This document shows, one piece after another, positions 1 to 64,000 of a stretch of DNA of 64,000 nt. The position numbers and the translations under genes are program-made. The stretch is taken from the NCBI GenBank assembly GCA_902810705.1, contig CADDYU010000003.1, positions 1-64,000 on the forward strand, in the 5' to 3' direction. A model generated the notes under the pieces. That model saw only the letters and a list, made by a program, of their open reading frames with translations, was not told the origin of the DNA and searched no databases. How positions within the stretch are numbered: position 1 is the first letter of the stretch; each line of letters starts with the position of its first letter. The DNA is from Methylococcaceae bacterium. Lineage in GTDB: Bacteria; Pseudomonadota; Gammaproteobacteria; Methylococcales; Methylococcaceae.

Positions 1-118
1 CGGTGGTGAGAGATTCTTCGGTCCGAAGCACACGATTCCAAGCGGTGCGCCGGGGAATGCCCTCCCACCGAGCACGGCGCGAGGCGCCCTCCTCGCGGTC
101 AGGCACGAGCCGGGCCAT
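1..118 (-). CDS. Possible 5' part of an unrecognised gene, running off the window
   Basis: On the minus strand an ATG at 118 opens a frame with no stop through to base 1. The visible 39 residues begin MARLVPDREE and are rich in Arg and Glu. An AGGA lies four bases before the ATG, which supports a real start. It lies on the same strand as the nif-linked operon, separated by 117 bases and a hairpin, so it may be a following gene or a separate transcript. I do not recognise the family, and 39 residues are too few to exclude chance in this GC-rich DNA. Confidence 0.35.
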   Translation of the reverse strand, partial: MARLVPDREEGASRRARWEGIPRRTAWNRVLRTEESLTT

Positions 119-211
119 CCCGTCCTGGACAAAGAAATTCGATCGCCTCTTAAGCTTAAAACCTAGCCTTGGCAGGAAGGTTTCTCAAAGCCTATCGAGG
201 ATATTACAACG

Positions 212-232
212 GCCCCGAACGCGCGTCGGGGC
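212..232 (-). terminator. Hairpin behind the last gene of the nif-linked operon
   Basis: GCCCCGA and TCGGGGC form a perfect seven-base stem with a seven-base loop, three bases beyond the stop of the 236-544 gene. No clear T tract follows on the minus strand, so it is a candidate terminator or 3' end stabiliser rather than a textbook intrinsic terminator. Confidence 0.4.
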
Positions 233-235
233 AGA

Positions 236-544
236 TCAATCGCGGTTCGCGATCGCATTCTTTTGGGCGGTCCGGATCCGCTCCGCGATGCCCAGGGGGC
301 TGGCCTCATAAGCGGCCTTCGCCGCGTCCAGGGCAGCTTGGGCCGTTGCCGCCTCCTCCGCCGTCAGTGGCAGGCGGCCGGCGACGTGGGTGGCGTTCGG
401 CACGGCGTTCAGGATGGCGGCCCGGTTCGGGTGCTCGTGAACGGAAATCAGCCGATCGGCCTCTTTCCGGCCAGCGAGACAAATGGCCGTCCCGATGACC
501 TCGACCTTCCGGCCGTCTTCGGTGGTTTTGATAAATGTACTCAT
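236..544 (-). CDS. Unrecognised 102-residue protein at the end of the nif-linked operon
   Basis: I do not recognise this protein. It starts MSTFIKTTEDGRKVEVIG, followed by a short beta-like stretch and a strongly Ala-rich, probably helical C-terminal half (about residues 60-100). It has no signal peptide or membrane segment and a single Cys near residue 22. The ATG at 544 was chosen; a GTG four codons upstream (556) is also possible, and neither has a clear Shine-Dalgarno sequence. It follows the fmdB-like gene by 62 bases on the same strand and appears to be the last gene before a hairpin. Position suggests a role around Fe-S handling or nitrogen fixation, but that is inference only. Confidence 0.6.
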   Translation of the reverse strand: MSTFIKTTEDGRKVEVIGTAICLAGRKEADRLISVHEHPNRAAILNAVPNATHVAGRLPLTAEEAATAQAALDAAKAAYEASPLGIAERIRTAQKNAIANRD

Positions 545-606
545 GGCGGACTTCACGGGTTGGGGAGGAATCGATCACCGCGACATTGGGCGAGGATCGG
601 CATGAT

Positions 607-843
607 CTATGATTTGAGGCGCGGCCGCTCCGAAGGGGCGTAATGGCTGAAATGGCCTTCCCGCGCCGCTTGCGTTCGGGCGCGGGATAGGAGGTCGGCG
701 GTCCTGTCTTGAGGAGCCGGCCGGGACAATCGCTTTTCCAGGCTTTGGCTCCCGCATTCCGGGCAGGCCGGAACGGTGGATCGGTTGATTAAGAGCTCAA
801 AGTCCTTGCCGCACTGGTGGCAATGATAATCGTAGATCGGCAT
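607..843 (-). CDS. FmdB-family zinc-ribbon protein
   Basis: A 78-residue protein of the FmdB regulatory-protein family. It starts with the family's typical MPIYDYHC and carries two Cys pairs (CHQC near residues 8-11 and CPEC near 27-30) that would bind one zinc. The C-terminal half is basic and low in complexity. The start at 843 is set by this N-terminal pattern; six more codons are open upstream to a GTG at 861. It lies 25 bases after bolA in the nif-linked operon. FmdB-like proteins were named from the formamidase/amidase region of methylotrophs and their function remains poorly defined; small zinc ribbons of this type also occur in nif clusters. Confidence 0.75.
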   Translation of the reverse strand: MPIYDYHCHQCGKDFELLINRSTVPACPECGSQSLEKRLSRPAPQDRTADLLSRARTQAAREGHFSHYAPSERPRLKS

Positions 844-868
844 AACAGGGCTCTCGGCCACGTTGAAA

Positions 869-1141
869 TTATTCTCCAGAGCCGGATGACGCCTCGGCGC
901 GTTGCGGCTCCTGGCGCCATTCCGAGGGCGTATACACTTTCATGGTGAGGGCGTGCAGCGCGCCGCTCGCGAGCGGCTCTTTGACCGCCGCCAGCACCTT
1001 TCTCTGGCGTTGAACCGGGGTCAGCCCTTCGAACGCGTCGCTGACCACCACTACCGAGAAGCTGCAACCCTCGCCCGAGACGGTGAGCCGGCAACCCGGG
1101 ATCTCGGTTTCGATCAATCGGCTGACTTCGGAAATTTCCAT
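869..1141 (-). CDS. BolA-family protein (BolA2/IbaG type)
   Basis: A 90-residue BolA-family protein with the central V-S-D-A-F-E-G-L stretch (about 33-40), the LTPVQRQRKV helix and the conserved His at residue 63 in the ALHALTMKVY segment. BolA proteins pair with monothiol CGFS glutaredoxins and together coordinate a [2Fe-2S] cluster using this His. That partner is encoded immediately upstream, with only five bases between the two genes, so a dedicated Grx-BolA complex is a strong inference. The tail (about 75-90) is variable. It belongs to the nif-linked operon, suggesting it helps deliver or repair Fe-S clusters when nitrogenase is made. Confidence 0.87.
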   Translation of the reverse strand: MEISEVSRLIETEIPGCRLTVSGEGCSFSVVVVSDAFEGLTPVQRQRKVLAAVKEPLASGALHALTMKVYTPSEWRQEPQRAEASSGSGE

Positions 1142-1146
1142 GACGA

Positions 1147-1476
1147 TTAATCCGTAGTCGGAGTAGCGACGGCGTGTTCCAGCAAGGCTTTGAGCTCGCC
1201 CTTTTGAGCGATCTCGGTAATGATGTCGCTACCGCCGATGAGTTCGCCTTTCACGAACAATTGAGGAAAAGTCGGCCACTGCGAGATGGCGGGCAGCTTT
1301 TCCCGGATGGACGGCGCCTGGAGCACGTTCACGTAGGCGAAGGCAACGCCCGCCGCCTGGAGCGCCGCCACGGCCTTGGCGGAGAACCCGCATTGCGGCA
1401 TCTCCGGCACTCCCTTCATGTAGAGGAGGATGGGATGGGAGGCGATCTGCTCGCGGATGGTGTCTTCGATGCTCAT
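1147..1476 (-). CDS. Monothiol CGFS glutaredoxin (Grx4/GrxD type)
   Basis: A 109-residue monothiol glutaredoxin with the diagnostic CGFS active site at residues 29-32, the KGVPEMPQ approach loop, the cis-Pro WPTFPQLF segment and the GGSDI glutathione-binding motif. Such proteins hold a [2Fe-2S] cluster with glutathione and act as cluster carriers. The start at 1476 has a GGGAG upstream. It sits 34 bases after a [2Fe-2S] ferredoxin gene and five bases before bolA. The nif setting matches the nif-associated monothiol glutaredoxin of Azotobacter-type diazotrophs; whether it replaces or supplements a housekeeping grxD elsewhere cannot be told here. Confidence 0.92.
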   Translation of the reverse strand: MSIEDTIREQIASHPILLYMKGVPEMPQCGFSAKAVAALQAAGVAFAYVNVLQAPSIREKLPAISQWPTFPQLFVKGELIGGSDIITEIAQKGELKALLEHAVATPTTD

Positions 1477-1510
1477 GGGAGCTCCCTATCAAGAAAAAAG
1501 ATCTCGCGCC

Positions 1511-1819
1511 TCAAAATCCGGACGCGAAACCCAGCAATTCGACGGTAATGTCTTCCATGCCGGTGATCCTGGCCTGGCAGGCCAGACGCGACTTGGAGCC
1601 GACGCCCACCAAGGTGTCCAGCTTTTCGTTCTCGGTGGCGGCGATCTTCGACAGGCTTTTTCGGCCCGTCTGCACGAAGATATGGCAGCTGCCGCACTGG
1701 GCGTTGCCGCCGCACTTGTGCAGGATGTTTTCGTCGGCGGCCAGCACGGCCTCGAGCAAGCTCGTGCCCTCCTTGGCTTCGACGGTCTTGCCGGAGGGCA
1801 GGATGGTGACGGTGGGCAT
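1511..1819 (-). CDS. [2Fe-2S] plant/adrenodoxin-type ferredoxin, nif-associated
   Basis: A 102-residue soluble [2Fe-2S] ferredoxin. Cluster ligands are visible at Cys36, Cys42, Cys45 and Cys81 (C-x5-C-x2-C ... C), the adrenodoxin-like spacing. It resembles isc-type Fdx but differs clearly from the fdx at 4303-4644, so the operon encodes two such ferredoxins. The ATG at 1819 is chosen because AAGGAGG stands nine bases upstream; an open GTG frame to 1885 has no such support. Likely role: an electron carrier for cluster assembly or to nitrogenase-related enzymes; the partner is not shown by the sequence. Confidence 0.9.
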   Translation of the reverse strand: MPTVTILPSGKTVEAKEGTSLLEAVLAADENILHKCGGNAQCGSCHIFVQTGRKSLSKIAATENEKLDTLVGVGSKSRLACQARITGMEDITVELLGFASGF

Positions 1820-1881
1820 GGTAGGTTTCCTCCTTAGGTTTTGGTGGATCAAAAAACCGGAATTCCTCTTAACTAAAGCGC

Positions 1882-2346
1882 TCACAGTCCCGCGGCGAGC
1901 GCGCCGATCACCGATCCGCCCACGGTATCGGCGCTGTCGAGCTCCCGCAGTTTGCCGAGCAACCGCTCACAACCCTCGCTGTCGCCTTGGCGCAAGCGGA
2001 TGAAGGCCAGGGCCTTGAGCGAAAAAAGATAAAAATGCTGGGGACTGTCATGCCGGGTCCAATCGGTGGTGTCCGGGGTGAGCGTCTCATAGGTCTCCGG
2101 AAACCCGCCCTGCGCCGCGGCGGCGGCCAAAGCCGAGCGCGCCGCTTGTTCCGCCTCCGCCAGCCGCCCTTTGTAGAAATAAAACTTGTACAGCGAAAAA
2201 TATACGGGCAAGGCCTGCGGCGCCTCCCGACGCGCTTGCTGCAACAACTCCTCGGCCCGCGCCGTATCGGCGTAGGCGCCCATGGCGTCTTCCAGCAGTT
2301 TGCCGATCCGGGGCGGCACCGCGCCCGCATAGAACGCCTCGCGCAT
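1882..2346 (-). CDS. TPR-like helical protein of nif clusters
   Basis: A 154-residue, mostly helical protein with TPR-like repeats. An N-terminal block (1-40) precedes a segment reading LPVYFSLYKFYFYKGRLAEAEQ (split here by two half-repeats), then a second helical repeat around 100-135 that includes LKALAFIRLRQGDSEG. No signal peptide or membrane segment is seen. It starts 24 bases after the thioredoxin-like ferredoxin stop. Small TPR proteins like this are found beside ferredoxin and nifW genes in several gammaproteobacterial nif clusters, probably as protein-interaction or assembly factors, but no biochemical role can be read from the sequence. Confidence 0.75.
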   Translation of the reverse strand: MREAFYAGAVPPRIGKLLEDAMGAYADTARAEELLQQARREAPQALPVYFSLYKFYFYKGRLAEAEQAARSALAAAAAQGGFPETYETLTPDTTDWTRHDSPQHFYLFSLKALAFIRLRQGDSEGCERLLGKLRELDSADTVGGSVIGALAAGL

Positions 2347-2370
2347 GACGAATCCCTGGCTTCCTGCCGT

Positions 2371-2697
2371 TCAGCTCCACACGGCCTCGGGGGCCAGCAA
2401 GCGCTCGACCGGCACGCCTTTTTGCAGATGCTCGGCCACGATCTCGCCCACATCGTCAGGCTTGACGCCGGCATACATCACGCCATCCGGGTAGACGAGC
2501 ACGGCCGGACCCGAATCGCAGGCGCCGAGACAGCCGGTGGTGGTCAGGGCGAATTGCCCGTAGAGCCGCCCTTGCTCGAACGCTTGGGCGAACGTCTGCA
2601 ACACCGACGCGCAGCCGAGCTGCGCGCAGGAACCGCGCGGATGGCCGGGGGGCCGGGCTTGGGCGCAGACAAACACATGCTTGGCGGGTTTAGCCAT
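2371..2697 (-). CDS. Thioredoxin-like [2Fe-2S] ferredoxin
   Basis: A 108-residue thioredoxin-fold [2Fe-2S] ferredoxin of the Azotobacter FeSI (Shethna protein) and Aquifex Fd type. The four expected cysteines are visible as VFVCAQ (residue 11), GSCAQLGC (24 and 29) and GCLGAC (56 and 60), followed by the PAVLVYPDGVMY strand typical of the family. The start has GAGG seven bases upstream. It lies 70 bases after nifW. Thioredoxin-like ferredoxins recur in nif clusters and probably take part in electron transfer or FeMo-cofactor maturation; the precise partner is not known from this sequence. Confidence 0.88.
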   Translation of the reverse strand: MAKPAKHVFVCAQARPPGHPRGSCAQLGCASVLQTFAQAFEQGRLYGQFALTTTGCLGACDSGPAVLVYPDGVMYAGVKPDDVGEIVAEHLQKGVPVERLLAPEAVWS

Positions 2698-2767
2698 CGT
2701 GATTCCTCGGGGTCAGGGTGAAGTGGCTTTCTTCCACGACAGGGGACTATCCAGCGGGATTTTGCTC

Positions 2768-3106
2768 CTAGGATGATCGTTTGCGACTGAGCAGACTGGT
2801 TTTCAGACTGTCGAGCGAAACACTCTTGCCATCCTGCTCCTGGAAGATCTTGAAAACTTTTTCCTGAGCCGCGCTCGATCGCACGAAATCGTCATGGGCC
2901 TGAGCGAGATATTGTTTGCACAGGTCCCACGCCGAGGCGTCGTCCAGGTCGTCCGGGATCGGTGTCCTGGAGAGGTATTGGTTGAAGCGCTTGAGGATAT
3001 GCAGACGATTGACGTGCACCACCTCGGGTCGATACGCGATGCCGAAGAAATCGAAAAACTCCTCGGCCGCCGAGAAACCTTCGATGCGTTGCAGTACGGA
3101 ATGCAT
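2768..3106 (-). CDS. nifW: Nitrogenase stabilizing/protective protein NifW
   Basis: A 112-residue NifW. The family's N-terminal pattern is clear: a [14 protein letters not shown] motif followed by [17 protein letters not shown]. NifW associates with the MoFe protein and is linked to its maturation or oxygen protection. I place the start at 3106, where GAGG stands nine bases upstream and the length matches the family; the frame continues to an ATG at 3136 with no ribosome site. It follows nifV by 39 bases, the same nifV-nifW order as in Azotobacter. It is one of two unmistakable nif genes in the window, and makes the whole operon nitrogen-fixation-related. Confidence 0.95.
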
Positions 3107-3145
3107 GGGTTGTGCCTCTGGGATGGGTCGTACCATTGTGATAGT

Positions 3146-4300
3146 TCACGAGACCGCGAGGCCGGAACGAGGCTCGGACGCGACGGTCTCCCGATAAAAA
3201 GCCTGAAGCTCGGCGGTGCTCGGCGGCCGCTTGGTCCGATTCGCGTGCAGGCGGATGCGCCGGAGCAGCTTGGCGGCAGCGATTTCGTTCAGAGTGATCC
3301 CGAGCTCGCGGTAGCGTTGGACGACGGCGCGCGCTCCCGAATGCTTGCCCAATACCAGCCGATGCTCGCGGCCCAGTTCCTTGGGATTCACGCCCTGATA
3401 ATTGAGCACGTTCTTGAGAAGGCCATCGACATGAATGCCCGCCTCGTGAGTGAACACGGCCTCCCCGACGATGCTCTTGTTGACGGCCACCGGCCGCCCC
3501 GAGGCCCGCGCCACGAGTTCCGAGATCGCGCCGAACCGGCTCACGTCGATCCCGGTGGGCCGCCGGTACAACTGGTGCAGGGCCATGACGGTTTCCTCAA
3601 GGGCCGCATTGCCGGCCCGTTCGCCGAGACCGTTGACGGTGGTGTTGACATGGCTCGCCCCGGCCTGGACGGCCAGCAGGGTATTGGCGGTCGCCAGGCC
3701 GAAATCGTTGTGGGCGTGCATTTCAATGTCGAGATCCACGGCTTCCACGAGGCGCCGGATACGCTCGAAAGCGGAGACCGGATCCAGGAGCCCTAGGGTG
3801 TCGGCGAACCGGAGCCGGCGGGCGCCGGCCCGCTCGGCGGTGTCGGCCACCCTGAGAAGAAAATCCGGGTCGGCGCGGGAAGCGTCCTCGCTTCCCACAC
3901 AGACTTCCAGGCCGCTGTCGCGGGCGCGCCGAACGTAACGGTCCACCGTGGCGATCGCCCAGTCGCGATCGCGCCCGAGCTTGTAGCGCAGCTGGATGTC
4001 CGAAACCGGAATCGACAAATTGACCCAATGGGCGCCGCAGCCCGTGGCCGCTTCGAGATCGGCCTCGCACATCCGGCCCCAGACCATGAGCCGCGAAGGC
4101 AGGCCCAGCCCCGCGATGGCGGCGATGATCTCGCGTTCCTCCGGCCCCATGGCCGGAATGCCGATTTCCATCTCCGGCACGCCGGCTTCGGCCAGGGCGC
4201 GAGCGATGGCGAGCTTTTCCTCGGCGTTGAAGGCGACTCCGGCGGTCTGTTCGCCGTCCCGAAGGGTAGTGTCGTTGACGATGATCTGCCCCGGGTTCAT
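3146..4300 (-). CDS. nifV: Homocitrate synthase NifV
   Basis: A 384-residue homocitrate synthase. It condenses acetyl-CoA and 2-oxoglutarate to homocitrate, the organic ligand of FeMo-co. The DRE-TIM metallolyase signature is present: TTLRDGEQT at residues 11-19, the metal-binding HAHNDFGLA segment, and the [14 protein letters not shown] loop, plus [10 protein letters not shown] in the C-terminal part. Lack of the long C-terminal regulatory domain separates it from LeuA, and the nifW neighbour favours NifV over lysine-pathway homocitrate synthase. The start at 4300 lies two bases after the fdx stop, with AGGAAGG upstream, so it is translationally close to the isc genes. Confidence 0.96.
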
Positions 4301-4302
4301 CC

Positions 4303-4644
4303 TCAAGCCTTCCTTTCTTTGGCGAGATTCCGGCTGTAACGGGGAATCTCGATGGTCAGATCGGCACCCTTGACAAAGGCCTGGCAGGCCAGCCGGGAAC
4401 AAGGTTCAAGGCCCCAGGCGCGATCCAGCATGTCTTCCTCGGCCTCGTCGGGCTCGTCTAGCGTGGCGAAGCCTTCCCGCACGATGACGTGGCAGGTGGA
4501 GCAGGCGCAGGCATGCTCGCAGGCGTGCTCGATCTCGATGTGGGCCGCGAGCAGGGCCTCGCAGAGGGTTTGGCCCTTGCGCGCCTTGATGACGGCGCCT
4601 TCCGGACAGAGTTCGGCGTGCGGCAGGACGGTGATGTTGGGCAT
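4303..4644 (-). CDS. fdx: ISC-type [2Fe-2S] ferredoxin
   Basis: A 113-residue ferredoxin of the isc operon. Ligands are Cys42, Cys48, Cys51 and Cys87, and the acidic stretch [12 protein letters not shown] typical of Fdx lies between them. Fdx supplies electrons for cluster assembly on IscU through IscS. It is two bases from both neighbours (hscA upstream, nifV downstream), so the isc and nif parts form one transcription unit. The length and the C-terminal RYSRN-like tail match isc Fdx. Confidence 0.95.
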
Positions 4645-4646
4645 GG

Positions 4647-6512
4647 TCAGACCTGCAATTCCTCGAGTTTCTGGCCGGTCAGCGCGGTCTTGATGCTGTA
4701 GTCCATCCGCCGCCCGGCAAATTCGGTGCTGGCGTCGTTCAAGGCGTCGGAGGCGCGCTTGATGGCTTCCCAGTCGGAGCCCTCGGCGACTTCCCGCAGT
4801 GCCTCAACATGCCGCCTGATCACACTCCGTTCATCCTCGGACAAGAGCGCGCCATCCGCCGCCAAGGCCGCCTCGGTCGCCTCGATCAGCCGCGCCGCCT
4901 CGACCTTCTGTTCGCCGAGGCGCCGGGCCGCGATGTCGTCCTGGGCGTGGCGGTAGGAATCCTCGATCATGCGGGCGATGTCGCCATCGTTCAGGCCGTA
5001 GGACGGCTTGACCTCGATCTTAGCCTCGATCCCGCTGGTCTGTTCCATGGCCGACACGCTCAAGAGGCCGTCGGCGTCCACCTGGAAGGTGACCCGGACG
5101 CGGGCGGCTCCGGCCACCAGGGGCGGAATGCCGCGCAGCTCGAACCGCGCCAGCGAGCGGCACTCGCTGACCAACTCGCGCTCGCCCTGCACCACGTGGA
5201 TGCTCATGGCGGTCTGGCCATCCTTCCAGGTCGTGAATTCCTGGGCGCGCGCCACCGGCAGGGTGGCGTTCCGGGGAATGATCTTCTCGGCGAGCCCGCC
5301 CATCGTCTCGATGCCGAGAGACAGCGGGATCACATCGAGCAACAGCCAATCGTCGCCGGCGCGGTTGCCGGCCAGAACATTCGCTTGCAGGGCCGCGCCG
5401 ATGGCGACCACCCGGTCCGGGTCCAGATCGGAAAGCGGCGCCTGGCCGAAGAATTCGGCCACCGCCTTGCGAATGCAGGGCATGCGGGTGGCACCGCCCA
5501 CCAGGACGACGCCCTTGATCTCGCCAATGGCGAGATCGGCATCGCGCAAGGCCTTCCGCACCGGCGCCAGGGTGCGCTTCACCAGCGCCTCGGTCAGGGC
5601 CTCGAAGGTTTCGCAGGTGAGGGTCCGCTCCACCGTGGAGCCGTTGGACAGCGGAACGGTCACCCGCGTCCGGGCTTGTTCGGAAAGACGCTCCTTGGCG
5701 GCGCGCGCCGCCGCCAGGAGCCGCCGCGCATCCCCCGCCGCAGGCGCTGGAATGCCGGTGTCCTGGAGCAGCCAGTCATAGATGGCGTGATCGAAATCAT
5801 CGCCCCCCAAGGCCGGGTCGCCGTTGGTCGAGAGCACTTCGAAGACGCCCCGGGTGAGCTTGAGTATGGAAATGTCGAAGGTGCCACCACCCAGGTCGTA
5901 TACCGCATACACGCCCTCGGCTCCTTGGTCGAGCCCGTAGGCCACGGCGGCGGCGGTGGGCTCGTTCAACAGCCGGAATACCTCGAGTCCGGCGAGCTTG
6001 GCGGCATCCTTGGTGGCCTGCCGCTGAGCCTCGTCGAAATAGGCGGGCACCGTGATGACCGCGCCGTCGAGCTCGCTGCCGAGCGCCCGCACCGCTCGCT
6101 CGCGAAGCGCCTTCAGAATCTCTGCCGACACCTCCACCGGGCTCACCCGCCCCGCGCGGGTCTCGAACTGGACCATGCCGGAAGTATCGGCATAGCGGTA
6201 GGGAATGCCCTGGCGCTCCGGCACGTCCCCGCGGCCTCGGCCCATGTAGCGCTTGATCGAAATGAAGGTGTTCTCGGGATCGTCGCTCTGCCAGGCGCCG
6301 GCCTCGTAGCCGACCTCCACCCGCCGGTCGGCGTGGTAGTGCACCACGGAAGGCAAGAGCACCCGGCCCTGCCAGTCCTCGAGCACAATCGGACGATCGT
6401 CCTGGACGATGGCGACCAGCGAATGAGTGGTGCCAAGATCGATGCCCACCGCCAGTCGACGCGGTCGGGCCGAAGGCTTAGCGCCGGGCTCGGAAATTTG
6501 CAACAGCATCAT
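4647..6512 (-). CDS. hscA: Fe-S assembly Hsp70 chaperone HscA
   Basis: A 621-residue Hsp70-family chaperone. The N-terminal ATPase domain shows the [12 protein letters not shown] phosphate loop near residue 23, the [10 protein letters not shown] motif and [11 protein letters not shown]; the substrate-binding half ends in an Ala/Glu-rich helical lid. HscA binds the LPPVK motif of IscU, which is present in the IscU of this operon. The start is ATG 6512 overlapping the hscB stop (ATGA); a second ATG at 6509 has a better distance to the GGAGG and may be the true one. The open frame continues to 6878 inside hscB, but that part has no Hsp70 similarity. Confidence 0.96.
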
Positions 6513-7042
6513 GCCTCCAATTCGGCTTGGGCCTGATCGAGATCGCGGCCGAGCTTTTCGAGAAACGCCAGGCGGCGCACGACCTCGGCCGCCGCCGAGT
6601 GGCGGCGCTCGACGTCGAGCAAGGTGGCGAGCGAATCCAACAGAGCATTCATCTCCCGCCGGAGCCGCACCGATAGCCTGTCCAGCGCCGGCTGGCTGCG
6701 GCGGGCCTGTGCCTCTTGCAACTCCTCGCGCCACTCGATCTGTTCCAGCAGAAACTCCGCCGGCATGGCCGTGTTGTCCTCTTCGCCGGTCTCGACGCCA
6801 TGGATCTGGAGGAGATAACGCGCCCTGTCCAGGGGCCGCCGCAAGGTCCGGTAAGCCTCGTTGGCGAGAGTCGCCCATTGCAGGAACAAGCGCTTCTCGC
6901 CATCGCTCAAATGCGCGGCCTTGTCGGGATGCACGCGACTTTGAATCTCCCGATAGTGGATATCGAGCCGGTCAATATCCAGCTGAAACACCGGGGGCAA
7001 TTGGAACAGCTCGAAATAATCGCGAGTCGCCGCCGAAATCAT
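6509..7042 (-). CDS. hscB: Fe-S assembly J-domain co-chaperone HscB
   Basis: A 177-residue HscB: an N-terminal J domain with HPD at residues 38-40, followed by a helical C-terminal domain that binds IscU. It delivers IscU to HscA and stimulates its ATPase. The start at 7042 ([13 protein letters not shown]) has AGGAG eight bases upstream and matches the family; thirteen more codons are open but overlap the iscA end. It overlaps hscA by four bases and follows iscA by ten. Confidence 0.95.
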
Positions 7043-7052
7043 GGGGCCGCTC

Positions 7053-7376
7053 CTAAACGTTGAAACTCTCGCCGCAACCACACTGGTTCTTGACGTTGGG
7101 ATTGTTGAACTTGAAGCCCTCGGTCAAGCCTTCCCGCACGTAATCCAACTCCGTCCCTTCGAGATAGGCCAGGCTCTTCGGATCGACCACCACCTTGACG
7201 CCGAAGCTTTCGAAGGCTTGATCTTCCGGCTGGGATTGATCGACGAATTCGAGAGCGTAGGCGAGGCCCGAGCACCCGGAGGTCTTGACCGCCACCCTAA
7301 GGCCCAGCCCCGAACCGCGGGCATTGAGGTGCTTTTGCACCTGGCGCGCCGCCTTTTCCGTCAAAGTCACTGCCAT
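7053..7376 (-). CDS. iscA: A-type Fe-S carrier IscA
   Basis: A 107-residue A-type carrier with the three invariant cysteines at 35, 99 and 101 (SGCSGLAY and CGCGES). IscA binds iron or [4Fe-4S]/[2Fe-2S] clusters and passes them to apoproteins, notably under aerobic conditions. It is the second of two tandem A-type genes; its short N-terminus and [10 protein letters not shown] start are typical of IscA. GAGAGGA lies six bases before the ATG. Confidence 0.94.
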
Positions 7377-7404
7377 GTTTGTCCTCTCTTTTGGAATGGG
7401 GCGT

Positions 7405-7794
7405 TCACGACGCCGAGCAGCCCGAAGCCACCGAGAACGAGCTGCCGCAGCTGCACGACGAGGCCGCGTTCGGGTTCTTGATGACGAAGCGGGAGCCTTC
7501 CAACCCCTCCTGATAGTCGATTTCCGCCCCGGCGAGGTATTGCAGGCTGGCCGGATCGACCATGAGGGTTACCCCGTCCGTCTCGACGGTGGCGTCGTCC
7601 TCGGCGATCGTTTCCTCGAACGAAAAGCCGTACTGAAAGCCCGAGCAGCCGCCGCCCGACACGTAAACCCGAAGTTTCAGGTCCGGATTGCCTTCTTCGG
7701 CGATGAGCTCGCCAACCTTGGCGGCGGCGTTGCGACTGAAGATCAAAGGCGGGGATGGCGGTGTCAGATCTTGAATATCAACCAGGGCGGTCAT
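7405..7794 (-). CDS. A-type Fe-S carrier, ErpA-like
   Basis: A 129-residue A-type carrier with invariant Cys50, Cys114 and Cys116, a 20-residue N-terminal extension and a short C-terminal tail with an extra Cys (residue 126, VASGCSAS). The [11 protein letters not shown] motif points to the ErpA branch rather than IscA. An ErpA-like gene between iscU and iscA is not the E. coli layout (iscR-S-U-A-hscB-hscA-fdx-iscX), where erpA is unlinked, and it suggests a second carrier devoted to this operon's clients. AAGGAGG is seven bases from the ATG. It might instead be a nif-specific carrier (nifIscA); the sequence alone does not decide. Confidence 0.85.
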
Positions 7795-7807
7795 GGGCTG
7801 TCCTCCT

Positions 7808-8227
7808 TCAAGCGGCGGATTTACAGATGTCGTAGCCGGTCTGATTCAACCCGCTTTTCGCCTGGAAATCGCTCACCGCGGCCTTGATGGCGTCCTCGGC
7901 AAGCACCGAGCAGTGAATCTTGACCGGCGGCAGAGCCAAAGCCTCGGCGATCTCGCTGTTCTTGATGGCCAAGGCTTCCTCGACGGTCTTGCCCTTGACC
8001 CATTCGGTCACCAGCGAGCTCGAGGCGATCGCCGAGCCGCAGCCATAGGTCTTGAACTTCGCGTCCTCGATGACTCCCGCCTCGTTGACCTTGATCTGCA
8101 GCTTCATCACGTCGCCGCAGGCGGGCGCGCCGACGATGCCGGTGCCGACGCTGTCTTCCTCCTTGTCGAAGGACCCGACATTCCGGGGGTTTTCATAATG
8201 ATCGATGACCTTTTCGTTGTACGCCAT
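7808..8227 (-). CDS. iscU: Fe-S scaffold IscU
   Basis: A 139-residue IscU, the scaffold on which clusters are built. The three ligand cysteines are at positions 37, 63 and 106 and the conserved Asp at 39, with the HscA-binding LPPVK at 99-103. The start at 8227 ([16 protein letters not shown]) fits the family and has GGAG upstream; four earlier codons are open. There is no Bfd-like or Nfu domain, so it is IscU and not NifU, although it lies in a nif-controlled operon. Confidence 0.97.
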
Positions 8228-8264
8228 GATGCTCTCCAAGGGATGTGAGATTGACCCGAGCCGC

Positions 8265-9482
8265 CTAGTGCGCGGCGGCCCATTGCACGGAATCGAGGTC
8301 GATGCCGTCCTTGTACATCTCCCACAACGGGGAGAGTTCGCGCAGGCGCTCGACCTTCTCCCTGATTAGGGAGATCGCGAAATCGACGTCGGCCTCGGTG
8401 GTGAAACGGCCCAGGGTGAATCGGATGGAGCTGTGCGCCAGCTCGTCGCTCCGCCCGAGCGCTCTCAGCACATAGGAGGGCTCGAGGCTCGCCGAAGTGC
8501 AGGCGGAGCCGCTGGAGACGGCGAGATCCTTAAGGGCCATCATCAGGGATTCGCCTTCCACGTAGTTGAAGCTCACGTTGAGGTTATGGGCCACCCGCTG
8601 TTCCAGATCGCCGTTCACATAAACCTCTTCGATATCGCGGATGGCGGCGAGCAGCTTGTCCCGGAGCCGCCGAATCCGGCTCGATTCCTCGGTCATTTCC
8701 TCGCGGGCCAGGCGGAAGGCCTCGCCCATGCCGACGATCTGATGGGTCGCGAGGGTACCGGAACGCAAGCCCCGCTCGTGCCCGCCGCCGTGCATCATGG
8801 CCTTGAGGCGCACCCGCGGCTGACGGCGCACGTACAGCGCGCCGATGCCCTTGGGTCCGTAGGTTTTGTGGGCGGAAAAAGACATCAAATCGACCGGCAG
8901 GGCTTGCAGGTCGATGTCGACCTTGCCGGTGGATTGGGCGGCATCGACGTGGAAGATCACGCGATGCTCGCGGCAGATCGCGCCGATGGCGGCGATATCC
9001 TGCACCACGCCGATTTCGTTATTGACGTGCATGACCGAGGCGAGAATGGTGTCGGGGCGAATCGCCGTCCGGAAGGACTCCAGATCCACAAGGCCGTTGG
9101 GCAGGGGATCGAGATAGGTGACTTCGAAGCCTTGGGTTTCGAGCTCGCGCATGGTGTCGAGGACCGCCTTGTGCTCGGTCTTGACGGTGATGAGATGGCG
9201 GCCTCGCGTCTCGTAGAAGTGAGCCGCGCCCTTGATCGCGAGATTGTCGGATTCGGTCGCGCCGGAGGTCCAGATGATTTCCCTGGGATCGGCATTGACC
9301 AGTTTCGCAACCTCCTCCCGCGCATTCTCCACCGCCTTCTCGGCGGTCCAGCCGAAGCTGTGGGAGCGGCTGGCGGGATTGCCGAACGCGTCCGTCAGAA
9401 AGGGAATCATCTTTTCCGCAACGCGCGGGTCGACCGGCGTGGTCGCCGAATAGTCGAGATAAATCGGTAATTTCATGGGCAT
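8265..9482 (-). CDS. iscS: Cysteine desulfurase IscS
   Basis: A 405-residue group I cysteine desulfurase, a PLP enzyme that supplies sulfur for cluster assembly. PLP Lys206 lies in SFSAHKTYG and the persulfide Cys328 in SSGSACTS, exactly the E. coli IscS numbers; the C-terminal tail is the long IscS type. I start it at ATG 9482, with GGAG five bases upstream. The open frame to 9557 cannot be coding, because it runs into a sigma-54 promoter (9553-9568) whose start of transcription should fall near 9541. First gene of the operon; iscR, which normally precedes it, is absent. NifS is the alternative, but the long C-terminus and linked iscU favour IscS. Confidence 0.96.
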
Positions 9483-9552
9483 CGTTTCTCCGGATTCGCC
9501 AGAATCAAGAACCGGACCGCTTGCCTCGATGGGCCAGTCTTGCAGCATATTT

Positions 9553-9568
9553 TGCAAGCCTTATGCCA
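9553..9568 (-). promoter_or_regulatory. Sigma-54 (-24/-12) promoter of the isc-nif operon
   Basis: Read on the minus strand the sequence is TGGCATAAGGCTTGCA, a GG-N10-GC match to the RpoN consensus with TGGCA at -24 and TTGCA at -12. Transcription would start near 9541, leaving about a 59-base leader before iscS. The NifA-type and IHF-like sites upstream make it a nif-class promoter. Confidence 0.88.
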
Positions 9569-9583
9569 TCCCGAGTTAAATCA

Positions 9584-9596
9584 TAACATTTTGATT
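9584..9596 (-). promoter_or_regulatory. IHF-like site between NifA site and sigma-54 promoter
   Basis: On the minus strand AATCAAAATGTTA fits the IHF consensus WATCAANNNNTTR at every fixed position. It lies between the NifA-type site and the -24 element, where IHF bends DNA in nif promoters. Confidence 0.7.
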
Positions 9597-9633
9597 CTTA
9601 TAGAATTGTTCGGCATCATCGGAAATTCGCGTT

Positions 9634-9649
9634 TGTCATGTTCCCAACA
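9634..9649. promoter_or_regulatory. NifA-type upstream activator site for iscS
   Basis: TGT-CATGTTCCCA-ACA matches the NifA consensus TGT-N10-ACA. Its centre is about 100 bases upstream of the predicted iscS transcription start, within the normal range for NifA sites. Confidence 0.78.
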
Positions 9650-9795
9650 AAACGACTCAGGGAGCCTGCCTTTTGGAACACTTGGGAGCTTGCCGGTGGC
9701 GTTTGCCGCCAAGGCTCCGGGGCCTGGGCTTTACTTAGCCTTTCCCCACTTCATCCACCCTTTTCGCCCCCCTTTAAGCTCTTGACCCGCCCCTT

Positions 9796-9811
9796 TGTCG
9801 GCTTCGCTACA
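9796..9811. promoter_or_regulatory. NifA-type upstream activator site for bfd
   Basis: TGT-CGGCTTCGCT-ACA is a second TGT-N10-ACA site. Its centre is about 144 bases upstream of the predicted start of the bfd transcript. It could also add to the activation of iscS. Confidence 0.68.
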
Positions 9812-9919
9812 AAAATCCTCGCTTCATCCAAACTTCGTAATAAACCCGACAGGCCCTCCCGTGGGGCTTGGATGGTAGGAATTCTCATTCTTAGTTGGTT
9901 TACCAAGGAAATTGATGAA

Positions 9920-9935
9920 TGGCATACCTCGTGCT
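9920..9935 (+). promoter_or_regulatory. Sigma-54 promoter of the bfd-like gene
   Basis: TGGCATACCTCGTGCT has GG-N10-GC spacing, with a perfect TGGCA at -24 and a weaker TGC at -12. It points towards bfd, with a predicted start near 9947. It is divergent from the iscS promoter. Confidence 0.72.
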
Positions 9936-9986
9936 TGAGGTCTGTTTACAGACAGCTTTCAGTGGACGATGACCCGAGACATCCGC

Positions 9987-10199
9987 ATGTATATCTGCAT
10001 CTGCAAGGCGGTCACCGAGACTCAAATCTGCGAGGCCATACAGCGCGGCTTGTGCACCCGGCGGGAAATCACCGCGTGCCTCAAGGCCGGCGCCGGCTGC
10101 GGCAAATGCAACCGCGAGATTTCCGCTCTGCTGCGCCGGAGCCAGGAAGGCTCCAGCCTTAAGCTATCGTCGGGCGCGATGGCGCCCTGTTCGGCGTAA
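9987..10199 (+). CDS. Bfd-like [2Fe-2S] protein under nif-type control
   Basis: A 70-residue Bfd-family protein. The four [2Fe-2S] ligands are at Cys4, Cys6, Cys38 and Cys41, the same positions as in E. coli Bfd; a further 20 residues form a variable tail with one more Cys. Bfd in E. coli reduces bacterioferritin to release iron, and the same domain forms the centre of NifU. The start at 9987 is chosen by this alignment; an ATG six codons earlier (9969) is possible. It is transcribed away from iscS from its own sigma-54 promoter and ends at a strong terminator. Likely role: iron mobilisation or a trans-acting NifU-like domain during nitrogen fixation. Confidence 0.88.
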   Translation: MYICICKAVTETQICEAIQRGLCTRREITACLKAGAGCGKCNREISALLRRSQEGSSLKLSSGAMAPCSA

Positions 10200-10285
10200 G
10201 AAGGGAATGGTCGATTGGGAGGGATTTTGGCGAAGTAGACGACCGCCCTTGGGGCATTGAACGGTTTGGCGTTCGCCATGTTGTG

Positions 10286-10326
10286 CCGCGAAATGGGTTC
10301 AGACAGCCATTTCGCGGTTTTTTTTA
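10286..10326 (+). terminator. Intrinsic terminator of the bfd gene
   Basis: CCGCGAAATGG pairs perfectly with CCATTTCGCGG (11 bp, 10-base loop) and is followed by a run of nine T. It acts on the plus strand and overlaps the last codons of the convergent DUF364 gene, so the two functions share the same bases. Confidence 0.92.
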
Positions 10327-11294
10327 GATACTCTAGAACTCTGCCGCCTTGCGTCCCAGAGCTTTTTATAGGTCGTGTCCAAACGGGACAGCCGCCGGTG
10401 TGCGCTTTCGAGGCGGTCGAATTCTGGAAAACGATCGGCTCTCTCCCGATACCACTGGTCCATGCTGGCGCTCAATTTCTCCTTTTCAGCGAAAACCTCC
10501 GCGATCCGCTGCTTCAGCCAGGCCAGACAATGGGCATCCCCTAGTTCCGCCAGCCGATAGCCCACCGGGCCCTCGAAGATGCGAACGCCGCCCCCCTCCG
10601 CCACGGTTCGGCGCAGGGCTTCGGGATCGATCACCTCGATGCCGGCCAGCGCATCGATGCCGAAATCGATCAGTTCCGGCAGCCAAGGCACGGTGGGCCC
10701 CATCAGCACCGTTCGCGCGGCGCGGGACAGTTCCGCCAACCGCGGAAAAGTCTTGTTGGTGAGGGAGCTCCCGGTCAGGAATACCCAATCGGCTTCCGGC
10801 AGGAGGAATTCGCAGGCGGGGTCTGGAAAATCGTCGGCCCCGGGGTGACGCTCCAAGACGCTGAGCCGGCAATGCTCGGCCAATCGAGCGAGGCCGGGAT
10901 AGCGGCCAACCACGACCACCCGCTGGTCAGCGAGTGCCGGCAGGAAATGCTCGAACACGGAGAGATTGGGCGGAAGCAGCGGGCCGGGCGCGACCCTGGT
11001 GAATTCCGGCGGCGGCGCGAGATCGGCCAGCGCCGCATTGGTGGCCGCCATGCCCACCGTGGCCTGATAGGGCTCCCAGGCTGTAAGCCAGGCGGCGAGC
11101 TCGGCCACCGGCCGGCCGCACAGGGTGCCCGGCCAGTTGAGGGTGCGGGTGGGGACTTGCGGGCTCATGGCGAGACCGACACCCTGGTCAGTGCGGCACA
11201 AGGTCCAAACCGGTCCGATGACGACTTCGCGCACCGGGTCGGGCCGCGCCGCGTAATCGGCGAGTATCTCGTAAACGGCGCGCGGGTGGCTCAT
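10299..11294 (-). CDS. DUF364/DUF4213 domain protein (putative metal chelation)
   Basis: A 331-residue protein of the DUF364 family, whose N-terminal DUF4213 part resembles an enolase N-terminus. Family marks seen: GMAATNAAL near residue 100, a VVVVGRYPGL Rossmann-like strand, LLPEADWVFLTGSSLTNKT, and LMGPTVPWLP. The 40-residue C-terminal tail is charged and helical and seems to be an addition. Members are suspected to act in heavy-metal chelation and are often found near nif genes. The ATG at 11294 is chosen because 76 further open codons overlap glk and lack family similarity. It follows glk by 52 bases, yet its 3' end lies against the nif-regulated bfd. Confidence 0.78.
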   Translation of the reverse strand: MSHPRAVYEILADYAARPDPVREVVIGPVWTLCRTDQGVGLAMSPQVPTRTLNWPGTLCGRPVAELAAWLTAWEPYQATVGMAATNAALADLAPPPEFTRVAPGPLLPPNLSVFEHFLPALADQRVVVVGRYPGLARLAEHCRLSVLERHPGADDFPDPACEFLLPEADWVFLTGSSLTNKTFPRLAELSRAARTVLMGPTVPWLPELIDFGIDALAGIEVIDPEALRRTVAEGGGVRIFEGPVGYRLAELGDAHCLAWLKQRIAEVFAEKEKLSASMDQWYRERADRFPEFDRLESAHRRLSRLDTTYKKLWDARRQSSRVSKKNREMAV

Positions 11295-11346
11295 GCCTTC
11301 AAGCTCCGGACGCGCCGCCCGCTTGAATCGTTCCGCCCATCCGTCC

Positions 11347-12333
11347 TCAAAGCAGGCAACGTGCCGCGTAATCCGCGGCGCCCAAGAGCCCGGTGTTGGA
11401 ATTGAGCGCCACCCGTACCGGAATCTTGCGCAAGAAGCCGGAAAACCGGCCCTTGGCGCAGAAGCTTTCCAGAAAAGAGCCATCGGTGAGAGCAGGCAGG
11501 ATTTTCGGCGCGATGCCGCCACCGATGAGCACGCCGCCGCGGGCCAGGCACTTCAGGGCCAGATTGCCTGCCTCGGCGCCGTAGATGCGGGTGAACAGGC
11601 TCAAGGCTTGGCGGGCCAGGGGATCGCCTTTTTCGAGAGCATGATGGCTGATCTCGCGGGCGGGATCCTCGCTCGCCGCGAGCGCGACCGCCAATTCCGG
11701 CGATTCCGGCGCGTGCTGGGCCTGCCGCAGATATTCGTAGACGTTGACGATCCCAGGCCCGGACAGGATCCGCTCATAGCTGACATGGCCGCTAAATTTT
11801 CCGCGAAGATAAGCGAGCAGGCCGTCCTCGAGGGCATCGTTCGGGGCGAAATCGGCATGGCCGCCCTCGGTCGCGAGGGGATGGTAATTCATCCCGTCCC
11901 AGAACAGGATCGCTTCCCCGAGTCCGGTTCCGGCGGCGAGCACCGCGCGATTGCCCTTGACCGGCTCCGCGTCGGGATTGAGATCCAGCCATTCCTCCGG
12001 GCCTAGCCGGAGCAGCCCCAAGGCCATGGCCTGAAGATCGTTCAGCAGCTTGACCCTGGCGACTCCCGTGCTCGCCGCCAGCACGCGCTCGTCGATTACC
12101 CAGGGCAGATTCGTGATTCGGGACCGGCCCTCGATCACCGGGCCCGCCACGCCGAAGCAGGCCGCTTCCAGGGGCATGCTTTGATCGCTCAGGAACTCGG
12201 TCACGATCTCGTCCAGCGAGGCATGGTCCGCACTCGCGAAGATCCTCTCCCGCACCCGCACCAATCCGTCGGTGCTCTTTTCGTACTGGGCCAGAATGGT
12301 CTTGGTTCCGCCCACGTCGCCAGCTAATAACAT
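11347..12333 (-). CDS. glk: Glucokinase
   Basis: A 328-residue bacterial glucokinase (ROK-unrelated Glk family), phosphorylating glucose with ATP. It has the phosphate-binding AGDVGGTKT at residues 4-12, LLNDLQAMA with the catalytic Asp, AAGTGLGEA and the ATEGGHADFAP motif. The start has GAGGAG eight bases upstream. It lies on the minus strand 26 bases after the DUF411 gene and before DUF364, possibly in one transcript with YjbQ and DUF411. Confidence 0.94.
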   Translation of the reverse strand: MLLAGDVGGTKTILAQYEKSTDGLVRVRERIFASADHASLDEIVTEFLSDQSMPLEAACFGVAGPVIEGRSRITNLPWVIDERVLAASTGVARVKLLNDLQAMALGLLRLGPEEWLDLNPDAEPVKGNRAVLAAGTGLGEAILFWDGMNYHPLATEGGHADFAPNDALEDGLLAYLRGKFSGHVSYERILSGPGIVNVYEYLRQAQHAPESPELAVALAASEDPAREISHHALEKGDPLARQALSLFTRIYGAEAGNLALKCLARGGVLIGGGIAPKILPALTDGSFLESFCAKGRFSGFLRKIPVRVALNSNTGLLGAADYAARCLL

Positions 12334-12359
12334 GATAATGCTCCTCGTGTGTGCGACGG

Positions 12360-12863
12360 TTAGTAGAAACGATAGTTGTGAAAGACCCGGGTGTTTCCCC
12401 GCTGGTCGAATTCCAGCACTGAGAACGGATCTTTCCGAGCGCCCATTTCCATCCCCGGCGTTCCCGAAGGCATGCCCGGCACCGCAATTCCCGAACCGCC
12501 CGAATCTTGCTTCAAGAATTCGCGCACGTCGGCGGCGGGTACGTGTCCCTCCACGACCCGAGCTCCGATCAGGGCCGTATGGCAGGATTGAAGAGTATCC
12601 GGGACGCCATTCTGTTTTTTAATGCTCGTCATGTCCTCGGTTTGAATATCCTGAATTATGAATCCGTGCTTTTTCATATGCTCTAGCCATTTCCCGCAGC
12701 AGGTGCAGGCCGGGCTTCGATAGACCGTGATGTTCAGCGGCTTATCGAGCACTGGCGCACCCCGATCCCAGGGGCTCTCCGCCGCCTGCAACGCCCACGC
12801 GGGCAGAGCCAGCAGTAAAACTATCGCCTTCAATCGGATCATTCGATGGCTCCACTTAAACAT
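12360..12863 (-). CDS. DUF411 exported metal-binding protein
   Basis: A 167-residue DUF411 protein with a likely signal peptide (about residues 9-28, hydrophobic stretch ending ALQAAE). The mature part has a thioredoxin-like start with the YRSPACTCCGKW motif (Cys53, Cys55, Cys56) and another Cys in LQSCHTA, and an unusual Met/Gly-rich segment around 128-142 that could bind soft metals. DUF411 proteins commonly sit with copper resistance genes. The ATG overlaps the stop of the upstream YjbQ gene (TAATG), indicating coupling. The role in copper handling is family-based inference. Confidence 0.85.
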   Translation of the reverse strand: MFKWSHRMIRLKAIVLLLALPAWALQAAESPWDRGAPVLDKPLNITVYRSPACTCCGKWLEHMKKHGFIIQDIQTEDMTSIKKQNGVPDTLQSCHTALIGARVVEGHVPAADVREFLKQDSGGSGIAVPGMPSGTPGMEMGARKDPFSVLEFDQRGNTRVFHNYRFY

Positions 12864-13288
12864 TAAAAGACCTCTCCGTTCAAAGTCGCGACCACTGAGC
12901 GAGATCCGCCTTCGTTTCGGTGCTCTCCTAGATAAATGCCCTGCCAGGTACCGAGGAGCAGACGCCCATTCCCGATGGGAATGGTCACGCTCGATCCCAG
13001 CAGGCTGGCCTTGATGTGGGCCGGCATGTCGTCCGGCCCTTCCAGACGGTGAACGTAGTGGGCGGCACCGTCCGGGGCCAGATGCCGGAGCTGGGTTTCC
13101 AGATCGCGGCGCACATCCGGGTCCGCATTCTCGTTCACCGTCAACGAGGCGGAAGTGTGTTGAATAAAAAAATGGGCAAGCCCGAGCCGGAATCGCTTCA
13201 GCTCGGGCAGCTGAGCGAGCAGCTCCCCGGTTATCAAATGAAATCCGCGGGGCCTTGTCTTCAAAACCAGAGTTTTTTGTAGCCACAT
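12863..13288 (-). CDS. YjbQ/UPF0047 family protein
   Basis: A 141-residue member of the UPF0047 (YjbQ) family. Its signature [20 protein letters not shown] and the [12 protein letters not shown] motif near the C-terminus are intact, including the conserved His residues. E. coli YjbQ has weak thiamin phosphate synthase activity; the natural role is not settled. The ATG at 13288 gives the family's N-terminus; 18 further upstream codons are open. It is first in a likely four-gene unit with DUF411, glk and DUF364, and is divergent from proS. Confidence 0.88.
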
Positions 13289-13475
13289 ATTAGCGAAAGC
13301 AAAGGATAGATCCTCGAGGAAATTTCCCGGAACAAACCACATCAGACGGCATTATGCAAGCTTGGAGCGTTCCGAGTTCGAATTGATTCTCCCCGCCAGC
13401 GCACTCCGGTTAACGCCAGCCGACGGCAAAAGGTACAATACCGAAAATCCTACGTCCTATTTTTATCCACTCATC

Positions 13476-15188
13476 ATGCGCACCAGCCAATTCCCGCTTA
13501 ACACTCTCAAGGAAACTCCCACCGACGCCGAAATCGTCAGCCATACGCTGATGCTGCGCGCTGGCCTGATCCGAAAACTCGCCGCCGGCCTTTACACTTG
13601 GCTGCCGTTGGGACTAAAGGTGCTGCGCAAGGTCGAAACGGTGGTCCGTGAAGAGATGGACCGCGCCGGAGCCTTGGAGGTTCTCATGCCGGTGGTGCAG
13701 CCGGCGGAACTCTGGCAGGAGTCGGGGCGTTGGAGCGTGTTCGGACCGGAACTGTGCCGGTTCAAGGACCGCCACGAGCGGGATTTCTGCCTGGGGCCCA
13801 CCCACGAGGAAATCATCACCGACCTGGTGCGGAACGAAATCAAGAGCTACAAGCAGGTGCCGGTCAACTATTACCAGATCCAGATGAAGTTCCGGGACGA
13901 GGTGCGGCCGCGATTCGGGGTGATGCGCGCCCGCGAATTTCTGATGAAGGACGCCTACTCTTTCCATTTGAATGAGGCATCGCTCCAAGAAACCTATGAG
14001 GCGATGTACGCGGCCTACTCGCGCATCTTCAAGCGCCTGGGCCTGGAATTCCGAGCGGTATTGGCCGACACCGGCGCCATTGGGGGAAACCTGTCCCACG
14101 AGTTCCACGTTCTGGCCGATTCCGGCGAGGACGCCATTGCCTTTTCCGATCAAGGCGGTTACGCGGCCAACGTGGAGATGGCGGAGGCCGTGGCCTTGCC
14201 AGCGGCGAACGAGGCGCCCCAAGCCCTCAGCCTCGTGGACACCCCTGGCCAACACAGCATCGAGGCGGTCAGCGGGTTTTTGGGCGTCGAGCCCAGTCGC
14301 ACGCTGAAAACCCTGCTGGTCAGGGGCCGTCATGGCGGCGTCGTGGCCCTGCTGCTGCGTGGCGATCACGAACTGAACTCGGTGAAGGCGACGAAGCTCG
14401 AAGCGGTGGCGCATCCCCTGCAATTCGCGAGCGACGCCGAAATCCGCGAGGCCGCCGGCTGTGGACCGGGCTCGCTCGGCCCCATCGGTCTGTCGGATAT
14501 TCCCGTCATCGCCGATCGGAGCGCCGCCAATCTGGTCAACTTCGTCTGCGGCGCCAATCAGGAGGGCAAGCATTACACCGGCGTCAATTGGAACCGCGAC
14601 CTGCCCTTGCCCGAAATCGCCGATCTTCGGCGGGTGGTCGAAGGCGATCCGAGCCCGGAGGGTTCGGGCGCGCTCCGCATCGCCCGCGGCATTGAAGTGG
14701 GCCATATCTTCCAACTCGGCACCAAGTACAGCGAAGCCATGCGGGCTACGGTGCTGAACGAAGAGGGCAAGGATCAGGTGCTTCTCATGGGCTGTTACGG
14801 GATCGGTGTCTCGCGGGTGGTGGCTGCCGCCATCGAACAAAACCACGACGAGCGCGGCATCATCTGGCCGGAAGCCTTGGCTCCGTTTCAAGTAGCCTTG
14901 GCGCCCGTCAATATGTCCACCTCGGAACGGCTCCGGCAAACCGCCGAGCATCTTTACCGCGGCTTGCGCGGAGCCGGCTTGGAAGTGCTGCTCGACGACC
15001 GCAAGGTTCGGCCCGGCGTGATGTTCGCCGATCTGGAATTGATCGGCATTCCCCATCGGGTGGTGGTCAGCGAACGCCTTTTGGATTCAGGAAGAGCTGA
15101 ATACAAAGGCCGCCGGGACGCTAAGGCCATTGAGATCCCGCTGGACGAAGTGGTGCCGTTCTTGACGTCGAAACTGGCAATTCGCTGA
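13476..15188 (+). CDS. proS: Prolyl-tRNA synthetase
   Basis: A 570-residue class II prolyl-tRNA synthetase of the bacterial type with the editing (INS/YbaK-like) domain inserted between motifs 2 and 3 (about residues 225-400). Motif 2 is in the [24 protein letters not shown] region (described by its ends: FRDE and REF), and motif 3 in [10 protein letters not shown]. The start is [13 protein letters not shown] at 13476; 38 upstream codons are open but dissimilar to the family. It stands alone, divergent from the YjbQ gene. Confidence 0.97.
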
Positions 15189-15499
15189 CCTGGGGTGGAT
15201 TTCCCGTTGAGCGCCAACGTCCTTAACCGGCGGTAATCGCTGGGTCAGCCGTCCTGCTTTCCGCGCCAGGAATCGCTTTCCAATTTTGGCTCTCGCCGCG
15301 CCTCTGAGCTTCGCACGGCGGCATCCGTGGAGAGCCGCGATTTGCGGCCTCGATCATGAGAATCGAGCTCAGAAGAGTACAAACGAAGTCCAGATCGGTG
15401 GCGGAGCTTGCCAGCCCAAGGACCACCCCCCGCACCTCCCGGACCGTGGCCGCAGACTTTCCCCTTTGAATCCGCCGGAGGGTACGGGTGAATTGCCCC
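15189..15499. other. Intergenic region between proS and the LysM gene
   Basis: Convergent 311-base gap. I see no gene with support, no T-tailed terminator and no repeat; a short GCCGC/GCGGC hairpin lies at 15334-15348. Open frames here are GC-driven and have no ribosome site. Confidence 0.5.
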
Positions 15500-16207
15500 C
15501 TAAGGAATCCTGAGCTTCTGCCCCGGAAAAATCCGGTCCGGGTTTTTGAGCGTGTCGCGGTTGGCCTCGAAGATGCGCGGCCATTGGTTGGCGTCGCCGT
15601 AGTAATGTTTGGCGATCTTCGATAGCGTGTCTCCCGAGACGACGGTGTAGATCGTCGTGCCGGCACGCGCGGCGGCGCTTTCGGAAGCGCCCCCCACGGC
15701 AACCGAGACGGAGGGTGATGGGGTCTTCGCGGCGCTCGGTTTCTCGTCCTCCTCTTTTCTGAGGGCTTTCGCGGCAATTCCGGCCGCCGCCGCAGCGCCC
15801 AAGCTACCTAGAATGATCTTGCCGAGCGTTGAAATCTGGCTTTTCTCCGGGGCCTTACCTTCCGGCGTCAGCTTGTCGATGAATTCCGGCAAGTACTGGG
15901 ACAAGACCTTGGCGCCCTGATCGGGCGGAAGGCCGGCCCGTTGCGACAATGCCTCGACCTGTGGGCGTCCCAAGGTCTCGGTCACTTGCTCGGGACTGAT
16001 GGGCCGGTTCGGCCCGGCCCCGATCCACGAGGATAGGACATCGCCCAACCCGTGCCGCCGAAAGCGGTCTATCATTTCCTCGATCCCGCCGGTCCTCTGG
16101 TCCTGCAGGAAGTCCAGCAAACCCTCGGCCAGCTCGCGGGATTGGCGCACGGCGGAGTCCTGATCGCTGCCGGTCAGACGCTGAAGAATATCGGTAAACA
16201 GACTCAT
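15500..16207 (-). CDS. YidB-like (DUF937) protein with C-terminal LysM domain
   Basis: A 235-residue protein. Residues 1-115 resemble the YidB/DUF937 fold ([44 protein letters not shown]). A Gly/Ala-rich hydrophobic stretch at about 128-147 may be a membrane segment or linker, a low-complexity region follows, and a LysM domain (about 185-235) closes the protein with [18 protein letters not shown] and PGQKLRIP. LysM binds peptidoglycan. There is no clear N-terminal signal peptide, and topology is uncertain. It faces dapC divergently, so a cell-wall link is plausible. Confidence 0.86.
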
Positions 16208-16411
16208 GGCTCTTGCCTCCCGAGATAAATAAAGCCGGACCTTAGCACTGGGTTCGACCGAAGTTCCGTTCGACCGGGCCTCGCAACGCTTCTTGTCCCT
16301 GACAAGGCGCAGCCGCTGAAACGGCCGCCACGATTGGAACCCTTTCCCGCTTCCCCTATACTATGCCCCCTTTTTCGACAAGGCGCCGGATTACCGATCG
16401 ACTTCCCTGCC

Positions 16412-17608
16412 ATGAACCCTAATTTGGACAAACTACAGTCATACCCGTTCGAGAAACTGGCGAAGCTGAAGCAGGGAATCTCGCCACCCGAAAATCTGTC
16501 GCCCATCGCCCTCTCCATCGGCGAGCCTAAGCATCCGACACCTCCCCTCATCGTCGAGGCGCTGATCGCTCATCTGCACAGGCTCGATAGTTATCCGCCC
16601 ACCAAGGGGATTCCGGAACTCCGCCGCGGCATCGCTTCCTGGCTGTCGCGGCGGTATGATCTGCCGGAAGGGGCGATCGATCCTGAACGGCAGGTTCTGC
16701 CCGTGAGCGGCACTCGCGAAGCCTTGTTTTCCTTCGCCCAGGCGGTCATCGATCCGCGCGAAAAGCCGCTGGTCCTGATGCCGAACCCGTTCTACCAGAT
16801 TTACGAAGGCGCGGCGCTCTTGGCCGGCGCCGGGCCCTATTTTCTGAACACTACCCGGGAAACCGGCTACTTGCCGGACTTCGAATCGGTGCCTGACGGC
16901 ATCTGGGCACGCTGCCGGCTGCTTTACATTTGTTCGCCCGGCAATCCCACCGGCGCGGTACTTCCGGCGGAAACTTACCGGACCTTGATCGAGCGATCTC
17001 AACGGTTCGGCTTCATCATCGCGTCGGACGAATGCTATTCCGAGCTTTACACGAACGAGGCGGTTCCGCCTCCCGGCCTGCTGCCCACAGCCCACGCCAT
17101 GGGCAATATCACCTTCGAGCGTTGCGCAGCGTTCCACAGCCTATCCAAGCGCTCCAACGCGCCGGGGCTACGCTCCGGTTTCGTCGCCGGCGACGCGGGC
17201 CTTCTGACCCGTTATCTCCAGTACCGCACCTACCACGGCTGTGCCCTCTCGCTGCCGGTGCAGCATGCCAGCCTCGCGGCTTGGCAGGATGAAGGCCATG
17301 TCGTCGACAATCGCGCGCAGTACCGGCGCAAGTTTGCCGCCGTACATGAAGTGCTGAACGGCGTCTTGGATGCGGCGGTTCCTCCGGCTGGCTTCTATCT
17401 TTGGTCAAGAACGCCCTGCGACGATCAAGCCTTCGCGCGGGAGCTCTATCTAAGGACCCACGTGACGGTGTTGCCGGGAAGTTACCTATCACGTGATGCC
17501 CACGGCCAAAATCCCGGCCGCGATCATGTCCGCATGGCTTTGGTGGCCCCGCTGGATGAGTGCGTGGAGGCGGCCCAGCGCATCCGAGAGTTCGTTTTAT
17601 CCCTTTAA
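16412..17608 (+). CDS. dapC: Succinyldiaminopimelate transaminase
   Basis: A 398-residue class I/II PLP aminotransferase of the DapC type, acting in the succinylase branch of lysine and diaminopimelate synthesis. Family marks are SIGEPKHPTP near the N-terminus, SPGNPTGAV, ASDECYSELY and the PLP-lysine motif SLSKRSNAPGLRSGF. The start is MNPNLDKLQ at 16412, where family similarity begins. It precedes dapD by 15 bases in the same direction, which strongly supports DapC over general aspartate aminotransferases. Confidence 0.92.
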   Translation: MNPNLDKLQSYPFEKLAKLKQGISPPENLSPIALSIGEPKHPTPPLIVEALIAHLHRLDSYPPTKGIPELRRGIASWLSRRYDLPEGAIDPERQVLPVSGTREALFSFAQAVIDPREKPLVLMPNPFYQIYEGAALLAGAGPYFLNTTRETGYLPDFESVPDGIWARCRLLYICSPGNPTGAVLPAETYRTLIERSQRFGFIIASDECYSELYTNEAVPPPGLLPTAHAMGNITFERCAAFHSLSKRSNAPGLRSGFVAGDAGLLTRYLQYRTYHGCALSLPVQHASLAAWQDEGHVVDNRAQYRRKFAAVHEVLNGVLDAAVPPAGFYLWSRTPCDDQAFARELYLRTHVTVLPGSYLSRDAHGQNPGRDHVRMALVAPLDECVEAAQRIREFVLSL

Positions 17609-17623
17609 CCCTGAAGCAAGCCC

Positions 17624-18439
17624 ATGTCCCTGGAAAACATCATCAACGACGCCTTCGAAGATCGTGCCCAAATCACTCCCGTCAATGTCAGCAGTGAAAT
17701 CCGCCTGGCCGTTCAGGAAGCCTTGGTCCTGCTGGACAGCGGCCGGGCGCGGGTCGCCGAGAAAAGAAACGGCCAATGGACAGTCAATCAATGGCTGAAG
17801 AAAGCCGTGCTGCTGTCCTTCCGCATCACCGACAACCATGTGATGGAAGGCGCGGAAACCAAGTATTTCGACAAGGTGGAGCCTAAATTCGGCAGCTTCT
17901 CGCCGGAGCAGTTCGCCGCCCAGGGCACCCGCGTGGTGCCGCCGGCGACGGTCCGCCGCGGCGCCTTTATCGCGCCCGGCGTGGTGCTGATGCCGTCCTT
18001 CGTCAACATCGGCGCCTACGTGGATTCCGGCACCATGGTCGATACCTGGGCCACGGTCGGTTCCTGCGCGCAAATCGGCAAGAACGTCCATTTGTCGGGC
18101 GGCGTGGGCATCGGCGGCGTGCTGGAGCCCTTGCAAGCGGCGCCGACCATCATCGAGGACAACTGCTTCATCGGGGCGCGCTCGGAGATCGTCGAGGGCG
18201 TGATCGTCGAGGAAGGTTCGGTCATCTCCATGGGCGTCTACATCGGCCAGAGCACCAAAATCTACAACCGCCTGACCGGCGAAATCACCTACGGACGCAT
18301 TCCGGCCGGCTCGGTGGTGGTGTCGGGGAGCCTTCCGGCGAAGGACGGCAGCCACAGCCTCTATTGCGCCGTCATCATCAAGCAGGTGGATGAAAAGACC
18401 CGCGGCAAGGTAGGCATCAACGAACTGCTGCGGGATTGA
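17624..18439 (+). CDS. dapD: Tetrahydrodipicolinate N-succinyltransferase
   Basis: A 271-residue DapD, which transfers succinyl from succinyl-CoA to tetrahydrodipicolinate. The central part is a left-handed beta-helix made of hexapeptide repeats (about 105-225), seen as [20 protein letters not shown]-type repeats, [17 protein letters not shown] and GVLEPLQA. Length and C-terminus fit the E. coli-type enzyme. It forms an operon with dapC; dapE is not in the window. Confidence 0.96.
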
Positions 18440-18497
18440 TGGCCGCCCGAGGCTGGTCTACCTTCCCGATTATATTCAATAAAAACGAGGCAAAATC

Positions 18498-18899
18498 ATG
18501 AAGAAGAGTTTGTTTTTGGGTCTCGCGCTGCTGGCTTCCGGCAACGCTTTCGGGGTTACCGATCACTATCTTTTGCGTGACGGCAACCACGTTCACCATT
18601 TGAAGATCACCCAGATCGGTGATGAGATCACGGTCAGCACTGACGTGAACTTCGAGCCCAACCCTACCGAGGTGGGCCGCGCACCTTGCTCCGCCGAAGT
18701 CTCCGGCGAGGCCAAGCGGGTCGCCGAGAACGAGCTGGTCCTGAGGAAACAGATCGAGGGCGAAGCGCGTTACTGTACTCTGAAAATCCACCTGAGCCCG
18801 GCTGGCGCCAAGATCGAACAGTCGGAGGATTGCCAATATTATGCCGCTGGCCTCTGCCACTTCGAAAGCGACGGCAAGGAATTGGTGAAGATCAAATAA
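18498..18899 (+). CDS. Small exported protein of unknown function
   Basis: I do not recognise this 133-residue protein. It begins with a good signal peptide (MKKSLFLGLALLASGNAFG, cleavage likely near residue 19). The mature part is polar, looks beta-rich, and has four cysteines (in APCSAEV, RYCTLKI, EDCQYY and GLCHFE) that could form two disulfides in the periplasm. A weak AGGC lies before the start. It follows dapD by 58 bases, but no functional link is visible. Confidence 0.72.
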   Translation: MKKSLFLGLALLASGNAFGVTDHYLLRDGNHVHHLKITQIGDEITVSTDVNFEPNPTEVGRAPCSAEVSGEAKRVAENELVLRKQIEGEARYCTLKIHLSPAGAKIEQSEDCQYYAAGLCHFESDGKELVKIK

Positions 18900-18925
18900 C
18901 GCCCGCCGTAGCCTCCATTGAGTCC

Positions 18926-18953
18926 AGCCCTGCCTCCGCCGCGGGGCTTTATT
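18926..18953 (+). terminator. Weak candidate terminator
   Basis: AGCCC and GGGCT form a short stem with a GC-rich loop followed by TTATT. It lies 27 bases after the exported-protein gene and before the convergent MFS gene. Confidence 0.35.
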
Positions 18954-18996
18954 AGGGATCGGAAAATTCGCGCTGACCGCTCGATCAAAGCGCTTG

Positions 18997-20274
18997 CTAC
19001 AACTTAGCGGCGCAGCGCTCCCCTGTCCGAACGTCCACCCGAAGCAGCAACGCGGCGCCCGCGCCGAACAGCACCAGAAGCGAAAGCATGGACAACCGGG
19101 GCTCGCCACTCAAGCGGCTCACCGCTCCCACCAAAACTGGGCCGAGCACCGCAGCGAACTTGCTCAGGAGATTCATGAAACCGAAGAACTCGCCCGCCTT
19201 GTCCCTGGGTATGAGGCGGGCAAAAAGCGCGCGGCTGAGGGCCTGTACGCCGCCCTGGACCAGGCCCACGACGGCGGCAATGCCGTAAAACTCCCAAGGC
19301 TGGGTCATCCGCGCGCCCCATACCACCACGCCGGCGTAAACGGCCAATCCCGCCAGAATCGCCGGCTTGGCTCCGAAGCGTTCGCCGAGCCGCCCGTAGA
19401 TCAGCGTGGCCGGTACACCCACGGCCTGGGTGATGAGCAGGGCGATCATCAGCCCGCCGGCGTCGAAGCCAATCGCAAGAGCATAGTCGACCGCCATGTG
19501 CACGATGGTATCGACCCCATCGATATACAGCCAATAAGCCACCAAAAACAGCACGACCATTTTTAGCTGCCGTAGATGACGAAAGGTTTCCCCGAGTTGC
19601 CGGAACCCCGCGACTATGGCGGCGCGTCCGGAGGCACGGCGGGTAGGCGGTTCGCGGACCACGAACAGCAGCGGCAGGGTGAACAGCAGCCACCATCCCG
19701 CGACCAGGAGAAACGCCACCCGTACTGCGGCTGTTGCGTCGGTTAGGCCGAACCAGCCGGGCTTTTGGGTCATGAGCACATTGACCGCGAACAGCAGTCC
19801 GCCCCCGAGATAGCCCATCCCCACGGCAAAGGCCGATACCCGCTCGAAGCGCGAGGGGTAGGTCACCGAAGGGAGTAAAGCATCGTAAAACACCATGCCG
19901 GTAGAAAATCCCACCAGCCCCAGCCCATAAAATCCCAAAGCCAGGCCATAAGCGCCGGGTTCGATCCAATAAAGCCCGGCCGACATGGCGATGCCAAGCA
20001 AGGCGAACAAGGATAATAGTGGCTTTTTCAAACCGCCGACGTCGGAGAGCGATCCCAGCACTGGTGCCAGCACCAAGGCGAGCAGTGCCGCCGTTGAGTT
20101 CGTCACCCCCAGCCAAAAAGTGCTCTCCGGAGCGGAAATTCCGGCCGCCCAGTATTGCTTGAGAAACACCGGAAAAAATGCGGCCATGATGGTAGTGGCG
20201 TAAGCCGAATTGCCCACGTCATAAAGCGCCCAAGCAAGCTCTTGAAAGTGAAGCTTGTTTTCAACGGCTGGCAT
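18997..20274 (-). CDS. MFS transporter, UMF1/Atg22-like family
   Basis: A 425-residue membrane protein with about 12 hydrophobic segments. The start LAWALYDVGNSAYATTI is the hallmark of the UMF1 (vacuole-effluxer Atg22-like) MFS family, and the LGSLSDVGG loop after helix 2 and the GGVQALSRALFARLIP segment fit too. Substrates of bacterial members are mostly unknown; amino acid or sugar efflux is a family-level guess. It is a single gene on the minus strand, and no neighbouring gene hints at the substrate. Confidence 0.88.
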   Translation of the reverse strand: MPAVENKLHFQELAWALYDVGNSAYATTIMAAFFPVFLKQYWAAGISAPESTFWLGVTNSTAALLALVLAPVLGSLSDVGGLKKPLLSLFALLGIAMSAGLYWIEPGAYGLALGFYGLGLVGFSTGMVFYDALLPSVTYPSRFERVSAFAVGMGYLGGGLLFAVNVLMTQKPGWFGLTDATAAVRVAFLLVAGWWLLFTLPLLFVVREPPTRRASGRAAIVAGFRQLGETFRHLRQLKMVVLFLVAYWLYIDGVDTIVHMAVDYALAIGFDAGGLMIALLITQAVGVPATLIYGRLGERFGAKPAILAGLAVYAGVVVWGARMTQPWEFYGIAAVVGLVQGGVQALSRALFARLIPRDKAGEFFGFMNLLSKFAAVLGPVLVGAVSRLSGEPRLSMLSLLVLFGAGAALLLRVDVRTGERCAAKL

Positions 20275-20490
20275 TAGTAAAGAAACCTTGAGGGTGAAAA
20301 ATAAATCTCAATCATGTTCCACCAATCCGGACCGAGCCGATAATTGGCCACCCATGTGGCATCTCGCTCGAGCATCGGTGCGGAATCTTAAGCTCATCAA
20401 TTGGCTCTGCTTTTCGATTCTTGACAGGGCCGTCCGCCAAAAGGAGGATTTTACCGCCAGATGGTGCAAGATAAGCTGAAAAGCCGGCCT

Positions 20491-20506
20491 GCTTTCACGT
20501 GAACGA
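20491..20506. promoter_or_regulatory. Degenerate parS-like palindrome
   Basis: GCTTTCACGTGAACGA shares 12 of 16 bases with the parS consensus TGTTTCACGTGAAACA, including the whole TTTCACGTGAA core. It lies directly before the TPR gene and 13 kb from parB. Four mismatches make ParB binding uncertain. Confidence 0.25.
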
Positions 20507-20515
20507 GGAGAATCG

Positions 20516-21157
20516 ATGCCGCGCCTACCCACAAAGTTAAGTTGTCTAATTTTTATACTTCTAATCGGGCCGGCATCGTTTGAAATACGAGCCGCCTCAT
20601 ACCCTCAAACCGAGGAAGAATTTGCCCGCCTCCCGCCGTATTGCCGTGTGAAGCTGAAAGGGACTCCCGCGGAGCAGAAGCTTTGGGAATCCCGGCTAGG
20701 TGGAACATGCTTCCTGCACATACATCATTACTGTGCAGCATTGAACGACGTCAATATAGCCATGATGGCGAAAACCAAAAAGGAGAGAGATGCATCCCTG
20801 GAATACTCCATGGCCGGCGGCTTTGATTATATGTGGAACCAGGCCGGTGCAGCCTGTGCAATGATGCCGGAAATTCTTCTTAACAAGGGCAAAGCGCTTT
20901 TAATGCTCAACAAGGGGCCCGAGGCGGCGCAATCCTTTCAGAAAGCCATAGAGCTTAATCGGCGATACATTCCTGCCTACATGGCCTTGGCGGACCTATA
21001 TAAGCGAGCCGGGCAGACCGATGCCGCACGGAAACTCTTAAATTATGCCTTGACGGTAGATCCGAAAAGCAAGCCCGTCCAAAACCGGTTAGCGGAACTC
21101 GGCACTTCAGGCAAGCCCCGAGGGGCGGACAGTCCCAGCGAGCCCGGAGCGAAATGA
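20516..21157 (+). CDS. Exported TPR-repeat protein
   Basis: A 213-residue protein with a probable signal peptide (about 1-26, ending IRAAS), a Cys-bearing N-terminal region (PPYCRV, GGTCFL, HHYCAAL) and two to three TPR units from about 118 to 195 (LNKGKALLMLNKGPEAAQSF; YMALADLYKRAGQTDAARKL). The ATG has GAGGAG five bases upstream. It precedes the O-antigen-ligase-like gene in the same direction, 202 bases away. TPR proteins of this kind accompany exosortase/exopolysaccharide genes, so a role in polysaccharide export or assembly is possible. Base composition is lower in GC than the neighbours. Confidence 0.72.
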   Translation: MPRLPTKLSCLIFILLIGPASFEIRAASYPQTEEEFARLPPYCRVKLKGTPAEQKLWESRLGGTCFLHIHHYCAALNDVNIAMMAKTKKERDASLEYSMAGGFDYMWNQAGAACAMMPEILLNKGKALLMLNKGPEAAQSFQKAIELNRRYIPAYMALADLYKRAGQTDAARKLLNYALTVDPKSKPVQNRLAELGTSGKPRGADSPSEPGAK

Positions 21158-21359
21158 CTCCGCCGATCCATAATCCTCGTCACGGCGAGGATTGTGTCTT
21201 GCACTCGAAAGATTCACGCTCGTTGCTCGGGAGCGCCGTAACAGCGGTGCTTTGTATTCTAATTTCCCCCTTTCAAGTCCCTAAAGAAACTCTCTGTCGA
21301 TTGCCCCTGACCAGAGCGGTATTATTTCACCCGGTACTTTTAACTTTCCTGCCAAAAGC

Positions 21360-22709
21360 ATGCGCGACGCCATCATTACATTAATCGTTTTAGGAACCGT
21401 CCCCTGGACGATTAGGCAGCCATACATTGGGATCATGGCATGGTCGTGGCTAGGATACATGAATCCTCATCGCCTTTGTTGGAGTTTCGCGGTAAACATG
21501 CCTTTCGCCCAGATAGTGGCAATCTCGCTTTTAATCGGACTGCTATTCTCGAAGGAGGAAAAGAAGCTTCCCATTACCAGGGAGGTTATGATTCTATTCG
21601 CTTTCAACGTCTGGATGCTGATAACCACCTTTTTTGCGTATTATCAAAGTCTTGCCTGGATTGAATGGGACAAGGTATGGAAAATCCAGTTGATGACCTT
21701 TCTTACTCTATTGGTCATTCGAGATATAAGACGCCTTCATTATTTGGTTTGGATTATCTGCCTATCGCTAGGCTACTATGGTATTAAGGGAGGAATTTTT
21801 ACATTACTGACAGGAGGCAACTATAAGATCTGGGGACCTGCGGGTAGCTTTATTGGCGGAAACAATGAGATCGGCCTGGCCCTGATTATGACTATGCCGC
21901 TGATGCGCTATCTGCAAATCACCGCTCGGCAAAAATGGCTCAAAATAGGGCTTTTGGGAGGAATCATCCTAACCAGCTTATCGGTGGTTGGGACTCATTC
22001 TAGAGGCGCGCTCCTCGGGCTCATGGTAGTAACTTTCCTACTCATTGTAAAAGGGAAAAACCGATTTCTATTCGGCGCCTTGGCTATTGGAGCAGGAATA
22101 CTTATTTACCAGTTTATGCCGGAATCTTGGCATCAACGCATGGGAACCATCAAAACTTACGAAAACGATGGCTCGGCCATGGGCCGTATCAATGCTTGGC
22201 GATTTGCCTTCAATCTGGCCACGAAGCGATTGTTCGGAGGCGGTTTCGAAGCATTTCACGATGAATTGTTTAATCTTTACGCACCGATTCCAGACGATGT
22301 TCATGACGCCCATAGCATCTACTTCGAGATTCTAGGTGAGCAGGGTTTCATAGGTCTTGCGATATTCCTGCTTCTAATGTTTTTCACCTGGCGCAGTTCG
22401 AATTTCTGCATCAAGGTAGGCTCGCGATATCCCGATCTCCAGCGCTTAGTGACCTTAATGCGGATGACACAAACGAGTATCGCCGGCTATGCCGTCTCCG
22501 GAGCTTTCCTGGGCCTCGCCTATTTCGATCTTTATTATCATCTCATCGCCATCGTAATTATCGCCAAATACATCGTCCACACCCGCCACGTTGCGGAAAC
22601 CCAGCAGTCAGTTGCTCGCACAGCGGAAGGCTGCCTTGTCCTGGCTGCCGCGGACGAAGCCCAAGGGTTTGTCCGAAGGTCTCTAGACCCTCGCCGGAAA
22701 TCGGCTTGA
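21360..22709 (+). CDS. O-antigen-ligase/Wzy-like membrane protein, exosortase-A-associated type
   Basis: A 449-residue polytopic protein with about 10-12 membrane segments and a large periplasmic loop (about residues 245-320). It fits the putative O-glycosylation ligase associated with exosortase A: starting MRDAIITLIVLGTVPW, with SWLGYMNPHR, GGNNEIGLAL and THSRGALLG in the Wzy_C-like region, and HDAHSIYFEILGEQG in the loop. Such ligases or polymerases move lipid-linked sugars to protein or glycan acceptors. No Shine-Dalgarno sequence is evident. GC content is clearly below the surroundings and no other EPS gene is present, which suggests transfer or a detached piece of an EPS locus. Confidence 0.84.
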   Translation: MRDAIITLIVLGTVPWTIRQPYIGIMAWSWLGYMNPHRLCWSFAVNMPFAQIVAISLLIGLLFSKEEKKLPITREVMILFAFNVWMLITTFFAYYQSLAWIEWDKVWKIQLMTFLTLLVIRDIRRLHYLVWIICLSLGYYGIKGGIFTLLTGGNYKIWGPAGSFIGGNNEIGLALIMTMPLMRYLQITARQKWLKIGLLGGIILTSLSVVGTHSRGALLGLMVVTFLLIVKGKNRFLFGALAIGAGILIYQFMPESWHQRMGTIKTYENDGSAMGRINAWRFAFNLATKRLFGGGFEAFHDELFNLYAPIPDDVHDAHSIYFEILGEQGFIGLAIFLLLMFFTWRSSNFCIKVGSRYPDLQRLVTLMRMTQTSIAGYAVSGAFLGLAYFDLYYHLIAIVIIAKYIVHTRHVAETQQSVARTAEGCLVLAAADEAQGFVRRSLDPRRKSA

Positions 22710-22769
22710 GGCTCTCGTCCCGCCCGATATCAGACCAAGCAAGCGCCTAAAAAGGCAGGATAGATTCGG

Positions 22770-24602
22770 CTATTCCACAGTGACCGATTTTGCGAGATTC
22801 CGTGGCTGATCCACGTCCGTGCCTTTGATGAGGGCGACATGGTAGGCCAGAATTTGCAAGGGCACGGTGTAGACGATGGGAGCCACGATTTCATCAGTCT
22901 CGGCGACCCGCAGAAGATTGACCCCCGGTACATTTTCCATGGGAGCCTCGACATCGGCGAAGACGTAGAGTTCGCCGCCGCGGGCCTGAACCTCTTGCAG
23001 ATTGGATTTGAGCTTTTCCAGGAGCTCGTTGTTGGGAGCGACGGCGATTACGGGCATTTGCTCGTCGATCAGGGCGAGAGGGCCATGCTTCAGCTCGCCG
23101 GAGGGATAAGCTTCGGCATGGATATAGGAGATTTCCTTGAGCTTCAAGGCGCCTTCCATCGCTACCGGATACTGAACTCCACGGCCAAGATAAAGGGCAT
23201 GCTGCTTGTCCCCGAATAGCTCGGCCCACTTCTGAATATCGTCCTCCAACTTCAAGACTTGACGGATTTGGGCTGGTAGGGATTCGAGCTGTTTGATGAT
23301 CTTGGCCTCCTGCTCCGGCAGAAGACCGTTCCGCCTGCCCAGCGCCACGACCAACAGCAGCAAGGCGGCCAATTGGGTGGTGAAAGCTTTGGTCGAGGCG
23401 ACCCCGACCTCGGGTCCGGCTCGGGTCAGGAGGGTGGACTCGGATTCCCGCACGATAGAGCTCTCGGGAACGTTGCAGATGGCCATGGTATAGGCGTAAC
23501 CGAGCTGCTTGGCTTCCTTTAGCGCGGCCAGGGTATCGGCAGTTTCACCCGACTGGGAAATGCTGACGAACAAGGTTCCTTCTGGTACGACATGCTTCCG
23601 GTAGCGGAACTCGCTGGCGACTTCGACAGCACACGGGAGGCCGGCGATGGCCTCCATCCAGTAACGCGCGACAAGGCCAGCGTGAAAGCTGGTGCCGCAG
23701 GCGACGATCTGCACTGATTCGATGTGGTCGAAGGCCTTTTCAGCCAGCGGGCCGAACGTTCCATCCAGTAGCTTTCCAGCTCGGATGCGGCCGTCCAGGG
23801 TTTTTTCGATGGCGACTGGCTGCTCGTGGATCTCCTTCTGCATGTAGTGGCGGTATTCCCCGCGCTCCACGGCGTCAGCGGCGAGCTTGGTTTCGTGGAC
23901 CGGCCGCTGGACGAGCTCGCCTTTGTGGTCGTAGACGTTGACCGTGTCCGTGGTCAGATCGGCGATGTCGCCATCCTCGAGAAAGATGAAGCGTTGGGTT
24001 TCGCCGACCAGGGCGAATACGTCCGAGGCGATGAAGTTCTCGCTTTCGCCTAAGCCGACGACCAGGGGACTGCCGAACCGCGCCGCGATCAGCCGCTTGG
24101 GATCGGCGGTCGAGAGCACTCCTATGGCATAGGCTCCCCTTAGAATGCTGCAAGTTTCACGCACAGCCTCGAGGAGCGGCAAGCCAGCGGCGCGGAGTTC
24201 ATGGATTTGGTGAACGATGGTTTCGGTATCGGTATCCGACTGAAAGTCATAGCCTTTGAATTCGAGTTTCCGGCGCAACTCATCATGATTTTCGATGATG
24301 CCGTTATGGACGACCGCGATCGTCTCCCGACAGATATGCGGGTGAGCGTTACGCTCGGAGGGTGCGCCATGAGTTGCCCAGCGGGTATGGGCGATGCCGA
24401 TTTTGCCTTCCACCAGGGAGGTTTCGAGAGCGGCCTCGAGTTCTTTTATCTTGCCCTTCTTGCGGACTCGGTGAATTTGCTCGGCTTCGTCCAGCACCGC
24501 GATTCCGGCCGAGTCGTAGCCACGGTATTCGAGCCGACGAAGGCCTTCCAAAAGAACGGGGGTTACTACCCGGTGCGCCACGGCGCCTACGATGCCACAC
24601 AT
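22770..24602 (-). CDS. glmS: Glutamine--fructose-6-phosphate aminotransferase
   Basis: A 610-residue GlmS, which makes glucosamine 6-phosphate for cell wall and LPS. The N-terminal glutaminase has the catalytic Cys2 in MCGIVGAV, with THGAPSERNAHPH; two SIS isomerase domains follow (CGTSFHAG and STKAFTTQLAALLLL), and the C-terminal end is the conserved PRNLAKSVTVE. It follows glmU by six bases, a common gammaproteobacterial arrangement downstream of the ATP synthase operon. No glmS ribozyme is expected or seen. Confidence 0.98.
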   Translation of the reverse strand: MCGIVGAVAHRVVTPVLLEGLRRLEYRGYDSAGIAVLDEAEQIHRVRKKGKIKELEAALETSLVEGKIGIAHTRWATHGAPSERNAHPHICRETIAVVHNGIIENHDELRRKLEFKGYDFQSDTDTETIVHQIHELRAAGLPLLEAVRETCSILRGAYAIGVLSTADPKRLIAARFGSPLVVGLGESENFIASDVFALVGETQRFIFLEDGDIADLTTDTVNVYDHKGELVQRPVHETKLAADAVERGEYRHYMQKEIHEQPVAIEKTLDGRIRAGKLLDGTFGPLAEKAFDHIESVQIVACGTSFHAGLVARYWMEAIAGLPCAVEVASEFRYRKHVVPEGTLFVSISQSGETADTLAALKEAKQLGYAYTMAICNVPESSIVRESESTLLTRAGPEVGVASTKAFTTQLAALLLLVVALGRRNGLLPEQEAKIIKQLESLPAQIRQVLKLEDDIQKWAELFGDKQHALYLGRGVQYPVAMEGALKLKEISYIHAEAYPSGELKHGPLALIDEQMPVIAVAPNNELLEKLKSNLQEVQARGGELYVFADVEAPMENVPGVNLLRVAETDEIVAPIVYTVPLQILAYHVALIKGTDVDQPRNLAKSVTVE

Positions 24603-24608
24603 GGTCTC

Positions 24609-25979
24609 TTAACTCCTTTTCTTGAGAGGGCGTTGCCAATCTTCGACGGTGATTTGTTTGGCCCGACTGAGGGTCAGGGCATTTTCGGGCGCGTCCCTGA
24701 TAATGGTGGAGCCCGCACCGATCGTGGCATTCCTTTTTACCCGCACCGGTGCCACCAGTTGGGTATCCGAGCCGATGAATGCGCCGTCCTCGATGATCGT
24801 CTGATGTTTATTGGCGCCGTCGTAGTTGCAGGTGATCGTACCCGCGCCGATATTCACGTCCGAGCCCACGATCGAATCGCCAATATAGCTGAGATGATTG
24901 GCCTTGGAGCGACTGGCGATGGAGGATTTCTTGATCTCGACGAAGTTGCCGATATGAACCTCCTCGGCCAGCTGGGTTTCTGGGCGGATACGGGCGAACG
25001 GTCCGATTCGGCTGCCCCGGCCGATCCTGGCGTTCTCGATGACGCAGTTGGCGAAGATTTCCACCTCATCGCCGAGCTCGGAATCTCGGATGACCGTATT
25101 GGGGCCGATCCGCACTCGATCTCCAAGGCTGATATGTCCTTCGAGAAGGACATTGACGTCGATTTCCACATCCTGGCCGATGGACCTGATTTCGCCGCGC
25201 AGATCGAAACGGGCCGGATCGCGGAGGGTGACGCCTTCCGCCATGAGCCTTTCAGCCTGGGCTTTCTGAAAGGTGCGTTCTAATCTTGCCAGCTGCTGGC
25301 GGTCGTTCACGCCCAACACTTCGTCGACATCGGCGGGCTGAGTGGTTTGCACCATTACCCCATCGCCTACCGCCAAGCCGATGATATCGGTCAGATAGTA
25401 TTCCCTCTGAGCATTGTGGTTTTCCAGCCGGCTCAGCCAATTTTTGAGACGACAGCCCTGGACTGCGAGGATGCCGGTGTTCACCTCGGTGACGGCCCGC
25501 TCTAGCTCGGTCGCATCCTTCTCCTCGACGATGCGCAGCACCCGACCGGCTTCATCGCGAACGATTCGGCCGTAGCCCTGGGGATCAGCGAGAGTCGCCG
25601 TCAAAAGACCAAGATCGCCACCCTCTGTGCAACGCAACAGCCTTTCAACAGTCCCTTTTCGCAGCAGTGGAACATCACCGTAGAGGATAAGTACGATGGC
25701 GTCGTCGCCCATATCGTCCGCCACTTGCATGACGGCATGGCCGGTACCGAGCTGCGGCTTTTGCTCCTTCCAGGAGGCATTTAAATGGGAAAGTGATGCC
25801 AAGACTGTCTCGCCTCCATATCCATAAACGATGGATATCTTGGCGGCGTCCAGCGAGGCGGCCAGTGCATGGACATGCTCCAGCAAGGGTTTTCCGGCGA
25901 TTTTATGGAGAATTTTGGGAAAGGCGGAACGCATGCGGGTACCCTGACCCGCAGCCAAAATGATGATCTCCAGCTGCAT
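24609..25979 (-). CDS. glmU: Bifunctional GlmU (uridylyltransferase/acetyltransferase)
   Basis: A 456-residue bifunctional enzyme making UDP-GlcNAc from glucosamine 1-phosphate. The N-terminal pyrophosphorylase has ILAAGQGTRMRSAFPK at residues 7-22 with the nucleotide-binding GxGTRM; a left-handed beta-helix acetyltransferase occupies about 250-440, with NHLSYIGDS and CNYDGANKH. It lies just before glmS and behind the atpC terminator, so the pair is likely transcribed from its own promoter. Confidence 0.97.
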   Translation of the reverse strand: MQLEIIILAAGQGTRMRSAFPKILHKIAGKPLLEHVHALAASLDAAKISIVYGYGGETVLASLSHLNASWKEQKPQLGTGHAVMQVADDMGDDAIVLILYGDVPLLRKGTVERLLRCTEGGDLGLLTATLADPQGYGRIVRDEAGRVLRIVEEKDATELERAVTEVNTGILAVQGCRLKNWLSRLENHNAQREYYLTDIIGLAVGDGVMVQTTQPADVDEVLGVNDRQQLARLERTFQKAQAERLMAEGVTLRDPARFDLRGEIRSIGQDVEIDVNVLLEGHISLGDRVRIGPNTVIRDSELGDEVEIFANCVIENARIGRGSRIGPFARIRPETQLAEEVHIGNFVEIKKSSIASRSKANHLSYIGDSIVGSDVNIGAGTITCNYDGANKHQTIIEDGAFIGSDTQLVAPVRVKRNATIGAGSTIIRDAPENALTLSRAKQITVEDWQRPLKKRS

Positions 25980-26076
25980 CTTTCATCCTGTGAAAATAAA
26001 GAACGGAACCGCAGGTAGTCTCGTGAACTTTCACGGGGCACCGCGCGATGCATCCATTGTAAAACTTTCCGGACAA

Positions 26077-26125
26077 TAAAAAACCCAGCGGCAAGAGGAA
26101 ACGCTATTTCCTCTTGCCGCTGGGT
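26077..26125 (-). terminator. Strong intrinsic terminator of the atp operon
   Basis: A perfect 19-bp stem (26083-26101 with 26107-26125, five-base loop) is followed on the minus strand by TTTTTTATT. It lies 28 bases after the atpC stop and separates the ATP synthase operon from glmU-glmS. Confidence 0.96.
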
Positions 26126-26152
26126 CCCTTTAGCCGCTGTACGTGATCGGAT

Positions 26153-26575
26153 CTAGGCGCGGCCCTTGCGATATTTTTCGAGAGTGCGCAATTGCGTGAT
26201 GGCTTCGGCGAGTTGCGCCTGGGCGCGGGCATAGTCGATCTTGCCCGAAGTGTCCGCAAGCAGTTCTTCGGCCCTGCGCTTCGCTTCTAACGCTGCGGCC
26301 TCATCGATATCCTTGGCACGAATGGCGGTATCGGCCAGGATTGTCACCACATGAGGCTGCACTTCGAGCAAACCGCCCGAAATGTAGAAGGGATGAACTT
26401 CGCCACCACTGACCTTCACGCGAGCCTCCCCGGGCTTTAGCCGGCTGAGAAAAGGCGCGTGCCGCGCGGCGATGCCCACTTCGCCCAATTCGGCCGGAGC
26501 GACCACCAATTCCGCGAGCCCGGAGTAGATTTCCGACTCTGCGCTTACGATATCCACGTGAATCGTCATCGCCAT
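26153..26575 (-). CDS. atpC: ATP synthase epsilon subunit
   Basis: A 140-residue epsilon subunit: N-terminal beta-sandwich (GELGEVGIAARHAPFLSRLKPG) and C-terminal two-helix hairpin. It regulates F1 and couples the rotor to Fo. Last gene of the atpIBEFHAGDC operon, 21 bases after atpD and just before a strong terminator. Confidence 0.96.
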   Translation of the reverse strand: MAMTIHVDIVSAESEIYSGLAELVVAPAELGEVGIAARHAPFLSRLKPGEARVKVSGGEVHPFYISGGLLEVQPHVVTILADTAIRAKDIDEAAALEAKRRAEELLADTSGKIDYARAQAQLAEAITQLRTLEKYRKGRA

Positions 26576-26596
26576 GATGTATCCGTCTCTATTGGA

Positions 26597-28137
<1,541 letters not shown>

Positions 28138-29001
28138 CTAGACCGCCGCCGCACCGCCCACAATTTCCGCAATCTCCTGGGTAATGGCGGCCTGCCGGGC
28201 TTTGTTATAAATCAATTGAAATTCTTTGATCAGCTTGCCGGCATTGTCGGAGGCGCTCTTCATCGCCACCATGCGTGCCGCCTGTTCGCACGCGTTGTTT
28301 TCCACCAATCCCTGGAAAACCAGGGATTCGACGTAGCGGACCAGCAGTTGGTCCAGAACGTCCTTGGCGTCGGGCTCATAGATGTAGTCCCATTGATGCT
28401 GCCGATCTGCCACGATGTCTTCGGTATGGATCGGCAGCAATTGCACCAGCCTCGGCCTCTGAGTCATGGTGTTCACGAACTCGTTGTACAACAGGTGCAC
28501 TTGGTCGACCGTGCCTTCGTTATACTCGTCCAGCAAGACCTTGATTACCCCGATGATGTTTTCAAGGTGCGGCCGATCGCCCAGTTTGGTGGCCTGCGCG
28601 CTTATGTCCGCGCCGATGGAGCTGAAAAACCCGGCGCCTTTCTGGCCGATAATGCCGAAGCGCACGCCAATGTTCTGTTCCGTCCAGCCGCGAATCCGGC
28701 GCAAGGCGAGCCGAAACAGGTTGGCGTTCAACCCGCCGCACAGGCCGCGGTCGGAGGAGATCAGGATGACGCCTACCCGGTTGACGGGCCGCTCGAGGGT
28801 GAACGGATGCTTGTATTCGGGATTGGCGGTCGCCAGATGCTTGATGATTTGCGCAATCTTCCGGGAATAGGGCCGGGTGGCCTGCATTCTTTCCTGAGTC
28901 TTCCGCATCTTGCTGGCGGCCACCATCTCCATGGCCCGAGTGATCTTCTGAGTGTTCTTGATACTCGTGATCTTCAGGCGGATTTCTTTTCCGACGGCCA
29001 T
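28138..29001 (-). CDS. atpG: ATP synthase gamma subunit
   Basis: A 287-residue gamma subunit, the rotating central shaft of F1. It shows the N-terminal coiled-coil start ([22 protein letters not shown]), [11 protein letters not shown], and the C-terminal helix [24 protein letters not shown] (given here by its ends). Ten bases separate it from atpA upstream. Confidence 0.97.
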
Positions 29002-29010
29002 TGCTTTGCC

Positions 29011-30552
<1,542 letters not shown>

Positions 30553-30567
30553 GATTCTTTACTCGCT

Positions 30568-31104
30568 CTAATTCCAGAGTCTTTTTGCCAATCGCTCGAT
30601 TTGGCCGCGCACCGAGGCGTCGATGACCCGATCGCCGGCTCGGATGTGAACCCCGCCGATCAAGCGGCTGTCGATGGTCACCCGCAGCCGGGCCTGCTTG
30701 CGCAAAACCCGCTCAAGCACCGATTCCAGCAATCTCCACTCGTAGTCTTCAAGAGGAAACGCCGTGGTCACCTCGACTTCGATGTAACCCTCGGCATCGG
30801 CTTTGTATTGCCCGAATAGTTCGGTAATTTGCTTGACCAGACTCAAGCGATGATTTTGGATCAACAGGCGAACGAAATTTTCCGCCTCCGAGTCGAGTCG
30901 GTCCCGGCAAAGTTCGAGGAAGGCCGCCGTGAAGTCCTCCCGCTTGACTTTAGGATTCGCCGCGGCCTGCGCTATCCGCTGATCACTCAGAACCGCCGAC
31001 AGAAAAGCGAGTTCGTCAGCCCATTTATCGGTTGTTCCAGTTTCTTGGGCTCGTTCGTAAATCGCAACGGCATAAGGCCTGGCCAGTGTCATGAGTTCGC
31101 TCAT
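30568..31104 (-). CDS. atpH: ATP synthase delta subunit
   Basis: A 178-residue delta subunit linking F1 to the b stalk: N-terminal helical bundle (ARPYAVAIYERAQ) and C-terminal part with VTIDSRLIGGVHIRAGDRVID. It overlaps the atpF stop by one base (TGATG), which indicates coupling. Confidence 0.96.
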   Translation of the reverse strand: MSELMTLARPYAVAIYERAQETGTTDKWADELAFLSAVLSDQRIAQAAANPKVKREDFTAAFLELCRDRLDSEAENFVRLLIQNHRLSLVKQITELFGQYKADAEGYIEVEVTTAFPLEDYEWRLLESVLERVLRKQARLRVTIDSRLIGGVHIRAGDRVIDASVRGQIERLAKRLWN

Positions 31105-31583
31105 CAGGCTTGACCCAGCTTGTTACCGAGATTCTGGATAATGTCCGCGTGTTTGTTCCGATCGACTTCCTGTTGCAGGATTTGTTCAGCGGCGCTGATC
31201 GCCAAGGCCGAGACCTGTTGACGCAGATCCTCCTTAGCCTTTTGAATTTCGCGCTCGATTTCGGCCTGGGCGGCGGCAATGATCCGCTCGCCTTCCTCCT
31301 TAGCCGCTTGCTTGGATTCCTCGGCTAACTCACCGGCCCGCTTTTGCGCAAGACCGACGATATCCGCTGCCTGTTCCTTGGCTTCCCGCAGTAAAGTGGT
31401 CGCGCGCTTTTCGGCCAACTCCATCTCGTGCTTGCCCTTTTCGGCGGCCGCAAGGCCATCGGCGATCTTCTTCTTGCGTTCTTCCAAGGCTTGCAATAAA
31501 GGTGGCCACACGTACTTCATGGTGAACCACACCAGCAGCGTGAAAGTGATCATTTGGCCGATCAGAGTGGCGTTAATATTCAC
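31104..31583 (-). CDS. atpF: ATP synthase b subunit
   Basis: A 159-residue b subunit: one N-terminal membrane helix (about 5-25, [18 protein letters not shown]) and a long charged, coiled-coil stalk. The [21 protein letters not shown]-type repeats mark the dimerisation part. It lies 50 bases after atpE. Confidence 0.96.
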
Positions 31584-31633
31584 GGCGCTTTCCTCTTACA
31601 AATGCTTAGCCACGGACCCTATCGACAGCGAAA

Positions 31634-31918
<285 letters not shown>

Positions 31919-31955
31919 TTATAACGAGAGCAAGTTAACGAAAAAGGTTCGGGAT

Positions 31956-33141
<1,186 letters not shown>

Positions 33142-33193
33142 AAATACTGTCAAATAGTAACAGGCAAGGCTGCGAAGATCAATGACTAAAACA

Positions 33194-34042
33194 TCATTGC
33201 AGACGGCCGAGCACGCCTTCCAATTGATCCAGGCTGTCGTACTGGATGATGATCTGGCCAGCGCCCGCCTTGCCGTGACGGATGAAGACGGCGGCGCCAA
33301 TGCGGCCGGAAATGTCTTCCTCCAGGCGCCGGATGTCGGGGTCTTTCTCCAGCGTCTGTCGGGGCACTTTTTGCCCCGCTCGCAACGCCTGCACGAGCAC
33401 TTCCGTGGCTCTCACGGTGAGTTTTCTCGCGGCGATCTTGGCGGCGACGGAAGCTTGCTGCTCGGGACTCAAACCCAACAAGGCCCGGGCGTGTCCCATC
33501 TCGATCGCGCCGGCCAGAAGCAGCCGTTTCGCCTCCGGATGAAGCTCGTTGAGCCGCAGCAGATTGGTGATCGTTGCCCGCGATTTGCCTACTGCATCGG
33601 CCAGCTGCTGATGGGTCATCCCGTACTCATCGACCAGACGCTTGAGCGCCTCCGCTTCCTCCAGAGGATTCAGATCCTCCCGCTGGATATTCTCGATCAA
33701 GGCGATGGCGAGTGCGGCCTGGTCCGACACCTCCCGGACGATCACCGGCAGATCGTGCAGACCCGCCAATTGAGCGGCGCGCCAGCGGCGCTCCCCGGCG
33801 ATGATTTCATAGCGGCCGTCATCGACCTCGCGGGCCACGAGGGGCTGAACGACGCCCTGAGCGCTGATGGAATCCGCTAGCTCCCGAAGCCGGGTGGGAT
33901 CGATATCCTTGCGGGGCTGAAAACGACCGGGCTTCAGCCGTTCTATGGCCAGGGTTTTCAGCTTCTCGGAAGTCGTATCCAGCTTGGCGCCGCCCAACAA
34001 GGCGTCGAGACCGCGGCCAAGTCCTCTCTTTTTAGGGTTCAT
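33194..34042 (-). CDS. parB: Chromosome-partitioning protein ParB
   Basis: A 282-residue ParB/Spo0J. It has the N-terminal GLGRGLDALLG leader, the CTP-binding domain motifs (LVAREVDDGRYEIIAGERRWRAA region, with GERRWRAA as the core; ENIQREDLNPLEEA), the HTH (TIDQ-like GMTHQQLADAVGKSRATITN) and the C-terminal dimer domain. It binds parS near the origin. With parA, rsmG and mnmG upstream it forms the usual origin-proximal block, although I find no clear oriC or full-consensus parS here. Confidence 0.96.
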   Translation of the reverse strand: MNPKKRGLGRGLDALLGGAKLDTTSEKLKTLAIERLKPGRFQPRKDIDPTRLRELADSISAQGVVQPLVAREVDDGRYEIIAGERRWRAAQLAGLHDLPVIVREVSDQAALAIALIENIQREDLNPLEEAEALKRLVDEYGMTHQQLADAVGKSRATITNLLRLNELHPEAKRLLLAGAIEMGHARALLGLSPEQQASVAAKIAARKLTVRATEVLVQALRAGQKVPRQTLEKDPDIRRLEEDISGRIGAAVFIRHGKAGAGQIIIQYDSLDQLEGVLGRLQ

Positions 34043-34116
34043 AGATTAATTTGAAGGATCCGGTGGAAGAACTTCATTTAAGGAGACCATGTTCTCTTTT
34101 CCTAGGGAAGGAAGGA

Positions 34117-34899
34117 TCAGGCCGCCGTTTGGGACTTCTGATTACGGCGCACGATCTCTCCGGCAAGGGCTAGATAGGCGAGCGCTCCCTTGGAGGACTT
34201 GTCGTATTTCATGACCGGCAGGCCGTGGCTGGGTGCTTCCGCCAGCCGGATGTTGCGGGGAATCACGGTGCGGAGCACCTGGTCGCTGAAATGCTCGACC
34301 AGTTGTTCCGAGACTTCCGCGGCCAGCCGGCTGCGAGTATCGTGCATCGTGCGGAGAAGCCCCTCGATCCGGAGCTCCGGATTGACCGTTTCGCGGATAT
34401 TGCGCAAGGTATCCATCAAATCCGACAGCCCCTCCAACGCATAATACTCGCACTGCATCGGGATCAGCACGCTGTCGGCGGCCACGAGGGCGTTGAGGGT
34501 CAGGATGTTCAGCGAAGGCGGACAATCGATGATGACAAACTGATATTCAGAACGGCAACTCGCGAGAGTTTCGGCCAGCACCCGCTCTCGATTCTTCCGC
34601 TGCATCAATTCCACCTGCGCGGCGGTGAGATCGGAATTTCCAGGCAAGAGGTCCAACCCGATGTCGGCGAGAGGAATGATGGCCTCGCGAGCCGCCGCTT
34701 GTCCTGCCAATACTTCGTAGGCCGACAACGACAGGGCTTTCTTGTCCACACCACAGCCCATGGTGGTATTGCCTTGGGGATCGAGGTCTATCAGAAGGAC
34801 CCGATGCCGGATCGCCGCCAGGGAGGCAGCCAGGTTAATGCTCGTGGTGGTCTTACCCACGCCGCCTTTTTGATTGGCTACCGCAATGATCTTGCCCAT
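34117..34899 (-). CDS. parA: Chromosome-partitioning ATPase ParA/Soj
   Basis: A 260-residue ParA-type ATPase with the deviant Walker A KGGVGKTT at residues 10-17 and DLDPQGN; the start at 34899 has GAGAG four bases upstream. It moves ParB-parS complexes during segregation. It follows rsmG by five bases and precedes parB by 74. Confidence 0.96.
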   Translation of the reverse strand: MGKIIAVANQKGGVGKTTTSINLAASLAAIRHRVLLIDLDPQGNTTMGCGVDKKALSLSAYEVLAGQAAAREAIIPLADIGLDLLPGNSDLTAAQVELMQRKNRERVLAETLASCRSEYQFVIIDCPPSLNILTLNALVAADSVLIPMQCEYYALEGLSDLMDTLRNIRETVNPELRIEGLLRTMHDTRSRLAAEVSEQLVEHFSDQVLRTVIPRNIRLAEAPSHGLPVMKYDKSSKGALAYLALAGEIVRRNQKSQTAA

Positions 34900-34904
34900 C
34901 GCTC

Positions 34905-35527
34905 TCAACCGGTCGTGATTTCGATCAGATGCCGTTCGGTGGTCAGGCCCGGAATGGTCAGGCGGTGAATCCGAACGGGATGATGAAGTTGTTCGATTTC
35001 TTCTCGGGGCAGCCGCCCTTTCTGCGCCAGAATTTTACCGTGGGGCGCCAAGAGGCGCGCTGTCATCGCAAAAATCTTCTCGAGGCTGGCAACCGCCCGA
35101 GTGAGCACGGTATCGAACCCGCATTCGGGTCGGTATTGTTCCACTCGCGCCGTCACGACGTCCACGTTTTTCAATCCCAACTCGATGACCGCCTGTTGCA
35201 CGAAGCGAGTCTTCTTGGCATGGCTGTCCAGCAGCACAAAGCGTTTATCCTGGCTGACGATCGCCAAGGGAATGCCGGGCAAGCCTGCGCCGGTGCCCAC
35301 GTCGAGAATCGAATCGCCGTGGAGATGAGGCCAAAGGGTGAGGCTGTCCAGGAGGTGAAGATCCACCGCGGCCTTGGGGTCGCGGATCGCGGTGAGATTG
35401 TAGGCGCGGCTCCATTTCTCTAGCAAAGCCAGGAAGGCGAGCAAGCGTTCCCGTACTTCCAATGAATTCGGCACGCCCAAGGCGGTCATGCCTTCCTTCA
35501 ATCGCCCACTGAGTATGTCCGCGTCGT

Positions 35528-35531
<4 letters not shown>
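34905..35531 (-). CDS. rsmG: 16S rRNA m7G527 methyltransferase RsmG
   Basis: A 208-residue SAM-dependent methyltransferase that methylates G527 of 16S rRNA. Motif I is [30 protein letters not shown] is the family N-terminal motif. The listed start is TTG 35531, overlapping the mnmG stop by four bases; ATG 35489 has a better ribosome site (AAGGA) but would shorten the N-terminal helix. Loss of this gene gives low-level streptomycin resistance in other bacteria. Confidence 0.95.
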
Positions 35532-37402
<1,871 letters not shown>

Positions 37403-37748
37403 GGACTGAAGCGCTCAAAGGCACTGGCTGAAAGCTTTGAACCAAAGGGCGTATAGCTTACACCATTGAAAACCAAAGCAGTATGGTCGGCTCCGGCTCC
37501 CGCCGAGGACATGCCGGCGCTGATAGCGATGCTTTGGCATTCTACCAGGGCGCCCCGAACGAGAGGACACTCGCCGGATTCCTGCGCCAATGGCCTCGAA
37601 AAGGTCAAACAATAAGGCAAGCTCAGAATTTTTGACTTGCGCAAGATGCTCCGCCAAGTCCGCCAAAGGGCACCGGACGCTCTGGTGAGGCTTCGATGCT
37701 CAATCTAGAAAAACTCTAAATCCCATTAGCTCGAATAAGGAGATGAAG
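37403..37748. other. Intergenic region upstream of mnmG
   Basis: 346 bases between divergent genes. I looked for DnaA boxes (TTATCCACA) because oriC can lie near mnmG, and saw none. One plus-strand frame near 37510-37624 reads DSDALAFYQGAPNERTL and ends in a stop; it faintly recalls an acetyltransferase end, but it is too short to call a gene. Confidence 0.4.
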
Positions 37749-37946
37749 ATGGATGACGAAAGAAAACAGCAACCCGCCCCTTCCGCTTCCCATTGGGTTT
37801 GGAATCGGCTGACCGAAAAAAGCACCTGGAGCGGCATCAGCCTGATCGTGATTTGTAGCCTGGTGCTCTTGGGCCTGCCGATCGTCAAGGCGCTGGCTTG
37901 GTTGGGCTTGCTGTATGGAATCTACTCGACCTTCTCGGCGGATTAG
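37749..37946 (+). CDS. Small membrane protein of unknown function
   Basis: A 65-residue protein: a polar N-terminus (about 25 residues, MDDERKQQPAPS) followed by one long or two short hydrophobic segments (ISLIVICSLVLLGLP and ALAWLGLLYGIY). The ATG at 37749 stands six bases after AAGGAG; an ATG two codons earlier is too close to that site. It is a single gene between mnmG and the di-heme cytochrome. I do not recognise the family. Confidence 0.65.
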   Translation: MDDERKQQPAPSASHWVWNRLTEKSTWSGISLIVICSLVLLGLPIVKALAWLGLLYGIYSTFSAD

Positions 37947-38085
37947 CGTCGGATAGTTCTCGATTCAGGGACGCTGACCGCTATAATCTTACATCCTATT
38001 GCCGGTTAGGCTGGGCGCCCGTCTGATGTCATCGGTCTGATGCTGTGTGACCGAGGCGTTATGGCGCGTCGTCTGGCCGAACAGA

Positions 38086-38117
38086 AGGCGCAAATCCGTA
38101 ATTTAAGACTTGCGCCT
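38086..38117. terminator. Candidate bidirectional hairpin terminator
   Basis: AGGCGCAAATC and GACTTGCGCCT form an 11-base stem with one mismatch and a ten-base loop. It lies between two convergent genes, but no T tract follows on either side. Confidence 0.33.
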
Positions 38118-38145
38118 CCTCTCCATAGCTTCGCCGAAGAATTCT

Positions 38146-39702
38146 TTACTGTTCTTTGAGCCACAGGATCAGGGCTTCTCTATCCTGCTCGGAGAGCGCC
38201 GCGCCATAGTGATGTCCGTGGTTCTCGATCGCATCGTCACACAACACCGCGCCGGTCACGGGATCGCGACTGAAGACCAAGGTTAATGGCGTGCCGGCCG
38301 GGAATGGCCCGACCGCGACGGGCAAGGTATTGACCTTAGGCGAGCGGGACGGGGAAAGCAGCTCCCGCATGGCGGCCTCATAAGCCAAGGCGCGCTCTTC
38401 GGGCAAGGCGTTCGCCGAGGACGGGAAGCCGACCGAATGATTGTGCAAGAAAGGCGTCGTTGCCCAGGCCGCGGCCAGCGGCACCGTGCGATAGCCTTTT
38501 CCCTGCGCAGCCGCCCGCGCCTTATAAACCGACGAGGAAAATGCAGCCCACAGGTGGTCTTCCTGCCACTGCGAGGTCAGGGCCCGGCATTCGTTGGTGA
38601 CGTTCACGGGATCTTTTAAGGGATTTCCGTCCTCGACGAACAGCGTGATCTTGTCGTTGGAGAGCACCCGCCGGGTTTTGCCCTGCATCCGGTGACAGGA
38701 CGCGCAGTTTTCCTTAAAAACTTTGCCTCCGCGCACGAAGCTGGCTCGATCCGCCGGGTGTCCAGGAAATTTCGGCGCCTTGACCGAACGGAGAAAATTC
38801 ACCAGATCCCGGAGATCCCGCTCGGGCGGAAGACAATTGCTGGCGCGGCATTGCTCGAGATTGATGGCCGTTCCGCTCGCGAGCGGCTGCTCCACGCATT
38901 CGGTGAAGCAAGCGCCGATGTTGGTATAGACGCGCTCTGCGGCGCGCTCCCCGCCCAAATCGTCCTCGCCGCCCTGCCCCATCCGCAATTGGCGCTCATG
39001 CGTACCCACGCTGAACGTCGGGCGCTGCCGCAGCTGCCAGATCGGCGTGATCGCGCTGGGATTCATGATGTCGTCATTGAACAGGGCGGTCGTGTCCACC
39101 GTACCGTCCGGCCAGGCTTCGAACATAAACCGGAGCGGGTGGGTCGAAGGCAGATTCGCGGCGATGAACTTTCCGGCCTTTAGGTAGGAGTTGCCGATCG
39201 TCGGGTGGAGATTGTCCCATGCGGGATTATTGACATCCTGCGGCGGATTGAGCGGGTCGAAGCCGATATGGCACGAGGCGCAGGAAATACCGTAAATCGT
39301 CCGCCCTTCGGGCGCGCGAAACTGGCGAATGCCGACGACGCCGGTGGCGTTTGGATCGGAACAAAGGTCGCTGCCACCTTGAGGATTGGCCGTGCAATCG
39401 GGATCGTTGATCGTGCCCCAAGTCTGAAACCGCTGGCTTCGAGGCGTCGTGAGCACATTCTCGAAACCGACCGGAATCACCGCTCTTCTGGAGCCGATTT
39501 GGACGCCTTGAGTGGCAAGGATGTCGAAGAACTTTTCTCCGCCGTAAGTATTCTTGAGCCAGATCTCCCGGCCTCGCGCCACTGAACTTTTATTGAATGT
39601 CAAGGCTTCGCTCGCGGGGTCAATCTGTGCAGTTTCCTTGGCGTAGGCCATAACGGAATAAAGAGCGAGCCCTAACGACACACCTCGCATGATCGATATC
39701 AT
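38146..39702 (-). CDS. Exported di-heme c-type cytochrome, RoxA-like family
   Basis: A 518-residue protein with a signal peptide (cleavage near residue 21, VMAYAKE) and two CASCH heme sites at 141-145 and 333-337. The INDPDC segment near 99-103 and the overall size and heme spacing recall the RoxA/rubber-oxygenase branch of MauG-like cytochromes rather than the 330-residue cytochrome c peroxidases. RoxA-type enzymes cleave polyisoprene, but many relatives have no known substrate, so an oxidative role is only inferred. Four extra Cys between the hemes (about 265-290) may form disulfides. AGGAG lies six bases before the ATG at 39702. No neighbouring gene indicates the substrate. Confidence 0.78.
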   Translation of the reverse strand: MISIMRGVSLGLALYSVMAYAKETAQIDPASEALTFNKSSVARGREIWLKNTYGGEKFFDILATQGVQIGSRRAVIPVGFENVLTTPRSQRFQTWGTINDPDCTANPQGGSDLCSDPNATGVVGIRQFRAPEGRTIYGISCASCHIGFDPLNPPQDVNNPAWDNLHPTIGNSYLKAGKFIAANLPSTHPLRFMFEAWPDGTVDTTALFNDDIMNPSAITPIWQLRQRPTFSVGTHERQLRMGQGGEDDLGGERAAERVYTNIGACFTECVEQPLASGTAINLEQCRASNCLPPERDLRDLVNFLRSVKAPKFPGHPADRASFVRGGKVFKENCASCHRMQGKTRRVLSNDKITLFVEDGNPLKDPVNVTNECRALTSQWQEDHLWAAFSSSVYKARAAAQGKGYRTVPLAAAWATTPFLHNHSVGFPSSANALPEERALAYEAAMRELLSPSRSPKVNTLPVAVGPFPAGTPLTLVFSRDPVTGAVLCDDAIENHGHHYGAALSEQDREALILWLKEQ

Positions 39703-40153
39703 GGGATTCTCCTGATCAGTTACCGGTTTTTTCTCTGTTTCCCCGGTACAGGCTGTCGTTGCCAAAACTATCCAAGGCGTTGTTTCACGGATCGGGCACT
39801 TTAGAAGCCCATCCAAGCCGGGCTCTGCAGAAAAGCCAATGTCCCCACTTTGAAACTCATCTGTATGAATAAGGATATAACCCAAAGCAGCGAAGCCCTT
39901 AACCGAGCTTCTACTTAGGTGGATTATTCTGCGAATCGTTCCACTTAGGACTAAAGCCTTGTAGAAGATAGATCATCCAATAGACACAAGCAGACTCGCC
40001 GAGGGATTCGGGAACACCAATCCACGAGAGTGAGGACTTACCTTAATCTCGTTGTTCGTCCTGAATGCCCTCACGGGAAATAGCCTTTGGACGACTACGG
40101 AGAGGGATTAGGGCGCAGAGAGCGCTGAGCATGTCCAGCGCTCTCTGGGGGAA
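39703..40153. other. Intergenic region with a hairpin at its right end
   Basis: 451 bases between the carbonic anhydrase stop and the di-heme cytochrome start. Except for the hairpin at 40116-40147 and a one-sided parS-like TGTTTCACG near 39780, I see nothing with support. Confidence 0.4.
40116..40147 (-). terminator. Hairpin behind the carbonic anhydrase gene
   Basis: CAGAGAGCGCTG pairs perfectly with CAGCGCTCTCTG (12 bp, eight-base loop), six bases after the carbonic anhydrase stop. A T tract is missing, so termination efficiency is unclear. Confidence 0.5.
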
Positions 40154-40792
40154 CTATTCGTCGTCGAACTGATAAATCGAGCTGATCATGCTGCCGGGCG
40201 GCAAGGTGATGAGTTCCTTGATTACCCCGTCGTTCAGCCCATACACCCAGCCGTGCAGGGTGGGCCTGTGTTCGTGCTTCCAGGCGTGCTGGATGAGGGA
40301 GGTATGGGCCAGATTGTAAACCTGCTCGATGACATTGAGCTCCACCAATCGGTGCACCCGCTCGTCCTCGGTGGCGAGCGATTCAAGTTCCGTCTGGTGG
40401 AAGCGATAGACGTCCTTGATATGCTTGAGCCATTTGTTGATGATGACGAGGTCGGGATCCTGCTTCTTGAGCGCCGCCTTGACGCCGCCGCAGTTGTAAT
40501 GCCCGCAGACGATCACGTGGCTAACCTTGAGCACATCTACGGCGTACTGCAATACGCTCAGGCTGTTGAAGTCGGTCGTGATGACCTGGTTGGCGATGTT
40601 TCGGTGCACGAACATCTCGCCGGGCTGGGCGTTGACGATAATCTCGGCGGGAACGCGGCTGTCCGAGCAGCCGATCCACAGGAAGTCCGGGGTCTGGTCG
40701 TTGGCCATCCGCTTGAAGAATTCCGGCTCCTTAACGAGCTTATCCTCGGCCCAGGCTCTGTTTTCCAACAATAATCTTTCAAAAGGCTTCAT
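40154..40792 (-). CDS. can: Beta-class carbonic anhydrase
   Basis: A 212-residue beta carbonic anhydrase interconverting CO2 and bicarbonate. Zinc ligands are Cys42, His98 and Cys101 (GCSDSR and CGHYNCGG), with the Asp44-Arg46 dyad. It resembles E. coli Can (YadF). It lies 67 bases after the SulP transporter gene in the same direction, so the two are probably an operon that takes up or balances bicarbonate. Confidence 0.95.
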
Positions 40793-40859
40793 GACGACCT
40801 CAAGTTTTAGGGGCTATTGCTGAGGAATGCTGCGCTTGAGCTGTCCCGTGGGCGGGAAC

Positions 40860-42479
40860 TTAGGCAGCCGCCTGCTCTGTCCGGCGCGAGGCTTGGCCAG
40901 GCTGTAGCGCCGTGATAGCAAGAGCCGTGACCGGCTCCGGTTCCGGCTTGAAGCCGTTGATTTTTCGAAGCTGAACGATGATGCCGTTATCGGGCGCGGC
41001 TTTGAGGAAATCGTGGATGGTTTCTAGAATGTCCTGATCGACGAATTCGGCCTGCGTGCCGTCGATGATCAGATGGCTGTCCGGCTCGACCCGGGCCAGA
41101 AGGTCCCGCAGCAGGGCCTTGTTGAGGAACGACACGTCCTTCCGCAACTTTAGGAGGTAATGATTGCCGCTCCGCGTCAGCGAAATGGCCGCGTGGAAAT
41201 TGGCCTTGATGACGTAGAAAAGTCCGCAGGCGATGCCGATCATGATGCCTTTCAAAAGGTCTGTCAGCAGAATCGCCACAATGGTGATGAGATAGGGCGC
41301 GAATTGGTTGACGCCTTTGCGGTACATCTCCATAAAAAGGCTCGGCTTGGCCAGCTTGTAGCCGGTCAGCAGCAGAATGGCGGCCAATGCGGACAGGGGG
41401 ATGTAATTGAGATAGCGGGCCAGAAAGCATACGCTCAACAGCAGCAATACGCCATGAACGAAAGAGGCCATTTTGGTCCGCCCGCCGGCATTGACATTGG
41501 CGGAACTCCGCACGATGACGGCGGTCATCGGCAACCCGCCCAGCAGGCCGCTAAGGAGGTTGCCCAAGCCTTGCGCCTTGAGCTCCCGATTGGTGGGCGC
41601 CACCCGCTTGAGGGGATCGAGCTTGTCGACCGCCTCGAGACTCAGAAGCGTTTCCAGGCTGGCGATGACGGCCATCGTGACAGCGACCATATACACCGCC
41701 GGATTGGCGATCTGCGCGAAATCGGGCTGGGTCAGATGGCTCATGAAATCGGCGGGCCCCCGCATTTCCGGAAGCGTCACGAGGTAATCTCCGGCAATGG
41801 CGAACCGGGTTCCCTGGCTGAATAGATTGAACAGCACGCCCCAGGCCACGGCGATCAAGGGACCTGGAATCTGGGAGACCCAAGGGAGGTTTCTAAAGAA
41901 GCGGGTCTCCCACAAAAACATGATGAAAAGCGCTCCAAGGCTCACCATGGCGGCGCCTGGAGAAATCGCGTTCAGCGCCAGAAAGATTTCTCCGAAAGTA
42001 TCGCGCGCCGTCTGGGGAATGTAGGTTTCCTCGCCGACCAGGTCCGGACCGTAACCCACGGCATGAGGCAACTGCTTCATGATCAGGATCAAGCCGATGG
42101 CCGACAGCATGCCTTTGATGACCGCCGAGGGAAAGTAGGCGCCGATCACGCCCGCTTTCAGAAAGCCAAGCGCCAATTGAATCAGGCCCGCGAGCATGAC
42201 CGCTACCAAGAAGGCCTGAAAGCCTCCAAGGCTGCCAATCGCTTGCAACACGATCACGGTGAGCCCCGCCGCCGGACCCGATACGCTCAACTGCGAGCCG
42301 CTCGCCCAGGCGACGACCAACCCGCCCACCATGCCGGCGATCACGCCGGACAGAAGCGGCGCTCCGGAAGCCAGAGCGATGCCGAGGCACAAAGGCAACG
42401 CGACCAGAAAAACGACGATTCCCGCCGGCACGTCATGGCCGAGGTTTTGCCAAAAATAGGCGAGTTGCTTCCTAGCCAT
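40860..42479 (-). CDS. SulP-family anion transporter (possible bicarbonate transporter)
   Basis: A 539-residue SulP protein with about 12-14 membrane segments (VFLVALPLCLGIALASGAPLLSG near the start; NLLSGLLGGLPMTAVIVRSSANVNAGGRTK with the family's NxGGxT-like element) and a C-terminal STAS-like stretch (about 440-510, LIIDGTQAEFVDQDILETI). GGAGG stands before the ATG. Members carry sulfate, bicarbonate or other anions. Coupling with a carbonic anhydrase favours bicarbonate, as in BicA-like systems, but the sequence does not prove it. Confidence 0.9.
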   Translation of the reverse strand: MARKQLAYFWQNLGHDVPAGIVVFLVALPLCLGIALASGAPLLSGVIAGMVGGLVVAWASGSQLSVSGPAAGLTVIVLQAIGSLGGFQAFLVAVMLAGLIQLALGFLKAGVIGAYFPSAVIKGMLSAIGLILIMKQLPHAVGYGPDLVGEETYIPQTARDTFGEIFLALNAISPGAAMVSLGALFIMFLWETRFFRNLPWVSQIPGPLIAVAWGVLFNLFSQGTRFAIAGDYLVTLPEMRGPADFMSHLTQPDFAQIANPAVYMVAVTMAVIASLETLLSLEAVDKLDPLKRVAPTNRELKAQGLGNLLSGLLGGLPMTAVIVRSSANVNAGGRTKMASFVHGVLLLLSVCFLARYLNYIPLSALAAILLLTGYKLAKPSLFMEMYRKGVNQFAPYLITIVAILLTDLLKGIMIGIACGLFYVIKANFHAAISLTRSGNHYLLKLRKDVSFLNKALLRDLLARVEPDSHLIIDGTQAEFVDQDILETIHDFLKAAPDNGIIVQLRKINGFKPEPEPVTALAITALQPGQASRRTEQAAA

Positions 42480-42589
42480 GGATAAAATCCTCCATAGTAA
42501 GTTCGGTCATAAACATGGGGTGCTGGGTTATTAGTTTTGATACAAAACTATTGCATCAAAAAAACTGGTTGAAGGCAACCACGATGGGT

Positions 42590-42613
42590 TAAATAAACCT
42601 ATTATCCAGGTTT
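42590..42613 (-). terminator. Weak hairpin terminator of metR
   Basis: On the minus strand AAACCT-GGATAAT-AGGTTT followed by ATTT forms a short stem about 90 bases after the metR stop. Confidence 0.33.
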
Positions 42614-42702
42614 TTTCAAACCAATTCCTGCGGGATTGCCTAAAGACTAGACCGATCCGAGCAATCCGAGACCTCATGGCGGTCGGCCACGGAACTCGGA
42701 GT

Positions 42703-43629
42703 CTACGAAAGCGGCAGCAGACCGCGCAGGCTTCGGAAGCTGGTGGAGCGCACCGTGTCCAGAAAATCCCGCAGGTAGGCGGATGTCGCCATCGCCTCGG
42801 TCGTCGCCGCGTACAAGGCGCTCCACAGGCCCTTCCTGCCGATCGATTTGGCCCGCACATAATCTCTTTCCAAATAACTCTGCACGCTCCAGTTGGGCAG
42901 GGCGGCGATGCCGCGCCGGCTGGCCACCAGTTGCAGGATCGCCACGGTCAGCTCGGTGGTGCGCCGCTTGGGTTCCACCCCTTGGGGCTTCAGCACCTTG
43001 CGCACGAGGTCGAGCATGTCGTCCGGCACCGGATAGCTGATCAGGGTCTCCCCGGCGAAATCCTCCGGTTCGAGGAAGGTCTTGGCGGCCAGGGGGTGCT
43101 GACGGGACACCAGGCCGACCATCTCGAAGCGGAACAAGGGATGGAAAACCACGCCCCGGCGCTGCTCCGGTTCCGACATCACGACCAGGTCGGCCTTGGC
43201 TTCGGCGAGCAGCGCCAAGGGATCGGCATGAAAGCCGGAGACCAGATCCAGTTCGATTTCCGGCCAGTGCTCCCGGAACTGATCCATGGACGGCATGAGC
43301 CAGTCGAAGCAGGTGTGGCATTCCACCGCGATGCGCAACTGCCCCGCCTCGCCCTGGGCGATGCGGGCGACATCCCGCTCGGCTTCGCCGACCAGCTTCA
43401 ACACGGTCTCCGCCAAGGTGTGCAGCCGCTGGCCCGCCGGCGACAATCTGAGCGGCTGGGTCTTGCGCTCGAACAGAGGGGTGCCGTAATGCTCCTCCAG
43501 TTGCTTGATCTGATGGGAGATGGCCGACTGGGTCAGATGCACGCGGGTGGCGGCGCGGGACAGGGTGCCGGTTTCCACCAGGGCCAGAAGGGTTTGCAGA
43601 TGGCGCAGCTCCAGAATCGACTGACTCAT
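42703..43629 (-). CDS. metR: LysR-type regulator MetR
   Basis: A 308-residue LysR-type regulator. The N-terminal HTH (LSRAATRVHLTQSAISHQIKQLE region, core AAxxxHxTQSAISHQI) is followed by the effector domain. MetR activates metE and metH-linked genes with homocysteine as coinducer. It is divergent from metE with a 102-base AT-rich region between, the classic arrangement. ECHTCFDWLMP at about 102-112 is typical of the MetR effector domain. Confidence 0.94.
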   Translation of the reverse strand: MSQSILELRHLQTLLALVETGTLSRAATRVHLTQSAISHQIKQLEEHYGTPLFERKTQPLRLSPAGQRLHTLAETVLKLVGEAERDVARIAQGEAGQLRIAVECHTCFDWLMPSMDQFREHWPEIELDLVSGFHADPLALLAEAKADLVVMSEPEQRRGVVFHPLFRFEMVGLVSRQHPLAAKTFLEPEDFAGETLISYPVPDDMLDLVRKVLKPQGVEPKRRTTELTVAILQLVASRRGIAALPNWSVQSYLERDYVRAKSIGRKGLWSALYAATTEAMATSAYLRDFLDTVRSTSFRSLRGLLPLS

Positions 43630-43678
43630 GAATATAATTAATACTTAAGTTGAATTAAATGAGTTTGAATAATAATTC
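43629..43678. promoter_or_regulatory. Candidate MetR operator region
   Basis: The AT-rich metR-metE spacer has several TGAA half-sites, and TGAATAATAATTC (43666-43678) comes close to the MetR pattern TGAA-N5-TTCA. TTAATACTTAAGTTGAATTAA-like symmetry (43638-43658) is also visible. Confidence 0.5.
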
Positions 43679-43731
43679 CGGCGCCTCGATCATGCCAACT
43701 CCATCATCGAACACAAGAGGAGCAATCAACC

Positions 43732-45999
43732 ATGGCAGTGACACACTCGCTGGGGTTTCCCCGCGTCGGCGCCGGACGGGAATTGAAGACCGCGCTGGAA
43801 GCCTATTGGGCCGGCAAGATCACCGAGGCGGACCTGCGGGAAACCGGCCGGGAGCTGCGCGCCCGGCATTGGCGGCTACAAGCCGGCCTTGGGCTGGATC
43901 TGGTGCCGGTCGGCGATTTCGCCTGGTACGACCAGATGCTGAACATGACGGCGCTGCTCGGCGCCGTGCCGGCGCGCTTCGGCGATGGCGAACTCGACTT
44001 GGACCTCTATTTCCGAATGGCGCGGGGCGGGAAGGATCAGCCCGCCATGGAAATGACCAAATGGTTCGATACCAATTACCACTACATCGTCCCCGAGTTC
44101 GCGCGCGACATGGCGTTCCGGCCGGGCGCCGAATGGCTGTTCGAGGAGGTGGAAGAGGCCAAGGCCCTGCGCCTCAATCCCAAGCCGGTGCTGATCGGCC
44201 CCTTGACCTACCTCTATCTCGGCAAGGCCAAGCAGGCGGGCTTTTCCCGGCTGGACTTGCTGCCGCGGCTCTTGCCCAGCTACGCCCGCATCCTCGAGCG
44301 GCTCAAGGATCAAGGGATTGCCTGGGTGCAGATGGACGAGCCGATTCTAGTGCTGGAACTCCCCGACGCCTGGCGGGCGGCCTTCAAGGCCGTCTACGCG
44401 GAATTGGCGACATCGGCGCCGAGTCTGCTGCTCGCGACCTACTTCGACTCGGTGACTGATCACGCGGAGCTCATGAAATCCCTGCCGGTCGCGGGCCTGC
44501 ATCTCGACGCCGCGCGGGCGCCCGAACAGCTCGAGGTTTTTCTCGAGGATTATCCGGAAGAGAAAATCCTGTCGGTCGGCGTCATCGACGGCCGTAACGT
44601 GTGGAGCGCCGATCTCAAGCGCGCCCTGGACCGGCTCACGCCGCTGCACGAGGCCCTCGGGAGCCGGCTCTGGCTGGCGCCGAGCTGTTCCCTGCTGCAC
44701 GTGCCGATCGATCTCAATCTCGAGACCGAGCTGGACGAGGAGATCAAGGGCTGGCTGGCTTTCGCCGTGCAAAAGCTCGAGGAGCTTGCGGTTTTGGACA
44801 AGGGCCTGCGCCTCGGCCGGGACAGCATCGCGCGGGAATTGGCGGCTCGGGACCGGGTCCTCGGGGAGCGCTCCACCTCGCCGCGCATCCATAACCCGGC
44901 GGTGCGGGACCGGCTAGAGGGGCTCACGGAAGCCGATTTCCGGCGCTTCTCGCCCTTCCCGGAACGCATCGCCCTCCAAAGGGATCGGCTGAAGCTGCCG
45001 CTTTTTCCCACCACCACCATAGGCTCGTTTCCGCAAACTCCGGAGATCCGCAAGGCCCGCGCCGATTATCGCCAAGGGACACTGAACGCCGAGAGCTATC
45101 GGGACCGGATGCGCGCCGCCATCCGTGAAGCCGTGGTGAAACAGGAGGAACTCGGCCTCGACCTCCTGGTGCACGGCGAAGCGGAGCGCAACGACATGGT
45201 GGAATATTTCGGCGAGCAGCTGGAGGGTTTCGTCTTCACCCGCCAGGGCTGGGTCCAGAGCTACGGCTCCCGCTGCGTGAAGCCGCCGATCGTGTACGGC
45301 GACGTGTCGCGGCCCAAGCCGATGACGGTGGAATGGATTGCCTACGCTCAGGCCCAGACGCGCAAACCCGTCAAGGGCATGCTGACCGGCCCGGTCACGA
45401 TCCTGCAATGGTCCTTCGTGCGCGACGATCAGCCGCGCTCCACGACCGCCCTGCAAATCGCCCTGGCGATCCGGGACGAAGCGGTCGACCTGGAATTGGC
45501 CGGCGTTCCGGCCATCCAGATCGACGAACCGGCGTTCCGGGAAGGCTTGCCGCTCAAGCGGCGGAACTGGGCCGCCTACCTGGACTGGGCAGTCCGGGCG
45601 TTCCGCCTCGCCGCTTCCGGCGTCGCTGACGACACCCAAATCCACACTCACATGTGCTATTCCGAATTCGGGGATATCCTGCCGGCCATCGCCGATCTGG
45701 ACGCCGACGTCATCACCATCGAAACCTCCCGCTCGGACATGGATCTTCTGGATGCCTTCGGGGAGTTCCGCTATCCCAACGATATCGGCCCCGGCGTGTA
45801 TGATATCCATTCGCCGAGAGTGCCCGAGACCCAGGAGATGGTCCGGTTGTTGGAAAAGGCGCGGGCGGTCATCGACCCGGAACGCCTGTGGGTGAACCCC
45901 GATTGCGGCTTGAAGACGCGGGGCTGGCCCGAAACCGAACGCGCCTTGCGGAGCCTGGTCGCGGCCGCGGAAACCTTGCGCCGCCGGCAGGCCGCCTAG
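43732..45999 (+). CDS. metE: Cobalamin-independent methionine synthase MetE
   Basis: A 755-residue MetE, transferring methyl from methyltetrahydrofolate-triglutamate to homocysteine. Two similar barrels are seen: the N-terminal one ([14 protein letters not shown]) and the catalytic C-terminal one ([17 protein letters not shown]). The zinc ligands are in HTHMCYSEF (His and Cys), a Glu in the [11 protein letters not shown] region and the Cys of [16 protein letters not shown] lies before the ATG. It is divergent from its regulator metR. Confidence 0.97.
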
Positions 46000-46045
46000 G
46001 AACATCCCCCAGCCGGCAACCGCCTGGATCCACGGGCCCATGAAC

Positions 46046-46088
46046 GCCCGGACCCTTCGCCCGCACAAACGTGGGCTTAGGTCCGGGC
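46046..46088 (+). other. Stem-loop between metE and the HlyIII-VIT1 gene
   Basis: GCCCGGACC (46046-46054) pairs perfectly with GGTCCGGGC (46080-46088), and GCCCGCAC/GTGGGC may add an inner stem. No T tract follows. It could end the metE transcript or act in the leader of the next gene. I see no yybP-ykoY (Mn2+) riboswitch core. Confidence 0.45.
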
Positions 46089-46140
46089 CTCTCATCGGCG
46101 CCGGACACTTCGTTTCAGGTTCTTTCGCTTCAAAACCCGC

Positions 46141-47514
46141 ATGCCGGTCTATTCCATTCCTGGCTTTTCCGAACCCGTAAGTTCCCTCACCCACCTTCTC
46201 AGCGCCGGAGTCTTCGCCATTCTCGGCTTTTTTTTGATGCGTCGGGGCCGGGGCCGGATCTCCCGCATCATCGCCCTAGGCGTTTTCGTGCTTACGGTCG
46301 TGTTCTTGCTGTCCATGAGCGGCGTGTTTCATCTGCTCTCGCCCGAAGGAGCGAGCCGCGCGGTCTTGCAGCGCCTGGATCATGCGGCGATCTTCACGCT
46401 TATCGCCGGCAGCTTCACGCCGCTGCACGCCCTTCTGTTCAAAGGATTCTGGCGTTGGGGAGTGTTGCTGGGGATTTGGATCATGGCCGCGGCGGCCATT
46501 ACCCTCAAGGTTGTTTTCTTCAATCAGATCCCGGAATGGCTGAGCTTGAGCTTGTATCTGGGATTTGGCTGGATCGGCCTGGCATCCGGGATCGCGGTCG
46601 CGCGGCGATTCGGCTTCGCGTTCGTCAAGCCGCTGCTGCTCAGCGCGCTGGCCTATACGGTGGGCGCGCTGTTTGATTTCTTGCGCTGGCCGGTGCTCAT
46701 CCCTGGCGTGCTGGGGCCTCACGAGCTGTTTCATCTCGCCGTGCTGGCGGGCATCGGTTTCCACTATCGATTTCTATTTGCCATACTCGACCGGAGCGAT
46801 TCCGCCAAACCCGCCAGAGTGAGGGACGGCGCCCATCGCGAGGAGCACTTCCGCGGTGGCGACGTCGTCAAGGACATCGTGCTTGGCATGGCGGACGGGC
46901 TTACCGTCCCTTTCGCGCTGGCGGCGGGCATCACCGGCGCCATCGGCGTGAACCGGGTCATCATCGCCGCTGGCGTCGCCGAAATCGCGGCGGGCGCCAT
47001 CGCCATGGGCCTGGGCGGTTATCTGGCGGCGCGGAGCGAGGCCGAGCATTACGCGAACGAGCAGCGCCGGGAAGAGCGGGAAATCGCCGAGCAGCCGGAC
47101 GACGAATGCCGCGAGGTGGCCGAGCTGTTCCGCCAATACGGCCTGGGACAGACGGAAATCGCGCCCCTATTGAATGCCTTGAGACAGCGTCCCGCCGCGT
47201 GGCGGGATTTCATGATGCGCTTCGAGCTGGGACTCGAAGCCCCCGATCCGGGCCGGGCGGTCCGGAGCGCCGCGACCATCGCGCTGGCTTACGTGGCGGG
47301 CGGGGCCATCCCGCTGGCGCCTTATGTGTTGCTGGATGAGCCGGGAGTGGCCTTGCGCCTTTCAGCGGCGGTCACCTTGCTCGCGCTGTTCGGCTTCGGC
47401 TTCGTCAAAGGCCATTACACGGGCGTCGATCGGCTCAAGAGCGGACTGCAGACCCTGGCCGTGGGCGGCATCGCCGCAACCGTGGCCTATGCCCTAGCCC
47501 GTTGGGTGGGATGA
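46141..47514 (+). CDS. Fusion membrane protein: HlyIII/PAQR domain plus VIT1/CCC1 domain
   Basis: A 457-residue protein with two families in one frame. Residues 1-218 are a HlyIII/PAQR domain with seven membrane helices: GFSEPVSSLTHLLSA at the start, Ser60-His64 in SGVFH, Asp80-His81 in RLDHAAIFTLIAGSFTP, and His194/His198 in HELFH, the usual metal-binding set. Residues about 230-457 are a VIT1/CCC1 iron/manganese transporter domain: HREEHFRGGDVVKDIVLGMADGLTVPFAL, a charged Glu-rich loop (about 297-320) and the final helices. The usual separate VIT1 protein starts with this HxEEHF element, which places the join near 225. No ribosome site is seen before ATG 46141. Likely role: membrane divalent metal handling. 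Confidence 0.9.
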   Translation: MPVYSIPGFSEPVSSLTHLLSAGVFAILGFFLMRRGRGRISRIIALGVFVLTVVFLLSMSGVFHLLSPEGASRAVLQRLDHAAIFTLIAGSFTPLHALLFKGFWRWGVLLGIWIMAAAAITLKVVFFNQIPEWLSLSLYLGFGWIGLASGIAVARRFGFAFVKPLLLSALAYTVGALFDFLRWPVLIPGVLGPHELFHLAVLAGIGFHYRFLFAILDRSDSAKPARVRDGAHREEHFRGGDVVKDIVLGMADGLTVPFALAAGITGAIGVNRVIIAAGVAEIAAGAIAMGLGGYLAARSEAEHYANEQRREEREIAEQPDDECREVAELFRQYGLGQTEIAPLLNALRQRPAAWRDFMMRFELGLEAPDPGRAVRSAATIALAYVAGGAIPLAPYVLLDEPGVALRLSAAVTLLALFGFGFVKGHYTGVDRLKSGLQTLAVGGIAATVAYALARWVG

Positions 47515-47558
47515 GAACTTGCGGGAAACCTGCCGAGCAGTCCGATCCCGCAGGGATA

Positions 47559-47618
47559 GGTTAGGCGCGCCTAGGAAACAGCGGGAAGTGGTGACTTCTT
47601 CCCGGCGCGCGCCTAACC
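47559..47618. repeat. Palindromic intergenic element
   Basis: GGTTAGGCGCGC (47559-47570) pairs perfectly with GCGCGCCTAACC (47607-47618). Inside, CGGGAAG and CTTCCCG (47582-47604 region) form a second stem. The flanks (ATAGGTTAG and TAACCCACCTTACG) recall short palindromic elements with a GTAGGGTGGGTTAG-type end that are scattered in many proteobacterial genomes. Only one copy is seen in this window. Confidence 0.7.
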
Positions 47619-47664
47619 CACCTTACGAAGTACTAAAGGCTGCCGCGCTCCGTTCAACGGTAGC

Positions 47665-48729
47665 TCAATGCCCTGGCGTCGTGCCCTGTGGGGTCAGCGT
47701 CACCTCCACTACCGGCAGGGGCGTATCCTTGGTATGCGGTGGGAGGATCGGAACGTCCACCTTGGGCTGGGTGCCGGTCAGGGTCTTCAAGAACGTCGTA
47801 ACGGCGTCAGTTTCAGGATCGGTGAGCTTGATGCCCAACTGAGCCGCGCCCATGACCGCGACCGCTTGCCGGAGGTCCCAAACCTGCCCGGAATGGAAGT
47901 AAGGTGCGGTAAGGGCGATATTGCGCAGGGAGGGTACCTTGAACACGTACTCGTCGCTCGCCGTGTGGGTCACCGTGAAGCGGCCCTTGTCCTTTTCGGG
48001 CAGGATGTCCGCGCCGGGTTTCTGCACGACGCCGAACGGAGCGTAGCGGCTGCCGCCCAGGTTGATGCCGTTGTGGCAGCTCACGCAGCCTTTGTCCATG
48101 AATAGGGCCAAGCCCTGCTTTTCCGGATCGCTAAGCGCGTTGACATCGCCCTTGAGATAGCGATCGAAGCGGGAATCCGGCGTGATCAGGGTCGCTTCGA
48201 AGGCCTCGACGGCTCGGGCCAGGTTATCGAAACTGACCGGATCGGGCTGATTGGGGAAGGACTTTTTGAAGCGTTCCACATAATCGGGAATGCTCTTGAG
48301 GGTTTGCACCACTCGCTCCGGTGTATTGCCCATCTCGACGCTGGCCTGAATTGGGCCCTTGGCCTGGGCTTGGAGGTCCTGGGCTCGGCCGTCCCAGAAC
48401 TGCACGAAATTGTAGACGGCGTTCAAAACCGTGGGGGCGTTGCGGGGGCCTTTCTGCCAGCCATGGCCGATGGATGTCTGTTGCAGATCGACCCCGCCCA
48501 ATCCGAGGTTGTGACAAGTATTGCAACTGATGAGCCAGCTCATGGAAAGGCGCGGATCGAAGTACAGCAGCTTGCCCAGCTCGATTTTTTCGGGGGTGAG
48601 CGGGGCCTCCTTGATAGCGGGAGGCTCGGGAGGGATGGGCTTGAACTGGGATTGCGCTTTTTGCAGAAGATCGTCAGCGGCGGCGACGCTTGCCGCCATC
48701 GACAGCAAACCTAAAATCAGCTTTTTCAC
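47665..48729 (-). CDS. Exported di-heme cytochrome c peroxidase/MauG-family protein
   Basis: A 354-residue di-heme protein with a signal peptide (about 1-18, ending AAADD) and heme sites CNTCH (69-73) and CVSCH (215-219). The IGHGWQKGPRNAPTVLNA and FWDGRAQDLQAQA motifs are typical of bacterial cytochrome c peroxidases, which reduce H2O2 with electrons from cytochrome c in the periplasm; the MauG branch makes protein-derived cofactors. The start is GTG 48729, eight bases from AAGGAG. The Pro-rich C-terminal tail (about 320-354) is unusual. It faces the MFS gene divergently. Confidence 0.88.
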   Translation of the reverse strand: MKKLILGLLSMAASVAAADDLLQKAQSQFKPIPPEPPAIKEAPLTPEKIELGKLLYFDPRLSMSWLISCNTCHNLGLGGVDLQQTSIGHGWQKGPRNAPTVLNAVYNFVQFWDGRAQDLQAQAKGPIQASVEMGNTPERVVQTLKSIPDYVERFKKSFPNQPDPVSFDNLARAVEAFEATLITPDSRFDRYLKGDVNALSDPEKQGLALFMDKGCVSCHNGINLGGSRYAPFGVVQKPGADILPEKDKGRFTVTHTASDEYVFKVPSLRNIALTAPYFHSGQVWDLRQAVAVMGAAQLGIKLTDPETDAVTTFLKTLTGTQPKVDVPILPPHTKDTPLPVVEVTLTPQGTTPGH

Positions 48730-48937
48730 GTTGTTTTCTCCTTATAGTTTCGACGGGACCACTGAGCCCGGCAGGCAATGACATCACTGACGGGCCGAAA
48801 ATCAGGCAGTGCGATTTTACGATGGAAGTGCCTGAAGGGGAGCTTATCTCGGTAATGGCGGGTTTCCAAGACCCCGTCGGACAGCCAAATTCATGGCATT
48901 ATCCGCTTCTCGAGTCCTTCGCCAATCGGGAGCGGTC

Positions 48938-50260
48938 TTGACTGAATCCATCCCCACATTCGCCATGCTGCGGCACCGTAGTTTCACCTTGTTCCTCTGC
49001 GCCCGATTCCTCGCCACTCTTGCCGTGCAAATGCAGAGCGTCGCCGTGGGCTGGCAAGTCTACGCCATGACGAGCGATCCACTCGATCTAGGTCTCGTGG
49101 GACTCGCCCAGTTCGCGCCGTTCGTGCCGCTGGTGCTAGTGGCGGGCCAGGTGGCCGATCGCTTCGAGCGGCGCCGGATCATCATGCTCTGCTATGCGGT
49201 GGAGATGCTGTGCGGTCTTCTCCTGATCGGATTTACCTTGACCGGGCTCAAGGTGGTGTGGCCGGTGTTCCTGGTGATGGCTCTGTATGGCTCGGCCCGT
49301 GCGTTCATGATGCCGGCGAGCCAGGCGATGGTCATCAATTTGGTGCCGGCCGAGACCTTCAGCCAAGCTTTGGCTCTCCATTCATCGGCCTTCCAGGTGG
49401 CTGTGATTAGCGGCCCGGCCTTGGGCGGCGCGCTGTATCTGGCGGGGCCGCTGACTGTGTACGGCGCGGTGGCGGCGCTACTCGCCGTCGCCTCCCTGTT
49501 GATGCTTCTCATGAAGAAGGCTCCCAGGAAAGTCGCGCGGGCCGAGCCAGCGGGCGGGTTCGAGGTGCTGGAAGGCTTGCGCTTCGTACGTTCCCGACCC
49601 GCGATGTTAGGGGCGATTTCACTGGATTTATTCGCCGTGTTGTTCGGCGGCGCTACGGCGCTCTTGCCCGCCTATGCCAGCGATATCCTGCAGACCGGTC
49701 CGACCGGGCTTGGACTGCTGCGAACCGCACTGGGACTTGGAGCGGCGCTTACCAGCTTGGCCTTGGCATTCTGGCCCCTGCGGCGGCGGGTCGGACGCTG
49801 GATGTTCGGCGGAGTGATCCTCTACGGCGCGGCTACCGTCGTGCTTGGGCTTTCCAGGAACTTCGCGTTGTCGTTGGCGGCGTTGACCTTGATGGGCATG
49901 GGCGACATGGTCAGCGTCTACATCCGCCACATGCTGGTGCAAGTGGCGACGCCCGATGCCATCCGTGGTCGGGTGAGCGCCGTCAATTCCGTGTTCATCG
50001 GAGCCTCGAATGAGTTGGGCGAGTTCGAATCGGGCCTTACCGCCGTCTGGTTCGGCGTGGTACCGGCGGTAATCCTCGGCGGCTGTGCTACCCTCGTCGT
50101 GGCCTTGGTTTGGATGCTCGCCTTTCCCGCTTTACGCTGCATGGATGAATTCCCTCAGCTCTCGCGAGGGCAGAAGGCGTCGGACACGGAAACTTCGCCT
50201 CTCAGATCATCTAAAGACAGGCGCCGAAAACCCAAACAGCGGCAGCGAGGGCATGAGTAA
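48938..50260 (+). CDS. MFS transporter, EntS-like (MFS_3) family
   Basis: A 440-residue 12-helix MFS protein. TFAMLRHRSFTLFLCARF at the start, GWQVYAMTSDPLDLGLVGLAQ and the loop-2 motif GQVADRFERRRI are typical of the EntS/DUF894 exporters. I use TTG 48938, five bases after GGGAG; the frame opens at ATG 48893, which lacks a ribosome site. The hydrophilic tail (about 400-440) is Lys/Arg-rich. Related proteins export siderophores or drugs; no substrate clue here. It ends 110 bases before the convergent regA. Confidence 0.85.
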   Translation: MTESIPTFAMLRHRSFTLFLCARFLATLAVQMQSVAVGWQVYAMTSDPLDLGLVGLAQFAPFVPLVLVAGQVADRFERRRIIMLCYAVEMLCGLLLIGFTLTGLKVVWPVFLVMALYGSARAFMMPASQAMVINLVPAETFSQALALHSSAFQVAVISGPALGGALYLAGPLTVYGAVAALLAVASLLMLLMKKAPRKVARAEPAGGFEVLEGLRFVRSRPAMLGAISLDLFAVLFGGATALLPAYASDILQTGPTGLGLLRTALGLGAALTSLALAFWPLRRRVGRWMFGGVILYGAATVVLGLSRNFALSLAALTLMGMGDMVSVYIRHMLVQVATPDAIRGRVSAVNSVFIGASNELGEFESGLTAVWFGVVPAVILGGCATLVVALVWMLAFPALRCMDEFPQLSRGQKASDTETSPLRSSKDRRRKPKQRQRGHE

Positions 50261-50369
50261 AGTCAGAGGTGCCCGCCTTGGGCGCTTCGGAAGCCACCGT
50301 CTTGGGCCACTTTAAATTTAGCTTCGCGCCCCTCTCCAGCAGGCTATGCTGGCCCGCCATAAAATGGAG

Positions 50370-50930
50370 TCATTCCTTTGCCGGCCGCTTTTCTAGCTTG
50401 CGCTGCAAGGTCCGACGATGCATCCCGAGGGCGCGGGCCGCGGCGGAAATGTTGCCCGCGTGCTCGATCAGGATTTTTTGCAAATGCTCCCATTCGAGGC
50501 GCCGGATGGAAAGAGGCTTTTCCTTGATTTCAACCGAAGCATCGCCCTCGTCCTTGTGCAAGGCCGCCACAATCTCGTCCGTATCGGCCGGCTTGGTGAG
50601 GTAGTGGACAGCGCCGAGCTTGATGGCTTCCACCGCGGTTGCGATGCTGGCAAACCCCGTTAGCACCACGATCCGGGTATTGGCATCAAGTTCGTGCAGC
50701 TTTCTCACCAATACCAACCCGGATTCATGGCCAATGCGGAGATCGATCACGGCGTACTCCGGATCAACCTCTTCCGCTAAAGCCGCGCCGCTGTCGATGT
50801 CGGTCGCGGCATGCACCTCGAAACCACGCTTTTCCAGGGCTTGCTTTAAGACATCGCAAAAAGTCGGATCATCATCGACCAGTAATAGAATCGGTTTAGC
50901 GACTGGCGTCGCCATCTTATTGCTACTCAT
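50370..50930 (-). CDS. regA: Response regulator RegA/PrrA
   Basis: A 186-residue RegA (PrrA/ActR) response regulator. The receiver domain has the acidic pocket LLLVDDDPT (19-21) and phospho-acceptor Asp63 in AVIDLRIGHES, with Thr and Lys of the switch (VVLTGFAS, YLTKPAD). A short linker leads to a Fis-type HTH at the C-terminus (HAGNISAAARALGMHRRTLQRKL region). It overlaps regB by four bases (ATGA). In other proteobacteria RegA controls photosynthesis, CO2 fixation, nitrogen fixation and respiration genes by redox state, which fits the nif, oxidase and carbonic-anhydrase genes of this window; regulation of those here is inference. Confidence 0.93.
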   Translation of the reverse strand: MSSNKMATPVAKPILLLVDDDPTFCDVLKQALEKRGFEVHAATDIDSGAALAEEVDPEYAVIDLRIGHESGLVLVRKLHELDANTRIVVLTGFASIATAVEAIKLGAVHYLTKPADTDEIVAALHKDEGDASVEIKEKPLSIRRLEWEHLQKILIEHAGNISAAARALGMHRRTLQRKLEKRPAKE

Positions 50931-52249
50931 GAACGCTCCTTGCCAGCGATCAGCGGCAACTGGATTTTAGTGCAGGTCCCCCCTTCAGGCTGAGGCGCCA
51001 TCTCTATGCTTCCGCCCATGCGCTCAATCGTAGTGAAGGCCAGGAACAAACCGACCCCGAGTCCTTGCTCCTTGGTGGTGATGGGCGCTTTGCCCAGGTT
51101 CTGGAACACGGTCGGAGCAATGCCGGGACCGTGATCTATGATCTCCAAATGAGCGCGCTTGAGGTTCCAATGGGCAATCATGGCGATGCCTTGGGGTGAG
51201 ACCTCTGCCGCATTGTTCAAAATATTGATAAGTGCGTGAGTCAGGGTCTGCTCCGCCAGAATATAGGGCGCGGGGAGCGGACCGGATTTCTGGTAATCCA
51301 GTGGGGTTTGGTGTCCTTGTTCGCGCCAGCTTTCGACCGTAGCGTCGAGATACGCCGTCAGCGGCATGGCGTGGCCGGCTTCCGCTCGAATTTCCCCGGC
51401 CGTCGCGGACATGACCGAGAGGGCCTGTTTGCAGCGTGCCACTTGCTCACGCAGGATACGCATTTTTTTCAGCAAATCTCCGTTATGGGCGCATTCCGTT
51501 TCGATTTCGCGGATCAGAATCGCCATGGTTCCTAAGGGCGTGCCGATCTCATGGGCGGCACCCGCCGCGAGCGTGCCCAGCGCGATGACCCGTTCACTGC
51601 GGAGACTGTGCTCGCGGGCTTCCGCCAAGCGGCGCTCCCGCTCGCGAAGCGTATTGGCCATTTCTACCACGAAATAGGCGACCAGGACCGCGCTGAACAC
51701 GAACCCGAACCACATGCCGAAGACGTGTAACTCCAAGTCATGGCCTTTTTGCATGACCGCATGCACGAGGTGGGACGCATCGGTCTGCAAAGTCATGGGC
51801 TGCAAGTCCGGGAGAGGCTCGTAGAAGCCCATCAGGATGGTGTAGCAGCCGGAGGTGAAGATCACCATGTACCAGGTGTATTCCTGAGGCAGGACGGTTG
51901 CGGCTATGATCAGGGGCAGCAAGAAGAACCAGGCAATGGGATTGGTGGCGCCGCCCGTGAAATACAGTATGGCCGTAATGGCTAATACGTCGAAGGAAAG
52001 CTGAACGAACAACTCGATCTCGGCGATCGGCTGAGGCGAACTCAGCCGCAGCCAGGTCCACCAGTTGAAGGCCGCTAGGATGGTCAGTATTCCCCACAAG
52101 GGCACCTCGCGAAGGGGAATCTCTAGGCCGTAGATACTGAGCAACACGGCCAGCGTTTCTCCAAACATCATCAAATTGCGCAGCACGAACAGCCAGCGTA
52201 GGTTCTGGCGAGAGTCCGCGGCGGGAATGACAGGGGTAGGAATACTCAT
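50927..52249 (-). CDS. regB: Redox-sensing histidine kinase RegB/PrrB
   Basis: A 440-residue sensor kinase with six membrane helices in the first 200 residues. The quinone-binding heptapeptide GGxxNPF appears as GGATNPI at 99-105, the phospho-acceptor His is His233 in AAHEIGTPLG, and the redox-active cysteine is Cys273 in ARCKQAL. N and G boxes (NILNNAAEV, DHGPGIAP) are intact. These are the marks of RegB rather than a general kinase. It is the first gene of the regB-regA pair. The Phe of the heptapeptide is Ile here. Confidence 0.94.
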   Translation of the reverse strand: MSIPTPVIPAADSRQNLRWLFVLRNLMMFGETLAVLLSIYGLEIPLREVPLWGILTILAAFNWWTWLRLSSPQPIAEIELFVQLSFDVLAITAILYFTGGATNPIAWFFLLPLIIAATVLPQEYTWYMVIFTSGCYTILMGFYEPLPDLQPMTLQTDASHLVHAVMQKGHDLELHVFGMWFGFVFSAVLVAYFVVEMANTLRERERRLAEAREHSLRSERVIALGTLAAGAAHEIGTPLGTMAILIREIETECAHNGDLLKKMRILREQVARCKQALSVMSATAGEIRAEAGHAMPLTAYLDATVESWREQGHQTPLDYQKSGPLPAPYILAEQTLTHALINILNNAAEVSPQGIAMIAHWNLKRAHLEIIDHGPGIAPTVFQNLGKAPITTKEQGLGVGLFLAFTTIERMGGSIEMAPQPEGGTCTKIQLPLIAGKERS

Positions 52250-52546
52250 GAAGGCTTAATACGGCTGAGGCGGTCACGTTAGGTCGAGAATTATGTCCGA
52301 TTCGCCGAATCCGGACTTGCAGCTCGCTCCTGCGCGACAATTTGTCACATTCCTAACGGCCATTTGCATCCTTAAAATGAAGTCTCCCGCTGAGGACTCC
52401 TCACGCGGGAATGACCGCACGAGTAGTGCTCATAAATCCTCCTCTTGACGTGCAGGGAGCTTTCTCTCTGCATTTTTTATTGTTTCTCTCTTGCATCCGT
52501 AACGGAAGGCTTTCCGCCTTGGCTGGCCCGCCCAGCTATGGCCACA
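52250..52546. other. Intergenic region between msrA and regB
   Basis: 297 bases, with the hairpin described at 52385-52410 as the only structure I can support. A poly-T stretch (ATTTTTTATTG) lies near 52470 on the plus strand, but without a stem before it. Confidence 0.4.
52385..52410. other. Hairpin between msrA and regB
   Basis: TCCCGC-TGAGGA-C-TCCTCA-C-GCGGGA forms a 12-bp stem with a single-base bulge. On the minus strand ATTTTAAGG follows, so it might end the msrA transcript; it also stands about 135 bases upstream of regB and may be part of its control region. Confidence 0.4.
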
Positions 52547-53197
52547 TCAGCAAACCTCGAATCCTTCAATTGGGCAACTGACTCCCGTTCCCCGCAATCC
52601 GCAATAGCCGTCGGGATTCTTGGCCAGATATTGCTGGTGATAAGGCTCGGCATAATAAAATTCCGGAGCTGGCCGAATTTCGGTCGTGATAAGCGGCGAT
52701 CTTCCCGCCCTCGCCAAGGCGGATTGATAGGCGCGACAGGTTGCGGTGGCAAGAGCCTGTTGGGCATCGCCGTAAGTATAAATGGCGGAGCGGTATTGGG
52801 TACCTACGTCATTGCCCTGCCGCATGCCTTGGGTGGGGTCATGGGATTCCCAGAACGTCTTAAGCAAATCGCCGTAGGTAACTTCTCTGGGATCGAACAC
52901 CACGCGGACCACCTCCGCGTGTCCGGTCAGGCCGCTGCAAACTTCATCGTAGGTCGGATTCGGTGTGATGCCCCCCGCATAGCCGACCGCCGTGACGTAA
53001 ACCCCCGGAATTCGCCAAAACAGTCGTTCGGCGCCCCAAAAGCATCCTAAACCGAATAACGCGAGTTCCATCCCTTCTGGATAAGGCGGCTCCAGGCGAT
53101 GTCCGTTCACATGATGGAACTCTGGCACGGGCATCTTCGTCAGGCGTCCGGGCAAGGCGTGATGCGGGTCGGGTATTATCAGTTTCTTTCCGAACAT
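52547..53197 (-). CDS. msrA: Peptide-methionine (S)-S-oxide reductase MsrA
   Basis: A 216-residue MsrA reducing methionine S-sulfoxide. The catalytic motif GLGCFWGAE has Cys52; the resolving cysteines are in the C-terminal [13 protein letters not shown] segment, as in three-Cys MsrA enzymes. [11 protein letters not shown]-like and YRSAIYTYG motifs are intact. The ATG at 53197 has GGAG eight bases upstream; seven earlier codons are open. Single gene upstream of the regB region. Confidence 0.95.
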
Positions 53198-53428
53198 GGA
53201 TGATTCTCCAGAAGGCAACAGACGGGCCGGCGCGAGAAGCTACTAGATGAGAGTACGGGATCGGCCTTTTAGGGCTCTCGCAGGCGCAGGTTCACCTTAG
53301 AACCCAATCATGAAGCAAGTTCGACAATTCACAAGGTGCTCGGTTCTAGGCAAACTGGCTTTCACAACACCCGCTTGCCCTCCCTTTTATGCATTTAAAT
53401 CCGGGTTTCCGGACAAGAGGCTGAAAGC
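53198..53428. other. Intergenic region between msrA and the cox terminator
   Basis: About 230 bases without a supported gene. It should contain the msrA promoter on the minus strand; I cannot pick one out with confidence. Confidence 0.35.
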
Positions 53429-53465
53429 AAAGAAGGCGCACCCCGAAGTGGGCTGCGCCTTCTTT
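53429..53465 (-). terminator. Intrinsic terminator of the cytochrome oxidase operon
   Basis: AAAGAAGGCGCA pairs perfectly with TGCGCCTTCTTT, with a possible inner CCC/GGG stem; on the minus strand the stem ends in TTTGCTTT. It lies 20 bases after the ctaE stop. Confidence 0.85.
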
Positions 53466-53484
53466 CAGCACTTTAGAATCAGCG

Positions 53485-54366
53485 TTAAAGCCAATACACG
53501 AAAATAAAGAGGCCGAGCCAAACCACATCGACGAAATGCCAGTACCAAGCCGCTGCCTCGAAGGCAAAGTGGTGTTCCGGGCTAAAATGTCCCTTGAGGC
53601 TTCGCAGTAAGACTACCGCCAAGATAATGGCGCCGATGGTTACATGCAGGCCGTGGAAGCCGGTGAGCATGAAGAACGTGGAGCCGTAGATGCCGGTTCC
53701 GAGGGTCAACCCCATTTCGGTATAAGCCTCGTGGTACTCGAACGCTTGCAAGGCCACGAACAGAAGGCCCAGCGCGACAGTCACGATCAGACCCTTGATC
53801 AACTGGCCACGATTACCGGCCAAAAGACCCCAGTGGGCCCACGTCACGGTACCGCCGCTGCTGAGAAGGATCAAAGTATTGATAGCCGGTATGCCCCAGG
53901 CGCTCATGGCCTCGAAATGGCCACCTTCCTTGCCGCCGATGTGCGCGGGTCCATTGGTGGGCCAGACGCTTTCGAAGGTGTTCCAGAGGTATTGATGGGT
54001 TTCCACGCCCAAGGCCGAGCCCTCCCCGCCTAGCCAGGGTACCGAATACATGCGGGCGTAGTGTAGGGCACCGAAAAATGCGGCAAAGAAGAAAACTTCC
54101 GAGGCGATGAACCAGATCATTCCCATGCGGAATGAGGCGTCTACCTGATCGTTGTATTCTCCGGCGACGCTTTCCCGTATGACGGTGCCGAACCAGCCGA
54201 ACAGCATATAAATCAGAATGGCGGCGCCTACCCACATCATAGTGGCCCCGGCGGGAGATCCGTTGAGATAGTTCGAAAATCCCGCCAGCAAGGTAAATAG
54301 GCCGATCGAACCGAAAATCGGATGGCTGGCCTTGTGCGGCAGATAATATGCAGTCTTGGTTGCCAT
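53485..54366 (-). CDS. ctaE: Cytochrome c oxidase subunit III
   Basis: A 293-residue subunit III with seven membrane helices: HPIFGSIGLF, GMIWFIASEVFFFAAFFGALHYAR in part (core FIASEVFFFAAF), and HGLHVTIGAIIL. It stabilises the catalytic subunit and supports proton entry. Last gene of the operon ctaC-ctaD-small protein-ctaG-ctaE, 22 bases after ctaG. Confidence 0.95.
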   Translation of the reverse strand: MATKTAYYLPHKASHPIFGSIGLFTLLAGFSNYLNGSPAGATMMWVGAAILIYMLFGWFGTVIRESVAGEYNDQVDASFRMGMIWFIASEVFFFAAFFGALHYARMYSVPWLGGEGSALGVETHQYLWNTFESVWPTNGPAHIGGKEGGHFEAMSAWGIPAINTLILLSSGGTVTWAHWGLLAGNRGQLIKGLIVTVALGLLFVALQAFEYHEAYTEMGLTLGTGIYGSTFFMLTGFHGLHVTIGAIILAVVLLRSLKGHFSPEHHFAFEAAAWYWHFVDVVWLGLFIFVYWL

Positions 54367-54388
54367 AGTATGCCTCTGATTTAAACTG

Positions 54389-54946
54389 TTAGTTTTTCTT
54401 TGAATTCGCTGGGTGGCCAGTAATATCGAAGAAGGTATAGGAAAGAGTCATTTCTACCGCATTTTCTGGCAGCGCCGGATCGATTACGAAGCGCACCGGC
54501 ATCTCCCGGCGTTCATGCGGCTCGAACGTCTGCTCCGAAAAGCAGAAACATTCGGTCTTTTTAAGGTATTGGGTAGCCCAGCCAGGAGCGATGCTCGGCA
54601 CGGCCCTGCCCACCATCTTTTCACCGGTAAGATTCTCGCCGAAAAACTTGACGGTGTAGTACTTTCCGGGATGGACCTTAATCTTGTTGGCCTCCGCCCG
54701 GAAGCCCAAAGGCATGTTCTGATTGAGCGCGGTGACCAACTCGAGCGTAACTTCCCTGGATTCATCCACCTTATATTCGGTTTCGGCAGCCGATTCGGTT
54801 TTAACCTTGCCATTTAGGCCCGTAATCTCGCAGAACACGTTATAAAGCGGCACCAGGGCAAATCCGAAACCGAACATGCCGATTACAATCAAGGCGATTG
54901 GCCATATCAGCCTGGCGTTGGAGTTAGTTTCCCTGTTATCCATCAA
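54389..54946 (-). CDS. ctaG: Cytochrome c oxidase assembly protein CtaG/Cox11
   Basis: A 185-residue Cox11-type copper chaperone that places CuB in subunit I. One N-terminal membrane helix (about 14-36), then a periplasmic domain with the copper motif CFCF in KKTECFCFSEQTF and the VPLYNVFCEITGLNGK start. It overlaps the small upstream gene by four bases (ATGATG region). Confidence 0.94.
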   Translation of the reverse strand: MMDNRETNSNARLIWPIALIVIGMFGFGFALVPLYNVFCEITGLNGKVKTESAAETEYKVDESREVTLELVTALNQNMPLGFRAEANKIKVHPGKYYTVKFFGENLTGEKMVGRAVPSIAPGWATQYLKKTECFCFSEQTFEPHERREMPVRFVIDPALPENAVEMTLSYTFFDITGHPANSKKN

Positions 54947-55047
54947 TGACTCGAAGCTATGATTTTAACGATCGAGAACACATACAAACCCACGGCTATT
55001 GCCGCGAATAGGACCGCGAGCAATAAGTTCTTTTTTCGAATATCCAT
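54943..55047 (-). CDS. Very small membrane protein in the oxidase operon
   Basis: A 34-residue protein, MDIRKKNLLLAVLFAAIAVGL followed by a short tail, i.e. a positive N-terminus and a single membrane helix (about 8-29). Similar tiny proteins occur in the same place in other proteobacterial oxidase operons and are called cytochrome oxidase small assembly proteins. It overlaps the ctaG start by ATGA and lies 55 bases after ctaD. It is too short for many gene finders. Function by position only. Confidence 0.72.
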   Translation of the reverse strand: MDIRKKNLLLAVLFAAIAVGLYVFSIVKIIASSH

Positions 55048-55102
55048 TGAATTTAAGACGCGTGCCCCGCCCGTCTCCGGGCGGGTTCCAAAGATAAGGG
55101 CT

Positions 55103-56692
55103 TTAGTGAATTTCTGGTGCGGTTTCCCAAGTGTGATAGGGTGGCGGAGACGGCAAGGTCCATTCGAGGCCATGCTCCCTGGCGCCTTCCCAAACCTCAT
55201 CGTTCGCTTTCTCGCCCTCGCCACGGATGGCCTTGATAATCACGTATACGAAAATCAGCTGGGCGAACCCGAACACGAAGGCACCCACGGTGGACCAGGC
55301 GTTGAACTCCGCGAATTGGACCGCGTAGTCCGCAATCCGCCGAGGCATGCCCGCCAGTCCCAGGAAATGTTGCGGGAAAAACGTCACGTTGACGGAAATG
55401 GCGGTCAGCCAGAAATGCAATTGGCCGAGGCGCTCGTCGTACATCCGGCCGGTCCACTTGGGCAGCCAGTAATACGTGGCCGCGAATAACGCGAACACGG
55501 CGCCTGGCACCAGCACATAGTGGAAGTGGGCCACGATGAAATAGGTGTCGTGATACTGGAGGTCGGCCGGGGAGATGGACATCATGAGGCCGGTGAAGCC
55601 GCCCATGGTGAACAGTACGACGAAGGCGATTGCGAACAGCATGGGGGTTTCGAAGGTCATCGCGCCCTTCCACATGGTGGAAACCCAATTGAACACCTTC
55701 ACGCCGGTGGGCACCGCGATCAGCATGGTGGCGTAGGTGAAGAACAGCTCACCCTCGATCGGCATACCGACGGTGTACTGATGGTGCGCCCAAACGATGA
55801 ACGAAAGAAACCCGATCGAGGCCGTCGCATAAACCATGGAGCTATAGCCGAACAAGGGTTTCCGGGCAAACGTCGGGATGACCTGGGAGATCACGCCGAA
55901 GGAAGGCAGGATCAATACGTACACTTCCGGGTGCCCGAAAAACCAGAACAGGTGTTGGTAGAGGACGGGATCGCCGCCGCCCGCTGCATTGAAGAAGCTG
56001 GTGCCGAAAAACTTGTCGGTCAGCAACATGGTTACCGTCCCCGCCAATACCGGCATGATGGCAATCATCAGGAAGGCGGTGATAATCCAAGTCCACACGA
56101 ATAAGGGCAGCTTCATGAGGCTCATTCCCGGCGCCCTCATGTTGAACACGGTCACGATGATGTTGATCGAGGCCAAGATGGAGGAGATGCCGAGGATATG
56201 AATCGAGAAAATGGTGAACGGCAACGCGGCGCCGGTCTGCAGCACTAAGGGCGGATACATGGTCCAGCCCGCCGCCGGGCCGCCGCCCTCCATGAACAAA
56301 GTGCTGGCCAGCAGCACGAAACCGAACGGCAGCAACCAGAAGCTCCAGTTGTTCAGCCGCGGCAAGGCCATGTCGGGTGCTCCGATCATGATCGGGATCA
56401 TCCAGTTGGCAAGCCCGGTGAAGGCCGGCATGACACCGCCGAAGATCATGATCAGCGCGTGGAGCGTGGCCATCGAGTTGAAGAACATCGGATCGACCAG
56501 TTGTAGGCCAGGCTGAAACAATTCAGCCCGAATCACTAAGGCCATCGCGCCGCCGACCATGAACATGATCAGCGCCGTAATGAGGTACAAGGTTCCGATA
56601 TCCTTGTGGTTGGTGGTAAACACCCATCTCATCAGTCCCCTGGCGGGACCGTGGTCGTGGTGCTCGTCATGAGTCGCCGCTGCTGCTGACAT
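55103..56692 (-). CDS. ctaD: Cytochrome c oxidase subunit I
   Basis: A 529-residue subunit I with 12 membrane helices, heme a and the heme a3-CuB centre. HPEVYVLILPSFG contains the CuB His and the cross-linked Tyr; the double-His helix reads TYFIVAHFHYVL; the K and D channels of A-type oxidases are consistent with the GxxxHPEVY form and the N-terminal Asn-rich loop (NWMIPIMIGAPDMALPRLNN). It follows ctaC by 29 bases. Confidence 0.97.
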   Translation of the reverse strand: MSAAAATHDEHHDHGPARGLMRWVFTTNHKDIGTLYLITALIMFMVGGAMALVIRAELFQPGLQLVDPMFFNSMATLHALIMIFGGVMPAFTGLANWMIPIMIGAPDMALPRLNNWSFWLLPFGFVLLASTLFMEGGGPAAGWTMYPPLVLQTGAALPFTIFSIHILGISSILASINIIVTVFNMRAPGMSLMKLPLFVWTWIITAFLMIAIMPVLAGTVTMLLTDKFFGTSFFNAAGGGDPVLYQHLFWFFGHPEVYVLILPSFGVISQVIPTFARKPLFGYSSMVYATASIGFLSFIVWAHHQYTVGMPIEGELFFTYATMLIAVPTGVKVFNWVSTMWKGAMTFETPMLFAIAFVVLFTMGGFTGLMMSISPADLQYHDTYFIVAHFHYVLVPGAVFALFAATYYWLPKWTGRMYDERLGQLHFWLTAISVNVTFFPQHFLGLAGMPRRIADYAVQFAEFNAWSTVGAFVFGFAQLIFVYVIIKAIRGEGEKANDEVWEGAREHGLEWTLPSPPPYHTWETAPEIH

Positions 56693-56721
56693 AGCTTTTC
56701 ACCTCGTTCTGAATGGATCGG

Positions 56722-57867
56722 TTAATTTTGCGCGGGAAGCTCGGCCGGCTGAATCAAATCGCCTTTGCTGTTGCCCAGAGCATTACGCTGATAGGTCACC
56801 ACGGCGGCGATCTCGGCGGGCTTCAATACCGCTTCGAACGGCGGCATCAGCTGTCCCTTGCCTTTCAGCACCAGCCTGGCGTGTTCCTCAATCGGACCGT
56901 TGACGACGGGACTGTTGGTGATGGCCGGGAAAGCTCCTGGGATGCCCTCGCCATTGGGCTGATGGCAGCTGGCGCAATTGGCGTTATAGACCTCCTGACC
57001 CTTGGCGATCAGCTCGTCCTTGGTAAAGGTCTTGACCGCTTCGGCTTTGGCCTGCGCCGTGGCGGCTTCGCCCTTGCTCTTCTGCTCGGCCAGCCACTGC
57101 TGATATTCCGCCTCGGGTTTCGCGATGACGACAATAGGCATGAAAGCGTGATCGCGTCCGCACAATTCGGTGCATTGCCCGCGATAGATGCCGGGTTTCT
57201 CTACCTTGACCCAACCGTCGGTGATAAAGCCGGGGATCGTATCCTTTTTCCAGCCGAAGTCCGGAACCCACCAGGAATGGATGACGTCGGCGCCGGTGAA
57301 CAGAAAACGGATTTTCTTGTTGACGGGGATAACCAAGGGATTATCAACATTCAGTAGGTAGTTATCCACCTTGGCAGGGTCAATATTAGCCCCAAGCTGA
57401 CGGGCTTCATTGCTTTTCGCGTCCAGGTTGCTGAAAAAGTCAATGCCCTCACCCAGGTATTCATAGCGCCACTTCCACTGATATCCGGTAACCTTGACCG
57501 TCAAGTCGGTCGGCCCCGGCATAGTATCGGAATTATAAATCTCGATCATAACCTTGGTCGCGGGAATGGCCATGGACAGGAGAATCAAGAAGGGTATTAC
57601 CGTCCACAATATCTCCAACTTGGTATTCTCGTGAAACTGGGCAGGAACCACACCTTTGGATTTCCGGTGATGGATGATGGAGTAAATCAACAAGCTATAG
57701 ACGAGAATACCGATACCCACGCAAATCCACAAAATCAGCATATGCAAATCGTGAACGTCGTGGCTGAGCTTGGTGACGCCTTCCGTCAGATTGAGCGTGT
57801 AATCGGCGCGCGCTCGGCTACTTAGCACCCATCCCAAAACTGCGAGCAATAATTTAAATATCTTCAC
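56722..57867 (-). CDS. ctaC: Cytochrome c oxidase subunit II with fused cytochrome c domain (caa3 type)
   Basis: A 381-residue subunit II: signal peptide or first helix (1-22), two membrane helices (about 43-65 and 88-110), a cupredoxin domain with the CuA ligands His197, Cys232, Cys236, His240 and Met243 (CTELCGRDHAFM), then a C-terminal cytochrome c domain with CASCH at 298-302 and a Met further on. The fused heme marks a caa3-like enzyme, which can accept electrons without a separate soluble cytochrome. First gene of the oxidase operon. Confidence 0.96.
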   Translation of the reverse strand: MKIFKLLLAVLGWVLSSRARADYTLNLTEGVTKLSHDVHDLHMLILWICVGIGILVYSLLIYSIIHHRKSKGVVPAQFHENTKLEILWTVIPFLILLSMAIPATKVMIEIYNSDTMPGPTDLTVKVTGYQWKWRYEYLGEGIDFFSNLDAKSNEARQLGANIDPAKVDNYLLNVDNPLVIPVNKKIRFLFTGADVIHSWWVPDFGWKKDTIPGFITDGWVKVEKPGIYRGQCTELCGRDHAFMPIVVIAKPEAEYQQWLAEQKSKGEAATAQAKAEAVKTFTKDELIAKGQEVYNANCASCHQPNGEGIPGAFPAITNSPVVNGPIEEHARLVLKGKGQLMPPFEAVLKPAEIAAVVTYQRNALGNSKGDLIQPAELPAQN

Positions 57868-57910
57868 GTAGCCCTCTTCTTGGTCTTAACGGTAATACCC
57901 AATTTTTTAA

Positions 57911-58501
57911 TTAATGTGATTTCAACAAAATCTGCTGCAATTCGCGGGCTAGCGCTTCGCGCTCCGACTCGGCCAGGAAGCGCCCAATCTCTATGTATTG
58001 ACCATGCAAGCGAAAGGACAAACGGCTGGGGTGGCCCATGATGGGTGGCTTAGCCCAATCGAGCGATACCCAAGCACGCTGAAATCGGTATTTCTGCTCC
58101 GGCTTGCCCTGCCCCTTCTCCAGCAGCACCAAGGCCTCGGTAATCGTGATGACCTCGCATGCCGAGCAGGCTCGAAACCCCAGCTTGAAGCAGTAAACCA
58201 ACAACAGCCATTCCGCCCCTGAGAATGGCAGCACGAGCCAGAGCCCCAAGCTCGCAAAGCCGGCGGCGATGCCGGCCATCACCAATCCCACTGCCCCCAA
58301 CAACAGTCGGGCCTGGCGGGGTGTCAGGGAAGCATTGGGTCTCAGGACGATACGCCGGTCGCCGGTCATCGAGTCCCGCTCTAACTCCACCATGCCGCTC
58401 ACTTCCAAGTCACACACGTGCGCCGCGTCGGCAAGTTCGGCTTCGGAGAAACAAATAGGCACAATAGGCGTGCGTGATTTCCCCCTCGCCCAATAAGCCA
58501 T
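57911..58501 (-). CDS. DUF2244 membrane protein
   Basis: A 196-residue DUF2244 protein with two membrane helices (about 86-105 and 108-125) and cytoplasmic ends. NASLTPRQARLLLGAVGLVMAG and PFSGAEWLLLVYCFKLGFRAC-type features (core GAEWLLL) are typical. Proteins of this family are commonly beside aa3/caa3 oxidase operons, and it lies 43 bases before ctaC here. Function unknown; a role in oxidase assembly is suggested by context. The first 50 residues have extra Cys (about 17 and 29). Confidence 0.82.
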   Translation of the reverse strand: MAYWARGKSRTPIVPICFSEAELADAAHVCDLEVSGMVELERDSMTGDRRIVLRPNASLTPRQARLLLGAVGLVMAGIAAGFASLGLWLVLPFSGAEWLLLVYCFKLGFRACSACEVITITEALVLLEKGQGKPEQKYRFQRAWVSLDWAKPPIMGHPSRLSFRLHGQYIEIGRFLAESEREALARELQQILLKSH

Positions 58502-58513
58502 TACCCGGCCAGG

Positions 58514-59236
58514 CTAAAAGTTACGAAATGTAACTGATGGGACCAGCACGCGCAAGATTCGCTCAGCCTCAAATCCCGTGGAAACCCCGGCCGAAAGTTG
58601 GCGCAGCCGTTCCTGATAGGGTAGTACCGCCAAGGGCGGAAAACCCAGGCTTGCATCAAGTGTTCGAATGTTTTCTGCGGCATAGGGGAACTCCCGCGCG
58701 ACATGATTGGCAATCCAGCCGGCGAAGTCGACGCTCGTAGATTTAATGGCCTCATGGGTCAGCAAGGCGTGATTCAAACACCCGAGCCGCAGACCCACGA
58801 CCAGAATCACCGGGAGACCCAGGGCCTCGGCAAGGTCGGCTACTTTCTCGCGCGGGTTCAAGGGCGCTTTCCAGCCTCCCACGCCTTCGACCAGCACGCA
58901 ATCGGTACGTTCTTGCAGTTCCTGGAAAATCCGGACGATCGGCGTCAGCTCGATCGGCCGGCCGGCCAATTCGGCGGCGATATGAGGCGACACCGGCGGC
59001 TCGAACAGATAGGGATTAACGGCGTCGTAGGACAGAGCGATCGATGCGGCGCGCTGCAAGGCCAGAGCATCCTCGTTCATCCAGCGGCCTTCGTAAAACA
59101 CCGCACCGGTCGCCACCGGCTTCATGGCCGCCACCTTTAAGCCCTGCTCCTGCAGCATCTTCATCAAACACAGTGTTGCCCAAGTCTTGCCTACGCCCGT
59201 ATCCGTTCCAGTAATGAAAAAGCCTATTTGCTTCAT
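58514..59236 (-). CDS. bioD: Dethiobiotin synthetase
   Basis: A 240-residue BioD, making dethiobiotin from DAPA, CO2 and ATP. The P loop GTDTGVGKTW lies at 10-19, and KPVATGA and VEGVGGWKAPL are intact. Its ATG overlaps the bioC stop by four bases. Last gene of the bioBFHCD operon. Confidence 0.96.
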   Translation of the reverse strand: MKQIGFFITGTDTGVGKTWATLCLMKMLQEQGLKVAAMKPVATGAVFYEGRWMNEDALALQRAASIALSYDAVNPYLFEPPVSPHIAAELAGRPIELTPIVRIFQELQERTDCVLVEGVGGWKAPLNPREKVADLAEALGLPVILVVGLRLGCLNHALLTHEAIKSTSVDFAGWIANHVAREFPYAAENIRTLDASLGFPPLAVLPYQERLRQLSAGVSTGFEAERILRVLVPSVTFRNF

Positions 59237-60054
59237 GAAGCGCTCCCGCCGACACGCGCATAGCCGCAGATGATTTCGAAGCTTGCCTGAATGCCTCCCG
59301 CCTCGGTTCGGGCGGCATAGGCGTCGAGCATTTGACGGAAGGCGCTCTTGCCGGTCAGATGGCGCGCCCGGCCGGCGGTGACGTTGTGAGCGCCGAGCGC
59401 CTTGAGCTCCCGCATCAGGCTCCAAACATCGCCATATTCCAGAACGCGGATTTCCTCGCTCGAGATCACCTCGCCGAAGCCGGCCCGGCGCAGCGCCGTC
59501 TCGATCGCCTCCCGAGCCGCGAACTCGTTGACATGCGCATACCGGTCGACCGTCGCCCAGGCCTGCCGCAGCTCGTCGAGGGTGGCGGGGCCGAAGGTGC
59601 TGAACAGCAGTCCGCCGCCGGGGCGCAGAACGCGCCGAAATTCGCCGAAGACGGCGTAGAGATCCGGACACCACTGAATCGCGAGATTGGAGAAGACGAA
59701 GTCCGCCGACCGGCTGGCCAGCGGCAAGGCTTCGGCATCCCCACATACATACAAGGCGGCTTCCCGGCCTCCAAGCCGGTCCCGCGCCACCCGCAGCATG
59801 CTCTCGGCAATATCGAGCACGATCAGCCGCGCTCTTGGGCAACGCGCCGCCAGTTCGGCAGCGAAATACCCGGTGCCGGCGCCCACGTCGAGGATCGCGC
59901 CGGGCGCCCCGATTCGATCCGCCCAGCGGGACAAGAGGAACTGCCCGACCGCTCGTTGCAGGCCCGCCACGCCGTCGTAGCTCGCCGCCGCCGCGCCGAA
60001 GGAGCGGCCGACCCGAACTTTCTCGGGACGCGAATCAGGCGGACCGGTGCTCAT
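59233..60054 (-). CDS. bioC: Malonyl-ACP O-methyltransferase BioC
   Basis: A 273-residue SAM methyltransferase that methylates malonyl-ACP and starts pimeloyl synthesis. Motif I is LDVGAGTGYFAAELA; the start FGAAAASYDGVAGLQRAVG is the BioC signature. It overlaps bioH and bioD by ATGA at each end, so the operon is translationally coupled. Confidence 0.95.
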   Translation of the reverse strand: MSTGPPDSRPEKVRVGRSFGAAAASYDGVAGLQRAVGQFLLSRWADRIGAPGAILDVGAGTGYFAAELAARCPRARLIVLDIAESMLRVARDRLGGREAALYVCGDAEALPLASRSADFVFSNLAIQWCPDLYAVFGEFRRVLRPGGGLLFSTFGPATLDELRQAWATVDRYAHVNEFAAREAIETALRRAGFGEVISSEEIRVLEYGDVWSLMRELKALGAHNVTAGRARHLTGKSAFRQMLDAYAARTEAGGIQASFEIICGYARVGGSAS

Positions 60055-60851
60055 CGCAGGCTCCGCAGGCCGTCATGGCGGCGGATGAAATCAAGGATCA
60101 AAGCGGCGGTGTGCTCCGGATGGGTGGCGAACGGCAGATGCGCGGCGGCGTCGAGCACCTGCACCTCGATCCGCGGCGTCAACGCGCGCAGAAGGGGACC
60201 GATATCCTTGGGCACCAAGCGATCGTGCGCCCCGAGCACGGCCAGGCTTGGCGCGGCCAAATGGCGCAAGGCGTTCCGCAGATCGGTCTCCTGCAAGATT
60301 CTCAAGCCGCCCTGAAGCGCGGCGGATTCGGGCGGCGCGCACTTGGCCAGCCGCGCTTCGATATGCCGGGCCAGGGCGCGGGCGCTATCCAGGCCGAAGG
60401 TTTGCAGCCCGATGAAGCGCTTGAGGGTTCCAAAGAAATCCGCCTCCAGATTCACGGCGATCTGGGTCAGCCAGCCGGGCTCCACGCCGGGCCAATCGGG
60501 CGCCGAGACGAAGCGCGGGCTGCCGGCCATGAGCATCACGCTCCGCATCCGCTCCGGCTGGCGCTCGGAAATTTTCAGCGCGAACAGGGCGCCGAGCGAC
60601 CAGCCCAGCCAATGGGCGTGCGCCGGCGCGACTTCGGCCAAGGCGGCGGCGACGGAACTTAAGGAAAAATTCTCAAGACCGCCGCTTAAACCGTGTCCGG
60701 GCAGATCGATCAAGGTCACCCGGACCCGATCCGCCAGCCGCTCCGCGAAATCCCGCCACACGCCGCTGTGCATCGCCCAGCCGTGCACCATCACCAAATC
60801 GGGCCCGGCGCCGAAGCTTTCCGTGTGCACGCCCGGTTTGCGCCCGCTCAT
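60051..60851 (-). CDS. bioH: Pimeloyl-ACP methyl ester esterase BioH
   Basis: A 266-residue alpha/beta hydrolase that releases pimeloyl-ACP. The triad is Ser85 (GWSLGAL), Asp210 (LGAHDRLV) and His238 (AAAHLPF), as in E. coli BioH (82/207/235). It lies inside the bio operon between bioF and bioC, overlapping each by four bases; in E. coli bioH is unlinked. Confidence 0.95.
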
Positions 60852-62065
60852 GGTTCGTCCGGGCCGGGCGGTGCTCCGCCGATCGCGCGGAAGCTCGTAC
60901 CGCCCAAAGTCGCCAGCCATTCGCCCAGCGTCTCGAGCAGCCCGTCCACCTGCGCCTCGGTATGCCCGGCCGTGAAGGTGATCCGCAATCGCGCGGTGCC
61001 CGCCGGCACCGTGGGCGGGCGGATGGCACTCGCCAGAAACCCGGCATTCCACAAAGCGCGGCTGGCGTCAAGGGCGGCCTCGTTGGCGCCCAGGACCACC
61101 GGCTGGATCGGCGATTCCGACGTCATCAGGCACAAGCCCAGTTGCGCCGCGCCAGCCCGGAAGCGATGCACCAGCCGGCTCAAGCGCTCGCGCCGCCAGT
61201 TTTCCTCCCATGCCAGGCGCAGCGCCGCGCGGGTCGCTTCCGCCACCGCCGGAGGCAAGGCCGTCGTATAGATATAGCTGCGGGCGCGCTGGATGAGAAA
61301 TTCGATCAATTCCGAACGGCCGGCCACGAACGCCCCGAACGTGCCGAACGCCTTGCCGAGGGTGCCCACCAGTACGGGCACGTCGTCCTGCCCGAGACCA
61401 AACCGCGTCAGGCTGCCCCGTCCCTTTTCTCCCAGGACGCCGAGTCCGTGGGCGTCGTCGATCACGAGCCAGCCGCCGTGCTCGCGGGCGGCTTGGGCCA
61501 AGGCCCCGAGCGGCGCCAAGTCGCCATCCATGCTGAATACGCCGTCGCTGACGATGAGCCGGGTCTTCGAGGGGCTATCAGCCAGCGCCGTCCCGAGCGC
61601 CGCCAGATCAGCATGAGCGTAGCGTTTCAGCCGCGCGCCTGAAAGCAGTGCGCCATCCAACAGCGAAGCGTGGTTGAGCCGGTCCTCGAACACCGTATCG
61701 CCCCGTCCAGCCAAGGCCGAAATCACGCCCAGATTCGCCATGTAGCCGGTGGAAAAGAGCAGCGCCCGCTCGCGTCCGGTGAACTCGGCGAGCTCTTCCT
61801 CTAGAGCGTGATGGGCCCGGCTGTGCCCGCACACCAGGTGCGCGGCCCCGGCCCCGGCGCCGTATCGCTCGGCCCCGCGCCGCAGCGCCGCGACCACTTC
61901 GGGATGATTGGCGAGCCCCAGGTAATCGTTGCTGCAAAAGTTGACCCGCCGCCGCCCGTCACACACCACCTCCACGCCCTGTGGGGAGTCCATGACCCTG
62001 CGCCGCCGATAAAGGCCCTGCCGCTCGATGGCGGCCAGCCGCTCGCGCAAATCGTCGCGCCACAT
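60848..62065 (-). CDS. bioF: 8-amino-7-oxononanoate synthase
   Basis: A 405-residue PLP enzyme condensing pimeloyl-ACP with alanine. [11 protein letters not shown] and the PLP-lysine motif [10 protein letters not shown] are intact. The ATG at 62065 ([10 protein letters not shown]) is used; a TTG precedes it. Spaced 101 bases after bioB. Confidence 0.96.
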
Positions 62066-62166
62066 CAATGTTTCAGCGATGGACCAGGCAGAGGTATTCC
62101 GCCTGGGAATTCCCGTTTCGGAACGCCATTAAGAGGCGCCGTGATCCAATATCCAATCGATGAATA

Positions 62167-63174
62167 TCAGGCATCGGCATAGATCCCGGCCATGCGCAAT
62201 CCCAGCCGCCGAAACAGCCGCTTGTCGCGCTCGGCCTCCGGGTTGCCGGTAGTCAGGAGTTTTTCGCCGTAAAAGATCGAATTGGCCCCGGCCAGGAAGC
62301 AGAGCGCCTGCATCTCGTCGCTCATGTCGGTGCGGCCGGCGGAGAGGCGCACCCGCGACTTGGGCATCATGATCCGGGTCGCGGCGATGGTGCGGACGAA
62401 CACCAAGGGATCGAGCTTTTCGGTGCCGGCCAAAGGCGTCCCTTCCACCTGCACCAGCAGATTGATGGGGACGCTTTCCGGATGCTGGGGGAGGTTCGCC
62501 AGCTGCATTAGCAGCCCCGCCCGGTCCTTGTCGCTCTCGCCCATGCCAACGATGCCGCCGCAGCAGACGTTGAGGCCGGCCTCGCGCACCCGCTCCAAAG
62601 TATCGAGCCGGTCCTGGTAGGTACGGGTGGTGATGATTTCCGAGTAATATTCCTCGGAGGTGTCCAGATTGTGGTTGTAGTAATCGAGCCCCGCTTCCTT
62701 GAGCCTTCGGGTCTGCTGATCGGTCAGCATGCCGAGGGTCACGCAGGCTTCGAGGCCCAGCGCCTTCACGCCCTCGATCATTTGGCAGATCCGCTCGATG
62801 TCCCGGTCCTTGGGGCTGCGCCAGGCCGCGCCCATGCAGAACCGGCCCGCGCCCTGCTCTTTGGCCGTCCGGGCCGCTTTCAGCACCTCGTCCAGCGGCA
62901 TCAGGCCCTCCCGTGGCAGGCCTGTATCGTAGCGGGCGCTCTGCGGGCAGTAGGCGCAATCTTCGGAACAGGCTCCGGTCTTGATGCTGAGTAGGCTCGA
63001 CACCTGAACTTCGTTGGGATCGAAATGTTCGCGGTGCACGCTTTGCGCATGGAACAAGAGATCGTTGAACGGCAGCGCGAACAAGGCTTCCGCCTCCTCG
63101 CGACGCCAATCGTGGCGGACCCGCGCAAAAACGGCCGGTCCTGATAAATTCACTGAAGATTCTTGGGCTCGCAT
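62167..63174 (-). CDS. bioB: Biotin synthase
   Basis: A 335-residue radical SAM enzyme inserting sulfur into dethiobiotin. The [4Fe-4S]-SAM cysteines are 69, 73 and 76 (CSEDCAYC); [13 protein letters not shown] and the C-terminal Arg/Cys set for the [2Fe-2S] are present. The ATG at 63174 is used. First gene of the operon, divergent from comF with 76 bases between. Confidence 0.96.
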
Positions 63175-63250
63175 CAATGGGACTCCGGGATGTAAACTCG
63201 CTCAGCGGGGCCATACGGCGATCCGCCGTTCACTTGGAAAGCTCGAAAAT

Positions 63251-63949
63251 GTGAACAACTGGCCATTCATTATACTGGATTGGCTTTATCCGCCCACTTG
63301 CCTACTGTGCGGCGACCCGGGAAGCGATGGACTCGATCTGTGCAAGCCCTGCGCGGATTCGCTGCCCTATCTCGAGGTGACCTGCCCGCGCTGCGCCCTG
63401 CCGCTGGCTTCTTCCGGCCCTAGCCTCTGCGGCGCCTGCCAAAAGAAGCCGCCGGCCTTCGATGCCGCCTTCGCCCTCTTTCATTATCAAGAGCCGATTC
63501 GCCACCTTATTCACGCTCTGAAATTCACCGCTCGCTATGCCGGTGCCCGCCTGCTCGGCGCGCTGCTGGCGGAGCGGCTAGCCGGCCGGAATGATCTCCC
63601 CGAAGCCATCATTCCCGTGCCCCTGCATGCCGGCCGGTATCGGGAGCGCGGCTTCAACCAAGCCATCGAGATCGCGCGCACCGCCGCCCGCCGCCTGGAA
63701 ATCCCCCTGGATCTCAGGGCCTGCCGTCGTATCCGCGCCACCGCCGCGCAGGCCCAGCTGCCCGCCAAAGAGCGTCGCAAAAATCTCCGCCGCGCCTTCG
63801 CGGCCCGGCCGGACCTGTCTCACCGGCATGTGGCGATTCTCGATGACGTGGTCACTACCGGCACGACCGTGAACGAGCTCGCCAAGGTCCTGCGCCAGGC
63901 GGGTGCGGAAAGAATCGAGATTTGGGCCTGCGCACGGGCGGGGCGTTGA
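63251..63949 (+). CDS. ComF-family phosphoribosyltransferase-like protein
   Basis: A 232-residue ComF (ComFC) protein. The N-terminal zinc ribbon shows Cys pairs CLLCGDP, CKPC, CPRC and CGAC within the first 60 residues; the C-terminal part is a type I phosphoribosyltransferase domain with VAILDDVVTTGTTVNELA. It starts at GTG 63251 (MNNWPFIILDWLYPPTC). ComF proteins take part in natural transformation, but orthologues without other com genes exist. Often found beside bioB in gammaproteobacteria, as here. Confidence 0.9.
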   Translation: MNNWPFIILDWLYPPTCLLCGDPGSDGLDLCKPCADSLPYLEVTCPRCALPLASSGPSLCGACQKKPPAFDAAFALFHYQEPIRHLIHALKFTARYAGARLLGALLAERLAGRNDLPEAIIPVPLHAGRYRERGFNQAIEIARTAARRLEIPLDLRACRRIRATAAQAQLPAKERRKNLRRAFAARPDLSHRHVAILDDVVTTGTTVNELAKVLRQAGAERIEIWACARAGR

Positions 63950-64000
63950 ACAAACCTCCGATCGAAGCGGCCAGTTTGCGAGATTTGCCCCAGCACATGA
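63950..64000. other. Window end
   Basis: Fifty-one bases after comF; no feature can be supported. Confidence 0.3.

Follow-up and report, generated by a model that had tools for sequence, protein, structure and literature searches.

Several small proteins attend the molybdenum nitrogenase during its assembly. According to one account (PMC6016461), the immature MoFe protein (NifDK) is bound by NifW and NifZ before its P-cluster is completed, and by NafY or NifY before the FeMo-cofactor is inserted. A further small protein, NifT/FixU (PF06988), is encoded after nifK. A second account (PMC13382767) places a CGFS glutaredoxin (Grx-nif) within the nif cluster of Azotobacter vinelandii, and states that a related glutaredoxin of that organism, GrxD, hands a [2Fe-2S] cluster to NifU.

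The locus examined here encodes a 102-residue unnamed protein (hereafter, the orphan) at the end of a run of isc and nif genes. Among the genomes that were sampled, it is found only in bacteria that possess one particular lineage of nitrogenase, which makes it a probable, hitherto overlooked, helper for building or running that enzyme.

Organization of the isc-nif run

Within the window (the entire analysed stretch of 64,000 nucleotides), a 16-gene isc-nif run on the minus strand begins with iscS at about position 9482 and closes with seven minus-strand genes at 236-2697. Moving away from nifV, positions 4647-9482 contain hscA, hscB, two iscA-type genes, iscU and iscS, in an order that is conserved in relatives; iscU was identified by PF01592, and the remaining names are those that we presume from the translations. 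These are followed by an isc-type ferredoxin (4303-4644; TIGR02007, 171 bits against a cut-off of 132), by nifV, encoding homocitrate synthase (3146-4303; TIGR02660, E 6.6e-163, 542 bits against a cut-off of 463), and by nifW (2768-3136; PF03206, E 1.6e-33), the last two lying directly upstream of the seven terminal genes and on the same strand.

The seven reading frames, which the original prediction described as mostly linked to Fe-S chemistry, were all confirmed on the minus strand at the positions given there. They encode a thioredoxin-like [2Fe-2S] ferredoxin of the Azotobacter nif type (2371-2697; PF01257, 29.8 bits against a cut-off of 24.8), which also matches NF041613 ('fdxn_Azotob') at E 2.2e-36, yet below that model's own cut-off; a TPR-like protein (1882-2346) that is conserved in six relatives, and for which all TPR models, including TPR_19 (22.4 bits against 25), fell below their own cut-offs; a Fer2-type [2Fe-2S] ferredoxin (1511-1822; PF00111, 45.4 bits), with a likely ATG at 1819; a CGFS monothiol glutaredoxin of the Grx4 type (1147-1476; TIGR00365, 141.5 bits against 117.1, with the CGFS motif present); BolA (869-1141; PF01722, 53.8 against 25.7, matching profile positions 25-76 of 76); a 78-residue FmdB-family zinc ribbon protein (607-843; TIGR02605, 57.5 bits against 31.3); and finally the orphan (236-544), the ATG of which, at 544, is common to 17 relatives. 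The glutaredoxin and BolA genes both represent extra copies, with another BolA gene on contig C71 and further glutaredoxin matches on contigs C59 (above cut-off) and C35 (below cut-off). A nif-linked glutaredoxin-BolA combination is already known in kind; the glutaredoxin here resembles Grx-nif in its placement among nif genes, but, unlike the Azotobacter proteins, it has BolA as its partner within a run of isc and nif genes.

The same gene order is found in seven genomes, including this one. The spacing between grx and bolA had been given as five bases and is exactly that, and the gaps beyond bolA (25 and 62 bases, in neither of which was a promoter-like site found) are compatible with co-transcription through the orphan. 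The window starts at the first base of contig C3, such that 235 bases are visible 3' of the orphan; in the six relatives that share the arrangement, no reading frame directly 3' of the orphan is common to all, although a few reading frames farther along are common to two. A terminator scan of the minus strand returned no terminator-like site after the orphan, and a G+C hairpin located directly after its stop codon was rejected as a candidate, having ordinary folding energy (z -0.43).

Upstream of iscS, a sigma54-type -24/-12 element (TGGCATAAGGCTTGCA; 9553-9568, minus strand) displays one mismatch to TGGCAC-N5-TTGCW, and is found at the same place in six relatives with zero or one mismatch. 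It is accompanied by a NifA-type upstream activator site (TGT-N10-ACA; 9634-9649), located at -163 to -181 from iscS in all seven genomes, and by a second such site (9796-9811) in six of the seven. Neither motif is enriched by count in the window (21 matches to the -24/-12 pattern with up to two mismatches, against 28.9 expected, and four activator-type sites against 4.05); the argument for a promoter rests on position and conservation. Across a wider set, a -24/-12 element and a NifA site were found upstream in 35 of 69 orphan loci, as compared to none of 69 in a reversed-sequence control.

Conservation and predicted fold of the orphan

The alignment of the orphan from 18 genomes spans 102 columns without a gap, and the differences summed over 153 pairs fall by codon position as 2899, 2499 and 7535. 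In six pairs, dN ranged from 0.06 to 0.15 and dS, near saturation, from 0.9 to 1.9. Judged from these comparisons, the orphan is a real coding gene under strong purifying selection.

Its family affiliation was sought in several ways. Neither Pfam nor NCBIfam contains a family that the orphan matched above cut-off, and 74 family members that were scanned singly likewise gave nothing above it; seven Pfam families appeared at E 0.05 or better, most of them in one member. HTH_20 was matched in seven of the 74 (best E 0.0047), and baeRF_family10 (PF18854), matched in one of the 74 at 15.9 bits against a cut-off of 27.1, was rejected. When PDB sequences were searched with the orphan profile, just three matched with an E-value no higher than 1, the best at 0.13. 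The protein is predicted to fold with a pLDDT of 89.3 and a pTM of 0.70. A Foldseek search with that model returned none at E 0.001 or better among the 55 matches listed at E 10; a second comparison, from which an absence is no proof, aligned 203 chains, four of them at Z of 2 or above, the highest being a weak match to a PH-like fold (1eaz; VIA-align Z 3.9, 74 aligned residues, rmsd 3.4).

Distribution and association with nif genes

Homologues were found in 77 named loci from Methylococcaceae, Burkholderiales, Thiobacillus, Rhizobiales and Sphingomonas. Core nif genes are present in the fetched flanks of 67 of these loci; the 10 that display none in the fetched flank count against the explanation that is favored below. 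In samples drawn from the family (38 genomes, 29 of them nifH-positive) and the class (360 genomes, 32 nifH-positive), homologues were found in 18 and 6 genomes, respectively, every one nifH-positive; across the two samples, 22 of 22 carriers possess nifH; nifW is present in all 18 family carriers. A sample of the order (301 genomes), searched for the orphan alone, contained 19 carriers, one of them outside the family (G203). One genome, G018, contains a weak second match to the orphan (E 4.7e-4) interrupted by one stop.

The orphan thus has homologues in other diazotrophs, and the neighborhood survey supports the suggestion, made from the sequence of this locus, that it might be a new nif accessory factor. 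Its proposed tie to nifW and nifV is present here, but proved to be just one of several nif contexts: among the 77 loci, the closest upstream gene that could be labelled was most often nifK (24) or a [2Fe-2S] ferredoxin gene (23), and the annotated order in Paraburkholderia aromaticivorans is nifK-orphan-unknown-nifE. That the orphan does not adjoin nifK either here in the window or in Methylococcus counts against the favored explanation.

Two nitrogenase lineages and the contrast with NifY

A NifH tree of 62 rows (a quick tree with SH-aLRT support only, which leaves out the truncated NifH of G379 and includes a G025 row in which an in-frame stop is read as X) was split, with SH-aLRT support of 100, into 30 rows of which 26 come from carriers (lineage A) and 32 of which none do (lineage B). 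Among its 33 family rows, the distribution of the orphan needs one change. The presence of the orphan follows one NifH lineage, even within one bacterial family.

The distribution of NifY contrasts with this. Full-length NifY, defined as a match beginning at or before residue 11 of a query with the DIMCO_N plus Nitro_FeMo-Co architecture, was found in 0 of 22 carriers; of the nifH-positive genomes that lack the orphan, 10 of 11 in the family sample and 21 of 26 in the class sample have it. The two proteins were never seen in the same genome in these samples. Both are restricted to nif-containing genomes, and the position that nifY (with nifT) occupies after nifK in four of six inspected lineage-B genomes is that of the orphan in many Burkholderiales, though not in the window; in the other two (G044 and G027) nifY lies away from nifK, which counts against the favored explanation. 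The two proteins differ in length (about 245 versus 102 residues) and share no domain or detectable homology: DIMCO_N (PF16844) and Nitro_FeMo-Co (PF02579), present in lineage-B NifY, are absent at E 0.05 from the orphan and its 74 family members. Three lineage-A genomes (G313, G506 and G512) have neither protein, indicating that the job is dispensable or otherwise done, and G601, with a lineage-A NifH and no orphan, has a NifY; both observations weigh against the favored explanation. Among 72,556 plasmid records, the orphan was found in 4 and a NifX/NifY-like match in 175; the orphan is missing from the majority of those symbiotic plasmids that have a NifX-like match, a further count against the favored explanation. 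The exclusion amounts essentially to one split in the NifH tree, and may be a mere marker of cluster ancestry.

The orphan is also distinct from other small nif proteins. NifW and NifZ, which act early in MoFe assembly, belong to other families; nifW is part of this run too, six genes upstream of the orphan, and NifW is also present in genomes without the orphan. NifT is unrelated to it, and the two genes coexist on a plasmid of Methylococcus sp. EFPC2.

Proposed role and alternative explanations

The link between the orphan and nif is strong, but, as a matter of co-occurrence, it does not by itself define a function. That the orphan is a nif accessory factor of some kind is nonetheless highly likely. 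The best single explanation, which as a whole is plausible but somewhat short of an even chance, is that it is an accessory dedicated to one proteobacterial Mo-nitrogenase lineage, that it would be made together with nif and isc genes from a NifA/sigma54 promoter, and that it would most likely act on the maturing MoFe protein, presumably through contact with NifDK, so as to hold or finish the immature form. Placement of that action at or near the step served by NifY/NafY in the other lineage is itself tentative. More speculative still is the proposal that the orphan takes the place of NifY/NafY without being homologous to it. Proteobacterial Mo-nitrogenases would then fall into two lineages, each relying on its own, unrelated small protein to hold NifDK that still awaits its FeMo-cofactor, and in Methylococcus, Paraburkholderia, Azorhizobium and the rest of their lineage this protein would be an unnamed chaperone. 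The nif gene sets intended for crops and other hosts are derived largely from Azotobacter and Klebsiella, with NifY/NafY as helpers; NifY/NafY are missing, with one exception, from the examined genomes of the other NifH lineage. Should the orphan prove to be the helper in that lineage, it would have to be included in any gene set assembled around the nitrogenase of Methylococcus, Paraburkholderia or Azorhizobium, and the protection of NifDK lacking its cofactor in organisms without NifY would become directly testable.

Another, rather unlikely, possibility is that the orphan handles molybdenum or iron for the FeMo-cofactor, with a ModC-like ATPase and a DUF364 heavy-metal-chelation protein as its partners. 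In six Methylococcus genomes it is flanked on one side by a ModC-like gene (TIGR02142, 237.6 bits, below the cut-off of 285) and on the other by a DUF364 gene (PF04016), within a single stretch that begins at a sigma54/NifA-type site, and a DUF364 gene is found at 10299-11522, upstream of the isc-nif run of the window. These partners are, however, present in just 14 (modC-like) and 2 (DUF364) of the 77 loci, and the commonest position of the orphan is after nifK. His38 and His53 are nearly invariant in the wide alignment, which is compatible with such a role, but His53 is not fully invariant, and Cys22 of the Methylococcaceae proteins is not kept.

Similarly improbable is that the protein, inherited with the nif island, is uninvolved in maturation of the cofactor or MoFe protein and has a more peripheral task, for example in protection from oxygen or in regulation. 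In favor of this, the orphan is linked to a single lineage and not to diazotrophs as a whole, it is present in many fixers that are free-living or methanotrophic, and 18 of the 77 loci have a flavin oxidoreductase gene in the vicinity. Two root-nodule isolates carry damaged versions of the gene, a degraded one in Paraburkholderia sprentiae and a shortened one in Bradyrhizobium sp. BWA-3-5, but an ecological rule cannot be drawn from just two such copies. The location directly after nifK in many loci and the strong conservation count against a peripheral task.

A partnership with the glutaredoxin, BolA, the ferredoxins and FmdB, in which the orphan would assist in supplying nif proteins with [2Fe-2S] or [4Fe-4S] clusters, is less likely again. 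The shared gene order of the seven genomes, an FmdB homologue in 35 of the 77 loci, the grouping of fmdB, grx and the orphan in Methyloglobulus morosus, and the delivery of clusters to NifU by GrxD are all consistent with it. The Fe-S theme of the original prediction holds at this locus, but does not extend to the orphan in general, since at other loci it comes after nifK or a ModC-like gene. Glutaredoxin and BolA are each found in just 3 of 77 loci, lineage-B nif regions without the orphan also contain glutaredoxin-BolA pairs, and the wide alignment is without any invariant cysteine.

Finally, a spurious or decaying reading frame, for which the failure of every family model to recognize the orphan might be cited, is already refuted by the gapless alignment, the low dN relative to dS, the confident model and the wide distribution. 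Two public records carry the protein under the label 'hypothetical protein'.

The isc-nif run and its terminal genes

Sixteen minus-strand genes form a run with no large gaps (intergenic distances of -43 to 70 bases), which begins at iscS (about 9482) and closes with an unnamed 102-residue protein, hereafter the orphan (236-544). The order is iscS, iscU, two iscA-type genes, hscB, hscA, an isc ferredoxin gene, nifV and nifW, followed by genes for a thioredoxin-like [2Fe-2S] ferredoxin, a TPR-like protein, a Fer2 ferredoxin, a glutaredoxin (Grx), BolA, an FmdB-type zinc ribbon and the orphan. While nifV, nifW, the ferredoxins, Grx, BolA, FmdB and iscU were named by profile matches, the genes that we take to be iscS, hscB, hscA and the two of iscA type were named by reading their translations. 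The seven terminal genes (236-2697) that the original prediction had placed at the end of this run are all present there, and six of them are of known kinds. The window begins at base 1 of its contig (in a 375-contig assembly), leaving 235 bases visible 3' of the orphan.

The window Grx and BolA are both extra copies: elsewhere in the genome, Grx4 matches lie on contigs C59 (over the cut-off) and C35 (under it), and C71 carries a further BolA. Identity of the window Grx to its counterparts in two nif regions of lineage B (one of two NifH tree groups) is 66% and 61%, and that to the C59 and C35 copies 53% and 62.5%, respectively; the window protein is therefore nearer to the nif copies than to C59 and about level with C35; the corresponding BolA values are 42% and 45%, versus 39% for the other genomic copy. 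Grx-BolA pairs are also present in the nif regions of two sampled genomes (G019 and G044). One report (PMC13382767) places Grx-nif inside a nif cluster of Azotobacter and describes transfer of [2Fe-2S] from GrxD to NifU. The nif-linked Grx-BolA part of the tail is of a known kind. The zinc ribbon (607-843) has homologues at 35 of the 77 loci that encode the orphan; a literature search combining FmdB, nitrogen fixation and zinc ribbon found no paper, and a nif role for this protein seems unstudied.

Distribution of the orphan and its association with nitrogenase

On sequence grounds the orphan is a real gene. Of the 38 genomes sampled from the window's family, 18 encode it; their copies align without gaps over 102 columns (40 invariant), and comparison with six relatives gave dN of 0.06-0.15 and dS of 0.9-1.9. 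A contig scan identified 77 loci, which include near-copies and seven from the same or near genomes as the family sample. These derive from Methylococcaceae, Thiobacillus, Hydrogenophilales, Comamonadaceae, Paraburkholderia, Ideonella and Rhodocyclales-type genera, and further from Bradyrhizobium, Azorhizobium, Xanthobacter, Roseibium and Sphingomonas azotifigens. Ten residues (T8, V16, G25, E28, H38, P39, A55, G56, R57 and R89) are invariant across a 74-row alignment. The structure, confidently predicted, opens with strands and has a pair of long helices at its C-terminal end, and in structure comparison of this fold no known fold stood out. One contig (L039; G006:C77), titled Methyloversatilis universalis, carries a Methylocaldum-type isc-nif run with an orphan of 88% identity; its genome was placed in the window's family, and the contig title is probably wrong.

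The original prediction that the orphan may be a nif accessory factor was sustained by a neighbourhood survey. All 18 family carriers possess nifH and nifW, and the orphan is found in none of nine nifH-negative family genomes and is absent from 11 nifH-positive ones. In the class sample it occurs in six of 360 genomes, all among the 32 with nifH; with two genomes common to both samples, there are therefore 22 different carriers. A core nif gene lies in the fetched flank of 67 of the 77 loci, while the other ten belong to Methylococcus and Thiobacillus or are among a few loci whose flanks are short or poor in nif genes. The association with nitrogenase is strong, and this unnamed, conserved and nitrogenase-lineage-bound protein is a good candidate for a nif accessory factor.

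Four contexts were distinguished: isc-nifV-nifW through to the orphan, in seven genomes; a flavin oxidoreductase, a ModC-like ATPase and the orphan, in Methylococcus and relatives; nifH-nifD-nifK-orphan-unknown protein-nifE-nifN-nifX, in Burkholderiales (annotated in P. aromaticivorans); and adjacency to nifS, Rieske or fdxB/nifQ genes, in Rhizobiales and Sphingomonas. The nearest labelled upstream gene is nifK at 24 of the 77 loci and a [2Fe-2S] ferredoxin gene at 23; downstream, it is the unnamed protein c7 at 41. Methylococcus sp. EFPC2 carries its nif cluster, orphan included, on an 89.6-kb plasmid that also has nifT.

Promoter elements

Upstream of iscS, a -24/-12 element (9553-9568; one mismatch) is accompanied by two TGT-N10-ACA sites (9634-9649 and 9796-9811), although counts within the window gave no enrichment of either motif type by number. 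All seven genomes with the window-type arrangement (the window genome, G004, G005, G006, G007, G008 and G018) have a -24/-12 element, with at most one mismatch, 81-99 bases 5' of iscS; each also has an activator-type site between -163 and -181, and six have a second such site. From this conserved position, NifA and sigma54 control the isc genes and nifVW, and probably also the tail; the orphan is presumably co-transcribed with them. Upstream DNA of 3 kb or more was available for 69 orphan loci, of which 35 displayed both an element and an activator-type site (reversed-sequence control, 0 of 69), in Burkholderiales mostly 4.2-4.9 kb upstream, at nifH. In six Methylococcus-type genomes such a pair lies about 2.8 kb upstream.

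A BFD-like [2Fe-2S] protein (PF04324; 9969-10199, plus strand) is divergent from the iscS promoter. Farther upstream is a DUF364/DUF4213 heavy-metal-chelation protein (10299-11522, minus strand), a homologue of which directly follows the orphan in those six Methylococcus-type genomes.

Relationship to NifY and proposed role

A NifH tree of 62 rows is split (SH-aLRT 100) into lineage A (30 rows, 26 from the 22 carriers) and lineage B (32 rows, without a carrier). Among the 33 rows from the window's family, orphan presence requires a single change; the orphan therefore follows the nitrogenase and not the taxon. In that family (G000-G037), NifH falls into two clearly distinct lineages, each accompanied by a different set of accessory genes.

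A lineage-B NifY query (DIMCO_N plus Nitro_FeMo-Co) found full-length NifY in 11 family genomes, namely 10 of the 11 nifH-positive non-carriers and G035 (no nifH match at E 1e-80; assembly 83% complete, 6% contamination); in the class sample it did so in 21 of the 26 non-carriers that have nifH. The 22 carriers yielded no full-length NifY, solely NifX-type partial matches. In four of six lineage-B regions inspected, nifT and nifY follow nifK (G044 has nifT only, G027 neither), whereas in lineage-A carriers that place is taken by the orphan (Burkholderiales) or a [2Fe-2S] ferredoxin (the window genome and EFPC2). The exclusion between orphan and NifY, as read from the tree, is close to a single event.

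One paper (PMC6016461) describes Azotobacter NifW and NifZ as binding immature MoFe protein ahead of P-cluster completion, and NafY/NifY as binding the cofactor-less form and shielding the cofactor ligand. The orphan, which would be under NifA control and produced immediately after NifK where NifY is lacking, may take the NafY/NifY duty on cofactor-less MoFe protein; small size, position and exclusion make it a fair candidate for this. It may instead act in metal supply or in Fe-S delivery, or may have a side function; three lineage-A non-carriers (G313, G506 and G512) manage without either the orphan or full-length NifY, and another, G601, has full-length NifY.

Plasmid copies and neighbouring proteins

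Among 72,556 plasmid records the orphan matched four, and a NifX/NifY query 175, mostly rhizobial. Two of the orphan copies, from root-nodule isolates, are not annotated as genes (L121:12001-12263 and L122:12001-12273): that of P. sprentiae has an in-frame stop and a frame change, and that of Bradyrhizobium sp. BWA-3-5 is shortened. Two such cases constitute a lead, not a rule.

The c7 protein, of about 160 residues and without a match in Pfam or NCBIfam, lies near the orphan at 44 of the 77 loci (for example L071:10352-10879 and L120:2766-3248), directly following it in the nif clusters of many Burkholderiales; four carriers from the Gammaproteobacteria also have c7 close by. At 18 of the 77 loci (for example L025:5235-6806), in Methylococcaceae, Thiobacillus and Rhizobiales, the neighbourhood of the orphan includes a protein of the flavin amine-oxidoreductase family.
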